A DNA stretch of 64,000 bases from Aedes albopictus. Its lineage: Eukaryota > Arthropoda > Insecta > Diptera > Culicidae. Location: the NCBI RefSeq assembly GCF_035046485.1, contig NC_085138.1, positions 43,993,464 to 44,057,463 of the forward strand, given 5' to 3'. Under the pieces are notes generated by a model, which made no database searches, was not told the DNA's origin, and saw nothing but the letters and a program-made list of their open reading frames with translations. Positions 1-64,000 of this stretch are shown piece by piece (the first letter of the stretch is position 1; the number at the start of each line of letters is the position of its first letter). A program made the position numbers and the translations under genes.

Positions 1-136
1 CCTTTGCTAATAACATAGGAGAAAATACGACTCGCTAAAATCGGCAAAGACCCACGTGACGAAATAAGGACTACGATTGGAAACTTAGAACATGAAATTG
101 TAAGTCAGTTGGTTTCACAGGATAATCTTCGACGAA

Positions 137-895
137 CTACATCCCCGCAACTTCGACATCGTGACATTGCAGGAACTTTGTTGAACTGGACAGAAAGGGT
201 AGAAAAGCGAGCATCGAGCGGCTACCTTCTACCAAAGTTGTTGCACCACCAATGAACGGGGAGCAGGATTTATAGTGTTGGGCAAGATGCGACAACGTGT
301 GATCGGGTGGCAGCTGATCAACGCAAGGATGTGCATGTTGAGAGTTAAGGGCCGTTTCTTCAACTACAGCATTATCAACGTCCACTGCCCACACGAAGGG
401 AGACCTGATGACGAGAAAGAAGCGTTCTACGCGCAGTTAGAGCAAACATACGATGGTTGCTCACCGCGTGACGTGAAAACTGTTGTCGACAACATGAACG
501 CGCAGGTAGGAAGGGTGGAAAATTACAGACCGGTAATCGGGCGAAACAGCCTGCACGCCGTATCGAATGATAACGGCCAGCGATGCGTAAACTTTGCAGC
601 CTCCCGTGGTATGGTAGACCGAAGCACCTTCTTCCCTCGCAAAAATATCCACAAAGCCACCTGGAGATCACCCAACCATCCAAAAGAAAACCAAATCGAC
701 CACGTTCTAATCGACGGTAAATTCATCTTAGATATAACCATAACCAATGTCCGCACATACCGCAGTGCGAATATAGATTCGGATCACTACTTAGTCGCTG
801 TATGCATGCGCTCAAAACTTTCAACGGTTATTACCACGCGTCGAAGTCGAACGCCACGGCTCAACATCGAAACATCGAACAGCTGCGTAACGTAG
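137..895 (+). pseudogene. Endonuclease domain of RTE copy 1
   Basis: In intact relatives this domain nicks target DNA to prime reverse transcription. Visible pieces are a decayed N-terminal part (137-260, with stop codons), then an open stretch from 275 to 895 containing NVHCPHEGRPDDEKEAFY, NAQVGR, a GNRSTFF-like block, KATWRSPNHPKENQIDHVLI and SDHYLVAV. The catalytic block that I expect to read GDMNAQ has become DNMNAQ, so the active-site aspartate appears displaced or lost. The start at 275 is only the first open codon after a stop, not a real initiator. The DHVLIDG and SDHYL blocks are the conserved C-terminal endonuclease motifs and make the assignment safe; function is unlikely. Confidence 0.85.
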
Positions 896-1655
896 AAGTG
901 GCTCAAGACTACGTGCAGCAGCCAGCAATGGCCCTTACAACGGAAGAGCAGCTTGACGCAGCTACACTTGAAGATGGTTGGACGATCATCCGATCCGCCA
1001 TAGGTAGTACCTCGGCTACAACACTAGGCTTCGCGAAACGACTGGTACGACGGCGAATGTGAACAGTTGAAAAACGAGAAGAATGCAGCATGGGCGAGAA
1101 TGCTGCAACACCGTACGAGAGCGAATGAGGCACGTTACAGACAGGCGCGGAACAGGCAGAACTCAGTCTTCCGGATGAAGAAGCGCCACCAGGAAGAACG
1201 AGATCGCGAAGCGATGGAAGAGCTGTACCGCGCTAAGGACACACGAAAGTTCTAAGAGACGCTGAACCGCTGGCGCAGAGGCTTAATGCCACAAGCCAAC
1301 ATGTGCCGAGATAATCACGGGAATATTCTCACGAGCGAGCGTGAGGTGGTCGAGAGGTGGCGGCAGCATTACGATGAGCACCTCAATGGCGACGCAAAAA
1401 GCACCGAAGGTGGTGCGGTAACAGATCGAGGAGTACGTGCGCAGGACGAAAGATTTCTAGCCCCTAACCTCCAAGAGATTGAGGAGGAGGTTAGCCGGTT
1501 GAGAAACAACAAAGCCGCAGGAGCAGATCAACTACCAAGCGAGTTACTAAAATACGGTGGAGAAGCACTGCTGAGAGCACTACACTGGGTCATTACCAAG
1601 ATCTGGGAGGAGGAAGTATTACCGGAGGAGTGGATGGAAGGTATCGTGCACAGAT
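896..1655 (+). pseudogene. Linker and N-terminal reverse transcriptase region of RTE copy 1
   Basis: Basic, glutamine- and arginine-rich linker (WARMLQHRTRANEARYRQ, RMKKRHQEERDREAMEEL), broken by frameshifts near 1040-1070 and a stop at 1255, followed from 1286 by the start of the polymerase region with LRNNKAAGADQLPSELLKYG and LPEEWMEGIV. The K-A-A-G-x-D motif is the usual reverse transcriptase block 0/1. The frame runs straight into foreign sequence at about 1655, where the palindrome-rich insert begins. Homologous linker sequence is seen on the minus strand at 23.5 kb and 62.6 kb. Confidence 0.8.
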
Positions 1656-1922
1656 CGAAAAAAGAGTGTAAAATTCTGTGACATATGATGCACATAATTG
1701 GAGCGTGGGATATCGCAGAAGTTTACATGACATATCATGTAAAGTTCATGAAATATAATGTAAACTTCCATTATATGTCATGTAATTCAGCATGACTCTG
1801 AGAGTTCACATGACATATAACACAAATTTACATGATATATCATGTAAACCATCATTACACTAAGTTTACATGACTAAAATGAAGTTTACATGACGTGTAA
1901 ACCTCATTATTTTTATCTGTGT
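1655..1922. repeat. Palindrome-rich insert inside RTE copy 1
   Basis: About 265 bp of AT-rich DNA separating two halves of the same reverse transcriptase. It holds at least six variants of TTTACATGACATATCATGTA, many forming short dyads such as TACATGATATATCATGTA. The ends share a CAGATnnAAAA-like motif in inverted orientation (near 1652 and 1918), which suggests a small non-autonomous DNA element. I could not find an exact target duplication. Confidence 0.55.
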
Positions 1923-2812
1923 GTATCCAATCTACAAAAAGGGTGACAAGTTGGATTGCGGGAACTATCGCACGATCACACTACTGAGCGCTGCCTACTA
2001 GGTACTCTCTCAAATTTTATGCCGCCGTCTATCACCGATTGCAAGAGAGTTCGTGGGGAAATATCAGGCTGGATTCATGGGTGAACGCGCTACAACGGAC
2101 CAGATGTTCGCCATCCGCCTGGTGTTGCAGAAATGCCGCGAATACAACGTGCCCACACATCACTTGTTCATCGATTTCAAATCGGCGTATGATACAATCG
2201 ATCGAGAACAGCTATGGCAAATTATGCGCGAATACGGATTTCCGGATAAACTGATACGATTGATCAAGGCGACGATGGATCGAGTGATGTGCGTAGTTCG
2301 AGTATCAGGGACACTCTTGAGTCCCTTCGAATCTCGCAAAGGGTTACGGCAAGGTGATGGTCTTTCGTGCTTGCTGTTCAACATTGCTTCAGAGGGTGTA
2401 ATAAGGAGAGCAGGGATAAACACTAGGTAGTGGGACGATTTTCACGAGGTCCGTTCAGCTGCTTGGTTTCGCTGATGATATTGATATTATTGCTCGTAAC
2501 TTTGAGACGGAAACGTACATCCGACTAAAGAGTGAAGCCAGGCGAATCGGATTAGTCATTAATGTGTCGAAGACAAAGTACATGATGGCAAATGGCTCCA
2601 GGGAGGAATCACCGCCCCCGCCACCCCAAATTTCAATCTACGTCGATGAAATCGAGGCGGTTGAAGAATTCGTGTACTTGGGCTCACTGGTGACCGTCGA
2701 CAACGACACCAGCAGAGAAATTCAGAGGCGCATTGTGGCAGGAAATCGTGCTTACTTTGGGCTTCGCAGAACTCTACGATCGAATAAAGTTCGCCGTAAC
2801 ACGAAGTTAACG
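1923..2812 (+). pseudogene. Reverse transcriptase palm of RTE copy 1
   Basis: Polymerase region resuming after the insert. It reads PIYKKGDKLDCGNYRTITLL, then FIDFKSAYDTIDREQLW (motif A with its aspartate), GLRQGDGLSCLLFNIA (motif B), and after a frameshift near 2430 LLGFADDIDIIAR (the FADD catalytic box). The EEFVYLGSLVT block follows. An in-frame stop near 1999 and the shift at 2430 disable it. The sequence is close to copy 2 at 19915-21120, so the two are paralogous insertions of one family. Confidence 0.85.
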
Positions 2813-2930
2813 AAGTGCGGTTTAGGGTCACCAAGCTTCTTATCGCATCATGCTATGGGGTGAGGGTTTGATTCCCACTCCTGGCTTGTCTAGTGTTAAG
2901 TTTCATTCAGTCTGTACAGCCTCTGGCCTC
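2813..2930 (+). repeat. Short tRNA-like insert in RTE copy 1
   Basis: Copy 2 of this RTE reads straight through from CACGAAGTTAA to CTACAAAACGCTG; here about 115 extra bases separate these points. The insert contains GGGTTTGATTCCC (about 2864-2876), which resembles an RNA polymerase III B box, so it may be a SINE fragment. No clear A box, tail or target duplication was found. Confidence 0.4.
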
Positions 2931-3221
2931 TACAAAACGCTGATTAGACCGGTCGTCCTCTATGGGCACGAAACATGGACCCTACGTGCAGAGGACCAAC
3001 GCGTCCTTGCAGTTTTCGAACGGAAGGTGTTGCGTACCATCCACGGCGGAGTGCAGATGGAAGACGGGACTTGGAGAAGGCAAATGAACCACGAACTGCA
3101 TCAGCTGCTGAGAGAACCAACCATCGTCCACACCGCGAAAATCGGGAAGCTACACGGTGGGCGGGTCACGTCATCAGGATGTCGGATAGCAACCCGACTA
3201 AAATGGTTCTTGAGAGTCATC
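2931..3221 (+). pseudogene. C-terminal region of RTE copy 1
   Basis: Continues the RTE protein with YKTLIRPVVLYGHETWTL, VFERKVLRTIHGGVQMEDG, WRRQMNHELHQLL and a damaged IRMSDSNPTKMVL. It stops at GAGAGTCATC where the MITE at 3222 begins; the last 50 or so codons present in copy 2 are absent. Frameshifted near 3150. Confidence 0.8.
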
Positions 3222-3355
3222 CCCTTGTAACATTTTTCAGTTATATAGGCTAGAAGAAGATAGCACCATTATAAAACCAAAATAAAAGGCATAACGTTTT
3301 ATGACGATTCTCAAAACCTCTACAAGACTAATTGATCCTCAAAAATTTATTTGGG
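3222..3355. repeat. Small MITE, CCCAAGTAACATTTT family, copy 1
   Basis: About 135 bp with degraded inverted ends CCCTTGTAACATTTT and AAAATTTATTTGGG. The interior carries ATAAAACCAAAATAAA and CCTCTACAAGACTAATTG, which recur in the copies at 13343-13479, 18686-18822 and 42841-42977. Those better copies show the ends as CCCAAGTAACATTTT and its reverse complement. Confidence 0.7.
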
Positions 3356-3420
3356 ATATGCCACTGTACACCAGCGAAATCTGGTGTGTATCAGCGCAGA
3401 ATCTTCCAAATGACTTGACA
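3356..3420 (+). repeat. Short fragment of the LINE family found at 48.8-50.5 kb
   Basis: CTGTACACCAGCGAAATC and TGGTGTGTATCAGCGCA closely match 50138-50180. Translated it gives LYTSEIWCVSAQ, the block corresponding to YGSETW in other LINEs. Confidence 0.55.
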
Positions 3421-4058
3421 TTTTCGTTTTTTTTTTCTGTTGTTATATGCAAGGTTCATTTATTCGCCATAAACCAACGCCAAACGGAACGATTCTCCGG
3501 CTGTCAGCGTGTCAAAGGCCCTCCAATATGAAAGCCTGAGCATTAAAAATCGGCAAAATTAACTTGCGAAAAGTGACCGCTATCAGTAGGGACGAATTAT
3601 GACCATTTTACAGCCCCACAGCATGTTGGAGATTGGTGCACTTTAAGGCCACCACCATCCATCCACCAGGCACTGAACCGAACCGTACGCTACAATCTCT
3701 GCGAAGATGAGTGTCATTTGCCTCGAATCGCCCATCAGCCAGTGGAACCCGCAGGATTTGCGAATCGCGCGTTCCTCCGCGTGTCATTTACGCTTGTCTC
3801 CCCGGCTCAGTGTTAATGTTCAGTGAATTTTTTGATAATCTCGCCCGCTTTGAAATTGACCGCCCTCCATATCACCAGATGGATACACGAGGACCGGTTG
3901 GTGCGGGATGCATTACGGATGCAGATGCATGTGCGCAGTTATTCCGACGGGCGATTGATGCTGCGGGGAGAGCGGGGTAAAGTGGTTGGGCAAAAAAAAA
4001 AAAATGAGTAATAGTTATTTATGGACAAGTTGCAAAGAGTTTATTTTTTCAATACGAG
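3421..4058. other. No recognisable gene
   Basis: No domain or repeat is recognised. Short open frames at 3711-3980 and 3823-4011 resemble no protein I know. Confidence 0.5.
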
Positions 4059-4265
4059 TTGTACATTCATCCAACGAGGCTTGCTAAGTTGGATGAATAC
4101 GAAAAGTTTTGCAACGAGTTACATACAAAATTTTATGCAATGATTTTTTCATTATACAACTCATTTGAGTTACATAATATTCATTATGCAACTCAAATGA
4201 GTTGCATAATGAACATTATGCAACTAAATTTCAATATGCATCTCATTTCAGTTGCATAATGAACC
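4059..4265. repeat. Cluster of near-perfect palindromes
   Basis: Three or four imperfect copies of a roughly 28-bp dyad with half sites ATTATGCAACTCA and TGAGTTGCATAAT follow each other between 4140 and 4265. A less perfect pair, TTCATCCAACGAG and AAGTTGGATGAA, lies just before. The dyads could be the remains of a foldback element or stem-forming repeats. Confidence 0.6.
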
Positions 4266-5370
4266 AGTTTGGAAAATTTGACCATTATGATATCGAAACC
4301 ATTTTGCATTTGTGTATCAGGCACTAAGATACCCAGAGAAATTATGAACAAACGTCTTGAAATCCCGCTTCAACAGTGCATCAGAACTTTAAGCGCACAA
4401 GCAAGCATCAAACAACAGTGCATTTTATTATTCTGCTCTTGCTCACTTGTAATAAGCTTAAAATAAAAAATTCAGGTGCGCTGGTTTTGTTTACGAAGAG
4501 AGTTGTGCGCTCGAAATCGTGAGTAGGTACCAACGTCGGCAATTGTGGCTGCCATTTTGGGATTCCAACAAGGAAAACGTGCTGGGATGGTTTGTTTAAC
4601 CCTTAAAATGCATTTAACACTTTATCCCCCCGGCTTGATTCGACTTGGGATTGGATCAGAAGAGCGCAGGCGCTGAGATACTGTGCGTGAACACAACACA
4701 ACTCAGTAGGCCGTAAACAAATATTTACACACGGAAAAGTCAGAGGTGATTCGTGGCGGCGGCAGCGCTGGCTTTGTTTTCTGATGCAACAGATGGGGGC
4801 GCACACATTTGTTCCACTCATTTCGGGAGTTGGACTGATATTTATATTCTCCTTCCTCATATTACTACTGATCTTTTAACCATAGCACGAAAGAAAGGAT
4901 TAAAATTTATTGAAATCGGACAACAGTAAAATTTTGCATATTATGCTGGTGCTTTATACTTTTTCACTCTTTTTTGGGTTGCAAACTTACCTGTTATTTG
5001 CAAAAAGGAGCATTTGAGTTTGCCTATCAATAGTTCGTCTTTTCCCTTGTCCAATAAGTTGTTTTTTTTTTAGCAGGACACTCTGCATCGCTTTGTAGTA
5101 ACTTATGCAAATAGCCTGTTTTACCTTCCTCCTCAGCATAGTATTAGATCCCATTAGACGTGACAAATATTTGGTCAAACAAGCCCAACAAATGGCCAAC
5201 ACAACGTGAATCATAGCAACCTTGGATAAAATGGCACCTAAAGAGCACTTCCACAGTTGCAAGTTGATAAATTTCTCTGTCAATGACCATTTTGTATTTG
5301 TGTATCGTCCCATACGTACTTTAAGTCAAGATCACGTCAAAAAATGTCTTTAACCAACCGGGAATCCAAC
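4266..5370. other. No recognisable gene
   Basis: AT-rich sequence. Short open frames on both strands (for example 4603-4860 and 4987-5313, minus) show no known domain. Confidence 0.5.
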
Positions 5371-5790
5371 CCGACTAGAAAATATATCAAATTTATATCA
5401 TATTGTGTTATGGTGTTATATTATTTTTCTATAACTTATTATGTTATTATCAACCAAGTAGGTTGATACAACTAAAATTGTAACAAAAAGAACACTGGTC
5501 TTATCAAGTTTAAAACCTATTTTGTTATAATAATATCAAAATTTTAACAGAATGTGATATGTATTTTGGCCTCAGGATTACTAGTAAATATCAAAATTTG
5601 ATACAACTTTGTAACATAACTTTTCAAATGTCGGAGACTCAAAACTAAATTATAATACAATGAGTTATAAAACAACATTTGTAACATAATGTGATATACC
5701 TAATTGAGTTATAGTATTTTGAAAACACCAAAGATGAATATCACAATTTGTTAGGATTATGTTATATTTTTGTTACAATGTTCTAGTCGG
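5371..5790. mobile_element. AT-rich MITE with CCGACTAGAA ends
   Basis: Perfect 10-bp terminal inverted repeat, CCGACTAGAA at 5371-5380 and TTCTAGTCGG at 5781-5790. The 420-bp interior is very AT-rich and full of TATCA/TGATA and GTTATA words, with no open frame. The flanking nonamers GAATCCAAC and GAACCCGTC agree at 6 of 9 positions and may be a decayed 9-bp duplication, but this is uncertain. Confidence 0.6.
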
Positions 5791-6148
5791 GAACCCGTCA
5801 TCCTCAGCATGGCTTTGCTGAGTACCTACCCGTTAGTTCATCGCTTCGATTGTATGATCAGTTGCCGCTTTCGTTTATTTTTTTTCGGTGAGCTCGCAAT
5901 ATTGCAAGGCTCGTTACGTCAAGTGTCGACCGAAGTTCCCGAGTCACTTTTTGATAATAATATCTATGCCTTTTACGTTCTCTCCAGAAATATTTTTTTA
6001 GATTAAAGGCCCGCAGGGTCGAATTATCATATACTTGTCACTTTTATTGCGCTAGATCTTAACAAAGTTAAAGGGCCAATGTTTTATGGGAAATGTTTCT
6101 CCATTGTTTCCAATTAAAAATTAAGATCGGTCTAGCCGTTCCAGACTG
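5791..6148. other. No recognisable gene
   Basis: Nothing beyond a GGCCCGCAGGGTCGA word at about 6008, which also occurs in variant form at 45602 and 46215 and belongs to a dispersed repeat. Confidence 0.4.
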
Positions 6149-6240
6149 GATTGATTGATTGATTTGTCTTTATTAAAGAGACTTTCAGCCCTTGGCTGGT
6201 TCGTCTCTTTCCAGAGTGGACCCCTGAAAGGTCAGATATG
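6149..6240 (+). repeat. Dispersed LINE-like 3' terminal fragment
   Basis: (ATTG)n followed by GTCTTTATTAAAGAGACTTT and CAGCCCTTGGCTGG. The same block occurs at 46466-46510. It looks like the 3' end of a retroelement, but the parent family is not in the window. Confidence 0.45.
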
Positions 6241-7336
6241 AAAATACGGCAAACCCATGCCGACGATACAAACAATATTAGCTTTTTCGATAGTCTGATG
6301 AAGAATTAGCAAGAAAATCAACTCAGACCACATTAGAGACTACTGCAAATGCTCCAGAACGGGTTACAAGTGTACCGCCGGAAGTTTTTTCTATTCGTGA
6401 TTTTTAACTTATGTTAATTCTTCACATCCACTTGGAAGTGTTTATTTCCTAAGAGACATTTTAAGCAGAATAAAAAGAAAAAATATTTGAGAAATTTATA
6501 TAAAAAATTGTATCACCATCGCTTCGCAGAGAAGTTTCGGGATGATTTCCATTAACTGTTTCATTGAAATTAAAGGATAAAAAACTTCTACAAATGTTTT
6601 AGCCCAGCCAACCACATATCGTAAATCAATGTGTGGCCAATATCGTATATTTTCATATTTTGAATCAGAATTATGTGTATATTAGTTGATAATGATTCTG
6701 TAAAATCACATTGTATGCCAAATATAATCTCATTTTTAATTTTGTTCCATATAGGTAGTCGGCTCAGATCACAAAAGGTCAATCGTATACAACTACAAGA
6801 TTGTTGTATATCGATCGTTCTGCGTCATACTTGCGTCGTATACGAAGCAAACGAAATCGTAGAAATCGTATATTCATTTGTACAGTCGCGTATAATTGTA
6901 ACTGCACTTTTAGTAGTTGCATTTTGGTCTCTGAAATGCTAAATAATTTTGTTTACATTTTTGTATACTACAAGAAAGAAAAGTTTGCATTCATCATATT
7001 TTTTTTGAGACATGCAAACTATGGTAGCAATAATTTCAGCAAAATATACAGGTTTTGATATTATTCATGTACATAATGTGACCTGTGTGTGTATGGATTA
7101 CTTCAACGATATGAATTCCGATCCTGCATCACTTTGGAACCATTCGATGCACAACAACACAACGCGCAGTTCTATCTCATTAAACTATTAAATTGTTGGA
7201 AACTAAACTGTTGGAACTGAATCAAAAATTAAAACGACATAAGGAACCTTAATAGCTGTCTGTTTTCATTTAACGCATGAGTAAGGCATATTACAATCCA
7301 ATGCGATTTTGATATCTCCAAAGAAAGATATAAGTA
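6241..7336. other. No recognisable gene
   Basis: AT-rich. The open frames at 6673-6942 and 6801-7058 are low-complexity translations without a recognisable domain. Confidence 0.5.
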
Positions 7337-7549
7337 GGGTATTGTACTACTTGGGCAGGTGTACCTATTTTGGGCACTTGCCGCTATAACTAAGTCAATT
7401 TCAAACGGATTGATTTGAATTTTTGTATAGAGTTAGGCACGTACAGTATCTTAGTCTATACAAAAACTCAAATTAATCGGTTTGGAATTGACTTAGTTGT
7501 AGCGGCAAGTGCCCAAAATAGGTACACCTGCCCAAATGGTACAAGACCA
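7337..7549. mobile_element. Foldback MITE with TA target site, copy 1
   Basis: About 90-bp inverted arms; the outer part reads GGGCAGGTGTACCTATTTTG at left and its reverse complement at right. Flanked by TA at 7335-7336 and 7550-7551. A sister copy is at 35577-35779, and related half-elements lie near 48005-48130 and 57445-57605. TA target and foldback form suggest a mariner/Tc1-type non-autonomous element. Confidence 0.8.
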
Positions 7550-8128
7550 TAATTCTCGCTGAATCCAGGCCGCCATTTACATAAAGTCTGGGATTTCTAA
7601 TTTTTCTTGCTTATGCGCTAGAATATGATTAAAAAGGATGAAAACAAATTTGGTTGGCTTAAATTTATGGACCCCTCGCTTGGCAAGGGGCTGACAAGGT
7701 GACAAATATGACGATTTTTCATGAAATTGCACCTAATTTATCCCATAATATCTTAAAATTTAATGTTGTAACATATACAAAACTTCATGTTTCTATCAAG
7801 GGAAAGTATAGACCTTTCATTTGAAGTTGAACAATTTTTGGCAGCCATCTTGGATTTGGTCGGTTTTTAGTGTTTTGAAAAGTTTAGGCTCTCAGGTTTC
7901 TAATGGTGAGTTTGAATTTGAAATAGGTGGTTGCGAACACAGCAAAAATCGCGATTTAATGATAAAATTCACAATAAATAACTTTAAAACGGATAGGAAA
8001 AACGCCATGCCGTCTTCGGCAAAGTTTTTCCTCATAAAATTTCCTATCTTTTATGGAAATTGTTTTAAAATAAGTAGGTTGACCTGGATCGATGTTGGTG
8101 CATTCTGCTCTTCAGGTATCAGGTATCA
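7550..8128. other. No recognisable gene
   Basis: No domain found. The open frame at 7821-8237 has no similarity I can recognise and runs into the repeat at 8129. Confidence 0.45.
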
Positions 8129-8172
8129 GAAGGCCGGCTCCAGAGGCACGTTATCCTCCATTTGGGACATTT
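8129..8172. repeat. Dispersed GGCTCCAGAGGCACGTTAT repeat
   Basis: The block AAGGCCGGCTCCAGAGGCAC followed by GTTATCCTCCATTTGG recurs at 26425-26469 with few differences. Family unknown. Confidence 0.45.
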
Positions 8173-8339
8173 GTGTCATCGCCATACATATAAGCCTATT
8201 TCATCATTTACCTGAGGGAGAATGGGACAAGGGATAGAATGGGATTAGGAAAGGGAAAAGTGATGAAATAGGAAGGGCTACCCTAGAACAGGGAATGAAC
8301 GCATAAGCGCAACGAGAGCTCATAGCCAATACCACAACG

Positions 8340-10335
8340 GGTTTAATCAGTGCCTTGAAAAGGACACTGTAAAACGCATAAGCGTAAAGAGAGCCTATAG
8401 CTCATTGGAGGTAGCTTGTGACGCCATGCGACTTTCAATATGACATTGAAAGGCACGGCATCGAAGGCATCCTCAATATTCAAGAAATCACCCAAGCAAA
8501 ACCTACGTTTGAGCGAGTACTTTCTTGAAAACATATACAACTTTGCGTAAAAGAGTCACTGTGGACATCCCAAATTGGGAGGCATGTGAGTTCACATGAA
8601 TAGGCATGTCAGCCAGACGAACATTACAGATGTGATAATCGACAATGCGTCTCAAGCATATCAGAAAGAACGAGGTAACCAGATAAATCTGAAACTCATT
8701 CCATCTTTATACAACGCACGCACCCTTTCGGGATAAAACTGTGGAGTAATTTCACGCCATGAAAATACCCCATAGAAAACTACAAGAGTTCAACTCATGT
8801 TTGAAATACACAAATCCCTCTGGAGAAAAAATAGGACAAAACCCCATTTCCTCCTGAAGATTTGAATTAAGCAGAGCTTTTTAGGGCCCACTAATTCGAT
8901 TATATAGCTATAATTCTCAAGCGGATTTGTAACTATACAAAAGAAAAAAATATCCGAAGATATTTTGAACTTGAACAGATCAGAGTTCCATTCAGGAATA
9001 CCTCTTGTAGTCCGCACAGACCGCAGAGGACAAGCTTCTTTTAAAGCAATAGTTATGGTATACCACAATGGAGGGCATTGTAGGTACAAAACCACAATGA
9101 AACTCTCTTGGAGTAGCAATGGAAGCGAGTTATCCACAAAATGTGGTCGCAACCAATTAGTACAGGTTCCCCCCAAGTTCGTTGAGCAGGGACGCCTCTG
9201 AATGCGCAAATTTTGCAAAGGAACACTCAAAAGTGCAAAGAAGGTCAAATGGAGACTCCTCATCTGACACATGCCAATCAGTCAACTCATGACAAATTCT
9301 GCTCATGTAGAGATTGATTTGGTGCAATTCTATGTTAAGTTATCCATGAACTGGACTACCTAAGTAATCCATCAAACTGAAGCATCTCAAAATAATGTTT
9401 GAGCTACTTCATATGATGTAATCATCGTAGCAATACTGCCAAATATCAGCGAAACTATGCTGAATACAAGAGCTTGCTTGAAGACATCCATAAGGAAAGG
9501 TTGAAACATACTGTTAACGTTATTCTAAGATATAGCATGCTCGAGGCACGACACTTCATTTTAATAAAAGAAGCAAAACTGGGTTCACAAGGTAAACTTT
9601 ACAGAAGTTACCCTACGAAAATAAGCTTTTTGAAGTAGAGCCACTTGGGCCACGCACGCTTTTCACGCTGAAAATTGATCTGAGGTTTCCTAGCCGTAGC
9701 CACTACCCAAACTAGACACTTCACAATCACAGCACAAAAAGGAAACATCAACGACAAACCAATCCGGTGTCAATTGAAAAACGCCAATGCCGAAAACGCA
9801 TTAAGCGAACCCATATAGGTAGTAATGTAAGCTAATTTAAAATTTGAATAATCCCGCCCTTATTTAGCCTCAAATTTGAGACTTAAGAAGTGCAACTGAT
9901 TATCTCGGAGAAACGCAAGGTCCGCTGCACTATTGCTCCGGTTAGCGCAGTAAGGGCGTAATACTGTGGAGGACGCCCTAATTCTCCACAGGCTCCGTTT
10001 GTGGTTAGGTTTTTATTAGACCCCCCTAACCATTCATTCCTTGGCACGGTAAGCATAAAGCCGCATAACACCATGAATTAGGGGTCACCTGTTTAGTGGA
10101 CTCTTACCACTGGATCAGGCGATCCGTAGTGTTATTCTTTGCCAATTGAGACAACCGCTACCGACACTACACAGCTATCTAGGCTGATTGGGAAAAGAAG
10201 TTAACATTGATGGTTAACTTCCGAACGAGCCCGAACAGCCCCCAAGGCTCATTCGCCAAACAAATAGGTAAGAGCAGGATGTAGCGTCTTCGATCATGTT
10301 CAACCTATCTCATTAAACAGACTGGCACTTTGTGC
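8340..10335 (-). mobile_element. Remains of a LOA/I-group-like LINE
   Basis: Read on the minus strand, the order is a probable 5' untranslated region (10335 to about 9650, no frames, GC-balanced), a decayed endonuclease zone, linker sequence at 9272-8790 containing KEACPLR and TTRGIPEWNSDL, then a short reverse transcriptase piece at 8540-8343 with GDFLNIEDAFDAVPFNVI. The D-I-E-x-A-F block is motif A as it appears in LOA/I-type elements, and the CPLR...TTRGxPxWN linker is also typical of that group. Both assignments are from memory of family motifs. All frames are broken. Confidence 0.5.
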
Positions 10336-10639
10336 TCTGTCTCTACTCGGGACCTTGTAGTTTTGGTCAAGTTTCAAAAGCAACTACGCAATGCTCAATT
10401 AGGATTTTGGAATGAAATTAGGGGGAGTACTTCGAGAAACTCGAAGTGGAAAATTACTGATTTTAGATGTTTTAAAGTGCCTGCAGAAATTTCTCCTTTT
10501 TTTCATAAGAATTTGTGCAGATCATAGTCTGAGAGTGTTTACCAAACTTATTCTTGAGCTGCTCTGCGAACATTGGTGTAGACCTCGCTCAAGTATTCAC
10601 AGTCCCAATTGAGGTAGCTAATGGTTGGAAATTTCTGTA

Positions 10640-12000
10640 TGGGATCTTTCAGTAATTCTGACAGGAGTACCTTCAACGATTTCTCCAGCAGTTTCTTCGA
10701 GAATTCTTCCAAAAATTACTTAGGAATTTGTGTTAGGGTTTTGAAAGGTTCCACAAAGAATTATCCCGTGAGTTCATTTGAAGTTTTGTCAGGATTTATT
10801 TTCTAAGAACATTTTTTAGGAAGATCATTTGAATGTTCATCTGTGAATTCCTTAGGAATTTCTTGCAGAACATCCTTCGGGATTTTTTCAAGAGTTTTTT
10901 AAATAATTTATCCAGAAATCGTTTGAAAAATTCTGCAGAAGTTTCTCCGAAAGTATCTACAGAAATTCAATTAGAGATAATTATATTAGAGGAATTTCCG
11001 CAGGAGTTTCTCCGGAAATATCTGTAGGGATTCCTCCAAGAATTTCTCAAAGGACTCCAAAGGATCAGCAGTTTCTCCAGGGATTACTACAGGAATTTTG
11101 CAGAATTTCCTCCAGGAATACATCTAGGGATTCCTCCAGAATACCTCTGAAAGCTTGTCCTGAACTGCTTTTGGAGATTCCTCCAAGAATTTCTCCAAGG
11201 ATTCTATCAGATTTTTTTCTCCAGAGATTAGTCCAGGAATTCCTGCAAAACATCCTCCAGGAATTCCTGTAAGGATTCCTCCAGAATTTCCTTGAAAATT
11301 CCTTCAGGAATTTCTCTAGGAATTCCTCAAAGGATTCCTCCAGCAATTTCAATGAGGATTACTATATGGGTTCTTTCACGGACTGCTCCTGGAGTTCCAG
11401 CAAAATTTCGTGCAGGAATTCTTTCAGGATTTTCTCCTGAATTCCCCTTAAAGCTCCTCCAGGAATGCTTCTAGGAATCCGTCAGAAATTCATCCAGAGA
11501 CTCCTCCAGAAATTCTTTCAAGGATTCCTTCAGAACCGGTAAGAGATTAATCCAGGAATACCTGTACGATTTCTTCAAGGAATTCTCTCGAGAAATTCTT
11601 CACTAATATCTCTAAGGACTTCTTCATGGGTTACCCCAGAAATTCGACAATGATTTTTCAGCAATTCCCACATCAATTTCACTAGTGATGCCTCCAGGAA
11701 TTGCTCCAGAGATTTAGTCAGTAATTGCTGCAGGCATTTTTATAGAAATTCCTTTGAAGATTTCTCCAGGAACTCTTCCAGGGATTACTTCAGGAGTTCG
11801 CTCAGAAATTCCTCTGATGATTTCTGTAAGAATTTCTCTAAAAATTTCTCCAGGAATTCCTCCAGGAATTGCTTCAGGGATTCTTCCGGTTAGTAGGAAT
11901 TCCTGGGGGTTTCTACGAAAATTCTTCCTCCAGCGATTCTATCAGGAAATCCTTCAAGAGATTCCTTCACTATACGAGCAGGAGAAAATATCTGCAGAAT
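10640..12000 (+). repeat. Degenerate 12-bp minisatellite array, forward
   Basis: The sequence is built from diverged copies of a unit close to GGAATTCCTCCA, often with a roughly 12-bp step. Because 12 is a multiple of three, long open frames appear on both strands (for example 11065-11352, minus), giving repetitive E-E-F-L-like peptides. These are not genes. The same material, in either orientation, fills 12376-14310, 16391-18910, 34075-35115, 36023-38890 and 48440-48790. Confidence 0.8.
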
Positions 12001-12375
12001 AACAAACTCAGGTTTGGAAAACCGAATACCTACAACCTGAATGAGGTATCAACAAGCCCTAAATAAGAGGTAAAATATCTAAAATAATAAATGGTGTGTA
12101 TTCTGTGCATAACACATGAATAATGACATCAGATATGGCAATACCTAAATCATAATCGTCGATTTTTCCATACAAATGATGATTTTTCCATAATTGAATA
12201 ATACCTCAAGCAGTCCTCAACACCAAACCTTAGCTCGTTGAGGTATTTTATCAATACCCACAAAATACCAAAGTAAGTTATTTTCAATGCCAGAATAACC
12301 GAACAATACCTTGTCTTGGTATGATACCTGACTTTGGTATGCTGCTGCAGTTATGTGCTAGTTATTCATTCCTGC
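12001..12375. other. AT-rich interruption of the array
   Basis: Contains repeated GAGGTAT/ATACCTC words in both orientations and AACCGAATACC near one end with ATAACCGAACAATACC near the other, so it may be a small inverted-repeat element. Exact ends not found. Confidence 0.35.
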
Positions 12376-13550
12376 TCGGGTTGTATTCCATGGATCCCTC
12401 AAGGAAATACTCCAGGAATTCATCCAGGTATTCCTTGAGGAATTCCTCCAGTTCCTTTTCCCATAGTTATCCCTTTAGGAGTTCTTGGAGGTATCCCTTG
12501 AGGATGCTCTGGAGGAGTTCCTTGAGGAATCTCTGAAGGAATTCCAGGAAAAATATATACTGGAGGAATATGAAGTAATCTCTGTAGCAGTTCCTGGAAG
12601 AATACCTGGAAAAACTCCTGGAGCAACAACTCGCTGACGTAGTGTTTGGGGTCAAAAATCCCAAAAATGCACAAGGAGGGTTAAGCAAACCTTGAAAGAA
12701 TCCCTTGTGGAATCCTTGAAGGAATTCAAGTAATAATTTCTGGTGTAATCACTGGAGGAATGCTTCGAAAAATCCCTGAAGAAATTCCTGGAGGAATCCC
12801 TGAAAAAATTCTGGAAGAAATTCTTGGAGGCATCCCTGGAGAAATTACTGGAAAAATCTCTGAAGTTACGTTTGGAGGATTTCTTAAGGAATTCTTAAGA
12901 GTGATCCCTGAAAGAATATGTCAACCTTCCTAATGAATCACGTTGGAAACAGCTCGCTGATGTAGGGTATGTTGGGGGTCAAAAACGCACAAGAAGGGTA
13001 AAGGAAACCTTAAAAGAATCTCTTGAGGAATCCCTGGATGGATTCCTGAGAAGATTTCTGGAGAAATTCCTGGAGGACTTTATGCAATAAATCTTGGAGT
13101 AATCTTTGAAGAACTCCTGGAGGAAACGCCGAAGGATTTTTTGATGAAATTCTTGGAGGAATCCCTGGAAAAATTCCTGTAAGAATTCATGGAGGAATCT
13201 CTATATTAATTCCTGAAGTAATCTCTGGAGAAGTTCCTGAAGGAATTAATCCAGAAATTCGTGAAGAAATCACTAGATGACTTTCAGGAGAAATTTCTCG
13301 AGGAATAACGGGAGGAACTTCTGAAAGAATTAATCGAAGAATCCCAAGTAACATTTTGATGGCCAATAAGTCTTGTAGAGGTTTTTAGAACCGTTATGAA
13401 ACCTAATACCTTTTATTTTGGTTTTATGATGGTTTTAAGAACCTCTTCTAGTATATTTGACTAGAAAATGTTACTTGGGAATCCCTGGGGGACACCTAGA
13501 GGAAACCCTGGAAGAATCCCTGAAATAATTCATGGAGGAATCTAATTCTG
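12376..13550 (-). repeat. Degenerate 12-bp array, reverse orientation
   Basis: Units now read TGGAGGAATTCC-like on the plus strand, the reverse complement of the preceding array. Two short stretches around 12630 and 12960 (AACTCGCTGACGTAG, AGCTCGCTGATGTAG, each followed by GGGGTCAAAAA) are repeated about 330 bp apart and indicate a larger repeat unit here. A MITE interrupts it at 13343. Confidence 0.75.
13343..13479. mobile_element. Small MITE, CCCAAGTAACATTTT family, copy 2
   Basis: Ends CCCAAGTAACATTTT and AAAATGTTACTTGGG are perfect inverted repeats. About 137 bp, non-coding, located in a degenerate array. The interior matches the copies at 3222, 18686 and 42841. Confidence 0.8.
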
Positions 13551-13620
13551 TTTAGGGAGACTAACCTTATTGAAACTAACTTAAACTAATTATATAAACA
13601 GTTAATCGTAGTAAAATAAT

Positions 13621-14310
13621 TTCTTTAGGAGTTCCTTATCGGATTAGTCCAGACATCAGTTTTTAAATTCCTTCAGTAGCTTCTTTGGGGATTCTTTCAG
13701 GAAATCCTCCATGAGCCGCAATTCATTAGGAAAATCATTCGGGCTACACCCGAGATATCCTCTTAAAATTCACCTAAGAGTTGCTATTGAAATTTAACAT
13801 GATTTTTTTTTTCGACATTCCCACAGATATACCTCCGATTCTTAAGAAATTCCTACGGGAATTATGTATTACAGAATTATCTTCTGAATTCCTCCAGAAA
13901 TTCATTGTGATATTCCTCCAGGAGTTTCTTCTGGGATTCTTTGATTTTTTTTGTAGGATTTCAACAAGAGTTCCTTCTGGGATTCTTCAAAAAGTTTACT
14001 TAATATATTTCTTGCAAATCCTTCTGGGACTCATTCAAAATGTTGCAGTAGGAATTGCTTCTGGATCTCTGATTTTGAATACTTTCAAGCGATTTTGCTA
14101 GATAGATTTTATCTTTATTTGTCTTTGGAGTTCCTCAGGAATTTCTTACTCCAAGAGTTCCTTCTGGGATTCCTTCAAGAGTTTATTCTAGGAATCCTCC
14201 TGGAGTTGCCTATAGTAATCCTCCAAAAGTTCGTTCTTGAAGCCCTAATTGTGTTCCTAATAGAAATCTTCCAGCTGTTATTTCTGGGAGTTCTCCAGCA
14301 GTTCTTTTGA
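13621..14310 (+). repeat. Degenerate 12-bp array, forward
   Basis: TTCCTCCAGGA-like units again on the plus strand. The open frames at 13781-14101 and 14095-14310 are products of the repeat. Confidence 0.7.
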
Positions 14311-16390
14311 AAAGCCACCAAAAATTGCTTGTGAAAATTCTTGTGGGGAGCCTTCGGGATCGGCGAGTGTAGAATTAGCTTAAGTTAATACACGCAAATA
14401 TGTATGAAAAAAATGGGGATTTTCAAAAGTTAAGTGAAGAATATTTCAAAACAAATAACATGAAAACATTTTCAGATAGAAGCTCATACATGAGTAAAAT
14501 TTCATTTGATTTGCAAATGGTCCCGTCTACGCGATTCGTGCGTAGTGCTGGAAATGCTCTTGACTTTGCTATACTTCTTTGCGACACCAAATTAATTGAC
14601 GGTCAATTAATAAGCCTCAGACGCACAGCCAGATTAGATCTTACCAAGAAATAACAAACATCAGACACGTCACCCACCGCACACGCTTAAGATCGCAAAT
14701 CGATCGATGTCCAAACGCAACTCTCCATTATTCCGAACAAGACACACTCCGAGAGACGAGTAATGCGATACCTACCTACCATAGAGGTACATTCCATCTA
14801 TCCAACCGCCATCGACGTGATATCGCACCGGGTCAATCAGTCTGTCGTCTATCAATCAATTGACAGGCCGTGCACGAGGCACACTTCTCCTGTCCAATCC
14901 AACGGAGCCCCGTGGCCGATGTAGGAGTGCGTACCTCTCCGCAGGGGACTGACTCACATGTGGCCTCAGCTCTGATCGCCAGACAAGATTTGGCGCAGAA
15001 CTGAACGGACATTCGGTACATAGGTCGGCAAGTCAGAATTCCGTTGTGACTAATTCACGCGATATGTGCGATCCGTTAGAGCCGATATTGGCAAAATCCC
15101 ACACGTTGTCAATCGCTCCCAGCTCGCAGCCCCCTCAAGACGCTAAATAGAGTCATTAGCTTTTATCAAATTATGAAAATTGCGGAAATAAATCATCACC
15201 ATTATCGTGCACGACCGAATACATCAATCTATGCTCCAATCAACGGCCATCAAACAGCAACATCATCATCAGCGTCCCTCTCATCCTTCCACCCGCTAGC
15301 CACAATCATAATCACCATCTGACCGATGGGTTGTTGTCTTTTCCCGCCAGCTTGAATCGACGTGACGACGACACGGGTCTCTCTAATGCTTGTTTATGTT
15401 GCTGCAACAATCCTCCATTATCACACTTTGTGCCTTGTCACATGGCGCTGCGATGGCTGGAGTCTCCACTTTTGTGCCATTTCACCTTCAATTCATTTTC
15501 CTTCTTCGATTGCACCCTTTGAGGCCTTAGCTGGAGGGCTTCGATACCAATTGTGAGCCCCAACTACAGCACTAGCTCCGTACCGCGGCCACCTCCTCAT
15601 TAAAAATCAATTTGCGACCCGAAGCGCGCTGAAGAATCCGGAGACCTGATCCAACCGGTAAATCACCCTCAGCGCTGCGGCTCCCTCCAAATGGCCCAGA
15701 CACGATCAATGCGAACCCCGTTCGGTTCCCAGACGACGAGAGCACACGGAGACCACGCCGCTTAAAGATCCTAAAATTAGCAGATATAGCTTTTAATTAT
15801 ACGGTCATTACTCACCACCACCGAGTGCGTGTGCTCTGGCTCTTCTCTTTTCTAGTGGTTATTTTCGGTGAAGAAATCCCCCCTCGTCGTCGTCGTCGAA
15901 CTCCAACAGCCGAGTATGTAACCTGTAACATGACAGATGATGTTAAAACAGTACATTAAATATCAATTACCCTATGGTTAGAGAGTCTGCCGCCGGAGGC
16001 CTAGGCTAGAAACAAGATCGAACTGAAGCCACCAAACCTCGCAGTCTCGCCATCTCGTAGAGGTGCTGCACATATGGTTCCGATGTTTTTCATTAGCCCG
16101 AGGTTTCTTTCTCTTCACTTTGGCGAAAAAAGGTTTTATGTGTGGCTTGAAGTGCTTTATGACCCCTGCATCTATGAATCTCTCGGTAAGCTTTCATTTG
16201 AAGCAATAAATTTTATGAGTGCACTTGTTTACAGAATGGCGTACTGTATGGTTTGGTTGTGACTGAATGAAATTGAATAGTGAGCATTACGAGCAATGCT
16301 GGCATGGTAAAATCAGAGCTGGTTACTAAACGATTCTACATTTCAGCGTACGCCTTCTTGGAAATGAAATCGATAATGCGCCTAATTAAG
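14311..16390. other. Apparently unique non-coding DNA
   Basis: About 2 kb with balanced composition and no repeat I can recognise. No coding exon is evident: open frames are short and lack familiar domains. Between about 14690 and 15800 the sequence is richer in CpG and non-repetitive words than its surroundings. It could be host intergenic or regulatory sequence; nothing proves this. Confidence 0.4.
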
Positions 16391-16690
16391 AATTATTCCG
16401 GGAAAACTCCTGCAAGATTTGTTTTTCACGAATTTTGTCTGTACTTACCGCAAAAGCGGCCTTCTAGCAGGAATTTCATTTCGACAAGAGTTCAGCAAGA
16501 TTCCTTCGAGCATTATTTTAGAAAGTTTTTCTTCCCTAGTACTTCTTCAGAATTTTCTGAAGAAATTCCTCCAGGAATAATATCGGAATTTCTTTCAGGA
16601 GATCTTCTTTGGATTTTTTAAGAATTCGTTTAAAAACTTTTCAAAAAATTATTTTTTTACTTTTTTTAGAAATTCGTTCAAAGATTTCTT
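16391..16690 (+). repeat. Degenerate 12-bp array, forward
   Basis: Diverged TTCTGAAGAAATTCCTCCAG-like units. The open frame at 16280-16621 runs through them and is not considered a gene. Confidence 0.6.
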
Positions 16691-16861
16691 TAACCCTTTG
16701 CAGCCGGAGGGGTCATATACGACCCTAACATAAAAACGGCTGTATAAATTCACCATAAAATTTAAAAAAAAAACGAAATAATTAACATGCTAAACTTGGA
16801 AGTAGTTTTCGTTAATATGTATCCATTTAGCCTTCATTAAGAATATCAAAAGGTGTTTCAT

Positions 16862-17416
16862 GTTCTAGGTGTTCCAAACTGTCCTATGGAAGTGAAGTCC
16901 TTCAAATCTACAAGAATAATTTTATGTATTTCGGCCACAACTAATAGCATTGCATAAGATACTGGGATCCGCGAAGCTCTTGACATTTACAATGTCATTT
17001 ATAGACGCTATAGGGATATTCCAGGTCAGCCAAACTACCTTGGAGTTCAGGACTTCAGGTCTACACTCGTAACAGTATCCATATCCGTTATACTGAGTAA
17101 CGCTACATAATCATCCACAGTTACTGGACCAATCTGAAGTCTATTTTTTTTATTATAAACCTTTGGGACATTCAGGTTCGTCCAAAGTGTTCTATAATGA
17201 AGTCCTGCAAATCTACAAGAACAACTTTATGTGTTTTCGCCATAAATAATAGCATAGCATAATCTACTGGAGTCCGCGAAGTTCTTGAAATCTCAGATGT
17301 CATTCAGAGACACTACAGCGATATTCCAGGTCAGCCAAGCTACCTTGGAGTTCAGGACTTCAGGTCTACACTCGTAACAGTATCTATATCTCTTAAACTG
17401 AGTAACCGCAGTTACT
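16862..17416 (+). repeat. 305-bp tandem duplication
   Basis: Two adjacent diverged units. GAAGTCC at 16894 and 17199, and the block AGTTCAGGACTTCAGGTCTA further along each unit, set the period at 305 bp. The second unit ends at GAGTAACCGCAGTTACTGG near 17416. No coding potential is visible. Confidence 0.75.
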
Positions 17417-17420
17417 GGTG

Positions 17421-18420
17421 AATTTTTTTCTCAGAGTTTCCTCTAGGGTTTCTCCATGAAGATTCATGATTTTTCTCCAGGAACTCTTTCAGAAATTATT
17501 TTGGGAATCTCTCCTGGTTGATTTCATCATGAACTGCTCCATATATTTAACGATTCTCTCAGGTATTTGTTAAGAAATTCCTCTTGAAAACTCTCAATAT
17601 ATTCTTGAGAAAGTTCCTCCTGGGGTTTCTCCAGAAGTTTCTCCAAGTATTCCACCAAGGATTGCTTTGGATTTATTCAAACTTTCTTCTTGGAATATTT
17701 GTGAAATATTACCGGTGATGCTTCAAAAATCTCTCTGAAGAACCTCTCATCACCTCCTGCTGAATTTACTACAGAATCTATTCTCTGTCATGTTTCAAAT
17801 AAAGTTTTCGAGAAGTTCTCAAACTATTACCTAGAGGGTTCTCCAGTTCTTTCGGGTATTCTTTCAAAGATAGAATCAAAAATTTTTTTTCCAGAAATTT
17901 CTTCAGCGCATCTTTAGAGAATTGCTCTAGATTTTTTTTCTAGAGAAATATCTCTTGGAATTCTTCCAAGGATTTATTCAGAAAATCCTCCAGGTAATAC
18001 TCCGAATTTTATAGAGCAATTCCGTAAAGAATTCCTTCAGTGTCTGTTCATGCAGCCTCTGCCGAGGTTTCTGTAGAATTTTTTAAGAAATTTCTTCAGA
18101 ATTTCTGAAGAAACTTTTCCTTGGAATAACTTCCAGTGCAGTGTTCCTTCAGATGTTTCCCATAATTTATTTCTGAGGAGGTATTTTAGGGAGTTTTATT
18201 AGTTATTCTCCCGGACATTTGTGCAGGAAATCCTCCAGAGATATCTTTAGAAATTGCCTCAGGACTTTCTGTCTGGAAAATCTTCGCCTAGTATCACCAT
18301 AAGTTTTTTAAGGGATTTCGTAAGATACTTTTCCAAGGATTTCTTAAGAAATTTATTCAGGAACTCTTTCAAGAATTAATCCAGTATAATTTCTGCAATT
18401 CCATGGAATTGGAACTTTTA
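17421..18420 (+). repeat. Degenerate 12-bp array, forward
   Basis: Highly diverged array of TTTCTCCAGGAA-like units with frequent T-rich expansions. No frames of interest. Confidence 0.65.
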
Positions 18421-19165
18421 AAAATAGAGGAATATCTGAAGCAATTCCAACAGAAACCTCTGAAGGAAACACAATTGATATTAAAGCACCTGGGATCTAA
18501 AAAAAATCAGAGGAATTTCTAAAAAAAAAATGTATAGAAAAACTTTGATGAAATTGCTGATATTCCTGAAGAAATCTCTCAAATTCTGAAGAAATCTCAG
18601 GAGATGTTTTTGAAGAAATCTTTCAAGGAATTTCAGAAGCAACCCGACCATGAAAAAGTTCTTAAAGAATCCGTGTAGATATCTTCCCTAGTTACATTTT
18701 GATGACCGATTAGTCTTGTAAAGATTTTGGGAACAGTCATAAAACCTAATACTATTTATTTTGGGTTTATGACGGTTTGAAGAACTTCTTCTAGTCTGTT
18801 TGTCTAAAATATGTTGCTTGGGTTAGGAAGTACTAGAATGAATCTCTAGAAGAATTTAAATTTAGTTTAAAGAATTTTAGTTTGGAGAATTTTAGTTTAA
18901 AGGAATAAAGCCTCGAGTTAAATTCTTTGAAGGTTTTCTGAAAGTATTCCTGGAGCAATCTGTAAACGAATAATCTTGGAGAAGTTTCTGGAGAAACTCT
19001 TGAGGAAATATTTGAAGCCCAGGAGATTTTTTTTTAAAGATTCTCTGAAATATCTGACGAAACCGCTGAGGGAGTATGTGAAAGAAATCATGATAGATTA
19101 TAAGACCGAACTCCTGGAGTAATTACGGAAGGAATCCGTGGGGCAATTTTGGAAAAAATCCATAC
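18421..19165 (-). repeat. Degenerate 12-bp array, reverse
   Basis: Units read GAGGAATATCTGAAG-like on the plus strand, so orientation switches at about 18420. A MITE interrupts it at 18686. Confidence 0.65.
18686..18822. mobile_element. Small MITE, CCCAAGTAACATTTT family, copy 3
   Basis: Ends CCCTAGTTACATTTT and AAATATGTTGCTTGGG are diverged inverted repeats; the interior with TTAGTCTTGTAAAGATTTTG matches the other copies. Confidence 0.7.
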
Positions 19166-19190
19166 AATATTTATAAACCCTAAACAACAC

Positions 19191-19915
19191 CACAGACAAC
19201 CAATTTGCACGTATAATGAAGTTTACAACCGTGCTTACGTATTATTATGTGAATAAATTACATCGCTTAGGATGCCGCGAAAGTGCCTTATGCGTGCAAA
19301 AGTAGAGGTGATATACGTGCATTAGCGGGATAACAATAACGCCATATGACTTGAAGCGATATCTTATGTGATATACGGTGTGCTCTATTGCGACGTAATA
19401 TAGCATCTTATGCGACTTAATAATATTCGTAATAAAAATATGACCTTGAAACTGAGGTCACATTTGACTTTTGGATTATCGAGTCCCACTTTATACTAAA
19501 TTCCATAAACTACTTGTGAATCAAGCTTAATAGTCATCATGACATTCTAATTCACCTCAGTATTTGTTGACATGTTCTTAGTTTTCTGCGCTGTGCGTTC
19601 CGGCAGACGTTGGATTATCAGAGCCACTAAACAAAGTTTATAATCATAATGATGTCAATTCACTTACTTGTATTGAGCTTTTTGGCCCTGTATCCGCAGT
19701 CCAACAGCACCTTTTTTTATTGTTCCACATATCAAATCGCATCATGTCAATGTAAGCAATTCTGGCTTATGCGATTTTTGATGCACCCTTTAACGTGTTT
19801 ATTTGTACTTTTATGCAATCACATTCGCACACTAATGTGAGTTTAACTGCCATACATAATATTAAAAGTAGCAAGCGAAATCGTATAATCATCGCAGTAT
19901 GCAATTGTTTTTTAA
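19191..19915 (+). repeat. Non-coding dispersed repeat with GCATAAG words, copy 1
   Basis: Begins CACAGACAACCAATTTGCAC. It is rich in TTATGCGACTT and TCGCATAAG words. It aligns along its length with 46690-47446 (inverted) and with 52738-53057 plus 55203-55951. It is cut at about 19915 by RTE copy 2. Non-coding. Copy 3 has inverted ends CCCAAACAAAC and GTTGTCTGGG, so this may be a DNA element. Superfamily unknown. Confidence 0.65.
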
Positions 19916-19983
19916 GTGAACGCGCTACAACGGACCAGATGTTCGCCATCCACCAGGTGTTGCAGAAATGACGCGAATACAAC

Positions 19984-20649
19984 GTGCCCACACATCACTT
20001 GTTCATCGATTTCAAATCGGCGTATGATACAATCGATCGAGAACAGCTATGGCAGATTATGCACGAATATGGATTCCCGGGTAAACTGATACGGTTGATG
20101 AAGGCGACGATGGATCGAGTGATGTGCGTAGTTCGAGTATCAGGGACACTCTCGAGTCCCTTCGAATCTCGCAGAGGGTTACGGCAAGGTGATGGTCTTT
20201 TGTGCTTGCTGTTCAACATTGCTTTAGAGGGTGTAATAAGGAGATCGGGGATAAACACGAGTGGGACGATTTTCACGAAGTCCGTTCAGCTGCTTGGTTT
20301 CGCTGATGATATTGATATTATTGCTCGTAAATTTGAGACGATGGCGGAAGCGTACTTTCGACTAAAGAGTGAAGCCAGGCAAATCGGATTAGTCATTAAT
20401 GTGTTGAAGACAAAGTACATGATGGCAAAGGGCTCCAGGGAGGAATCAGCGCGTCCGCCGCTCCGAATTTATATCGACGGTGATGAAATCGAGGCGGTTG
20501 AAGAATTCGTTTACTTGGGCTCACTGGTGACCGCCGACAACGACACCAGCAGAGAAATTCAGAGGCGCATTGTGGCAGAGGGAAACGTGCTTACTTTGGA
20601 CTCCGCAGAACTCTACGATCGAATAAAGTTCGCCGTAACACGAAGTTAA
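19984..20649 (+). pseudogene. Reverse transcriptase of RTE copy 2
   Basis: Continuous 221-residue frame with FIDFKSAYDTIDREQLW (motif A), GLRQGDGLLCLLFNIA (motif B), LLGFADDIDIIAR (catalytic FADD box), LVINVLKTKYMMAKGS and EEFVYLGSLVTADNDTSR. It shifts frame near 20575 (one base too many at GCAGAGGGAAACGTG relative to copy 1) and stops at 20649. The ATG-like start is arbitrary because the element is 5'-truncated; an in-frame stop just upstream (near 19970) removes the EYNVP boundary. Not a functional polymerase. Confidence 0.85.
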
Positions 20650-21114
20650 ATGTCTACAAAACGCTGATTAAATAGACCGGTAGTTCTCCATGGGCACGAA
20701 ACATGGACCCTAAGTGCAGAGGACCAACGCGCCCTTGGAGTTTTCGAACGGAAAGTGCTGCGTACCATCTACGACGGAGTGCAGATGGAAGACGGGACTT
20801 GGAGAAGGCGAATGAACCACGAGCTGCATCAGCTGCTGAGAGAACCAACCATCGTCTACACTGCGAAAATCTGGAGGCTACGGTGGGCTGGGCACGTCAT
20901 CAGGATGTCGGATAGCAACCCGACTAAAATGGTTCTCGAGAGTCATTCGACCGGTACAAGAAGACGTGAAGCGCAGCGAGCTAGGTGGGTCGACCAAGTG
21001 GAGGACGATCTGCGGACCCTACGCAGAGTGCGGAACTGGAGACAAACAGCCATGGACCGAGTGGAATGGAGGCGGCTACTATGTACAGCAGAGGCCATCC
21101 CGGCCTTAGCCTGA
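20650..21114 (+). pseudogene. C-terminal region of RTE copy 2
   Basis: After another short frameshift zone, the open stretch at 20755-21114 carries WRRRMNHELHQLLREPTIVY, RWAGHVIRMSDSNPTKMVL, RRREAQRARWVDQVEDDLR and ends EAIPALA followed by a stop. This is the complete natural C terminus of the family, which copy 1 lacks. Confidence 0.8.
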
Positions 21115-21120
21115 TCGTGA

Positions 21121-21672
21121 GCGATTAAGTAACCGTGGAGAGGAAGTCCTGGTAGCGTTGCTACCACGACGTCGGTCGAATGGGACGGATCCGAGCCCGC
21201 GGTTGGAAAGGGGTCCCCGGTAAGGGCTGGGGCAGGTGGAGACCCTACTGTCAGCAACCTTGTGGTGCAGCTGATAGGGCCGGAAGGGTAGGGATATCTT
21301 TGCCTTCAGCAGGTCAGATCTGATTGCACGTAGGTATCAGTTCTTGACGTCTGCAAAACAGTTGCGTTTGGGCGTTGGATTGACACTTTCCAAGGATAAA
21401 GGGAGTGACGTGGACCACTCGGGAAACTGGCTAAGCGCCAGCCGTGATGGACTCTACAAAGCGAGCCATCGATGTTCGTTGCTGCAGGCTACGCAGCTAA
21501 CCATGAGGGTGCGATGTGCCCTAGCCCCTCTTTGAAGCAATGCCTTCTTGATGGTTCCGGAGAGACGTTTGGCGATCATAGGAATGTTGTTAAGTGAATC
21601 GAGGAGAGAGTAGTCTTGGCTTTTATTTATGTTGTAGAAGATCCCCCATGGTTTAGAAGAAAAAAAAATACA
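21121..21672 (+). mobile_element. R1-clade LINE 3' untranslated region, solitary copy
   Basis: About 550 bp matching the sequence behind the R1-type gene at 59604-61853. Shared blocks include CGATTAAGT...GGAGAGGAAGTCC, GAGCCCGCGGTTGGAAAGG, GGTCCCCGG, AAACnGGCTAAGCGCCAGC, TCGATGTTCGTTGCTGCAGG and GGTTCCGGAGAGACGT, ending in GGTTTAGAAGAAAAAAAAA. No R1 coding sequence is present. A strongly 5'-truncated retrotransposition next to the RTE end explains it most simply. About 60 bp near the 3' end of the longer copy are missing here. Confidence 0.85.
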
Positions 21673-21689
21673 ATACAAAGATTCATCTA

Positions 21690-21792
21690 CAGCCTTTCAG
21701 TTAATTACTGTGGAAGTGCTAGAATAATAAGTTAAAAAGCAGGTAAAATTTCAGTTAGAACAAAGAGCTCGAAAGAAGAAGAAAAAAAGAGC
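21690..21792 (+). repeat. Diverged 3' fragment of a Feilai-like SINE
   Basis: TTAATTACTGTGGAAGTGCT and AGAAGAAGAAAAAAA-type tail resemble the 3' half of the SINE at 44899-45181. The A and B boxes are absent. Confidence 0.5.
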
Positions 21793-23472
21793 TCTGACAT
21801 TTTCTCGACGATTAAATATACTACAATTTTAGACAAACTGGAAACCACGTTTTCAACCCATTAGCTTTGTTCCAATGATTGAATTAACATTACCAACCAC
21901 CTGTCGCTACTTGTATTAACGCCACCAACGATTGTTGATTCAACTGTAATTGTCCAAAGCAGCCTACAGCTGTTGATCTGATCGTTCCCTTCCACTGTGC
22001 TACCCACCCTGAGAAGGCACCTATACCTCCGATACGATGAAGGGAGAGATCTATTCGTTAATCACGTCGATCGATCTGCGGCTTACTAGCTGGCTATAGC
22101 TGGTTGTGGTGAGGAAGTCGCGGCGGAAATCGGTGGCATTTCTAAGTCCCAAGTTCAAGTTGAAGACCGGCGGCAATCAGAGCGCCACCGGTCCGCCTAG
22201 GTGATGTCAGCTACTGCTGCTGCATTGGTGCTTTGCTTTGTCGATTTGCCAGTGCCAGATAAATAGAAACGAAACGAGGAGAAAATTACGGTCATTTTCT
22301 GCTGCTCTTGCTAATCAGAACTTGTGGGAGGAACGGCAGTGGCAACGACGACGACGACAACAGATCGAACGGATCGGATTCCGTCAGTAAAGTAAACGGA
22401 CAAAACAGAAGCAACGGAGTCTAGTCTAGATCTAAGCCACGCGGTGCGAAATCAAAAGTGAGCGGGTGTGCTTCCCGAATAGGGAGCAAGAGCAAAATGT
22501 GATTATGTTTAGGAATTTTGTAAAGTTCAGTGCCAAAGATAAGATTTTTTATAAATCGGTTCAAAATGTTTCTAAAAATTATCTCTGTCCCCTGTTTTCA
22601 GTCAAGGATCTCTTTTTACCATTTTGCACATTCCCCCTGCTCGGGTTACGCTGTAAGACATCGTGGAAAAGACGCCCAAGATCAGGCAAACACGACAAAA
22701 GCAGAGCAAAGCGAAGAACAAGCGAACCGAGGAACGGTGATTATCTCTGGCGCGATCCCGAAAGGGAGAACAAATTACGTGATTTACCGGCTTGCTTTGT
22801 TTGCGTGGATTAGAGTGGCGGCACCCATGAGCTAAATCAGTAGGCGCAGGCAGGGGCAATTTGTCTAATTTAGACAAGACGCGTGTTTCAGACCTTTGTC
22901 TTTGGCCGATCGAAGGCGGCTGCAGCAACGCCAACTAAGAACGACAAGGGCTTCCTCAAATTGATGATCCATTTTCGCAGAAGCCTTTGATTGTGCCCTC
23001 AATGGGTCGCAAATGCTTTCCGCTGATTGGCGATGATCAACAACAACGGTCCAATCATCTGATCCAGTTCATTAATTTTGCTTTTATTAAAACATTCACG
23101 GTAATTTCAATCAAAGACGGAAGAGGACCAACAAAAAGCCGGGGACCTCACTACGAGCAAGACCGTGAAGGGATTCACGACTGGACCACGGCGATCGAAT
23201 GGATGACGAACTGCGCACCACACTGATAAATTGAGCGATCCTGACAATCAAAGTGACGTACGAATGACGTTGCATGAAATCGAAGGCGCCTCGGTTGAGT
23301 GAATGCGACCCAAGGGAGTCAAGCATGACGTGATGATTTTTTAAAAATCAATTTCTGCTAACGATCATAACTTTATTTTCAATGTCAATATAACCGATTG
23401 GTAATTTCATAATTCGCAAGTTGAAAAATTGCAATAATTTTTACGCGTAGCCTGAAAACTTAGAGATTTAAA
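21793..23472. other. Apparently unique DNA without recognised gene
   Basis: Balanced composition, with a (GAC)n run near 22345. Between 22340 and 22500 the sequence has the look of a 5' untranslated exon (AACGACGACG, then AAAAGTGAGCG, a possible splice donor), but this rests on composition only. Open frames at 22466-22835 have no domain I know. Confidence 0.35.
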
Positions 23473-23995
23473 AGCGTTTTGTACATGGTACATTTGGTGC
23501 AGGTGTGGATTGTTTACCGTTGTTTCTTATGGAGCCCATGTTAGCCCTTCAGATTGTGATAGTGCTGTAAAGCCGCTTCTTCCGGACAACTTTTTTTCTT
23601 CCGAATGCGGTGGGTCTGCTGTTTCCACTTCTGCTTGTAACGTTCCACGTTCTACCGGGTTCCTTGCTGCAGCATTACCGTCAGCGCTACGTCTGTTTCC
23701 TACAAAAACGCTCTGCACTCTTAGTCGATCCATTCGTTCCGTCAGCCCCGTTCCACGGTGTGATCGGTTTCGTCGTTGATGGCTGCTTTGACTGTACTTC
23801 AGCAGTCCTCTAGAGGAGCCACATCGAGCTTGTCCTCATCTGGCAATGCTGCTATGAGATTTTGCGCGTATGCTGAGGTGACATCCGGTTGAGTCAGTCT
23901 CCTTATATCGGTACCGTATCCTGTTGATTACGGAGAGTTTTGGGCACAGTTTGACCATCACCATGTAGTGGTTGTATGGTATATGTCTGACAATG
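23473..23995 (-). mobile_element. RTE-type LINE fragment, left part of a split copy
   Basis: Read on the minus strand: NHYMVMVKLCPKLSVIN (end of the endonuclease domain) from about 23985, linker sequence around 23850-23560 (GNAAARNPVERGTLQAEVETAD), then at 23545-23473 a jump to the thumb region corresponding to LRSKKIHPRTKCTMYKTL of copy 28604-29933. Most of the reverse transcriptase is deleted internally. The matching endonuclease sequence continues at 33733-34060, on the far side of the transposon at 24171-33470, so the two pieces are one insertion split apart. Confidence 0.7.
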
Positions 23996-24168
23996 AGTGA
24001 GTTTAGAGTCTTATCCCTCAATTTGTCAACAGACAATTGATAACGCACGCCCATTCCCCATCCAGGGTAACGCGCACGCTATCGAGTGACAGCTGCTGAC
24101 GACATCACAGCAGGCCACTACTCTTCCTATCCCTTTGGCCTGCTTCGAGCACGTCGAACGTACAGTGT
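23996..24168. other. Non-RTE spacer, left half of a possible solo LTR
   Basis: Lies between the RTE fragment and the transposon end at 24171. Joined across the transposon to 33473-33725 it makes about 430 bp that interrupts the RTE. The right half has AATAAAGAACCCTTTATTTT and ends GGATTACA. That resembles a solo LTR, but no target duplication was found and the family is unknown. Confidence 0.3.
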
Positions 24169-24170
24169 AT

Positions 24171-24232
24171 AGGGCACTTGCTGAGTGCATATGTATTAGT
24201 GAGCCATTGGGCAGGCAAAAGTGACAGCTGCA
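24171..24232 (+). repeat. Left terminal inverted repeat of the two-gene transposon
   Basis: AGGGCACTTGCT at 24171-24182, then TGCATATGTA and CATTGGGCA. It pairs with the reverse complement of 33422-33470 with small gaps. Preceded by the AT duplication. Confidence 0.8.
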
Positions 24233-24367
24233 TAGAATGGACACGGATCGTCAAGCGAAAGTTTTTTAAAATAATTATTTTATTTTATTTAACAAATAAA
24301 TTACGCATTGTATTATATTACAAGCAAGATAATATATCTGTTTTTATTATGGCACGTTTCATTTCAG

Positions 24368-25953
24368 TGTTCAAGCGCGGTACGCGGAGAAAATCATAAA
24401 GTTTTGCCAAGGTTATGATCCCTACCAATGGAAACAAAACGAATATTCTAAAAGTTGTTTGCCGAAAAATGTATCCTACTTCGATGTTGTAGAATACCTC
24501 GTAGATCGAGAGAGCTCTTATACTCGGGAAAGTTTCAAGGCATTCAAAAGTTTGGATGCGTACAAAAATTTCAAGGCCGGATGGATCCAGTTTCTTGGTT
24601 CAAAGAGGGTTGAATCTGGATCTTTCATTGTTTTCGGAAGGGTAAACTTATCAGTTTTATCGCCAATATAGAAAATTTATGATTCTTATGTGATTACAGG
24701 TGAAGCATTCTCAAAAACTGAACCTGAAACCTACATCATGCTGGGTATCAGTAGATCCAACTGGAACGATCCAAACTGCGCATTGCGACTGTATGGCCGG
24801 GCTAGGCGAGGCATGTTCGCATGTAGGTTCAGTACTATTTGCCCTGGAACGCTGGTCTCGCGAAGAAGTGGATGACAATGAGCAATCGTGTACTGATATC
24901 CTAAACCAATGGTTAATCCCACCTAAGAAAGCCATTGATTACGCAGAAATCAAGGATATATTCAGCCAAAAAGAACCACCCATTTCAAGTTATGACTTCC
25001 AGGTACCTGAAAGCACTTCGGTTGAATTGAATGAATTTGTGATGAAACTGATCACAGAAGAAGTAAATCCTTCGGTCGGTCAATTCATTCAAACTCCCAG
25101 AAAGCGCTCAAGCAACAACACTGAGTCAAAGGATAGTGATTTTCATCCGGATCCATCTGTGTTGAAGCATCTTTTCTGTCAATTGTTCGATCCCGACTTG
25201 GTGGGGAAACCACTTATCGAGCTTCGTATGATAGGCGATTTGAAATTATGCGATTTCCACTATACCAACTCTCTAGTTGAACAAATTGTAAACTTAACTA
25301 TTTGTCAGAGTTCAAGTTGGTATTGGGAGAAGTTTCGCGCTGGAAGAATTACCGCATCGGTATTTAAAGCGGTGACACGAACTTCCTTGGAAAATCCTTC
25401 GATGTCGTTGATCAAAAGGATCTGTTATCCTGAGGACTGCAAGTTCTCATCATCTGCCACGCGATATGGATGTAATCACGAGAAGGATGCATTAGAGGCG
25501 TATGCCTTGAAGGCAATGACCGAACACTCAAATTTTCAGAGGGAAGAAACTGGCTTGCATTTGCATGCGGAGAAACCATTCTTTGGAGCATCACCGGATG
25601 CAATCACAGAGTGCGATTGTTGTGGTAAAGGAGCAGTCGAAATCAAATGTCCGTACTGTCAAATGTACGCGACTAAGAAAGGAAGTCCTGTGCAAATAAC
25701 AGAAGCTGGATATAAAATGGACCCCAATCATCAATATTTCTATCAAGTTCAGATGCAGATGTATGTGCTTGATGTAAAGTTCTGTGACTTTGTGATTTGG
25801 ACTTGTAAGGATTTTGTAGTATTAAGATTGGATCGAGACGATGAATTTTTGAAGAAGGAGTTATGTAAAGCTGAAACTTTTTTCAAAATGGTTCTACTGC
25901 CTGAGCTTCAAGGTCAGTACTACACTAAGAGTGAAAGGGTCCAGGCGGCCTAA
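24368..25953 (+). CDS. SWIM zinc finger plus YqaJ-type nuclease, transposon accessory protein
   Basis: Two exons are visible. Exon A runs from a candidate acceptor at 24367 to 24641 (AEKIIKFCQGYDPYQWKQ, VVEYLVDRESSYTRES, FIVFGR). A 58-nt intron follows at 24642-24699 (GTAAAC...TTACAG). Exon B runs 24700-25953. The first coding exon with the initiator is not resolved; ATG at 24355 is out of frame. Numbering from 24700, residues 29-41 form a SWIM finger (C-D-C...C-S-H). A YqaJ/lambda-exonuclease-like domain occupies about 205-400: WYWEKFRAGRITAS near 206, HEKDALEAY, GASPDAI near 297, AVEIKCPY near 312 (D and ExK metal ligands of the PD-(D/E)xK fold) and QVQMQMYVL near 348. All catalytic residues appear intact. 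In the known family such proteins accompany the transposase; their exact role is not established. AATAAA lies at 25988-25993. Confidence 0.85.
24642..24699 (+). other. Intron of the YqaJ-type gene
   Basis: 58 nt, donor AGG/GTAAAC and acceptor GATTACAG/GTG. Splicing joins IVFGR to VKHSQKL in frame and removes the stop codons of the unspliced sequence. This is a typical mosquito intron length. Confidence 0.8.
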
Positions 25954-26649
25954 CTGAACTGTGAATGCTTGTAAAATGAATACCACAAATAAATTGAACA
26001 ATCCGAACATACGTTTATTAATCTATTAATCTGAAATTATCGTACAAGAACCACTTTTCATTATATTCAATCGTCAGGAACTACAGAAGGGCACAGATTG
26101 ACCAAGCTACAACATACTGTCACAATTTGATCCATTAAGGACGTCTTACAAAAGTTCGTAGTTTTCTTTAGTGTGTTAATAGGAAACTTATTTTTATATA
26201 AGACTAGCTGACCCGGCAAACCATGTATTGCCCATTTTAATTGTGGCTCTTGCACTATGACACAGTTTTTCTAATGTTTTTGTTAATTTTCTTAACTTGT
26301 TCAACATATGTACATATCTACCATGAGGACGATTTGCACTGTTCAAAAATCTTGTTGATCATTTCATTCATTAATTATTAGTTGTTTGGCTCTAAAGTGT
26401 ATGTAAACTCACTTGTATATACATTGGAAGGCTGGCTCCAGAGGTACGTTATCTTCCATTTGGTACATTGATCCCCATCCGTTTGCATAATCCAATGTTC
26501 TGGACTAAGTTCATACTTCTATTAGAACATGCTACTTACCTGAGAAAGTAGTTAGTAGTTAGTTCGTATCTTATTATTATTTTTATCTTTGGTTGATTTT
26601 TTATGTGAAGGCCCACTCTTTCATAATAATGCAAAAAAAACAGCCTATT

Positions 26650-26858
26650 TTAAGGACAAGGTATTTAGAGTACATAGCTCAAAATTTCTAGAGCACCGTT
26701 TTTTGGAACCGTTGAACGGATTTGGATGAAAATGCATCACGCTAATTGTTCAGTGGTTGTCAACAGCGTGATGCATTTTAATCCAAATCCGTTCAACGGT
26801 TCTAAAAAACGGTGCTATAGAAATTTTGAGCAATGTACTCCAAATACCTTGTCCTTAA
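26650..26858. mobile_element. Foldback MITE with TTAA ends
   Basis: Arms of about 95 bp fold back: AAGGACAAGGTATTT with its complement, and CCGTTGAACGGATTTGGAT with its complement. TTAA occurs exactly at both boundaries (26650-26653, 26855-26858), which would fit a piggyBac-type target, but the TTAA may simply belong to the inverted repeat. Confidence 0.7.
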
Positions 26859-27309
26859 AAGAAGGAAAAATCTCGCATAAAGAATGCTGTTTGGTGGTTT
26901 GGTTGCTAACCAACTCTAAAGAGTAACTTAAAATGACAAATCTATCATAAAGTTCACAGTTCAACTGCCATAAACTACACAACAGCGCCACTTGAAAGAA
27001 AAACCTATGATATAAAGAAAGATACATTTGGGTATGTTGCAAATTTTAGCAGTTGGTCCGTATAGAAAATATAACAGTGTGACTTGAAAGAACAGCCTAT
27101 TACTAAAAGATGGTAAAATCTCCGATGAAGTGAGCATTATAAACAGCAGGAAGTACAACCTGTGTGACAATGAGGGCATGGTGATCATTCTGTGAATTCA
27201 ATGAACATTCGGCGTGATGTCCATTCGGGCTAATCTTTATTCGGCTCTATAAACTTCGGCCTAATAACGGTCGGCCGTACACTTCATCCTAGTTATTCAA
27301 AAATGTCTT

Positions 27310-28173
27310 TTACATTTGTGTGAGAACCCCCTCCACCCTCTGGAATGACTAACAATGTCATAGACATTTCATGCCTTCGAAAATGTCCACATGCCAAATT
27401 AGTATGTTTTGCACATATTATGCAGACATTCTCTGCATTTTGTTTTTTTTTTAGGATGGTGGAGTGTTGCTCCCAGATGAAGGAAGGGTCACAGACTTTT
27501 AACTTTTGAAGTATTTCTTTCTCTTCAAAACCCTCCCCTTCTCTGAGGTTGAAGCGTACTCAAGCCATCATGAAAACATTTTTTGCTTTCTCCACATGCC
27601 AAATTTGATTGATTGTTTCTCAAGTCATGCAGATTTTTTGTCCCCCTTTTTTAAAGGGGTGGGAGTGTTGGATCTCACACATCACGCCACCATAGAAACA
27701 TTTCCTACCTTACCTTCTAAACCCTCCACATGTCGAATTTGGTTCCATTTGCTCGATTTGTTCTCGAGTTGTGCATAAATTTCCGTTCCATTTGTATTGA
27801 AGCCCCTCTTTCCAAAGGGATAGGGGTCTCACACTACTATAGTCATAGGAACATTTATTGCCTTTTAAAACCTCCGCATGGCTAATTTGGTAACATTTAC
27901 TTATTTAGTTCTCGAATTATGCAGGTTATTACCGTTACATTTGTACGTGAGTCCCCCTTTTCAGAGGGGAAGAGGTCTCAAACACCATAGGAACACTTTT
28001 TGCCTTCTGAAACCTCCACATAGCTAATTTGTTTTCATATGCTTGGTTCTCGAGTTATTCCAAAGAGAGAAAGCGTAAAAACGTAAAAACATTCTTCATC
28101 TTCTGAGTTCTCTGCATGCCAAATTTTGTTATATTTGCTTGATTGATTCTCATGTTACACACCACCATAGAAA
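27310..28173 (+). repeat. Tandem units of about 145 bp in the 5.7-kb insertion
   Basis: Five to six diverged units. Each has a run like CCCCCTTTTCAGAGGGG, then GTCTCACACCACCATAGAAAC, CCTTCTGAAACCTCCACATG and CCAAATTTGGTTCCATTTG. Further units are at 28585-28603 plus 29934-29995, and at 30539-30650, where later insertions separate them. Confidence 0.7.
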
Positions 28174-28181
28174 CATTCGTT

Positions 28182-28584
28182 CAAGGTTGCGACCATTCAT
28201 TTGCAAAGATTTACATTCATTTGCTATTATCTCAGTTCAGAAGCATGCTATCGAAAAACAATGTATGGATGAATTTAACCTTGTAGATTTATCTGAAAGT
28301 TTGCCGAATAACATTGGGGTCGCAAACGTATACCAAAGTCGTGAGCGAGCTGTGAAGGCAACTCTCCACGCGGTGAATATAAATTTCATTCACGCTGTGG
28401 AAAGTTGCCTTCACAGCTCGCTCACGACTTTGGTATACGTTTGCGACCCCAATGTTATTCGGCAAACCTTCAGATAAAACTACAAGGTTAAATTGATCCA
28501 TACATTGTTTTTCGATAGCATGCTTCTGAACTGAGATAATAGCAAATGAATGTAAATTTTTGCAAATGAATGGTTGCAACCTTG
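28182..28584. mobile_element. hAT-like foldback MITE, copy 1
   Basis: Nearly the whole 403 bp is one hairpin with arms of about 190 bp. Ends read CAAGGTTGCGACC and GGTTGCAACCTTG. A perfect 8-bp duplication CATTCGTT flanks it (28174-28181, 28585-28592), as expected for hAT elements. The open frames found in both directions here come from the palindrome and are not genes. Copy 2 is at 58035-58437; a related element is at 37662-38060. Confidence 0.9.
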
Positions 28585-28642
28585 CATTCGTTACCTTCTG
28601 AATTCTCATTTCATTTATTTAGTTAACATCAAATTCATGATA

Positions 28643-28855
28643 CACTGAAACCTCCATTTAAGTCGGTGCATGGCTGATCGAAAATAATTTTTACCGTACA
28701 AGCAATGACAAAACTAAAAACTTTTATATTTTTTAGCACTCCGCATGACATAAAAGATTTGTCAAAAAATATAAAACTGTATAGTTTAGTCATTGCTTGC
28801 ACGGCAGAAATTATTTTCGGTCAGCCATGCACCGACTTAAATGGAGGTTTCAGTG
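28643..28855. mobile_element. Foldback MITE with TA target at the RTE stop codon
   Basis: Ends CACTGAAACCTCCATTTAAG and the reverse complement, arms about 65-70 bp, flanked by TA (28641-28642, 28856-28857). CACTG ends plus a TA target suggest a pogo/Tigger-type non-autonomous element. It lies inside RTE copy 3, so it is younger. Confidence 0.85.
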
Positions 28856-29931
28856 TAATACTGAATCAACAATTTGCCGCCATAATACTCGATTTGCAGC
28901 TGCAGCTCTCCAACGTCGGTCACGCCCAACACTCGCCAGATCACGCTCCACCTGGTCCGCCCATCGTGCTCTCTGCGCTCCACGCCTTCTTGTACCAACC
29001 GGATGGTTAGCAAACACCAACTTTGCAGGGTTGTTGTCCGGCATTCTTGCAACATGCCCTGCCCACCGTATTCTTCCGGCTTTGGCTACCTTCTGGATGC
29101 TGGGTTGGCCATAAAGTGCAGCGAGCTCGTGGTTCATCCTTCTCCGCCACACACCGTTCTCCTGCACGCCGCCGAAGATCGTCCTTAGCACCCGTCGCTC
29201 GAAAACTCCGAGTGCTTGCATGTCCTCCTCGAGCATCGTCCACGTCTCGTGCCCGTAGAGAACCAACGGTCTTATTAACGTCTTGTACATGGTACATTTC
29301 GTGCGGGGGTGAATCTTTTTTGACCGCAGTTTCTTCTGGAGCCCATAATAGGCACGACTTCCACTGATGATGCGCCTTCGTATTTCACGGCTCACGTTAT
29401 TGTCAGCCGTTAGCAAGGAACCGAGGTAGACGAATTCTTCTACCACCTCGAAAGTATCCCCGTCTATCGTAACATTGCTGCCAAGGCTTGTCCTGTCTCG
29501 CTCAGTCCCACCTACCAGCATGTACTTTGTCTTAGCCGCATTCACCACCAGTCCGACCTTTGCTGCTTCACGTTTCAGGCGGGTGTACTGTTCTGCCACC
29601 GTTCCAAATATCCTAGCAATAATATCCATGTCATCCGCAAAACATACAAATTGGCTGGATTTCGTGAAGATCGTACCCCGGCTGTTGAGCCCGGCTCGTC
29701 GCATAACACATTCCAGGGCGATGTTGAATAGTAGGCAGGAAAGTCCATCACCTTTTCGTAGTCCCCGTCGAGATTCAAATGAACTGGATAGTTCACCCGA
29801 AATCCTTACGCTGTTCTGCACACCGTCCATCGTTGCTCTTATCAGTCTAGTCAGCTTCCCGGGAAAGCTGTTCTCGTCCATAATTTTCCATAGCTCTGTG
29901 CGGTCGATACTGTCGTATGCCGCTTTGAAGT
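28850..29931 (-). CDS. Reverse transcriptase of RTE copy 3, truncated but uninterrupted
   Basis: About 360 codons without a stop. It begins at VDFKAAYDSIDRTELW (motif A), then GLRKGDGLSCLLFNIALE (motif B), FVCFADDMDIIAR (FADD catalytic box), EEFVYLGSLLTADNN, YGHETWTM, FGGVQENGVWRRRMNHEL, RWAGHVARMPDNNPAKLVF and RARWADQVERDLAS. Everything upstream of motif A, including the endonuclease, is missing because of 5' truncation, so there is no real start codon; frames reading further upstream enter host repeat. The natural end is WRQIVDSVL followed by a stop; the present stop at 28850 is supplied by the MITE. The intact frame argues that this is one of the younger LINE insertions here, though dead on arrival. 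Confidence 0.85.
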
Positions 29932-29995
29932 CGACCTTCTGAATCCTCCTCATGGCAAATTTGGTTCCACTTGCTTGATTTGTTCTCAAGTTATA

Positions 29996-30538
29996 GGGGA
30001 AAGATGGGCATAACGCCACGCCTAAGCATATGCGGTAATAAACCTCAAATTATACTGTTTTTAAGGCTGTATTTTGCCTTGGAGAGTAGTTTATTCCCTT
30101 ACCAAAGAGACTTGAACATTTGGTCCGCGTGCCCACAAAATTTCCAATTCAAATAAACAATACAAAAAAGTGTTACTTTTTAGGTGCCGGAAAACTGTAG
30201 GAGTCAAAACGCCAGCTGGTATTTCCTGCTTTGACTTGTTGTGAAATACCAAGGGGCTCCATCGAATTCTTCCAAGCAGCAAATGAAGGAGTAGGAGGCA
30301 CGTGATAGTTTGATGGGTTGATTCCATATAATCAGCGCGCAATGTCTTAATTTCTGTGCGCTGCAAATTAGGGAATCTTTCCAAATGTGGAAAATCGTCA
30401 TTTTCCAAGCTTTTCTTTCGATAATATCAGCCGTTCTTAGGCTTAACCTGCTCAGTTTTAGTTCTAGTTTAATTGCATCTAACGAAAACCTCCACAATAT
30501 TATGGAATTGCTTGATGGCGTTATGCCCGCAGTTCCCC
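29996..30538. mobile_element. 543-bp element with GGGGAA ends and TA target
   Basis: Inverted ends GGGGAAAGATGGGCATAACG and CGTTATGCCCGCAGTTCCCC, flanked by TA (29994-29995, 30539-30540). The interior has no clear protein. It sits in the 145-bp tandem repeat. Confidence 0.8.
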
Positions 30539-30744
30539 TACAGATATTTCCATTTTATTTGAATAGGAGGCCCCTTTTCGGAGGGGGAGGGGTCTGAAAC
30601 TATCATATGAACCTTCCCCGTTCAAAAAAAAAAAAAAACCCTGCATGCAAATTTCCATACCAATCGGTCCAGTAGTTTCCGAATCCATAAGGGTCAGAAA
30701 GACAGAAATTCATGTATATATTTATAGATTTATATAGATTTGAG

Positions 30745-31600
30745 CGTTAGTTCAGGTTTACAATGCCTTTTCTGTACCATGGGCTTAGATCCGTCTGGGT
30801 TGGCGCGGCTGAATCCGAGATCAGTCCTTCCGGTAGATCTCGACAAACACACGGTTGTTACCGTTGGGTAATATTTGTCGTATTTTGTTTCATGAATTCG
30901 TGAATTTCGTGAATTTAGGGAAGCGTATGTTAAGTTTGCGCAAACTCCAACGGTCGTTTTGTTTTCCGCGCGTGGGCGGTGATGCGCCTGCGTATGGAAA
31001 TACACCGCCGGAGTACGATGGGTGGCTGACTGCACTGTAGTACAAATGGAAAAGGTTGCCCGAGAGAGTGAGCGTACCTTTGCGGGGGATAAAGGGGGAT
31101 CATGAGTTTTCAACTCACTCATGATCTGCTTGCGCGAGCCTTTATCCCCCGCGATAGCCGAGAAAGGAGACAGAGGATATAGTGATGAGAGTCGAAGGCT
31201 CCCTCGTATTTCTCCACGTTTTGCCGTCGTATTCCGACCTCGTGACCGGTTGTTTCGTCCCTTCGATTAGGTACCCAGTGCACATCGAGCGGGACAAAAT
31301 CCCGGGGCAGTGTTGCCCTTCTGGTGTCCTGCCATCCACGGCCATCTCCCGGCTGGTGCTCATCTTCCCGCGGCCACCTCGTTCATCGAAACCGAGGCCG
31401 CGTGACTGAATTCCCGCCTGTACTTCTCCTCAGGCAAAACCCATCACCATCTCAGCCGCTCGTTCCGCACCCGGCTGTCGAAAACCGACTATTTTGGACC
31501 GAAGCACGGGAAATTCACGTGTTCGGATCTCCACCAGATAGGCCTGTTTCCCTCTGAAATCGAGCCGGTGCCGAAAATTAGGGTCTAATACGATGAACCT
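30745..31600. other. GC-richer segment of unknown origin
   Basis: Lies between two tail-like and head-like repeat sequences. Contains an inverted pair GCGGGGGATAAAG (about 31082) and CTTTATCCCCCGC (about 31138). Open frames are present but resemble no known protein. It may be captured sequence or a separate insertion. Confidence 0.35.
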
Positions 31601-31856
31601 ACGCGTGAGCAAACATTGTATTGCCAATTCAAATTTGACAATTATTGAGCTCACTGGAGCGCCGCACTCTAGATTGGTTTTGTTTGCGACCGTGTTGAAC
31701 TTCTCTCTTAGCTCATTTCCGGTTCATTTCTTTGGGAGTCCCCCTTTCCAGCGACCGGAAGATTCTCACACTATGCTAAGAACCTTCCCCGGTCCCAACA
31801 GTACCCACATACAAAATTTCACACCGATCGGTTCAGTAGTTTCCGAATGGATAGCG

Positions 31857-31859
31857 GTC

Positions 31860-31891
<32 letters not shown>

Positions 31892-31908
31892 CGACAGACA
31901 GACAGACG
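31857..31908 (+). repeat. (ACAG)n microsatellite
   Basis: Thirteen or so ACAG/GACA units with one interruption, forming the tail of the 5.7-kb insertion. On the minus strand it produces the false peptide CLSVCLSV at the end of the transposase frame. Confidence 0.9.
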
Positions 31909-33421
31909 GAAATTCATTTTTATATATATAGATTTTATACTTGTTTCGTAACTGGGCTATGACTCGCTCGACGTGAATTCTTACATTTGCTAACTTTCGC
32001 GTTTTTTCTATGTCAAGTGGATGTAATTGATCTTGTCCAACCGTAAAAGCAGGAAGTAGCAGCTCTACACCCGCATTTTCTACGTAGTTTTTAATTAAAA
32101 ATCCCCTGTCAGCCATTATGTAGTCTCCTTTTTGCATTTTGTTCAACAGACCAGATTTTTCAGTAATAAACTTATCACTTGCACGACCACCAAACGCGTT
32201 TGAAATGAAGATGATAGTTCCATTAGGAGCTATTCCAATTAAATATTTAACGGTATGAGAATGTTTGTAGTTCGACCACATCTGTGCTGCTTGCAATACC
32301 TCGCTGGGTTTTTCGGTAAATATTTCAAAACAGTCTATGACTACCGAGACCTTATTGCCGAAATGCCGCTGGAAGCACTCTGGCATCGATTTCTGAACCG
32401 ATTCACGGGAAGGCCAACTCACAAGACCTTTCAGCCTTTGAAACATCACGTAAATGCATTTTTGATAATATCTCGATACTGTGCTAACGTGCAATCCACT
32501 CATGTAAGCGATCAATGTTAAATCAATATCTAGTCTAAGTTTAGACAAAGTAATAAGAAAAATTTGAAATTTAGAGCTGTTACATGGTGCTGGAATATGT
32601 GGCTCCAAAAACTCATACAAGAATTTCAAAGTTTTGTGATTGAGTGCTGTAAAATATTTACACTTGTCATCATTTTTCCCAAAATCCTCAAAACTGATAC
32701 ACAGAAATGGTTGATGTCTGTCTCGCATAAGTTGCATCTCTCTTCGTAGTTGTTTGATTTCATCTTCGAGCTCCGACACTTTATCAGCAGGGCCAGGTAT
32801 CTCTGACGCATCGTCAAGTAGAACCGACGCCAGAGCGGCTTTTACCGTAGCCTCCTTATTATCGTTCCGTCTGGTCACACGTTCAAATCTATCGATAGCA
32901 GTTGGCGTAATCCGATTTACGTATCCCAACTTCTGATTCGGCACCCAGTCAGGATTCATTTCATCCAAGAGATCTGCACTTCGCCCTGTTTAGAAAAAAA
33001 ACACTAAATTTTAAAGAAACAGAAGTAAAAACTGATAGATCTACCTGAGATGAAATGTTGTGAACAAACAACCGTCGATGGCCATTTCTCTGGTACCAAG
33101 TCGGCTCGCTTTATCGCATTAACCCAAGCGATTTGTCGTTTTTTCGATAATTCCTCCCTGTTCTCGGTGCGCTTATCAATCTGTGGGAAGCGAAACCATT
33201 TTTCGCCATCACGATCTCCACGCTTGCTGCAACCGAAAATTGCACACGTTCTAGGCACTATTTCAAAGAGAACATGCATGAATATCATTTATCACTAGTT
33301 TCTTAACTATTCAATCTATACTTACTGCTTTTTGCGTAAAAAATTATCGGATATATTATAGAAAAACTTAAGTTTTATTTTTACTCCGCTTTTGCTGCAC
33401 CTAAACTACGAATGTAAACAA

Positions 33422-33470
33422 GCGATGTGTGCCCAACAGACGTTGTACATGTGTGTGTAGCAAGAGCCCT
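33422..33470 (-). repeat. Right terminal inverted repeat of the two-gene transposon
   Basis: Ends AGCAAGAGCCCT at 33459-33470, followed by the AT duplication. TGTGCCCAAC and TACATGTGTG further in pair with the left end. Confidence 0.8.
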
Positions 33471-33472
33471 AT

Positions 33473-33732
33473 CGGGTCGCTGCGCTGGGTGATTCTCATC
33501 GAGAACCATCGGCCAAATCCCCGCAGTGGTCAGAGTCGATACTAGCGCTCCGATAGCTCCTAACGCCAATAATGACGGAGATATGCCATCCATCGATTAG
33601 AACGTGTGTAGCGGTCCTGCCGACCGAAGGAAGCATTCCCCTCCCCGTATTGAATAGTTCAAAAGATCAATGCTCACCATTGATCTAATAAAGAACCCTT
33701 TATTTTCCGATGATGCTCCACGCAATTAGTGG
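33473..33732. other. Right half of a possible solo LTR
   Basis: Continuation of 23996-24168 across the transposon. AATAAAGAACCCTTTATTTT at about 33688-33708 resembles an LTR polyadenylation region. Ends near GGATTACA (33731). See the left half for doubts. Confidence 0.3.
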
Positions 33733-34060
33733 ATTACATCAGATGTGGATTTCACGGTCATATTTGTTTCGTCTGCTGTGGTGTTCTCCAGGTGTATTGG
33801 ATGAAGGGGTTACGAATGACAATGTTATTGGAGGCTGTGAAATCGATTAATCGTGGATAGTTTTCGTTCGTCATCTGGCGGACGCTGAACTTTCCAATCG
33901 TCGGTCTGTATTCCAAAATCCCTGAATGGTAAGACGTGATTACCTCTAAACGATCGCACCGTGAATCCTGTCCTGCAGTTCCACGATGCCGAACCCGCGG
34001 TCCCTTGGTACAGCCTTCTTTCCCTGTCAGTCTAAGACCCAAGTTCCCACCTCCTTCTGG
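33733..34060 (-). mobile_element. RTE-type endonuclease fragment, right part of the split copy
   Basis: Minus-strand frame 34066-33758 includes EYRPTIGKFSVRQMTNENYP, RLIDFTASNNIVIRNPF and YTWRTPQQTKQI. These match NYRPVIGRNSLHAVSNDN, RCVNFAASRGMV and KATWRSPNHPKENQI of copy 1. A short decayed DHVLIDG block continues to about 33733. The protein would continue at 23985 on the far side of the transposon. Confidence 0.75.
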
Positions 34061-34074
34061 AAACACTCTATGAA

Positions 34075-35115
34075 TGCCTTTTGGAATAGTTTCTGAGATT
34101 CCCCACGAATTCTTCCTGAAATGCTTTCCAGAGTATCTCCAGGAGTTTCTTCTGAGATTCCTCTGGGACCTCTTTATCTGACTTTTGCAAAAGTTTATTA
34201 AGGGCTTCTTCAGCAGTTTCTTCTTAAAATTCTAAAAAAGATTTCATCCTCAATATACATAGAACGCGACGCGAGACAGGACACTAGACTTACAGTTTTT
34301 GCACCAATACAACACTTATACTGCCGTAATTCTGCAAAGTGACGTAAGCACCGTTCAAAATTTCGATATTTTTTGGTATATTATGCCTGCTATATTAGAA
34401 TGTAAGATATAGTCGTATTCTATCATCTATGGAAAGGAACTTAGAGGATGATCAAGAGTTTTATGTATAATAACCAAAAAAATGGGCCAAAACTATCAAT
34501 GTGACATAAGCGACTTTGCAGAACTACGGCAGTATAGTTGTAAGAACTATGAGTATTATGTCCTGTCTCGCATGCATACTATATTGCTTCTGGAGTTCCT
34601 ACATGAGTTTCAGAATATTTCCAGGAATTTACCTAGAAATTCGTTCCGAGATTCCTACTGGAATTCCTTCTACGAATTCCTTGTAACATTCCTCCTGGAA
34701 TTCTTCCGGGATTTCCTCCAACAATTGTATTCGAGCATGCTTCAGAGGTTTTTTCAGGGTTCCTCAGGAGTTCGTCCTGGAATTTCTCAGGGCGCTCATT
34801 CTGATATTCTTGCTGGAATTATTTTCCAGAAGCTACTTCTGTGATTCTTTCCGGAGTATCTTTAAGGATTCCTAAAGAAGTTCCATCGGGGATTCCTCTA
34901 GGAGTTTTTTGCATCATGTCATACAAAATTCCTTCAGAAATTTTTTTTTCAGGAATTCCATCTACCTTTCCTAAACTCATTTCTGGATTCCTCCTGGAGT
35001 TCCATCCGAATTTTCTGCAGATCATTCTGTTATTCCTCCGGAAGTCCATTTCTGATATCTTCTAAAAGTTTTTGGGTTAAATTTCCTCCAGCAGTTTTTT
35101 GTGGCATTCTTTCAA
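34075..35115 (+). repeat. Degenerate 12-bp array, forward
   Basis: TTTCTCCAGGAATTCCTTC-like units in two blocks, 34075-34250 and 34575-35115, separated by the MITE at 34271. Open frames at 34482-34844 and 34841-35065 are artefacts of the repeat. Confidence 0.7.
34271..34571. mobile_element. MITE with GCGAGACAGGACA ends
   Basis: GCGAGACAGGACA at left and TGTCCTGTCTCGC at right. Further pairing of TTATACTGCCGTAATTCTGC with GCAGAACTACGGCAGTATAG makes arms of about 60 bp. Target duplication not found. Confidence 0.65.
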
Positions 35116-35576
35116 GAATTCGATCAAACGATCAAATCTGACTATACATGTCAATGGTTGCTCCTCCGTGATTGATCTGAGCAGGTACCAATTGCACTGA
35201 GATTCAAATGAATAAGGGCTGGGACACTCCACTTATTCTCAAAGTGCAATTCTAACAGCTCATACATTTTGGATCAATACCGGCGCCGGCCACGTCCCTA
35301 TAGTCAGTTGGGAAGGGAAAGGAATGTTAGAGTGTGCTGGTTGTTGCTACTAATGACCGAGATCACCTCTGCATCCCCACAACCAAGCACGGACGTGGGT
35401 ATTTGTTAGACGGAAAAAATGGGAGATCTGGGAGTCACCGTTGGGTCGGTGATGCGATCCATGGATAGGGGTTATTTATAGTGTTCGTGATAGATTGTGT
35501 GGTGAATAAGGTGAATAAGGTCAAGCGGCACAGCACTCTTTGGTTGCACAACTTGTAGGCGTGATAGGGTCTGGGA
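35116..35576. other. Uncharacterised spacer, probably a dispersed repeat
   Basis: CAATTGCACTGAGATTC and CTCAAAGTGCAATTC form a loose inverted pair near 35190-35255. No protein. Confidence 0.3.
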
Positions 35577-35779
35577 CTATTTGGGCAGGAGCACCTATTT
35601 TGGGCACTTGCTGCTATAACTCAGCCAATTTTAAACCGATTGACTTGAATTTTTGAACATAGCTAGATACTGTGCGTATCTGATCGTGTCTCAAAAATCC
35701 AGCCAATCGGTTCAAAATTGACTAAGTTATAGCAGCAAGTGCCCAAAATAGGTGCTCCTGCCCAAATGGTCCCAGACCC
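35577..35779. mobile_element. Foldback MITE with TA target site, copy 2
   Basis: Ends GGGTCTGGGAC and GTCCCAGACCC, arms about 90 bp including GGGCAGGAGCACCTATTTTG; flanked by TA at 35575-35576 and 35780-35781. Sister of 7337-7549. The loop has GTGCGTATCTG in place of the other copy's GTACAGTATC. Confidence 0.85.
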
Positions 35780-35781
35780 TA

Positions 35782-36020
35782 TATACACTGTGTTGTGAGT
35801 GGAAGTGGGAAGGGAGGGAAACCACTTTTTTTAATTCGTTTCTGGTTCTAGCGATGGCTATGAACATATGAATATACATGAGTTGTATATGTAGAGAAGA
35901 GAAGTGGAAAGAAAGAAGTGGATAGAAAGATACAAAGTAGGATGAAAGGCACGGACCAGGGATTGGACCCATGACCTTCTGCATACGAGTCAAAAGCGGT
36001 AGCCACTAGACCACCAAGGC
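35782..36020 (-). mobile_element. tRNA-derived SINE candidate
   Basis: On the minus strand, the head reads TGGTCTAGTGGCTACCG (A-box-like) and GGGTCCAATCC (B-box-like) with spacing as in a tRNA gene. A non-tRNA body runs to the adjacent MITE. Because the tRNA-like part merges into an unrelated body it is read as a SINE and not as a functional tRNA gene. Confidence 0.6.
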
Positions 36021-36022
36021 AT

Positions 36023-37070
36023 TCTTTTAAGAATTTCTCAAAAAGTTTATTATGAATCTCCTACCAGAGCTCCGCGAAAAATTCTTCGAACAATTTTTCA
36101 AGGAATTCCTCCATCAGCTTTGTGAGGAATTCCTCCTGACGTTTCTCCTGGGTTTCCATCAATAGCCTCTTCCATTCCATTTTCCAGAAAATTATTCTAG
36201 AAATCCCTGAAAAACTAACTATTAGGTGCATTTCGGAAGGAATTCCTGGGGAAATACTTGAAGTAATTCCAGAAGGGATCTAGAAAACAATAATGGGAGA
36301 ATCCTGAAAGTCTTGGTAATCCCGAAAGGTATCCTTTGAAATTCCAGTAGAAATTTCAGAAATAATCCAAGAAGAATATCAGTTGGAGCTCCCTGAGAAA
36401 TCACAGAAGTAACTCCTAGAGTAATCCTGGAAAACATTTCTAGAGACACCACGAGAGGAACGCCAGAAGAAATTCTAGGAAAAAATGCTAGAGTCAAGAC
36501 AGAGGAAATTTCTGGAATAATCTCTGGAAGTAATTTCTGGAAATATCTGGAAACCTCTGGAGTAATCTTACAACTGCGGTACGACTTCCTGGGGAAATCC
36601 CTGAAGGAGCTCCTGGAGGGTTGCCACCAGCGATTCATTAGCAAGCACTTAAATTTCGTCAACTTTTCATGGGTGGTTTGTTTGAGTTCGAAATGTGGGG
36701 TTCGCGTGAATGGGAATGTGTGCTGACGTATGACTTGCTGATGGCAACCCTGCCGGAGCCCTTTTTGGGATTTCAAGTGTTCAAGTGTTTCTTCAGAATT
36801 TTCTTCCGTGCTTGTGAGATTGTTTCAAGAGTTCCTGAATTCCTCCAGCTATTCCTCCCGAAATGAGTCTAGGAATTCGTTCCGAGATTTCTCCAAGGTT
36901 TCTCCAGATAATTTTTCTGAGAAAACCCCAGTAATTTCTACTAAGATTTCTCCAGACATTTCCTCCGAAATTACTCCAGAAATTCATTTCAGGATTTCTG
37001 AAGGAGTTCCTTTTGTGATTCCTCGGAGAGCTCCATCTAAGATTCTTCAGAAGGCCTGTGACTAAACCTT
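36023..37070. repeat. Degenerate 12-bp array, mixed orientation
   Basis: Forward units to about 36180, reverse units at 36230-36620, a short unique break (36625-36780) and forward units again to 37065. The open frame at 36222-36776 (minus) is produced by the repeat. Confidence 0.65.
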
Positions 37071-37164
37071 CCAGGATGCGCACCATCAAGCAACCGAAAC
37101 TGCACTGCGAGGTTTTTTGGTAGTGTTGTACTTTTTACAACAGCGCGCGCGCTGAAGGGTTAAA

Positions 37165-37661
37165 GGGTTACTTCAGGAGTTTCGGGGTTTCTTTTGGAAT
37201 TTCTCCCGTTGTTTTCTAATTTTCTTAATGAGAATTTTCAATACCTCTAGATGTTTTTTTTTTTCTTCTGAGATTCCCTGCAGATGTTCCTGGAAAAATG
37301 TAATCCCGGTAGAAACTATTAGAGAATCTGCAGAAATTTCAGAAAGAACTCCTGGAGGAGTCCAGAAGAGAGTTTCCACAATAATCCCAATGTAATAATA
37401 TTTGAAAATTAATACTAAAACAATAATTGAAAGAAAATCCAGTAGCTCGGAAGAAGATTTTGCAGGAATCTTGTAAGGATTTCCCGGAGGAATCCGAGGT
37501 GAAATACCTTCTTGAAGCAATATCAGGAGTTTTTTTCTGAAAAAAATCCTTAGAGTAATTCCTGAAGAAATTCCGGAAAGCGGTATTGGAAAAATACTGA
37601 GACACAATTTTGAAGGATTCCCGGAAAGAGTTCACAAAATAATCCTGGAAGCAATTCCTGA
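37165..37661 (-). repeat. Degenerate 12-bp array, mainly reverse
   Basis: GAGGAATCCTGGAAG-like units containing the insertion point of the hAT-like element at 37662. No gene is recognised in the frames at 37173-37607 or 37339-37839. Confidence 0.6.
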
Positions 37662-38060
37662 CAGGGATGGGAACACTCACTTGCAGAAAGTTACACTCAC
37701 TTGCTATAATCTTAGCTGAGAAGCATGCTATCGAAGACAGTGTATGGAGGGACTTTGTAATTTTATCTAAAGAATTTCCGAATAATGGTAATGGTCGCAT
37801 ACGCAAAGTTGTCAATAAGCTATGAAGACGAATCTCCATGTGGTGAGTGTAAATTACACTTGGAAAGTCGCTTTCGTAGCTTTGTCACGGCTTTGATATG
37901 CGTCATAATATGCGTGTATACCCCTTACTGTATTTCGGATAACTTTTAGATAAAACTACAAGGTAAAAATCCTCCAAACACTCTTTTTTGATAGTATGCT
38001 TCCGAGCTGAGATAATTTCAAGTTGGTGTACCTCTTTGCAAGTGAGTGTTCCCATCTCTG
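37662..38060. mobile_element. hAT-like foldback MITE, diverged relative
   Basis: Ends CAGGGATGGGAACACTCACT and the reverse complement of TGAGTGTTCCCATCTCTG. Flanking octamers ATTCCTGA and GTTCCTGG agree at 6 of 8. The interior AGCATGCTATCGAA and TTTATCTAAAG-like words match the copies at 28182 and 58035, but the outer ends differ. Confidence 0.8.
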
Positions 38061-38890
38061 GTTCCTGGAGGAATCCAGGAAGAAGCGCATGAACAAGAAG
38101 GAATCCAAGAAGCAGATCCTGATAGAATATCGGAAGAATGTTCATGGAGGAGTCCGGGAGGAAGCTTCCGAAAGAATCCTGGAAGAAGTTCCTGAAGAAA
38201 TATTAGCAGAGAGGAATTCAAGAAGGAGTTACCGGAAAATTCATGAGAGAAATTCCTGAAGGAACCCTGGAAGTGATTCTTGGAGGGTTCCCGGACAAGT
38301 TCCCAAAGGAATCTCGAAAGGAATTTCCGAAGGAATTCCGCAAAAAAATCCTGGAGGAATCTCGAAAGGAGTTCCTGAAAGAATTCGGAAGAAGTTGTTA
38401 GAGGAATACCGGAATAACATTTTGGTGGATTTCCTGAAGGATTTTGGAGATGAATCTCAGAATACCTTTAAAAAATTCCTGAAGAAATCTCAGAAGAAAA
38501 CCTGGAGGAATTTCGGAAAATTCTTGGAGGAGTCCTGAAGCAATCCAGGAAAGAACCTCAGGAATAAAGGAAGAAATATCTGGTGAAATTCTTAGAAGGG
38601 TTATCGAAGAAACTCGTGGTGTAATCCTAGAAGAAAATCAATGGGGATTATAGGAAAAACAATGGAAGGAACCCGTAAGAGAATCTCAAGAGGAACTTTT
38701 GATGGAATAAGAACGAATTCCTCAAGAAATCCTGGTAAGAATCTCTGGAGGAATCTCGAGAGGACTTCCTGGAAGAAACTTAGATGCTACCTATTAGGGA
38801 AACTCAGAAGAATTCTTGTGGAATTCCCGAAGGAGCATACTTTTGCACTCACACATTTTGAACATTTTTTTAACATTTTGAACTCACACA
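38061..38890 (-). repeat. Degenerate 12-bp array, reverse
   Basis: GGAGGAATCTCGAAAGGAATT-type units with interruptions. Open frames at 38023-38259 and 38641-38910 follow the repeat period. Confidence 0.65.
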
Positions 38891-39320
38891 AACCACCCAT
38901 GAAAATCTGAAGAAATTTTCCCAAGTCCGAATCGTAAACAACAAGGTCACGAAACGTCAAAACGTTAAATGGTCATCAAACGTATCCTTTGAACTTTACC
39001 GAATACCTAACCTTTCAACTGACAAAACCAAGATTTCATGTGATCTGGCTGAGAGATCGGAGAGCTTCCTACATGTTTTAGGCGTCCAACTAACAATCCT
39101 TTCCCATCTCTTAGTAGTAGTATGAACCTGATCAGCACAACCCTCGACTATGGAAGCTTGCGTCATAATCGTCAAATAGTCAGGTATTAGTCCCAATTAT
39201 TTGTGCTTTGGTAATCGATGGTTGGGGTTTGGTTGGGGTTTTTGAACGTTGAATTTCTATCTAAGTGAGATTCCAAGATACAACTTGTCTGCTCAGGAAT
39301 CGGCAAGCTGGCAACCCGGA
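38891..39320. other. No recognisable gene
   Basis: No domain or clear repeat; the 38996-39196 minus frame is short and unrecognised. Confidence 0.45.
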
Positions 39321-39393
39321 ATATTTATTTATTTATTTATTTCTACGTCTTCGGCAAAACTGCCGTTCAGACTGATAAAACAGAAAAACAAAA

Positions 39394-41559
39394 TTAACTT
39401 ATATTTCTAATACACGTTTTGAATTGTGTTCTACTAATATTAAAATCAAACCAAGGCAAATCGTTGACGAGGGCGAGGCATCTTTCCAGGGGATGATTAT
39501 GGCCAAATACTGTCGTGTGCCTAGTAGCGTGGAACAGTTGACGCTGGCGGAGACGGCGAGCAGGAACATAAAAATTGACGCATTGCAGGAGCGGTGCACA
39601 GTCTAGATGTCCACTCACTATGTCGAAAGCAAACATTCTTTGATGGTACTCACGACGCTGGCGTAGAGATTCTAATCTAATTAGCTGGCGGCGGTGGTCG
39701 TATGGTGGCAATCTGTGCGGATCATTCCATGGCAGTCTCCTCAACGCAAAACGAACAAAACTACGCTGAACTCTTTCGATCCGCGCCATATGAAGTTCTT
39801 GGTACGGAGCCCAGACTGGAACGGCGTATTCTAATATGCTTCGCACAAGACAACTGTATAACGTTTTCAAGGCGTAGACGTCGTCAAAGTCCGCAGCGTT
39901 GCGGCGTATGAATCCTAGAACCGCAAAGGCTTTAGCAGTTGTCGTCGAGATATGCTCACTGAAGTTCAGTTTACAGTCTATCGTAACACCTAGGTCTTTG
40001 ATAGAGGACACACGATCTACACTGTTACCATTTATGCTGTAGTCGAAACTCGTAAGTGGCGTCGTTCTACAAAAACTGATCGTTTTGCACTTTTTGATAT
40101 TCAACTCCATGCCATTTGAGGAACACCAATCTGCTACGGCGTCGAGATCCTGTTGTAGCGCAGCACAGTCGATTAAGGATGAGATTATTCTGTATATTTT
40201 AAGGTCGTCGGCATACATAAGGCAGTGAGAACGGATTCGGTGGCATAGGTCGTTAGCAAAAAGGATAAAAATTAACGGACCAAGGTGGCTACCCTGCGGC
40301 ACGCCGGTTGGCGTTGTGTAGATGTCGGATTTTACGTTTTTCAACTTTACAAAGGCAGATCTACCAACCAAATAGGAACGTAACCAGCTGATGATCCAAT
40401 CCGGAAATCCTAAGCGCTCCAACTTGGTCAGGGTAAGGCCGTGCGGGACTTTATCGAAGGCTTTCGAGAAGTCAAAATAGATACTGTCCACTTGGCATCG
40501 CTTTTCCAGGTAGGCATGAAGTGTGCTAGTGTAGCACATCAGATTTGTTACGGTAGATCTGTTTTTAACAAACCCATGCTGGTACTCCGATATTATAGGC
40601 TTAGCAGCAGAATACATCCTATCATGAATCAAAAGCTCCAGTACTTTTGCGAGACAGCACAATATTGATATAGGGCGGTAATTCTCCACATTGTGAATGC
40701 TACCAGTCTTATGTACGGGAGTGACTGCTGATAGTTTCCATACGTCTGGAAATACGCCTTGCCCAAGCGACATATTGAAAAGTAGGCATACAGGCGGCCC
40801 TAGCGCACTGGCACATTTTATAATGAATGCAGGAGGCAACTTATCAGGTCCTGGACCCTTTGATGGATCGAGTGAGCTGAGAGCACCAGAAACTTCTTCT
40901 ATTGAAAAAGTAGGGCGTGGAAAATTGATATTGTACGATGGCAGAGAGTTCACGACCTCCGGCGAAACAGGAGGAGTATTGGCGCTGTATACAGATTTGA
41001 AAAAATTGGCAAACATTTCAGCAGCAGCAGCATCATCTTGTGATGTTTCGTTTCCAAGTTGCATTTCTGATGGAATCGAATTTGAGTTTTTCCTGCTTTT
41101 GATAAAGCGCCAGAAAGAGGAAAGGTTTGTTCTAACTTCGTCCTGCATTCGGAAAACGTATTCACGAAAAGTGGAGGTTACGCTTTCAGCATACTCTGCC
41201 TCGACATTTTGAAGAAGAGTACGGTTTTGAGCAGATCGAACTCGGAAAAATCTACGCCGAACTTTACGAAGGGTATTGCGTCGATGTTGCAACTCTGCAT
41301 TCCACCAAGGTAGCTTGTACGATCGTCTGACGAACGTTCTACGCAGAGGAGTATGCCTACAGACCGAGTCAAAAACTGTATTGTAGAAATTCGCTAGCGT
41401 TGAGTTGATGTCAGGTGCAGCAAGAGTCTGGTGCCAATCGAGAGAATTGAGCTCGTTTATAGCTGCATCGTAGTCACAACGGCCAAAGTCGAAATCTTGT
41501 TCTACGTTTGTGGGATGATGCTGATCCAGTACGGGGCGTATATCTAAACGTACATACAA
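39394..41559 (-). pseudogene. Reverse transcriptase of the Jockey/CR1-group LINE
   Basis: A 721-residue open frame. From the N terminus it has the end of the endonuclease and linker (residues 1-210, with RRSYKLPWWNAELQHRRN and SSFWRFIKSRKN), block LSSLDPSKGPGPDKLPPAFI near 230, PVHKTGSIHNVENYRPISIL near 285, QHGFVKNRSTVTNLMCY near 335, SIYFDFSKAFDKVPHGL (motif A) near 365, PTGVPQGSHLGPLIFILFAN (motif B) near 415, LMYADDLKIY (catalytic YADD) near 445, and a thumb with SIKDLGVTID and LEYAVPVWAPY. The polymerase residues are intact. The frame joins the endonuclease frame only after a shift near 41515. The Met at 41559 is not the natural start. Confidence 0.9.
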
Positions 41560-42067
41560 CGAACGGTGTGTGGTGGCGGTCAGGGCTTAAAATTGTCGAT
41601 GGTGCTTCAATAAGCTCAGCTTCACTACTGTTACTCACGAAGGCCAAGTCAAGTAGACGACGGTTAAAATTTGATACATCACAGATTTGTTGTAGTCCGC
41701 TCGAAATCATGTTTTCGGTGAGGATCAACTCTTGTTCTGAAGAAGCATTCGACGGCAGATAACCTTCAACGTCATCGTCATACGACCATGAGAGGCGAGA
41801 AAGGTTGTAGTCACCGAGAATAACGATCGAGTCGTTGCTAGCAGCATTTTGCACAATCTGGTGTACACAATCGGAGTGCGCAACAAATTTTCCCGTGTCG
41901 CTATTGGGCCTCAAGTAGATGCCACATACATATACAGATTTATGCGCTAGCGAGATTTTCACTACAACCTGTTCTAGTGATTCACTGCCTGCAAGGTGGA
42001 CAGGTGCACTAAACAGTGAGCTTTTGACTGCAATGAGAGTTCCAACCCTGCAAGGCGTTGCTTCCAA
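41474..42067 (-). pseudogene. Endonuclease fragment of the Jockey/CR1-group LINE
   Basis: Frame with GTLIAVKSSL, VVVKISLAHKSVYVCGIYLR, IVILGDYNLSRLSW (the conserved G-D-Y-N block) and LSPDRHHTPFVVCTF (the S-D-H-x-P-like C-terminal block). The N-terminal 60-80 residues, with the first catalytic asparagine and glutamate, are missing by 5' truncation at about 42067. Overlaps the polymerase frame by the length of the frameshift zone. Confidence 0.85.
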
Positions 42068-42840
42068 AGCGTCGCATTCGTTTTCAAAGCGTCGCTTCTG
42101 CGGACAAAAGCGTCGCGGTTACATCTTTGACATATATTATGCTTTTGGTTGAAATCCGAAGTGACCAGCGGTGCGAAAATTGATTTTTAACCTACTTAGA
42201 AATGTCCCAACTCAATTTGGATTAGTGCATATTGTAGCTCTTAATTAGTTTTATGATGCGCAACAGAAAAAAAAAAAGATTCAAGTTTACTTCGCAGCTG
42301 CAGCTTCGCATATGCTGCAAGTGACGACTTCGATTTGGTGGTGCGACGATAATAAGCTGAGTGACAGCGAGACAGTTTTCCGGGAACGGAGTATTTCAAC
42401 CGGACGTCGCACAATTGAGTCGCGACGTCACCCAACTCACGACGTTTTCGAATCAGGTCAAAAGTAGTGCGCATCCTTCCCCTTATTGTCAGCAACCCAG
42501 CACAATAGAAGCCGAAAAACTGTTACATTATGTTTGGAAAAGCGTCTGAGAAAATTCTGGCTCACTGGATTGGGCAAAACTTCCAGCCAGTATGATAAAG
42601 TGCGCAAATACCGAAAAAATGAATTTTCCTTTAAAAACGCCTATTTTTGCTTACTTTTGTTACTTCATATCAATTAGTCGTTGTAAAATCACTCGGAAAA
42701 TCCATTTCCCACGCTCGGAGTACATTGAAAGTTGATTTCTCATATCATATATACCCACTGGCTGGTATGGTACTGGATATCTTCCGGTACTAAAACGTTT
42801 TAGTACAATTTTGATTTACTGGCTGGTGTGGTACTGGATA
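42068..42840. other. No recognisable gene
   Basis: Short direct repeats CAAAGCGTCGC (42065-42115, three variants) and a duplicated ACTGGCTGGTRTGGTACTGG (42746 and 42820). The minus frame at 42241-42495 is not recognised. Confidence 0.4.
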
Positions 42841-42977
42841 CCCATGTAACATTTTCTTGTCAAATAAACTAGGAGAGGTTCTTAAAACCATCATAAAACC
42901 AAAATAAAGAGTATCACGTATTATGACAGTTTTAAAAACCTCTACAAGACTAATTGGCCATCAAAATGTTACTTGGG
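42841..42977. mobile_element. Small MITE, CCCAAGTAACATTTT family, copy 4
   Basis: Ends CCCATGTAACATTTT and AAAATGTTACTTGGG, inverted; orientation opposite to the copy at 13343. The interior matches all other copies. Confidence 0.8.
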
Positions 42978-44885
42978 TAACTTCTTTTGGCTTACTACAT
43001 TATATAAATCCTACCTAGAATAAATAATTACACGTGGAATGAGTTACAAGTGAGTTTGTATGATTCGGCTTATATCTAACATGCAAAATTTGTTATTCTA
43101 GTTATATAACCCAAAATTAAGAAAACCTATAGGGACGAATTTTGTTTGGTGAAAGGCTACTGGAATTTTGTAAGAGTATAATTGAATAAGGCTTCACAAT
43201 TGTGTATTATAATAATGGAATAATTACAGCTAAAGCGTATCCTCGAAGCTCAAAAACAATTGTGTTTGGGACTGCTATAAGAACTTTAGTGACAACAGTC
43301 ACGGTAGAATGTGTGTCAACAATATGTCCACACTTCAAGGTTTACATTGTGCATTGAGGCATCTCTACGCGAACGAATGTCTTGCAAATAAAAACTGACC
43401 TCACGTGCCCTAGAAATGTCGAGTCATCATCGTTGTTTTTAATATCATCAGTGCCGATGTACTCGCAAGTTTGTGTACGCATGCTCCAATCTAATTTACC
43501 AAGCGTAATTTGTCACGATGGGCGACGATTACCGAAACCAGACGTGACGTAGATCTCTTTACTAGACCTTTAGGACCTGGAAACGTCTCCCATCGGTCAA
43601 TTTTTAGATGCTATCTTGATAGTCACTATGGCGCGTGCTCGCCAAAACCCTGCGCTGGAAATGAAGTGCACCAATAAGAAAAGAATCGAAATAAGGCCGG
43701 ACCGAAATCGTGAGTGGTGAAATCCATTTTCGGGACAGACGCCTCGACCTTCGATTGGCTAAAGAGTCGCAATTCTGAATTGTCGCTATAAATCAACGCA
43801 GCTCAGCACCCCAATCTCCAACTGCTGCAATTTTCAGACTCGATGATACGAGGAAGTTCGGTGCGGTGTTATGGATATGGTAGGTGCGGTTCACGATGCA
43901 ATCACCGAAGATTGAACAAACAGTCGCCAGCCTGACCTAGCCCCTAAACCGAAAACCGAGGCGGAATTTATTGTCCATATCTGTTTTCGGATCATAAACT
44001 TCGCTTAGCGACTGAGCCTGAGCGAGCTTCCTCGAATCAGCTGTAATTTGCTGAATCGATTGGCCTTGACAGAGCAACCAGCGGGCCGAATGCAGTCGGC
44101 AAAAAAACCGGGGTGGAGTAACCAAGAGCACAAATTGCAACGAAAGGACATTGGCAGAGGTCGTTTTGGTCGTGATTGAGGACGGAAAAGCGGCCTATGA
44201 ATTTCATGATCAAAGTCACGCCTACAGATATGCGCGCGGGAGGAAAATCATTTGACGTGGACTGCGGGTGATCATTTATTATGCGCGCAACCAAGCGAGG
44301 ATCAACGACGAGCGGCGAAAATAGTGCGGGTTGGTACGTCGTCGTCACCGTGAATGCCGACGAGCTATATCAATCAAGTCACAGTTTGATTGGGGAAGCT
44401 TAAGTTATACTATTGATGGAAGGTCGATGAAGGTCGACATTGCGGTTGCCACGGTTCGGCTGGAATGGTCGCGCGGTGTAGATTTGATACCAGAGGAAAA
44501 AAAATCTGCCGCTAGGAAGTTGTTAACAGCTAAATGTTAATGGCGAGTGGTTAAATGTCCGGAAGATGAATTCAATCATAACAAATTACTTTAAAATCAA
44601 TGATTAAATTCAAGGTAAAACAAGAAGGAAGATATCAATATGAATAATCCATACTAATCCTAGCATATTATTTTCTGCTATTTGACTTAATTTCAATGCT
44701 TAGGTGCTTTTTCTGAAGTTCGAAGTTTCATAATTTTGAAATTTATATAGAATATGGTCAAGTCCAAGGGCAAGGGAGGGGTTTTGGGGGTTAAACCCCT
44801 TTTATTGCTTATGTTCCATACACGGTTTAGGGACAAAACGTCGAAAACAAGTTATATAAGCTAATAGTGAGTTTTTGATACTTAT
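42978..44885. other. Apparently unique DNA with a promoter-like stretch
   Basis: No gene recognised. At 43752-43759 GATTGGCT (inverted CCAAT) stands about 30 bp before TATAAAT at 43787-43793. This could be a host promoter but no downstream coding exon was found. Open frames at 43937-44348 (minus) and 44331-44540 are unrecognised. Confidence 0.3.
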
Positions 44886-44898
44886 AAAGGAACCTCGC

Positions 44899-45181
44899 GG
44901 GCCCATATAGCCGAGGCGGTAAACGCACGGGTATTCAGCATGACCATGCTGAGGGTGACGGGTTCGATTCCCGGTCGGTCCAGGATCTTTTCGTAAAGGA
45001 AATTTCCTTGACTTCCTTGGGCATAGAGTATATTCGTGCCTGCTACACGATATACACATGCAAAATGGTCATTGGCAGAGGAAGCTCTCAGTTAAAAACT
45101 GTGGAAGTGCTCATAGAACACTAAGCTGAGAAGCAGGCTTTGTCCCAGTGAGGACGTTACGCCAAGAAGAAGAAGAAGAAG
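44899..45181 (+). mobile_element. Feilai-like tRNA-derived SINE, full length
   Basis: Perfect 13-bp duplication AAAGGAACCTCGC at 44886-44898 and 45182-45194. The head has an A-box-like TAGCCGAGGCGGTAAACGC and B box GGTTCGATTCC, the body contains GGCAGAGGAAGCTCTCAG and AAGCTGAGAAGCAGGCTTTG, and the tail is (AGA)n. This matches my memory of the Aedes Feilai SINE. It is not a tRNA gene, since the tRNA part continues into a body and tail. The exact duplication indicates a fairly recent insertion. Confidence 0.9.
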
Positions 45182-45194
45182 AAAGGAACCTCGC

Positions 45195-46690
45195 AAGCGG
45201 TCAAATATAAAATTGAACCAAACCCATGCATGCGAAACAGCAGAGCACGGCTTTTTCGATAGTCTTATGAACGTTAGCTGATAGGATCATAAATGGTGAA
45301 AAAAATGTGCACGCAAATGGTTAAATCTCAACCGTTACAGAGTAATTGAACTTTACATGTTTTTGACTTTGTTTTCCTCAAACTGGCTATAACTTGAAAA
45401 TGGTCAAACTTATCGCAGCTTTTTAGCCCTCATTCGAAAGTTTATTAAATTTTCTACTAAAAGGATATTTCAATCTATTGGTTAAGTAGAATAACTTAGT
45501 TTTCTTGAGCAAATAAGCTCGAAGGTATTGTTTTTGCCTTTCTCGTACACTAAGTGTACTGAAAAGGCACATGTTCACTCCAAAAATCACTTTTTAATAG
45601 AAGGCCCAGAGGGTCGAGTCATGGAGGTGAAAGCAAATGCATGACAGCACCACGTTGGGTTTGTTTCGAGCTAGGATTGAAGGATGAATTTTTGAGAAAG
45701 CTTAAAGAATGTTGGATTTGATTATTGGTTGAATCGGGTGAGATCTTTCTGATTTCCTTATTGATGTTCTTATGACATTTTGTTCATTAAACTTGACCAT
45801 GCAATTGGGAGAGATCAGTAGTGTTTTTCGTTTCAGAGAGCGAGTTTAGGCGATTAAGCCTAGGTATTAGGGCCATGACACGGATCAAATACCTGTGTTC
45901 CATCCTAGGACTCTAAGGACCAAGGGGTAACATTTACCTTCTTAGCAACGTCACCCCCACCAATTTTTCACGTAGTTAGCTTTCTATACAAAACTGAGCG
46001 GTTGGTACGAGATGTCCCCGTTTAATGGTTTTATTGTATAATCAATAACGCTGCACAGTAGGCCTGACCGATTTAATGCTTCTAATGCATTTTCGATGTA
46101 CTGCAAGCATTAATAATGACAAGAAAAATTAGAGAAGCAGTCGATTCTATCATTTTCCAGGATTCTTTCAATAAATGGCTGTGTATGTGTAGACTAGACT
46201 AGACTAGACTAGAAGGCCCGGAGGGTCGAGTCACCTATACCAATCAACTCAGCTCGACGAATTGAGATGATGTCTGTGTGTTATATTGGGAAAATAAAAC
46301 TCACATCACTTTTTGGCAGTAAACCTCATTGGTCATTCAATTTGAGCACGTAAGTTTTCTTGCAGTGCTCCTCGTTGTTGAGTTGCTTATCTCTATGGAG
46401 ATTCATTTCAAAGTGCATGCATAAACTACTCCATGCAAAGTTTAAACAGATGAATAACAGCAAAATTGATTGATTGTCTTTATTAAAGAGACTTTCAGCA
46501 ATAACAGAAAAAGTTACATTGGGCAAGTTTTACACATAATTTTCATACAAATAAATGCTAGAAAAGCATTTTCGTATCTGATGGCAAAGTTTGTGTGTCA
46601 TTTAACGTTTCACTTATTTTAGCGTGACTAAGCAAACCGAACTTTTATCCAGGCACACACTGATCATTTTGGAGGTTTGGCAGCAGCCTG
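45195..46690. other. Non-coding spacer with dispersed mosquito repeats
   Basis: Contains GTACACTAAGTGTAC (about 45545), AGAAGGCCCAGAGGGTCGAG (about 45600) and its variant at 46211, an (ACTAG)n run at 46190-46212, and a copy of the GTCTTTATTAAAGAGACTTT block at 46474. No coding exon is recognised. Confidence 0.45.
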
Positions 46691-47446
46691 GCTGCTGTCA
46701 AATTGCAGTCCGCAATCCTCAGGTGTACAAACTAAATCGCATAAAAGTGAAAACAAACTCGTTCAAATGTACACACAAACTCGCATAAGCTAGAATCATT
46801 AACGTTGGCATATTACGATGTGATATGTGATAACAATAAAAGAGGTACTGTTGGAGTGCCAAAAAGCTACAAGAAAATGAAAAGTTATCATTATGGTTAC
46901 GAAACATGTTGCTAAGCCATCATTTTTGTTTTGTTGACCTGATAATTAACAATGGGGGGTGCTAGCAAGAGAGGAGTAGTGGTAACTGTGCGGGAAATCA
47001 TGCTACAACATTTTTATCTATAGATAGCCTGCCGAACACGTACAGCGCACGGAATGTCAAGTGGATTCCAACAAGCACTGAGGGGAGTTATAGAATGTCA
47101 TGACAATTAATCAGTGTGTTTCATAAGTAGTGTTTGGTGAGTGTGAAGTGCGGCTCGATAATCCAATGGTTATTAGTTCGATATTTAGGCGACCATTTTT
47201 TTTTTTATTTCGAATATTTTAAGTCGCATAAGATGCTATATTATGTCGCAATAGTGCAAACCGTGCATCGCATAAGTTATCGCTTCAAGTAAATAGCGTC
47301 ATTATTTTTTCGGCAATGCACGTATAGCGCCTCTACTTTTGTACGCATAAGGCGCTTTTACTGCATCTTTTGCGATGTAACTTTACCGCATAAAAGTACG
47401 TATAACATGAACATAAACTTTATTATACGTGAAAATTGGTTGTCCG
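46690..47446 (-). repeat. Non-coding dispersed repeat with GCATAAG words, copy 2
   Basis: Inverted relative to copies 1 and 3. Contiguous over the point where copy 3 carries the Transib-like insert: 47117-47137 reads, on the minus strand, CCAAACACTACTTATGAAAC, the empty-site equivalent. Ends near GGTTGTCCGAGG at 47446. Non-coding. Confidence 0.7.
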
Positions 47447-48439
47447 AGGCTTTTTCGATAATCTGATGTGCGGTAAGCAGAGAAACAGTCTCCAACCGTA
47501 TCTGTACCGAAAGTATCTCGGAACCGGCTCCGGGTGCCTCGCCGAAAGTGAACCAAACCATTTCATGAGCATATCAAGTCACCGTTTTTTCAATAACCTG
47601 TATGGGTCAGCATTGTGTGGGAAATTAACAAATTAATCGCACCAATCTCTATGACATTTCCCCGAATTCCGAGCCGGTCAAGAAAATACGGAGTCGTGAG
47701 TTCTAATCCCACCAGAACACGTTTTTTCACAATTTCATCTCTCAATTTGCCAACATTCTGTGTCTTTTAATTTTCAAGTTTTTCCCACTACGTTTCGATG
47801 CAGCAGCAAATTGGTACAAGCCTGTAAAGGGCCAAACATAGACATGTGATCTGAGATTGTGAAAAATATTTATATCTCGGCTTGTAATTATTGTTTTCGT
47901 ATTTTTTCCTCCCCGCTGTTTTGTCCCCAACAAAAAAAACGGGATTGTGTCATTAGCAGCTACCAGTTGGGATAAAGAGTACACCCGATTCTTTTTTTGC
48001 ACAAGTCGTTTTTTTTTTGCTATAACTCAGTCAATGCTGAACCAATTGACCTGGATTTTTGTAGACTGATAGTACTGACATGTGTGCAAAATTTCATGAG
48101 AATCGGTTCAAAATTTACCGAGTTATTGCAAAAACCAGACCCATGCAAAAAATAATCTGGTGTAATCGCCGCGTCTCCTTTGTTGCTTGTTTTGTGTCTC
48201 TTTTGTCCGACAATTTTCTTCACTAATCATACGATAAATTTACCTAAATCCTGCAGAAATAAATGTTACTTAGCAGTACATTGAAACAAAATAAACTGCA
48301 AAACACAAAAAGTGCACCAAACTTTGATCTTGGAATATTTATAAATACGATAAATATCAAGATCAAAATCAATCACCGCAACGCACCTTTCTTAGGTGAT
48401 CTACCCACGTTACGGGTTGAAATTAATTGGAGATGATAT
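47447..48439. other. No recognisable gene
   Basis: A stretch at 48005-48130 (CTATAACTCAGTCAATGCTG ... ATCGGTTCAAAATTTACCGA) resembles the arms of the TA-type MITE at 35577 without the outer ends. GATATTTATAAATAC-like short palindromes near 48335. No coding exon. Confidence 0.4.
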
Positions 48440-48790
48440 ATGAAGATTTTTTTAAAGCTTCAGGAATTTCTTCTAAAACTTTTCACAAATTCTTCAAAAA
48501 ATTCTTCACAAATCCATCAGCAATTGTTTCGAAAATTCTTGCCTGGGTTTCTCCAAGAACTTTTTGTGAAATTCCCTCACTGATTCCTGCAGAAATTCCC
48601 ACGATTTTTTGGAATTGGATTTGTTGTTATATCAGAAATATCTCCTGCGATATTTCAAGAGATACCTGTCAACATTGTTCAGATGTTCCCTAGAGGAAAG
48701 AAGAAGTTATTCCAGAAATTGTTTAAAAATACCGAAGAATTCTTCAAGGCAAGATAATAGTTTCAAGAAATACCTTAAGAAAAACTCCTG
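48440..48790 (+). repeat. Degenerate 12-bp array, forward
   Basis: TTCCTGCAGAAATTCC-like units immediately before a LINE fragment. Confidence 0.6.
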
Positions 48791-48794
48791 GAGA

Positions 48795-50525
48795 TGCCTG
48801 AAGATCAATGGAGCGCCATCAAGAACGCCTTCATCGCCACCGGCGAGAATAATTTGGATGAGAGACGCTCCCGGGGAAAGCAGTAGTGGATAACAAATGA
48901 TATCTGGAGCAAGATAGATGCGTGAAGAATCGCCAAAGCCGCGATAGACCGAGCGAAAACACGAGGAGCCAAAGCCGTAACCCGCCAGTGCTATTCGGCT
49001 CTCGAGAAGGAAGTGAAACGCTCATGTTGGAGGGACAAAAGAGCGAGAGCGGACTACGTAACCGACGAAGGAGAGAAAGTCGCAAATACCGGCGACATTC
49101 GTCTCCTCTACGATGAGGAGATATAAACAGCCATCCGTAGCATGGAATCGAACAAAGCCCTGGGCCCCTGGGGTCGATCGCATATCAGCCGAGATGCTGA
49201 AAGCTTACCCCGTATCTGCATAACAATCAATTATTCTGAAACATATGGAAAACCGCGACATTTCCGGTCGACTGGATGCAAGGCGTCTTAGTGAAGGTGG
49301 CCAAAAGGGTGACCTGACTGTATGCTATAATTGGCGGGGCATCATGTTACTGTGTATCGTTCTCAAAGTCCTCTGCAAAGCTATCCTTAACCGGATACAG
49401 TTGAAGATTGACGCAACTCCCCGACGGCAGCAAGAAGGATTTCGTGCCGGACGATCATGTATGGACCATATCATCCTGGAGCAAATCAATGAATTCCAAG
49501 AGTCTCTCTACCTGGTGTTCATTGATTACGAAAAAGCTCTCGACCGTCTCAATCACAAAAACATGTGAGAAGCCCTCAGGCGCAAGGGTGTCCCTGAGAA
49601 AATCATCGGCCTCATTGAAGCACAGTACAGAGCATTTCCGTGCAGAGTACTGCATAACGGTGTTTTGTCCGATCCCATCCGTGTCTTTGCTGGAGTGAAG
49701 CAAGGAATTGTAAACTATCACCGCTACTATTCCTCATCATAGTCGACGAGATCGGTAGGTGCGATTGATCATGAACCTAATCGTGGGTTGCTGTGGCAGC
49801 TCATTACTATGCAGCACCAAAATTGCTTCGAACTGGCTGATGACGTTGCTCTGCTAGCTCAATAGCGCTCTGATATGCAGATCAAGCTCGATGATAATGA
49901 TCTTGCCCATCGCTCCCCAGTGGCAGGTCTTACCATCAACGTAAACAAGAACAAATATATGCATGTAAACACGTTCAACCCTTCTGGCTTCCGATGGCGG
50001 CACCAAGATCGACATAGGTGCACGGATCATAAAGCCGTCTTTGTGCTGGTTTGGCGAGTTGAAATGTATGGAAAAACAGTCGGATTAGTCAAAGCACCAA
50101 AATCCGAATTATCATCTTAAACGTGAAATCTGTGCTGCTGTACACCAGTGAAACCTGGTGTGTATCAGTGCACTCAACGGCTGCAGGTCTTCATCAATAG
50201 ATATCTTCAGTATATAATTCGTGCATGATGGCCCCACAACTGGATATCCAACGTGGAGCTCCATTATCGATGTCACCAAAAGCCGATAGCGACAGAATTC
50301 GGCAGCGATATTGAAGGTGGGTCGTCCGTCGTCCATACTCTACGCAGGGGCGAGATCGATATCTGCAAACAAGCGTTAGTTTGGAACCCAGCAAGACATC
50401 GCACCAGAGGCATACCCAGAGGCTCATGGCGGCAAGCATGGCGGTGCATTCTCAACAACGAAATATATAAAGCAAGTCGATTGAAATATGACCTGGCCAC
50501 AGGTCAAGGCGACTGGAAGTAAGTA
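48795..50525 (+). mobile_element. Decayed RTE/L1-like LINE, second family
   Basis: Broken frames give WSAIKNAFIATGENNLDERR, RQCYSALEKEVKRSCWRDKR and MESNKALG (linker and start of polymerase), KGDLTVCYNWRGIMLLCIVL, QQEGFRAGRSCMDHIILEQI, YLVFIDYEKALDRLNHKNM (motif A), AGVKQGIV (motif B) and FELADDVALLAQ (catalytic box as LADD, with a stop just after). The C-terminal part is recognisable as far as LYTSETWCVSV. Different from the RTE family at 1-3.2 kb. No intact frame, no ends found. Confidence 0.75.
49245..49568 (+). pseudogene. Reverse transcriptase fragment of the second LINE family
   Basis: Best preserved part of the decayed LINE: 107 residues covering the N-W-R-G-I block, the G-F-R-A-G-R-S-C block and motif A (FIDYEKAL). 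Note that the usual KAFDR has become KALDR. Stop at 49568 follows NHKNM. The catalytic aspartate of motif A is still present, but the copy cannot be functional. Confidence 0.75.
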
Positions 50526-52737
50526 GTAAGTATTCCCCTGAATGGATTAATCCGTGGTTAATGTCGAACTTTCTTCTCAAAATCGTGTTCTGCAATTATG
50601 TTGTATAAACATAAATCATACCAGTCACACGAATTTCTTCGTAGAAGACCATAAACATATGGTTGCAACAATGTCAAAAATTTGGAAATATGCCTTCATG
50701 CACACAATGTTGCCGACATGGGGAGGGTCGACCTCAATATATTGAGGTGGTTGTTACTTAATTGCGGCACCGAACGTCTTCTGAACTTTAGCCGACTGCT
50801 CGGAAATAAATAACCCGAATTATACATTATGATTAGCAGCAATTCGGCGGTAATCGCAAAAGTAATGATAATTTTATTGTTGTTCACACTCGTCATCAGG
50901 GCCACCCTGGAGGCAAACCACAGCATAATCGGACCTGGATCAAACAAAATTGTGCAAGGTTAATCATCATTACCGGTGTGTATGTAGTTTGATTTATCAA
51001 AGCTGGAAAACAACGGAAAAAATAAACTTTTGACGTTTCCAAACAACTGCACTGGCAGCGGGTTCATTACGAGACAAGCCAAGATCGGGACCCATTCCAG
51101 CCATTCCAAGAGTAAACAAGCCTCGAAATGAACGAAAATTACGACGGCCACTACAATAAATTTTTATCGCAAACTTCAACCACGACCAACAACGTTGAAA
51201 ACGACGACGGACGGCGGCTTGCGCTCGAGATCCGATTGTGGATTGCTCAAAGGAATCAGGTTAATAAGTACGTCCTTGTGCCCTCAGCAGAGTCCGCTGA
51301 CCGGCCAAGAGCGGGTATCAGTTGCAACTCTGGGATGCGAATTTCTCCGAATTCACGGAAACGGCATTTTTCTGTTAGTGAAACAGACAAATAAAATTAA
51401 ATTGGAGCGAGCGGTGAGTCTCACAGCTTGCTTGTCGATCAATCGGACAAACGCAAACGGTCAGAATTTACCGTCGTAAAAATAAAGATTAATTAATTAA
51501 GCCATACGACGATTGGAGCAAGACCAAAGCACTTTGTGACCAGGCGCGGAATGGATGGAATTGTAATATTGACTCAGGAAACGGTGAGGACCCTGTTGAA
51601 TTGAGTAATACAAATAGTCGAAAATTAATTTGTCCATGGAAAGCAAATCTTTCAGTTATTTTGTTGTAATTTATCAGGCATCCTTGACGCCTTCCGAAAA
51701 AGGCATTCGATTTCTCTTCGTACCGTTCTTCGTTCCTAATCTGACCAGTATCAACTTTTTGTTTTGACCTTTTTTCAGACTGCACTACGACTAGTGTTGC
51801 GGATATAGCAACGAGGTTATGATGTAACGATTAATAAACGTAGCTGGCGATGCGAAAAAAAATGTCATTACTTCAAGGACTTTCACGAGAAACAAAAGCT
51901 AGAAAAACTATCTCAAACCTAAATAAGAAAAAACCTTATCCGAACGTTTGTCCTCGAAAACGACCAACAATCCACAGTGCGCAAAAACCAACCAAAACCG
52001 ACAAAGAATTCTATATCTTTTGTTCCAAGTGGCATCGAACATCGAACTAAACCATTTTCGAATGTAAAAAGCCTGGGGAATGGATTGAGACTGGTTCAAC
52101 CACCGCACGCGACGGCAAATCGCTCTACGGGGCTACTTTCGGCTCCAAATCACTTATATTTCAAAGAAATGTTATAGTTTTCGCATCGCCAATGAGACTT
52201 TTCGGTATTACTTGAGGTATCTATCATTGTCGTAAGTTTGTTCAAACACCCCATTTTGCCCAATTCCCTTATATTAGTATATTATCAGTAGTTCTAATTG
52301 TTTGTCTAGCTTTTTAGCATAATTTAATGCGATACTGATTTCAAAATGTTCAGATATAATATTCAAATTGATGTAAACTCCCTGGGCCACATGTTGCAAA
52401 GTAACCAGAGCCATTCAGCCTCAATTCCCCTATATTACGATATTCCTATAAAAAACGATTTTTTCAAGGCTTTTTCGACTTACTTCGCATAATATAAGAT
52501 GCTCAAGAGAATTCCTATTGACCCCCCCCCCCAGTGATCTTATAAGAATCTCGACTGTACCTTCAACCTACACCGTGCCAAAATACCAAAAGTTTCATGG
52601 CGTACTATGGATTATTTTAGATTTCGAAGTTTAACCGAGCGATCTTGTACTCTTGGAGTCCAATGACTGGTCCAATCACCTCACGGCACGAATGATTGCA
52701 TTTTTTGATCGTGACTTCCTACAATAACCCAAACAAA
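50526..52737. other. Apparently unique DNA without recognised gene
   Basis: No family recognised. 51120-51480 is CpG-richer and non-repetitive; 52250-52560 is AT-rich with a poly-C run near 52524. Confidence 0.4.
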
Positions 52738-53702
52738 CAATATGCACGTATAATGAAGTTTATGTTCATGTTATACGTACTTTTATGCGGTAAAGTTACA
52801 TCGCATAAGATGCAGTAAAAGTGGCTTATGCGTACAAAAGTGGAGGTACTATTCGTGCATTGATGGAAAAATTATAACGCTATATGACTTCAGGCGATAT
52901 CTTATGCGATGAACGGTGTGCACTATTGCGACGTAATATAGCATCTTATGCGACTTAATAATAATAAAAAAAAAAAACAATTCTAATCACCTCAGTATCG
53001 AACTAAGAACCTTTGGATTTTTGAGCCACATTTCACACTTGACACTAAACACCACTGCACACTGGGCCATGAGCGCGATCTAGCAAGTAAAAACCTCTAG
53101 CACTTTTGGATTGCATTTTCTTGAGTTGGTGTCTTCGGAGACTTGTGTTTATTTTGCCTGTACTTTAATGTGGTGATGAAAGTTAGTTGGTAATTTTGCC
53201 GCATAGGTGGCGCTGCGATACTAACTTTTTTGTCTTACGTCCTAGAGGTTTCCCGTCTTCTGCAAAGTTGTAGAGCGTGCAAAAATAAGTAAAAACACCG
53301 AAGACACCAAAGTTGTGTGACTTCAAATAACAAAGTTATATGAAAAATAGTAAAATTTAACAGAAATTAACTTTTTTATTATTATTTTTAATGTTATTAG
53401 CATATGTATCACTTTTCACACCTCACACACCTCAATCAAAGTAGCCTGCATCTGATGATACCAACTTTACAATTCTTCGGTGCATTTATAATGGTGTTTT
53501 AGCAAAATAGTAAAAATTACTATGATTTTTACAAGCAGATTTTTTAAAAAGTTGCAAAATTTTATAAATGCTTTAAAATGCACCACTTAAGGTCTTCCAG
53601 ATCTGAAACTTTACCGAAGGTATAATTTGGTGTTTTTGAGATATCTGGATTGAAATAATCAGTGTATTTTCAAGCAGTTACAACAATTTATTTAACCATA
53701 TC

Positions 53703-54203
53703 CTATTTCAAAAGCAGTTGAACCGCTTCTGGAAATTGTAACATTTCATTAGCTTTGTAAATCTTATGGAGGGTTATCACCGGATCAGAGGTCAACAACA
53801 GACGATTGAATACGTCCGTTATATCCGCCAAACGGCTGAACTGGCGAGAATGGTGTTCACGAAACTTTCTGACCGATTTGTTCCGTCTTTCTTGTGCTTC
53901 TTCAGATAGAAGGCCAATCGGAGCTTTGCAATGGCTAATAATCGTTGATCCATGTACTAGGATTCTGTGCACCGATGGTGATAGAGGGTAAAAGTCATAA
54001 AGATGAACAAACAGCTGCCTTGTTTCTTCTGCATAAAATTCAAATTTGTTGACGTCGATTTCCAACTTTGACGATAGTGCGCAAAGAATTAAAGCGAATC
54101 GATGAATGATTTCCTTGTCAATGCCAGTTATTCTGGCCGTTGTCAATAGTATCGATTGTTGTTTGATATAGCTATGACACTTACAGGGTAAAACCATAAT
54201 CAA
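53703..54203 (-). pseudogene. C-terminal fragment of a Transib/RAG1-like transposase
   Basis: 166 residues without a stop. SPSVHRILVHGSTII (about 77-91), then APIGLLSEEAQERRNKSVRK (about 94-113), FREHHSRQFSR and FNRLLLTSDPVIT. In Transib transposases and in RAG1 the third catalytic acid lies in the corresponding S-E-x-x-x-E-x-x-N-K block; here the glutamates are kept. Nothing corresponding to the two catalytic aspartates or the N-terminal zinc region is present, because the remaining loop is too short. The first residues may be intron or 5' junction rather than a true start. Recognition is from memory of the family signature and should be confirmed with a profile search. Confidence 0.7.
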
Positions 54204-54450
54204 ATTATGCGTTCAATCGACCATTCAATAATGACCATTTTTAGTAATCAGAGCTTTGGAACAACATAAAACTCTTAATTTAGAAGTTATCTGTGGGCAT
54301 CCAAAGGCAAAATCATTCAGGAATTAAGAATTGCTTCTCTTTCAAAAATATTTAGGTATGAAATCAATATTATAAAACAAGATATCTCGAAAACACCAAA
54401 TTATGCCTCCGCAAAATGTTCAGATCTGGTAGATCTTGAGTGGTAAGGTA

Positions 54451-54657
54451 CACCGGGGCAAGTTGAAACGGGTGGGGCAAGATGAAACAGCGGGTTAACA
54501 TGATGTTTTCTAATGATGAGAAACAATTTAATCGCCATAACACAAAGTTTTTGATTGAAACAATCTTTTAGCGAGGGACAAATTTCCAAATTGTCTTGAA
54601 ATCTATTTCAAAACTTTGCGTTTCATCTTGCCCCACCCGTTTCAACTTGCCCCGGTG
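54451..54657. mobile_element. MITE with CACCGGGGCAAG ends inside the Transib arm
   Basis: Ends CACCGGGGCAAGTTGAAACG and the reverse complement, arms about 38 bp; flanked by TA (54449-54450, 54658-54659). The opposite arm lacks it, so it arrived after the foldback formed. Confidence 0.85.
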
Positions 54658-55951
54658 TACTTTACATTTTGAAGCATTCATCAAACTTTGCCGAAATTTG
54701 CAACTTTTTCAAAAAAAAACTACTAGTCAAAATCATAGTAATTTTTACTATTTTGTTAAAAATACCATTATAAATGCTCCGAAGAATTGTAAAGTTGGTA
54801 TCATCAGATGCAGGCTACTTCGATTGACACGTGTGAGGCGTAAAAAATGATACATTTGCTAATAACATTAAAAATAGTGATAAAAACGTTAATTTCAGTT
54901 AAATTTTACCATTTTTAATATAACTTTGTTATTTTAAGTCACACAACTTTGGTGTCTTCGGCGACTTTACTTATTTTTGCACGCTCTACAACTTTGCAAA
55001 AGACGGGAAACCTCTAGGACGTAAGACAAAAAAAGTTAGTATCGCAGCGCCACCTATGCGGCAAAATTACCAACTAACTTTCATCACCACATTAAAGTAC
55101 AGGCAAAATAAACACAAGTCTCCGAAGACACCAATTCAAAAAAATGCACTCCCAAAGTGCTAGAGGTTTTTACTTGCTAGATCCCGCTCGTGGCCCAGTG
55201 TGCACTGATGAAACACATTGATTAATTATCATGACATTCTAACTCACCTCAGTGTTTGTTGAAATGCACTTGGTTTCCCTGTGCAGTACGTGTTCGACAA
55301 TCTATCTGGAGCTCAAAATGACGACGCGTGATTTTCCGCACAGTTATCACTACGCCTCTCTTGCTAGCACCACCTATTGTCAATTATCAGGTCAACAAAA
55401 CAAAAATGATGACATTGTAACTTGTTTTGCAACCATAATGATGACCGTTAACTTTCTTGTAGCTTTTTGGAACTTCAACAGCATCTCTTTCATTGTTATC
55501 ACATATCACATCGCAATATACCAACAAAACGATTCTAGATTATGCGAGTTTGTATGCACATTTTAACGAGTTTATGCGAATTAGTTTGTACATCAATGCG
55601 AGTTTAACTGACATAATAAGAAAAGTGCCAAGCGAAGTCGTATAATCATCGCAGTCCGCAATTATGCGAATTCCATCGACACTTTGCGAGTCCGCTCGAA
55701 CTCTTTTGCGAACAAGTAAAGTGCGACGCAATCAAACATCAGAATATCGTCTACTAAGATGTATTTATACATTATAAAAGTTATTTTGTACTCTTATATG
55801 ATTTTACCAGATACATCGCAATAAGTTCAAAAAATAACATCATATGGGATGAAAATTTGTCATTCAGACGTATATATATGCGATAGTGAGTAAAAATAGT
55901 GCTTTATACGATGTACAGCGTACATCCTTATGCGATTTCTGGTTGTCTGGG

Positions 55952-56261
55952 AATGCTGTCGTCGACATAATTGTTCAATATACCTATTGCAATCTTGGGA
56001 TAAATAAATTGAATCGAAATCAGCCCAATAGTTGGCGCTACTGTGTTCAAATTGAGGATTAAAAATTTTATTTAGCTTGAATATCTCTGAATGTATCTAA
56101 TGTTAGGGTCTTCGGCAAAAGTATTACATCAAGAATAAGCAGTGCTTAAAATGTCATTTGGACTTTTGCCATTGGACAAACCCAGGCAGGTCGGAACTGC
56201 CTGAATAGATTTTTTACCTAAATGGGTTCCTAACTTAAATGGATTTGAAGATTACAAAGAA
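55952..56261. other. No recognisable gene
   Basis: Short spacer; ACCTAAATGG words near 56215 recur at 57355-57380. Confidence 0.35.
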
Positions 56262-56388
56262 GTACGCATGCAAAATAATCATTGGCAGAGGAAGCTCTCA
56301 GTTAATAACTGTGGAAGTGCTCATAGAACACTAAGCTGAGAAGCAGGCTTTGTCTCAATGAGAACGTTACGCCAAGAAGAGAGAGAGG
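56262..56388 (+). repeat. 3' fragment of a Feilai-like SINE
   Basis: From CATGCAAAATAATCATTGGC through AAGCTGAGAAGCAGGCTTTG to GCCAAGAAGAGAGAGAG. It matches 45055-45181 closely and lacks the tRNA-like head. Confidence 0.8.
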
Positions 56389-56720
56389 GGGGAAGTGTTT
56401 GTCAGAGGCGTTGCATGTGGGCTTCAGAGGCGTTTTCGGGGGTTTCTGAGTGTCTCAGACACGTTACATGGGATCCGAAGATAGTTCAGAGGGAAAGCTT
56501 CAGAGCATTTTTAAGCGGATTTCAGGGGCGTTACGCAGGTGTTTTTGGAGGTTCCGGGTCGTCTCAAGTGTGTTACATGGGGTCCAATGGCCAATGGGGT
56601 TTCAGGAAGCTTCAGAGGATTGCGGGTTTCAGTGGCGTTACGCAGGCGTTTTCGGGGGTTTCGGAGGGTCGCAGAGGCGTTACAGGGGGTTTTAGGGAGG
56701 ACTAAGGGGACCTACAGTTT
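56389..56720 (+). repeat. Second type of degenerate array, forward
   Basis: Diverged units around TTCAGAGGCGTTACGNGGGT with GTTTCGGGGG segments, about 25-30 bp each. Open frames at 56358-56724 in three overlapping forms are repeat artefacts. Confidence 0.6.
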
Positions 56721-57440
56721 CTGAAAATATATTTTGGATTGCAGGCCTCAAGAGCCATCCACAAATTACGTAACGCTACAGGGGGTGGGGTAAGTATGAC
56801 TGAGCGTTAAAGCCCATGCAAAAACAAAAATCGGGTTTTCATACAAAAAAGCGATACGGATGAGGAGGGGGTTCGAAAAATGTCGATTTTAACGTTACGT
56901 TAATAGATTCTGATTTTAGCGTTAAGTAGTGAATGAGCTTCAGGGAGATTTCAACGGCACTTCAAAGCTTTTCATAAACGTTTCAGGTAGCTTCAGAAGA
57001 GAATCAAGGCGTTCCAGACTGTATACGATTGTAGATCCGAAGACCTATACTCAAGTGAGTTCTTTGAGAATTTCAAACAATCATTGAACTTACCACTTGA
57101 CAGCACAGCATTAGGCTGTGTACGCATGACTTTAATTCAATCATCATAATCCAATGCTCAAGAAAAAAAAGGAAACCTTAAACAGTCCAAAGTACCCCCC
57201 CCCCCCATTCGCTTCCCCATGAACACACCCTAAACTGCTCTTAACTCAACTTGCTAATTATTTCCCGTAAGCCAGCTTTTTCCGTAATTTAAAACATTCC
57301 GACTGCTATGAACACAATCAGATTACATTTAGGTAACGTTACCTAAACAGAGTTTACCTAAATGGATCGTACCTAAATGGAGGTTTGTGTGTATCTAGAT
57401 TAAATCACTTACAGCTCATTTTAGAAGCTGAACCTGAAAA
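56721..57440. other. No recognisable gene
   Basis: Mixed spacer with a poly-C run near 57197 and ACCTAAATGG words. No domain found. Confidence 0.4.
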
Positions 57441-57606
57441 TATGATAGGGTAGTTGAGCCATTTCGGATGGGCACTTTTCTGCTATATCACATTCAATTT
57501 TGAACCAATTGACAACATTTTAGGAACGCACTGAGATACGTAAACAACGTTTCAAATGATTTCGAATTGACTGAGTTATAGTGAAAAACTGTTCAAAATG
57601 GCGTTC
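57441..57606. repeat. Relative of the TA-type foldback MITE
   Basis: TAGGGTAGTTGAGCCATTT, TGAACCAATTGACAACATTT and CGAATTGACTGAGTTATAG keep the order seen in the copies at 7337 and 35577. The right end is lost or diverged. Confidence 0.5.
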
Positions 57607-58486
57607 TGACAGAGAACCCTTGGAGCCCCCTCCCCTGAGATCTCTTCAATCTTCGTAAGACCCCCAGATACTGCTCTGAAACCCCCTGGGGCTCACTGAA
57701 ACTGCCACGAGACCCCCAAGATCCTGTTAAAAACCCCTGGATCCCCTGAAATGCCTCTGAGATCTCGTGGTACCCCCGCACCCCTCTAAAATACCATGGA
57801 ACTCATGGAACGCCCATGAGACTCCCTGAAACTCTTTTGAACCCACCTGAATCACCTCTGAGACCCTGGGTATTGTGATTTCTAGTCTAATTTGGTGTAG
57901 TTTGAGCAAAACTTTGAATTACTGTGTTGAAGAGGAAAGAAACGGAGAACCCACTAGAACCCACTAGAGAACTCGTAGTGCCACCTTTGAAAGCCTCTTA
58001 TAGTTCCTGAAGCGCCCCTGATACTCCCTAAAACCAAGGTTGCGACCATTCATTTGCAAAGATTTCCATTCATTTGCTATTATCTCAGTTCAGAAGCATG
58101 CTATCGAAAAACAATGTATGGATGAATTAAACCTTGTAGTTTTATCTGAAAGTTTGCCGAATAACATTGGGGTCGCACACGCATTCCAAAGTCGTGAGCT
58201 AGCTGTGAAGGCAACTCTCCACGCGGTGAATGTAAAATTCATTCAAGCTGTGGAAAGTTGCCTTCAAAGCTCGCTCACGACTTTGGAATGCGTGTGCGAC
58301 CCCAATGTTATTCGGCAAACTTTCAGATAAAACTACAAGGTTTAATTCATCCATACATTGTTTTTCTATAGCATGCTTCTGAACTGAGATAATTGAAAAT
58401 GAATGTAAATCTTTGCAAATGAATGGTCGCAACCTTGCCTAAAACTCCCTGAGACTTCCTAGAACACCCCTGAGACCTCCAGGTCC
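57607..58486 (-). repeat. Second type of degenerate array, reverse, split by a MITE
   Basis: CCCCTGAAACGCCTCTGAGA-like units, the reverse complement of the array at 56389. The hAT-like MITE at 58035-58437 is inserted in it and duplicates CCTAAAAC. Ends at RTE sequence near 58487. Confidence 0.6.
58035..58437. mobile_element. hAT-like foldback MITE, copy 2
   Basis: Ends CAAGGTTGCGACC and GGTCGCAACCTTG, arms about 190 bp, with a perfect 8-bp duplication CCTAAAAC (58027-58034, 58438-58445). Same length (403 bp) as the copy at 28182-28584. Confidence 0.92.
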
Positions 58487-59587
58487 ATTCGCGAACACCA
58501 TTTCTGCAGGGTTGTTGTCCGGTATTTTTGCAGCATGCCCTGCCCATCGTATTCTTCCGGCTTTGGACACCAGTCTGGTTTGCAGACTGCAGCAAGCTCG
58601 AGCTTCATCTTTCTCCGCCACACACCGTTCTTAGAACGCGTCACTCGGGAACTCTGAGGTCTTCCTCGAGCATGGTCCTTGTCTCGTGTCCGTAGAGGTC
58701 TTATAAGCGTCTTGTACATGGTGCATTTGATGTGGCGGTGAACTTTTTTAAACCGCAGCTTCTTCAGGAGCCCGTAGTAGATACGACATCCACTGATGAT
58801 GCGCCTTCGAATTTCATGACTCAAACTGTTGTCAGCCGTCAGTAGGGACCTGAGGTAGACGAACTCCTCCATAACCTCGAAGGTATCCCCGTCTATCGCG
58901 ACCTTATTTCATAGCCAGATCTGGTCGTGTTCGAGTCTGCCTACCAGAATGTGCCTTAATTTTGAAGCATTCACCACCAGTGCGACCACCGTCCCAAATG
59001 TTCTGGCGATAATGTCGTACGCAAAGCACACAAATTGAAACAATTTTGTGAGAATCGTACCTCGGCTCAGTGCAGTCGATACTGTCATATGCCGCCTTGA
59101 AGTCGAAAAACAGGTGATGCGTTGTGACCTGGTATTAACGGCACTTCCTGAAGATTTTCCATACGGTGTAGCTCTGGTCCGTCTGATCCACCTTGCCCGT
59201 TGTCAACCGGCCGTCGATGAAGCGGGCTCGATAACTTCCCATGAACTCATTCCTTTTAGGTGGCACTCGACAGAGGATGATCTGGTATAACTTTGTAGAC
59301 AGAGTTCAAAATGATGATCGCTCTGAAGTTTTCACATTACAAATTGTCGCCTTTCTTATGAACGGGGCAGATTACCTCTTCCTTCCACTCTTCCGGTAGC
59401 TGATAATTTTCCCTGATCCTGACTACCAACCGGTGCAGACAGGTGGCTAGGAGGAGGACTCCGTCTTTATCCCTGCATATTCGGGTCGCGGCACGAAGCC
59501 GTTGCGGGATGCGTTGAGCTTCTGATAGAACTTCCGGCACAGCAGTTCCTTTCCTTCGCACTCCGCTCCTTCCAGGCGGCGCTTTTT
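58487..59587 (-). pseudogene. Linker and reverse transcriptase remains of RTE copy 4
   Basis: Pieces on the minus strand: CEGKELLCRKFYQKLNASRN and GFVPRPEYAG (about 59570-59480), PEEWKEEVICPVHKKGDNL (about 59390-59340), a gap in which the motif A to motif B region is largely lost, then MEEFVYLRSLLTADNSLSHE and IRRRIISGCRIYYGLLKKLR (from 58872), YKTLIRPL and RIRWAGHAAKIPDNNPAEMV to 58487. The FADD box zone near 59010-59050 is degraded, and an internal deletion joins distant parts. Confidence 0.8.
59575..59587. repeat. Left copy of the 13-bp target duplication of the R1 element
   Basis: GGCGGCGCTTTTT, repeated exactly at 62566-62578 directly after the poly-A tail. Confidence 0.9.
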
Positions 59588-59603
59588 GCTCCGCCGTGAG
59601 TGA

Positions 59604-61853
59604 AACTTAATCGGTTTAGACGGCGACGAGCTGGTAGCGGTGCTCTCACGTGCGTGTGATGCGACCATGCCCAGGCGAGTCCACCCTAGAAATGGGAGGC
59701 CACCGGCTTACTGGTGGACCGACGCGATTGCGGACCTGCGCCGCGCCTGCCTACGGGCTAGGCGGCGGATGCAGCGAGCACGATCAGAGGAAGAGCGAAA
59801 CGAACGGCGGGTGGTGTTCACCGCTGCAAAAGCCGCGCTTAAGACCGAGATAAGAGCAAGCAAAAAGGCCTGCTTTGAGGGTCTCTGTCAGAGTGCCAAT
59901 ACGAACCCGTGGGGTGACGCCTACAGGATCGTTATGGCCAAGACGAGAGGTGTGATGGCTCCTACAGAGCAATCTCCAGAGATGTTGGAGGGGATCATTG
60001 GAGGACTTTTTCCGCGTCATGATCCTAGTCCTTGGCCTCCTTTCGTAGGACAGCCGGGGACTGGGGCTGGCGATGAGGAGAGGGTCACCGATGTGGAACT
60101 TGCGGGGATAGCTAAGTCCCTTAGCGTAGGTAAGGCCCCAGGTCCGGACGGAGTTCCGAACCTGGCCTTAAAAGTAGCTATTGCAGAGGCTCCCGAGATG
60201 TTCAGGTCTGCTATGCAGAAGTGCCTGGACGAGGGAGTTTTCCCAGAAGCTTGGAAGAGGCAGAGCCTGGTACTATTGCCAAAGGCGGGGAAACCACCCG
60301 GAGACCCGTCGGCATATAGACCAATATGCTTGATTGACACGGCGGGGAAGGTGCTCGAAAAGATCATCCTCAATAGAATGTTGCGGTTCACCGAGGGCGA
60401 AAATGGTCTTTCGAGTAACCAGTACGGCTTCCGGAAGGGGAGGTCCACCGTAGACGCTATCTTGTCGGTTACAAAAACCGTCGAGAAAGCACTCGAGCCT
60501 AAGAGGAGGGGAATTCGCTTTTGCGCGGTAGTGACTCTGGATTTAAGGAATGCGTTTAATAGCGCCAGCTGGTCTGCTATTGCCGATGCGCTCTTGCGTC
60601 TGGGGATACCGGAGTACCTGTACAAGATTCTCGGAAGTTACTTTCAGAATCGTGTACTAGTCTACGACACGGAGGTGGGTCGGAAGTGCTTTCACATAAC
60701 CTCAGGAGTCCCGCAAGGTTCCATCCTGGGTCCGGTGTTATGGAATGTCATGTACGACGAGGTGTTGAGGTTAGAGTATCCAGTGGGAGTGGTGATTGTC
60801 GGATTTGCCGACGACATTACGCTCGAAGTCTACGGTGAAACGATCGAGGAGGTAAAGTTGACTACCAACCACTCGATCAAGGTTGTGGAGGCGTGGATGC
60901 GGTCCAGGAAACTGGAGCTGGCTCACCACAAGACAGAGGTGACGGTTGTTAACAACCTGAAGTCGGAGCAGCAGACGGAGATCAGTGTAGGAGACTGTAC
61001 TATCCTGTCAAAGCGCTCCGTCAAACACTTGGGCGTGATGATCGACGATAAGCTTACCTTCGGTAGCCACGTCGATTATGCCTGTAAAAGAGCCTCCACA
61101 GCTATTGCGGCACTGTCCCGGATGATGTCCAATAGCTCTGCGGTGTACGCCAGTAAGCGCAAGCTTCTGGCTAGTGTTGCTACATCCATACTTAGGTATG
61201 GCGGCCCGGCGTGGGGCACCGCGCTAAGTACTAAATGCTACCGACGGAAGCTGGAAAGTACTTACAGGCTTATGTGCCTGAGGGTTGCGAGCGCGTACCG
61301 TACCGTGTCACACGACGCTCTCTGCGTCATTACTGGTATGGTGCCTATCAGCATTCTTATCAGTGAGGACATGGAGTGCTTCGAAATGCGCGGCACAAGA
61401 GGCATACGCAGGACTGTCAGGATGGCCTCTATGGTCAAATGGCAGCGCGCGTGGGACAGTTCCACCAAAGGAAGGTGGACCTATAGGTTGATACCGAGGG
61501 TAGATAGTTGGATTAATAGGCGCCATGGGGAAGTTACATTCCACCTGACACAGGTCCTTACAGGTCATGGTTGCTTCCGACAGTATCTACACCGTTTCGG
61601 GCATGCGGATTCTCCCGAATGCCCAGTGTGCAATGGTTTAGAGGAAACGGCGGAACACGTTTTGTTCGTGTGCCCGCGTTTTCGCACAATGCGTGACCGC
61701 ATGCTTGCCACATGCGGGGAGGACACAACTCCGGACAACTTGGTCCAGAGGATGTGTAGGGATGAGTTTGGCTGGAACGCCGTTTCAACGGCTATTACCC
61801 ATATCGTCTGGGAGCTACAGAGGAGGTGGCGCGTGGACTCGGAGAATGGCTAG
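59604..61853 (+). CDS. Reverse transcriptase of R1-clade LINE, partial but open
   Basis: About 750 codons without a stop, from the truncation point to TAG at 61853. Initiation is not defined because the 5' part is missing. Landmarks counted from the GTG at 59640: GRPPAYWWTDAIADLRRACL (19-38), KSLSVGKAPGPDGVPNLAL near 165, YRPICLIDTAGKVLEKIILN near 225, NQYGFRKGRSTVDAILSV near 265, VVTLDLRNAFNSASW (motif A) near 300, SGVPQGSILGPVLWNVMYDE (motif B) near 355, VGFADDITLEVYG (FADD catalytic box) near 385, and LGVMIDDKLTF in the thumb. The C-terminal end has GRWTYRLIPRVDSWINRRHG, LTQVLTGHGCFRQYLHRFGH and a CCHC knuckle (CPVCNGLEETAEHVLFVC) near 680, typical of R1-clade proteins. No disabling mutation is visible in the retained part. 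Confidence 0.92.
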   Translation, partial: NLIGLDGDELVAVLSRACDATMPRRVHPRNGRPPAYWWTDAIADLRRACLRARRRMQRARSEEERNERRVVFTAAKAALKTEIRASKKACFEGLCQSANTNPWGDAYRIVMAKTRGVMAPTEQSPEMLEGIIGGLFPRHDPSPWPPFVGQPGTGAGDEERVTDVELAGIAKSLSVGKAPGPDGVPNLALKVAIAEAPEMFRSAMQKCLDEGVFPEAWKRQSLVLLPKAGKPPGDPSAYRPICLIDTAGKVLEKIILNRMLRFTEGENGLSSNQYGFRKGRSTVDAILSVTKTVEKALEPKRRGIRFCAVVTLDLRNAFNSASWSAIADALLRLGIPEYLYKILGSYFQNRVLVYDTEVGRKCFHITSGVPQGSILGPVLWNVMYDEVLRLEYPVGVVIVGFADDITLEVYGETIEEVKLTTNHSIKVVEAWMRSRKLELAHHKTEVTVVNNLKSEQQTEISVGDCTILSKRSVKHLGVMIDDKLTFGSHVDYACKRASTAIAALSRMMSNSSAVYASKRKLLASVATSILRYGGPAWGTALSTKCYRRKLESTYRLMCLRVASAYRTVSHDALCVITGMVPISILISEDMECFEMRGTRGIRRTVRMASMVKWQRAWDSSTKGRWTYRLIPRVDSWINRRHGEVTFHLTQVLTGHGCFRQYLHRFGHADSPECPVCNGLEETAEHVLFVCPRFRTMRDRMLATCGEDTTPDNLVQRMCRDEFGWNAVSTAITHIVWELQRRWRVDSENG

Positions 61854-62556
61854 TCCAGATGCAGTGCAAGAGGTGGTCCAGGGGTTCGGATTCGGCTTCG
61901 TAGGTCATACCGGTGCCCTGCGGTCGAGATCGACCCTTACAACGATTAAGTGGCCGCGGAGAGGAAGTCCCGGTAGTGGTGCTGTCGTGGCGTCGGTCTA
62001 CTGGGTTGGATCCGAGCCCGCGGTTGGAAAGGGGTCCCCGGCAAGGGTCGGGGTAGGTGAGATCCTGCTGTCTGCAACCTACGGGTGCATCTGATAGGGC
62101 CTGAAGGGTAGTGATACCCTTCCTTACGGGCAGGTCAGATCGGGTTGCACGTGGGCATCAGTTCTTGATGTCCGCTCAGCAGTAGGGCGCGGGCGGGGTT
62201 GACCCTGCCCGCCTTCCGAGGACAAAGGGAGTGGCGAGGACCACTCGGGAAACCGGCTAAGCGCCAGCATGCTACCGTGATGGACTCTCCAAAGCGAGTC
62301 ATCGATGTTCGTTGCTGCAGGCTACGCAACTAACCTTGTGGGTGCGATGTGCACTAGCCCCTCTCTGAAGCAATACCTTCTTGGTGGTTCCGGAGAGACG
62401 TAGGGTTTGGCGACCATAGGAATGGTTTAGTGGGTACGAGGAGAGAGTAGTCCTGGATTTTACTTTTGTTGTAGAAGACGGCCTGTCAGACCTACACTAC
62501 CCTAACCTTCTGTTAGGGTGTCTGTTGAGCAGATTATCCCCCTATGGTTTAGAAGG
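61854..62556 (+). other. 3' untranslated region of the R1-clade LINE
   Basis: GC-rich, without open frames of note. Its last 600 bp match the solitary copy at 21121-21672. Contains GGCTAAGCGCCAGC and TCGTTGCTGCAGGCTACGCA blocks likely to be bound by the element's reverse transcriptase; that role is inferred from LINE biology. Confidence 0.8.
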
Positions 62557-62578
62557 AAAAAAAAAGGCGGCGCTTTTT

Positions 62579-63170
62579 TCTCCCGAAAGAGGCGGGTCTG
62601 CTGTTTCCACTTCTGTTTGTAACGTTCCACGTTCTGTCGAGTCCCTTGCTGCAGCATTTCCGCCCTCGCTGCGTTCTTTTCCTCGTTCTGCACTCTTCGT
62701 CGAACCATTTGTTCCGTCGAATCCGTTCAACGTACCCGATGGTGCTCTCGGCTGCGTCGTTGATGGCTGCTTTCACTGTACTCCAGCACTCCTCTAGAGG
62801 GGCCACATCGAGCTCGCCCTCGTCTGGCAACGCGGCTTCGAGATTCTGCGCGTATGCTGAGGCGACATCCGGTTGCTTCAGTCGCTCTAGGTTGTACCGT
62901 GACGGTCACCGGTACCGTACATTGTTCATGACGGAGAGTTTTGGGCGCAGTTTGATCACCACCAGGTAGTGTTTGGAGTCGATGTTAGCGCCACGAAAGG
63001 TCCTGATGTCGATAATGTCGGAAAAGTGTCGTCCGTCAATCAGAACCTGTTTAATTTGCGATTCCGTCTGCTGTGGTGATCTCTACGTGTAACGATTAGT
63101 AAGGGTGTGTTCGGAAGGTGCCACGTCAACTGTGTTATGGCTGTATTTTCCCACCAGGCCAAAACTACCA
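62579..63170 (-). pseudogene. Endonuclease and linker remains of RTE copy 4
   Basis: See the copy as a whole. The linker frame at 62830-62549 reads DEGELDVAPLEECWSTVKAA, INDAAESTIGYVERIRRNKW, FDEECRTR and then shifts. A second frame carries NEEKNAARAEMLQQGTRQNV. The endonuclease part above 62900 needs two frame changes. Confidence 0.8.
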
Positions 63171-64000
63171 AATCGGTCATCTGCTTCTCTACCTACATAG
63201 GCAAAAAATCAATATAATTAACACTCATATGGTGGCCGAGACCGGAAATCGACCCATTGAGCCAGAAACCGATTCTCTTTGAGATTTCGACGCCTCAGGT
63301 TCGTCACTTGAAATCTCCTTGCTAATTAACATCGTTTTTTTTTCTGCATCTAAACCATCGCTTGAGGCCAGTAAGCTTCGACTAAGGCACATGATAATAT
63401 CGAGCCGCGTTGTTCGTTGGTTGCGGCACAAGATTTGACAAAAGATATCAATTTTCTTTTGTATTATGTTGCTTTTCTTCATCGCGTTCATCGGGGGAAA
63501 TATTCCTCCTCGGGGTGATGCGCTTTGATGGGTGGCCGAACCGAAGAAGAGTTTGCAAAAACAGAAAACGATAGACAAAGAAGGCCATTAGGACGTGTGT
63601 CGCGCGCCGCGGCGCGATGTTGACCAGGTGACCGATGATGGGAGTTCTTGTTGGGGCGATGTTGGCGGAAGGCTCGTTACGAAACAAGACCCTCTCTTTA
63701 TATAGACCCGCTAATGAGCAGTGATTTTGCTTCATTGTTGATGATAAATGTAAAGAAAGCCGCGGTAAAATATCAATTAAAAGTGCTAAAAAATTCCAAA
63801 ATGGCTACTATTCTCCACAGGACAGGGGTAAGCGGGACAACATTATCGGCAAAGCTGCCGAAAAGGGGCATTGCGCGGACATCGCAGAAGGCCGACACAC
63901 ACCATATCGTTGTCGCCGTCTTTTTGTGCATTGTCTGCGGTTGCTTGCTGGGACCGATGAGTGCGTGACCGATTGTGCACTTTGTCTTGGTTCGTGTCGC
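63171..64000. other. Apparently unique DNA, possible 5' end of a host gene
   Basis: No repeat recognised. TTTATATAGA at 63696-63705 could be a TATA box; TTCATTG near 63731-63737 would fit an arthropod initiator. An ATG in good context (CAAAATGG, ATG at 63801) opens a frame MATILHRTG that meets a possible splice donor GG/GTAAGC at 63828. Unspliced, the frame continues to 63965 and ends with a hydrophobic stretch HHIVVAVFLCIVCGCLL. Nothing identifies the gene. Confidence 0.25.

Follow-up and report, generated by a model that had tools for sequence, protein, structure and literature searches.

Related transposons

ISL2EU transposons are animal elements with an AT target-site duplication, a transposase with THAP, HTH, and DDE domains, and a second open reading frame coding for a YqaJ exonuclease (Han et al. 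2015, PMC4482050, partial text). The same text gives a mean length of ~4.8 kb, describes a tendency for the terminal inverted repeats (TIRs) to start with GG, and proposes, speculatively and with empty sites in support, the target A-AT-T. According to its authors, what the second gene does is unknown and how it relates to transposition unclear; a non-exhaustive survey of later literature found nothing that settles the role of the ISL2EU nuclease. Spy elements form the sister clade, with a related DDE transposase and cut-and-paste movement (PMC11304231), and are described as having neither a target duplication nor a YqaJ gene (PMC4482050, partial text); the element reported here has both. PIF/Harbinger elements likewise combine a related DDE transposase with a second gene, but that gene is of the Myb/SANT type and the duplication is a 3-bp TWA. 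KolobokE, also a DDE transposon, carries a nuclease resembling lambda exonuclease (PMC9587614, partial text). In RAG1L-RAG2L transposons the DDE gene is also convergent with an accessory gene (PMC7204232, partial text), although their transposase is unrelated to the one reported here and RAG2 is not a nuclease.

Class and borders of the element

We analyzed a 64-kb stretch of the Aedes albopictus genome (the window), in which a transposon spans positions 24171-33470. It is almost certainly a degraded ISL2EU (PHIS superfamily) DNA transposon, a placement based on the YqaJ pairing and the AT duplication rather than on a tree with named PHIS transposases. The initial annotation had read it as a two-gene ISL2EU element, and its protein domains, the convergent arrangement of its genes, its ends, and the AT duplication all agree with the published description (PMC4482050, partial text). 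The element class is already known and catalogued, and the window supplies one more member; the annotation's description of the system as under-described holds for the role of the nuclease but not for the class. Without a nested insert the element is ~3.5 kb long (3575 bp from one reconstruction), shorter than the ISL2EU mean, and the window copy also differs from ISL2EU in being broken.

The AT duplication lies at 24169..24170, seen directly in the window, and at 33471..33472, seen in the window and in a second copy. Motif scans placed the 12-bp TIRs AGGGCACTTGCT (24171..24182, + strand) and AGGGCTCTTGCT (33459..33470, - strand) immediately inside it, with 11 of 12 positions identical. Across the 64-kb window, AGGGCNCTTGCT matches at the two element ends and nowhere else, and when the two 430-bp edge regions were doublet-shuffled, 1 of 500 shuffles gave an inverted pair of 12-mers between them that was bounded by AT and had no more than one mismatch. 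The inverted ends and AT duplication of the initial annotation were thus borne out. A second copy of the right end occurs at C2:303666638-303666726 (97% identity over query bases 6–94). The right border is confirmed because the agreement breaks off where AT meets AGGGCTCTTGC, beyond which the flanking DNA differs from that of the window; this relative shares the border of the window element rather than ending elsewhere. The left border rests on the inverted repeat and AT, because a genome DNA search that skips common words gave no other copy of that end and no MITEs carrying it.

Genes of the window copy

The two genes are convergent, with 113 bp between their stops. The YqaJ gene (+ strand) has an N-terminal exon at 24368..24641, compared with the start of the relative P0003, a 58-bp intron (GTAAAC...TTACAG, 24642..24699) that agrees with the join in P0003, and a main exon at 24700..25953, in which Pfam, conservation, model, and fold identify a CxCx7CxH motif and a lambda-exonuclease-type nuclease. 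The TAA stop is at 25951-25953 and AATAAA follows at 25988..25993. The window protein matches YqaJ (PF09588, E 9e-20) and has no PHD finger. The SWIM domain of the initial annotation is present as the CxCx7CxH motif, but the Pfam SWIM model is not listed for the window protein at E<=0.01, nor is it among the families listed for 50 aligned proteins at that threshold. One further 5' exon, with an ATG near 24237, is probable: a Toxorhynchites relative begins MINMDRQDVKARYAEK, which ATG GAC ACG GAT CGT CAA at 24237 resembles. Inspection by eye found no in-frame GT-AG junction for this exon.

The transposase gene (- strand) codes for a THAP domain in exon 1 (33045..33288; Pfam and comparison with P0121) and, after a 59-bp intron (32986..33044), for an HTH-like region and the DDE_Tnp_4 catalytic domain in exon 2 (31937..32985; Pfam). 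Its C-terminal piece (LYKNKFPINTLKK...SVVPDD, 26067..26201), recognized against the intact Aedes aegypti protein P0121, ends in TGA (26067-26069), with AATAAA at 26014..26019. THAP (PF05485, E 2.3e-9) and DDE_Tnp_4 (PF13359, E 9e-43) both score above their cut-offs. HTH_Tnp_4 (E 4.7e-6) scores 26.5 bits, slightly below the 27-bit cut-off, and 29.6 bits in P0121. The D-D-E triad is kept, with spacings of 74 and 46. The compact layout described initially stands for the distance between the stops, the AATAAA on each strand, and the short introns; the probable extra 5' exon of the YqaJ gene would depart from it.

The C-terminal piece is severed from exon 2 by ~5.7 kb of other repeats, which break the transposase between '...NKYKI' and 'LYKNKF...'. 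This nested insert (approximate limits 26202..31936, no strand assigned) lies outside the transposon proper and contains three hairpin repeats and an RVT_1 reverse-transcriptase fragment (28850-30049, - strand). Relative to P0001, to which it is 96% identical, the nuclease is missing ~8 residues following EIKCPYC. The window copy is therefore dead.

Pairing of the two genes

We searched the same genome for other copies of the pair. A convergent YqaJ partner occurs within 10 kb at 48 of 86 transposase loci, and all 48 neighbors are convergent, compared with ~0.08 expected by chance; these counts are lower bounds and refer to sequences rather than independent events, some being duplicated (contig C1295, for example, carries two). 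No YqaJ gene lies within 10 kb of the other 38 transposase loci and no transposase accompanies 18 of 66 YqaJ loci, many of these unpaired loci being fragments whose sorting is incomplete. The two genes are stably paired across many families of one genome and are not consistently found in separate elements. The initial view that both proteins are maintained together is accordingly correct for these families, but not for the broken window copy. Transposase and nuclease distances correlate between families. Half of the splits in the two trees differ, some with fair support, and L016 and L021 group with 100/100 support, but in just one of the two trees. The 15 families used for distances and trees were picked for having both genes and therefore give no measure of how frequently a partner disappears.

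Left and right ends could both be defined for only four elements of three families: the window element, L020, L021, and L007. Each holds both genes within one AT-bounded inverted-repeat unit. L020 and L021 are 99.8% identical over 4228 bp and have repeats starting GAAC on the left and GGAC on the right; those of L007 start CCAC and those of the window element AGGGC. The window, L007, and left L020/L021 repeats thus differ from the usual ISL2EU start. The insertion flanks are T-AT-C for the window element, C-AT-A for L020, and A-AT-A for L021, to be set against the proposed A-AT-T with four insertions only. A scan of eight merged elements for AT-bounded inverted ends gave ends for L007 alone and none for L003, L004, L005, L006, L010, L024, or L028, while copy comparison gave one border for L008/L009 and another for L006/L017. 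The family of the window element has a second copy (L028, L043, L075), likewise broken, with no YqaJ found in the 3 kb past it. Among near-identical copies, YqaJ dN/dS where defined ranges from 0.15 to 1.41, with too few changes for use, and between-family values of 0.0 are saturation artifacts. L005/L023 (40 synonymous and 105 nonsynonymous changes) probably reflects a frame-shifted copy. Viral contigs scanned with both proteins yielded no confirmed relative; in one of these scans, four pattern matches failed tblastn.

Conservation and fold of the nuclease

The nuclease D, E, and K are kept in 22 of 22 genome copies and in 48–49 of 50 relatives. Two of the compared genome rows lack E263 (H in L007, S in L023); in the transposase, V replaces the second D of the DDE triad in L006. 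CxCx7CxH is kept in 47–50 of the 50 relatives, while six of the genome rows do not reach the CxC/CxH part. An ING-like PHD finger is present in 22 of the 50 relatives, and no PHD-like frame was found in 75 genome loci examined, with some nuclease 3' ends outside coverage. The predicted structure of the window nuclease matches the lambda-exonuclease family, although families missing from the match list may still resemble it, and the solved structures nearest to it are those of exonucleases that load at ends and act processively. By sequence alignment with lambda exonuclease, the second protein retains the exact active-site and pocket residues that bind the 5' phosphate and cleave (PMC7496540, partial text). 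In relatives that are intact, the product of the second gene is likely a working 5'-to-3' exonuclease. Lambda exonuclease, LHK-Exo, and herpesvirus alkaline nuclease, all of solved structure, lack the N-terminal CxCx7CxH part and the C-terminal PHD finger added in many relatives, and the window element, unlike them, has no annealing protein.

Candidate role of the nuclease

The nuclease is probably auxiliary to transposition, because Spy, without a nuclease, transposes by its transposase alone. We tentatively propose, from homology, that it resects the breaks left at the donor site and so shifts their repair to recombination. The transposase would bind the ends, cut the element out, and join it at AT. 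The nuclease would load on the 5'-phosphorylated double-strand ends opened by excision and remove the 5' strand, leaving 3' tails. These could turn repair of the empty donor site from end joining to recombination or to synthesis templated by the sister or homologue. Such repair would in many cases put the element back at the donor site and raise its copy number. The full account, of a degraded ISL2EU element, a stable gene pair, and donor-break resection, is held equally tentatively. The window copy, with its split transposase and nuclease deletion, could not perform this resection.

Tn7 TnsA is a precedent for a nuclease partner of a DDE transposase, and a similar function, with the nuclease cleaving or trimming the 5' strand that is not transferred at the ends and so letting the DDE enzyme finish excision, is unlikely but is consistent with a PD-(D/E)xK fold beside a DDE transposase, convergent wherever paired, and with co-inheritance of the pair across families. 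The resemblance to end-loading exonucleases, the conserved 5'-phosphate pocket, and transposition of Spy without a nuclease (PMC11304231; PMC4482050, partial text) argue against it. We give a similarly low weight to a protein that mainly binds DNA or chromatin, with secondary nuclease activity. The Harbinger counterpart, a Myb-like protein, is required for transposition in vitro (PMC9179366, partial text), and the conserved CxCx7CxH and the PHD fingers of relatives would suit such a recruiter. The catalytic residues are constrained as strongly as any, and a pure recruiter is disfavored because some of them would be expected to be lost. More doubtful still is action on insertion intermediates, extrachromosomal element DNA (e.g., failed excision products), or in host defense. 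Excised element DNA is likewise 5'-phosphorylated and linear, and other transposons bear different nucleases, that of KolobokD being proposed to degrade 3' ends (PMC9587614, partial text), but degrading the excised element would hurt its own spread. Chance proximity of a host YqaJ gene or separate element to the transposase was rejected as having a negligible probability, despite the 38 loci without YqaJ, given the uniform convergence, the shared AT-bounded units, and the correlated distances.

Resection of donor breaks might extend to an element-borne repair switch, although this is improbable: in many animals an ING-type PHD finger, similar to H3K4me3 readers, would anchor the exonuclease to active chromatin, and breaks would be resected in open, template-rich chromatin, making cut-and-paste net-replicative. 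The RAG2 PHD finger reads H3K4me3, and a PHD-tethered nuclease would then be an independent parallel to RAG1/RAG2, a DDE transposase with a convergent PHD-bearing partner. With many paired families in one genome, some with near-identical copies, the role of the nuclease is open to a sharp test. If the proposed role is true, such nucleases could boost homology-directed repair at transposon-made breaks, and if transposons encode resection, the choice of repair at the donor site would be a property of the element and not of its host.

Structure and decay of the window element

A single DNA transposon spans positions 24171-33470. Its termini, AGGGCACTTGCT and AGGGCTCTTGCT, are the sole two matches to AGGGCNCTTGCT in the 64-kb window, and AT adjoins both. 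When the two edge regions were doublet-shuffled 500 times, one shuffle reached an AT-bounded inverted pair like that observed. A different chromosome holds an independent copy (C2:303666638-303666726; C numbers denote contigs) that is 97% identical over 89 bases. It agrees with the element up to the junction of AT and AGGGCTCTTGC and diverges past that point, which fixes the right border. Separately, sequence in the left flank (23591-23973) recurs at 79% identity at the far end of the window (62574-62975).

The main exon of the YqaJ nuclease gene ends at 25953 on the + strand. The transposase gene lies on the - strand, with a THAP exon at 33045-33288 and a DDE exon at 31937-32985. Pfam models identified YqaJ (E = 9e-20), Viral_alk_exo (5.5e-12), THAP (2.3e-9), and DDE_Tnp_4 (9e-43), with HTH_Tnp_4 (4.7e-6) slightly below its family cut-off. 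The stops are separated by 113 bp, each strand carries AATAAA, and the introns are 58 bp (YqaJ gene) and 59 bp (transposase gene). By-eye inspection found no in-frame junction for the first exon of the YqaJ gene. The closest named relatives of the transposase are from Aedes aegypti (LOC110681527, 82%) and Toxorhynchites (76%).

The window copy is dead. Its transposase gene is split by ~5.7 kb of foreign repeats, including a reverse-transcriptase fragment (RVT_1, 28850-30049, - strand, E = 2e-15) that is likely a non-LTR element. Also in the insert are a ~400 bp hairpin repeat at 28182-28584 (two 197-nt arms, 95% complementary), with a second copy at 58035-58438 (95%), and near-perfect hairpins at 26648-26860 and 28641-28857 (96- and 94-nt arms). 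Translated alone, the transposase piece beyond the insert reads LYKNKFPINTLKKTTNFCKTSLMDQIVTVCCSLVNLCPSVVPDD followed by a stop and matches the C-terminus of an intact A. aegypti protein (P0121). Compared with P0001, a public-assembly protein to which it is 96% identical, the nuclease lacks ~8 residues after EIKCPYC.

Pairing and co-inheritance of the two genes

Protein searches of the whole genome (1.344 Gb; three large contigs of 338, 519, and 450 Mb) yielded 97 matches with the transposase and 97 with the nuclease, which merged into at least 86 and at least 66 loci, respectively. A nuclease locus lies within 2 kb of 43 of the 86 transposase loci and within 10 kb of 48, and all 48 pairs are convergent. 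With ~0.08 pairs expected at random, the pairing is real. Many of the loci with no partner within 10 kb (38 transposase, 18 nuclease) are fragments. Two transposase-like matches, C1:67473908-67474516 and C3:58625102-58625572, whose open frames run to 485 and 486 residues, have no YqaJ neighbor within 10 kb; each could be a host gene or belong to another PHIS element. Both genes fall within one AT-flanked inverted-repeat unit in the three families with both borders seen: the window element, L020 with L021, and L007 (L numbers denote loci elsewhere in the genome). L020 and L021 are 99.8% identical across 4228 bp, a sign of recent movement. In L007, merged with L034, the inverted ends reach an unusual length of 169 bp (98%; bases 597-765 and 5730-5897).

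The pair is also old. Among 15 families picked for having both genes, transposase and nuclease protein distances are correlated (Mantel r = 0.82, P = 0.0002; r = 0.79 once the outlier L030 is removed). Maximum-likelihood trees of the two proteins have 6 of 12 splits in common, including the three main clades (L004-L008-L024, L005-L007-L010, and L006-L016-L019-L021-L025-L027), and disagreements are mostly shallow. The grouping of L016 with L021 has 100/100 support in the transposase tree and is absent from the nuclease tree, so some exchange is possible. The L030 pair (C2:152437099-152440884) is highly divergent, with ~70% of residues differing from the rest; it is convergent and retains the active-site residues except Q355. 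In the tick Ornithodoros turicata, the two proteins have adjacent gene numbers (LOC135374721 and LOC135374722), on contigs of identical length.

A PHD finger in nuclease relatives

A C-terminal PHD pattern occurs in 22 of 50 aligned nuclease relatives (e.g., P0002, P0005, and P0088), 15 of the 50 match the Pfam PHD model, and this part of the nuclease profile matches ING1 (E = 1.7e-17). Among the 22, the tryptophan preceding the FH motif is retained in 21 and an aromatic residue precedes the first CxC in 20, positions we take to be those of the methyl-lysine cage. ING PHD fingers read H3K4me3. The window nuclease has no PHD finger, and no PHD-like frame was seen among 75 loci of the genome. 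Among the papers listed in a literature search, titles and abstract openings did not link a PHD finger to ISL2EU or YqaJ.

Possible role of the nuclease

The data show the parts, pairing, conservation, and fold. In the mechanism that we infer as most likely, the transposase would excise the element and insert it at AT. The exonuclease would load onto the 5'-phosphorylated donor ends left after excision, and resection there would favor templated repair and copy gain. Possibly, the nuclease is instead a TnsA-like strand cutter, or the second protein is a recruiter whose catalysis is of little importance. The sister clade Spy has a transposase only (PMC4482050), and Spy transposition in human cells is reported to need just its own transposase (PMC11304231). 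We therefore think that the cut is completed without the ISL2EU nuclease, which would instead modulate the outcome. KolobokE, from a different superfamily, is described as also encoding a lambda-exonuclease-like nuclease (PMC9587614), a hint that nucleases of this kind have been advantageous on more than one occasion.

As AT duplications and the same gene pair are already described for 25 ISL2EU families (PMC4482050), with the pair restated in PMC9179366, the window element is a further, broken ISL2EU member. According to PMC4482050, what the extra genes do is unknown; the present finding is valuable for its evidence on this question, which comes from pairing across the whole genome, from co-inheritance, and from residues.
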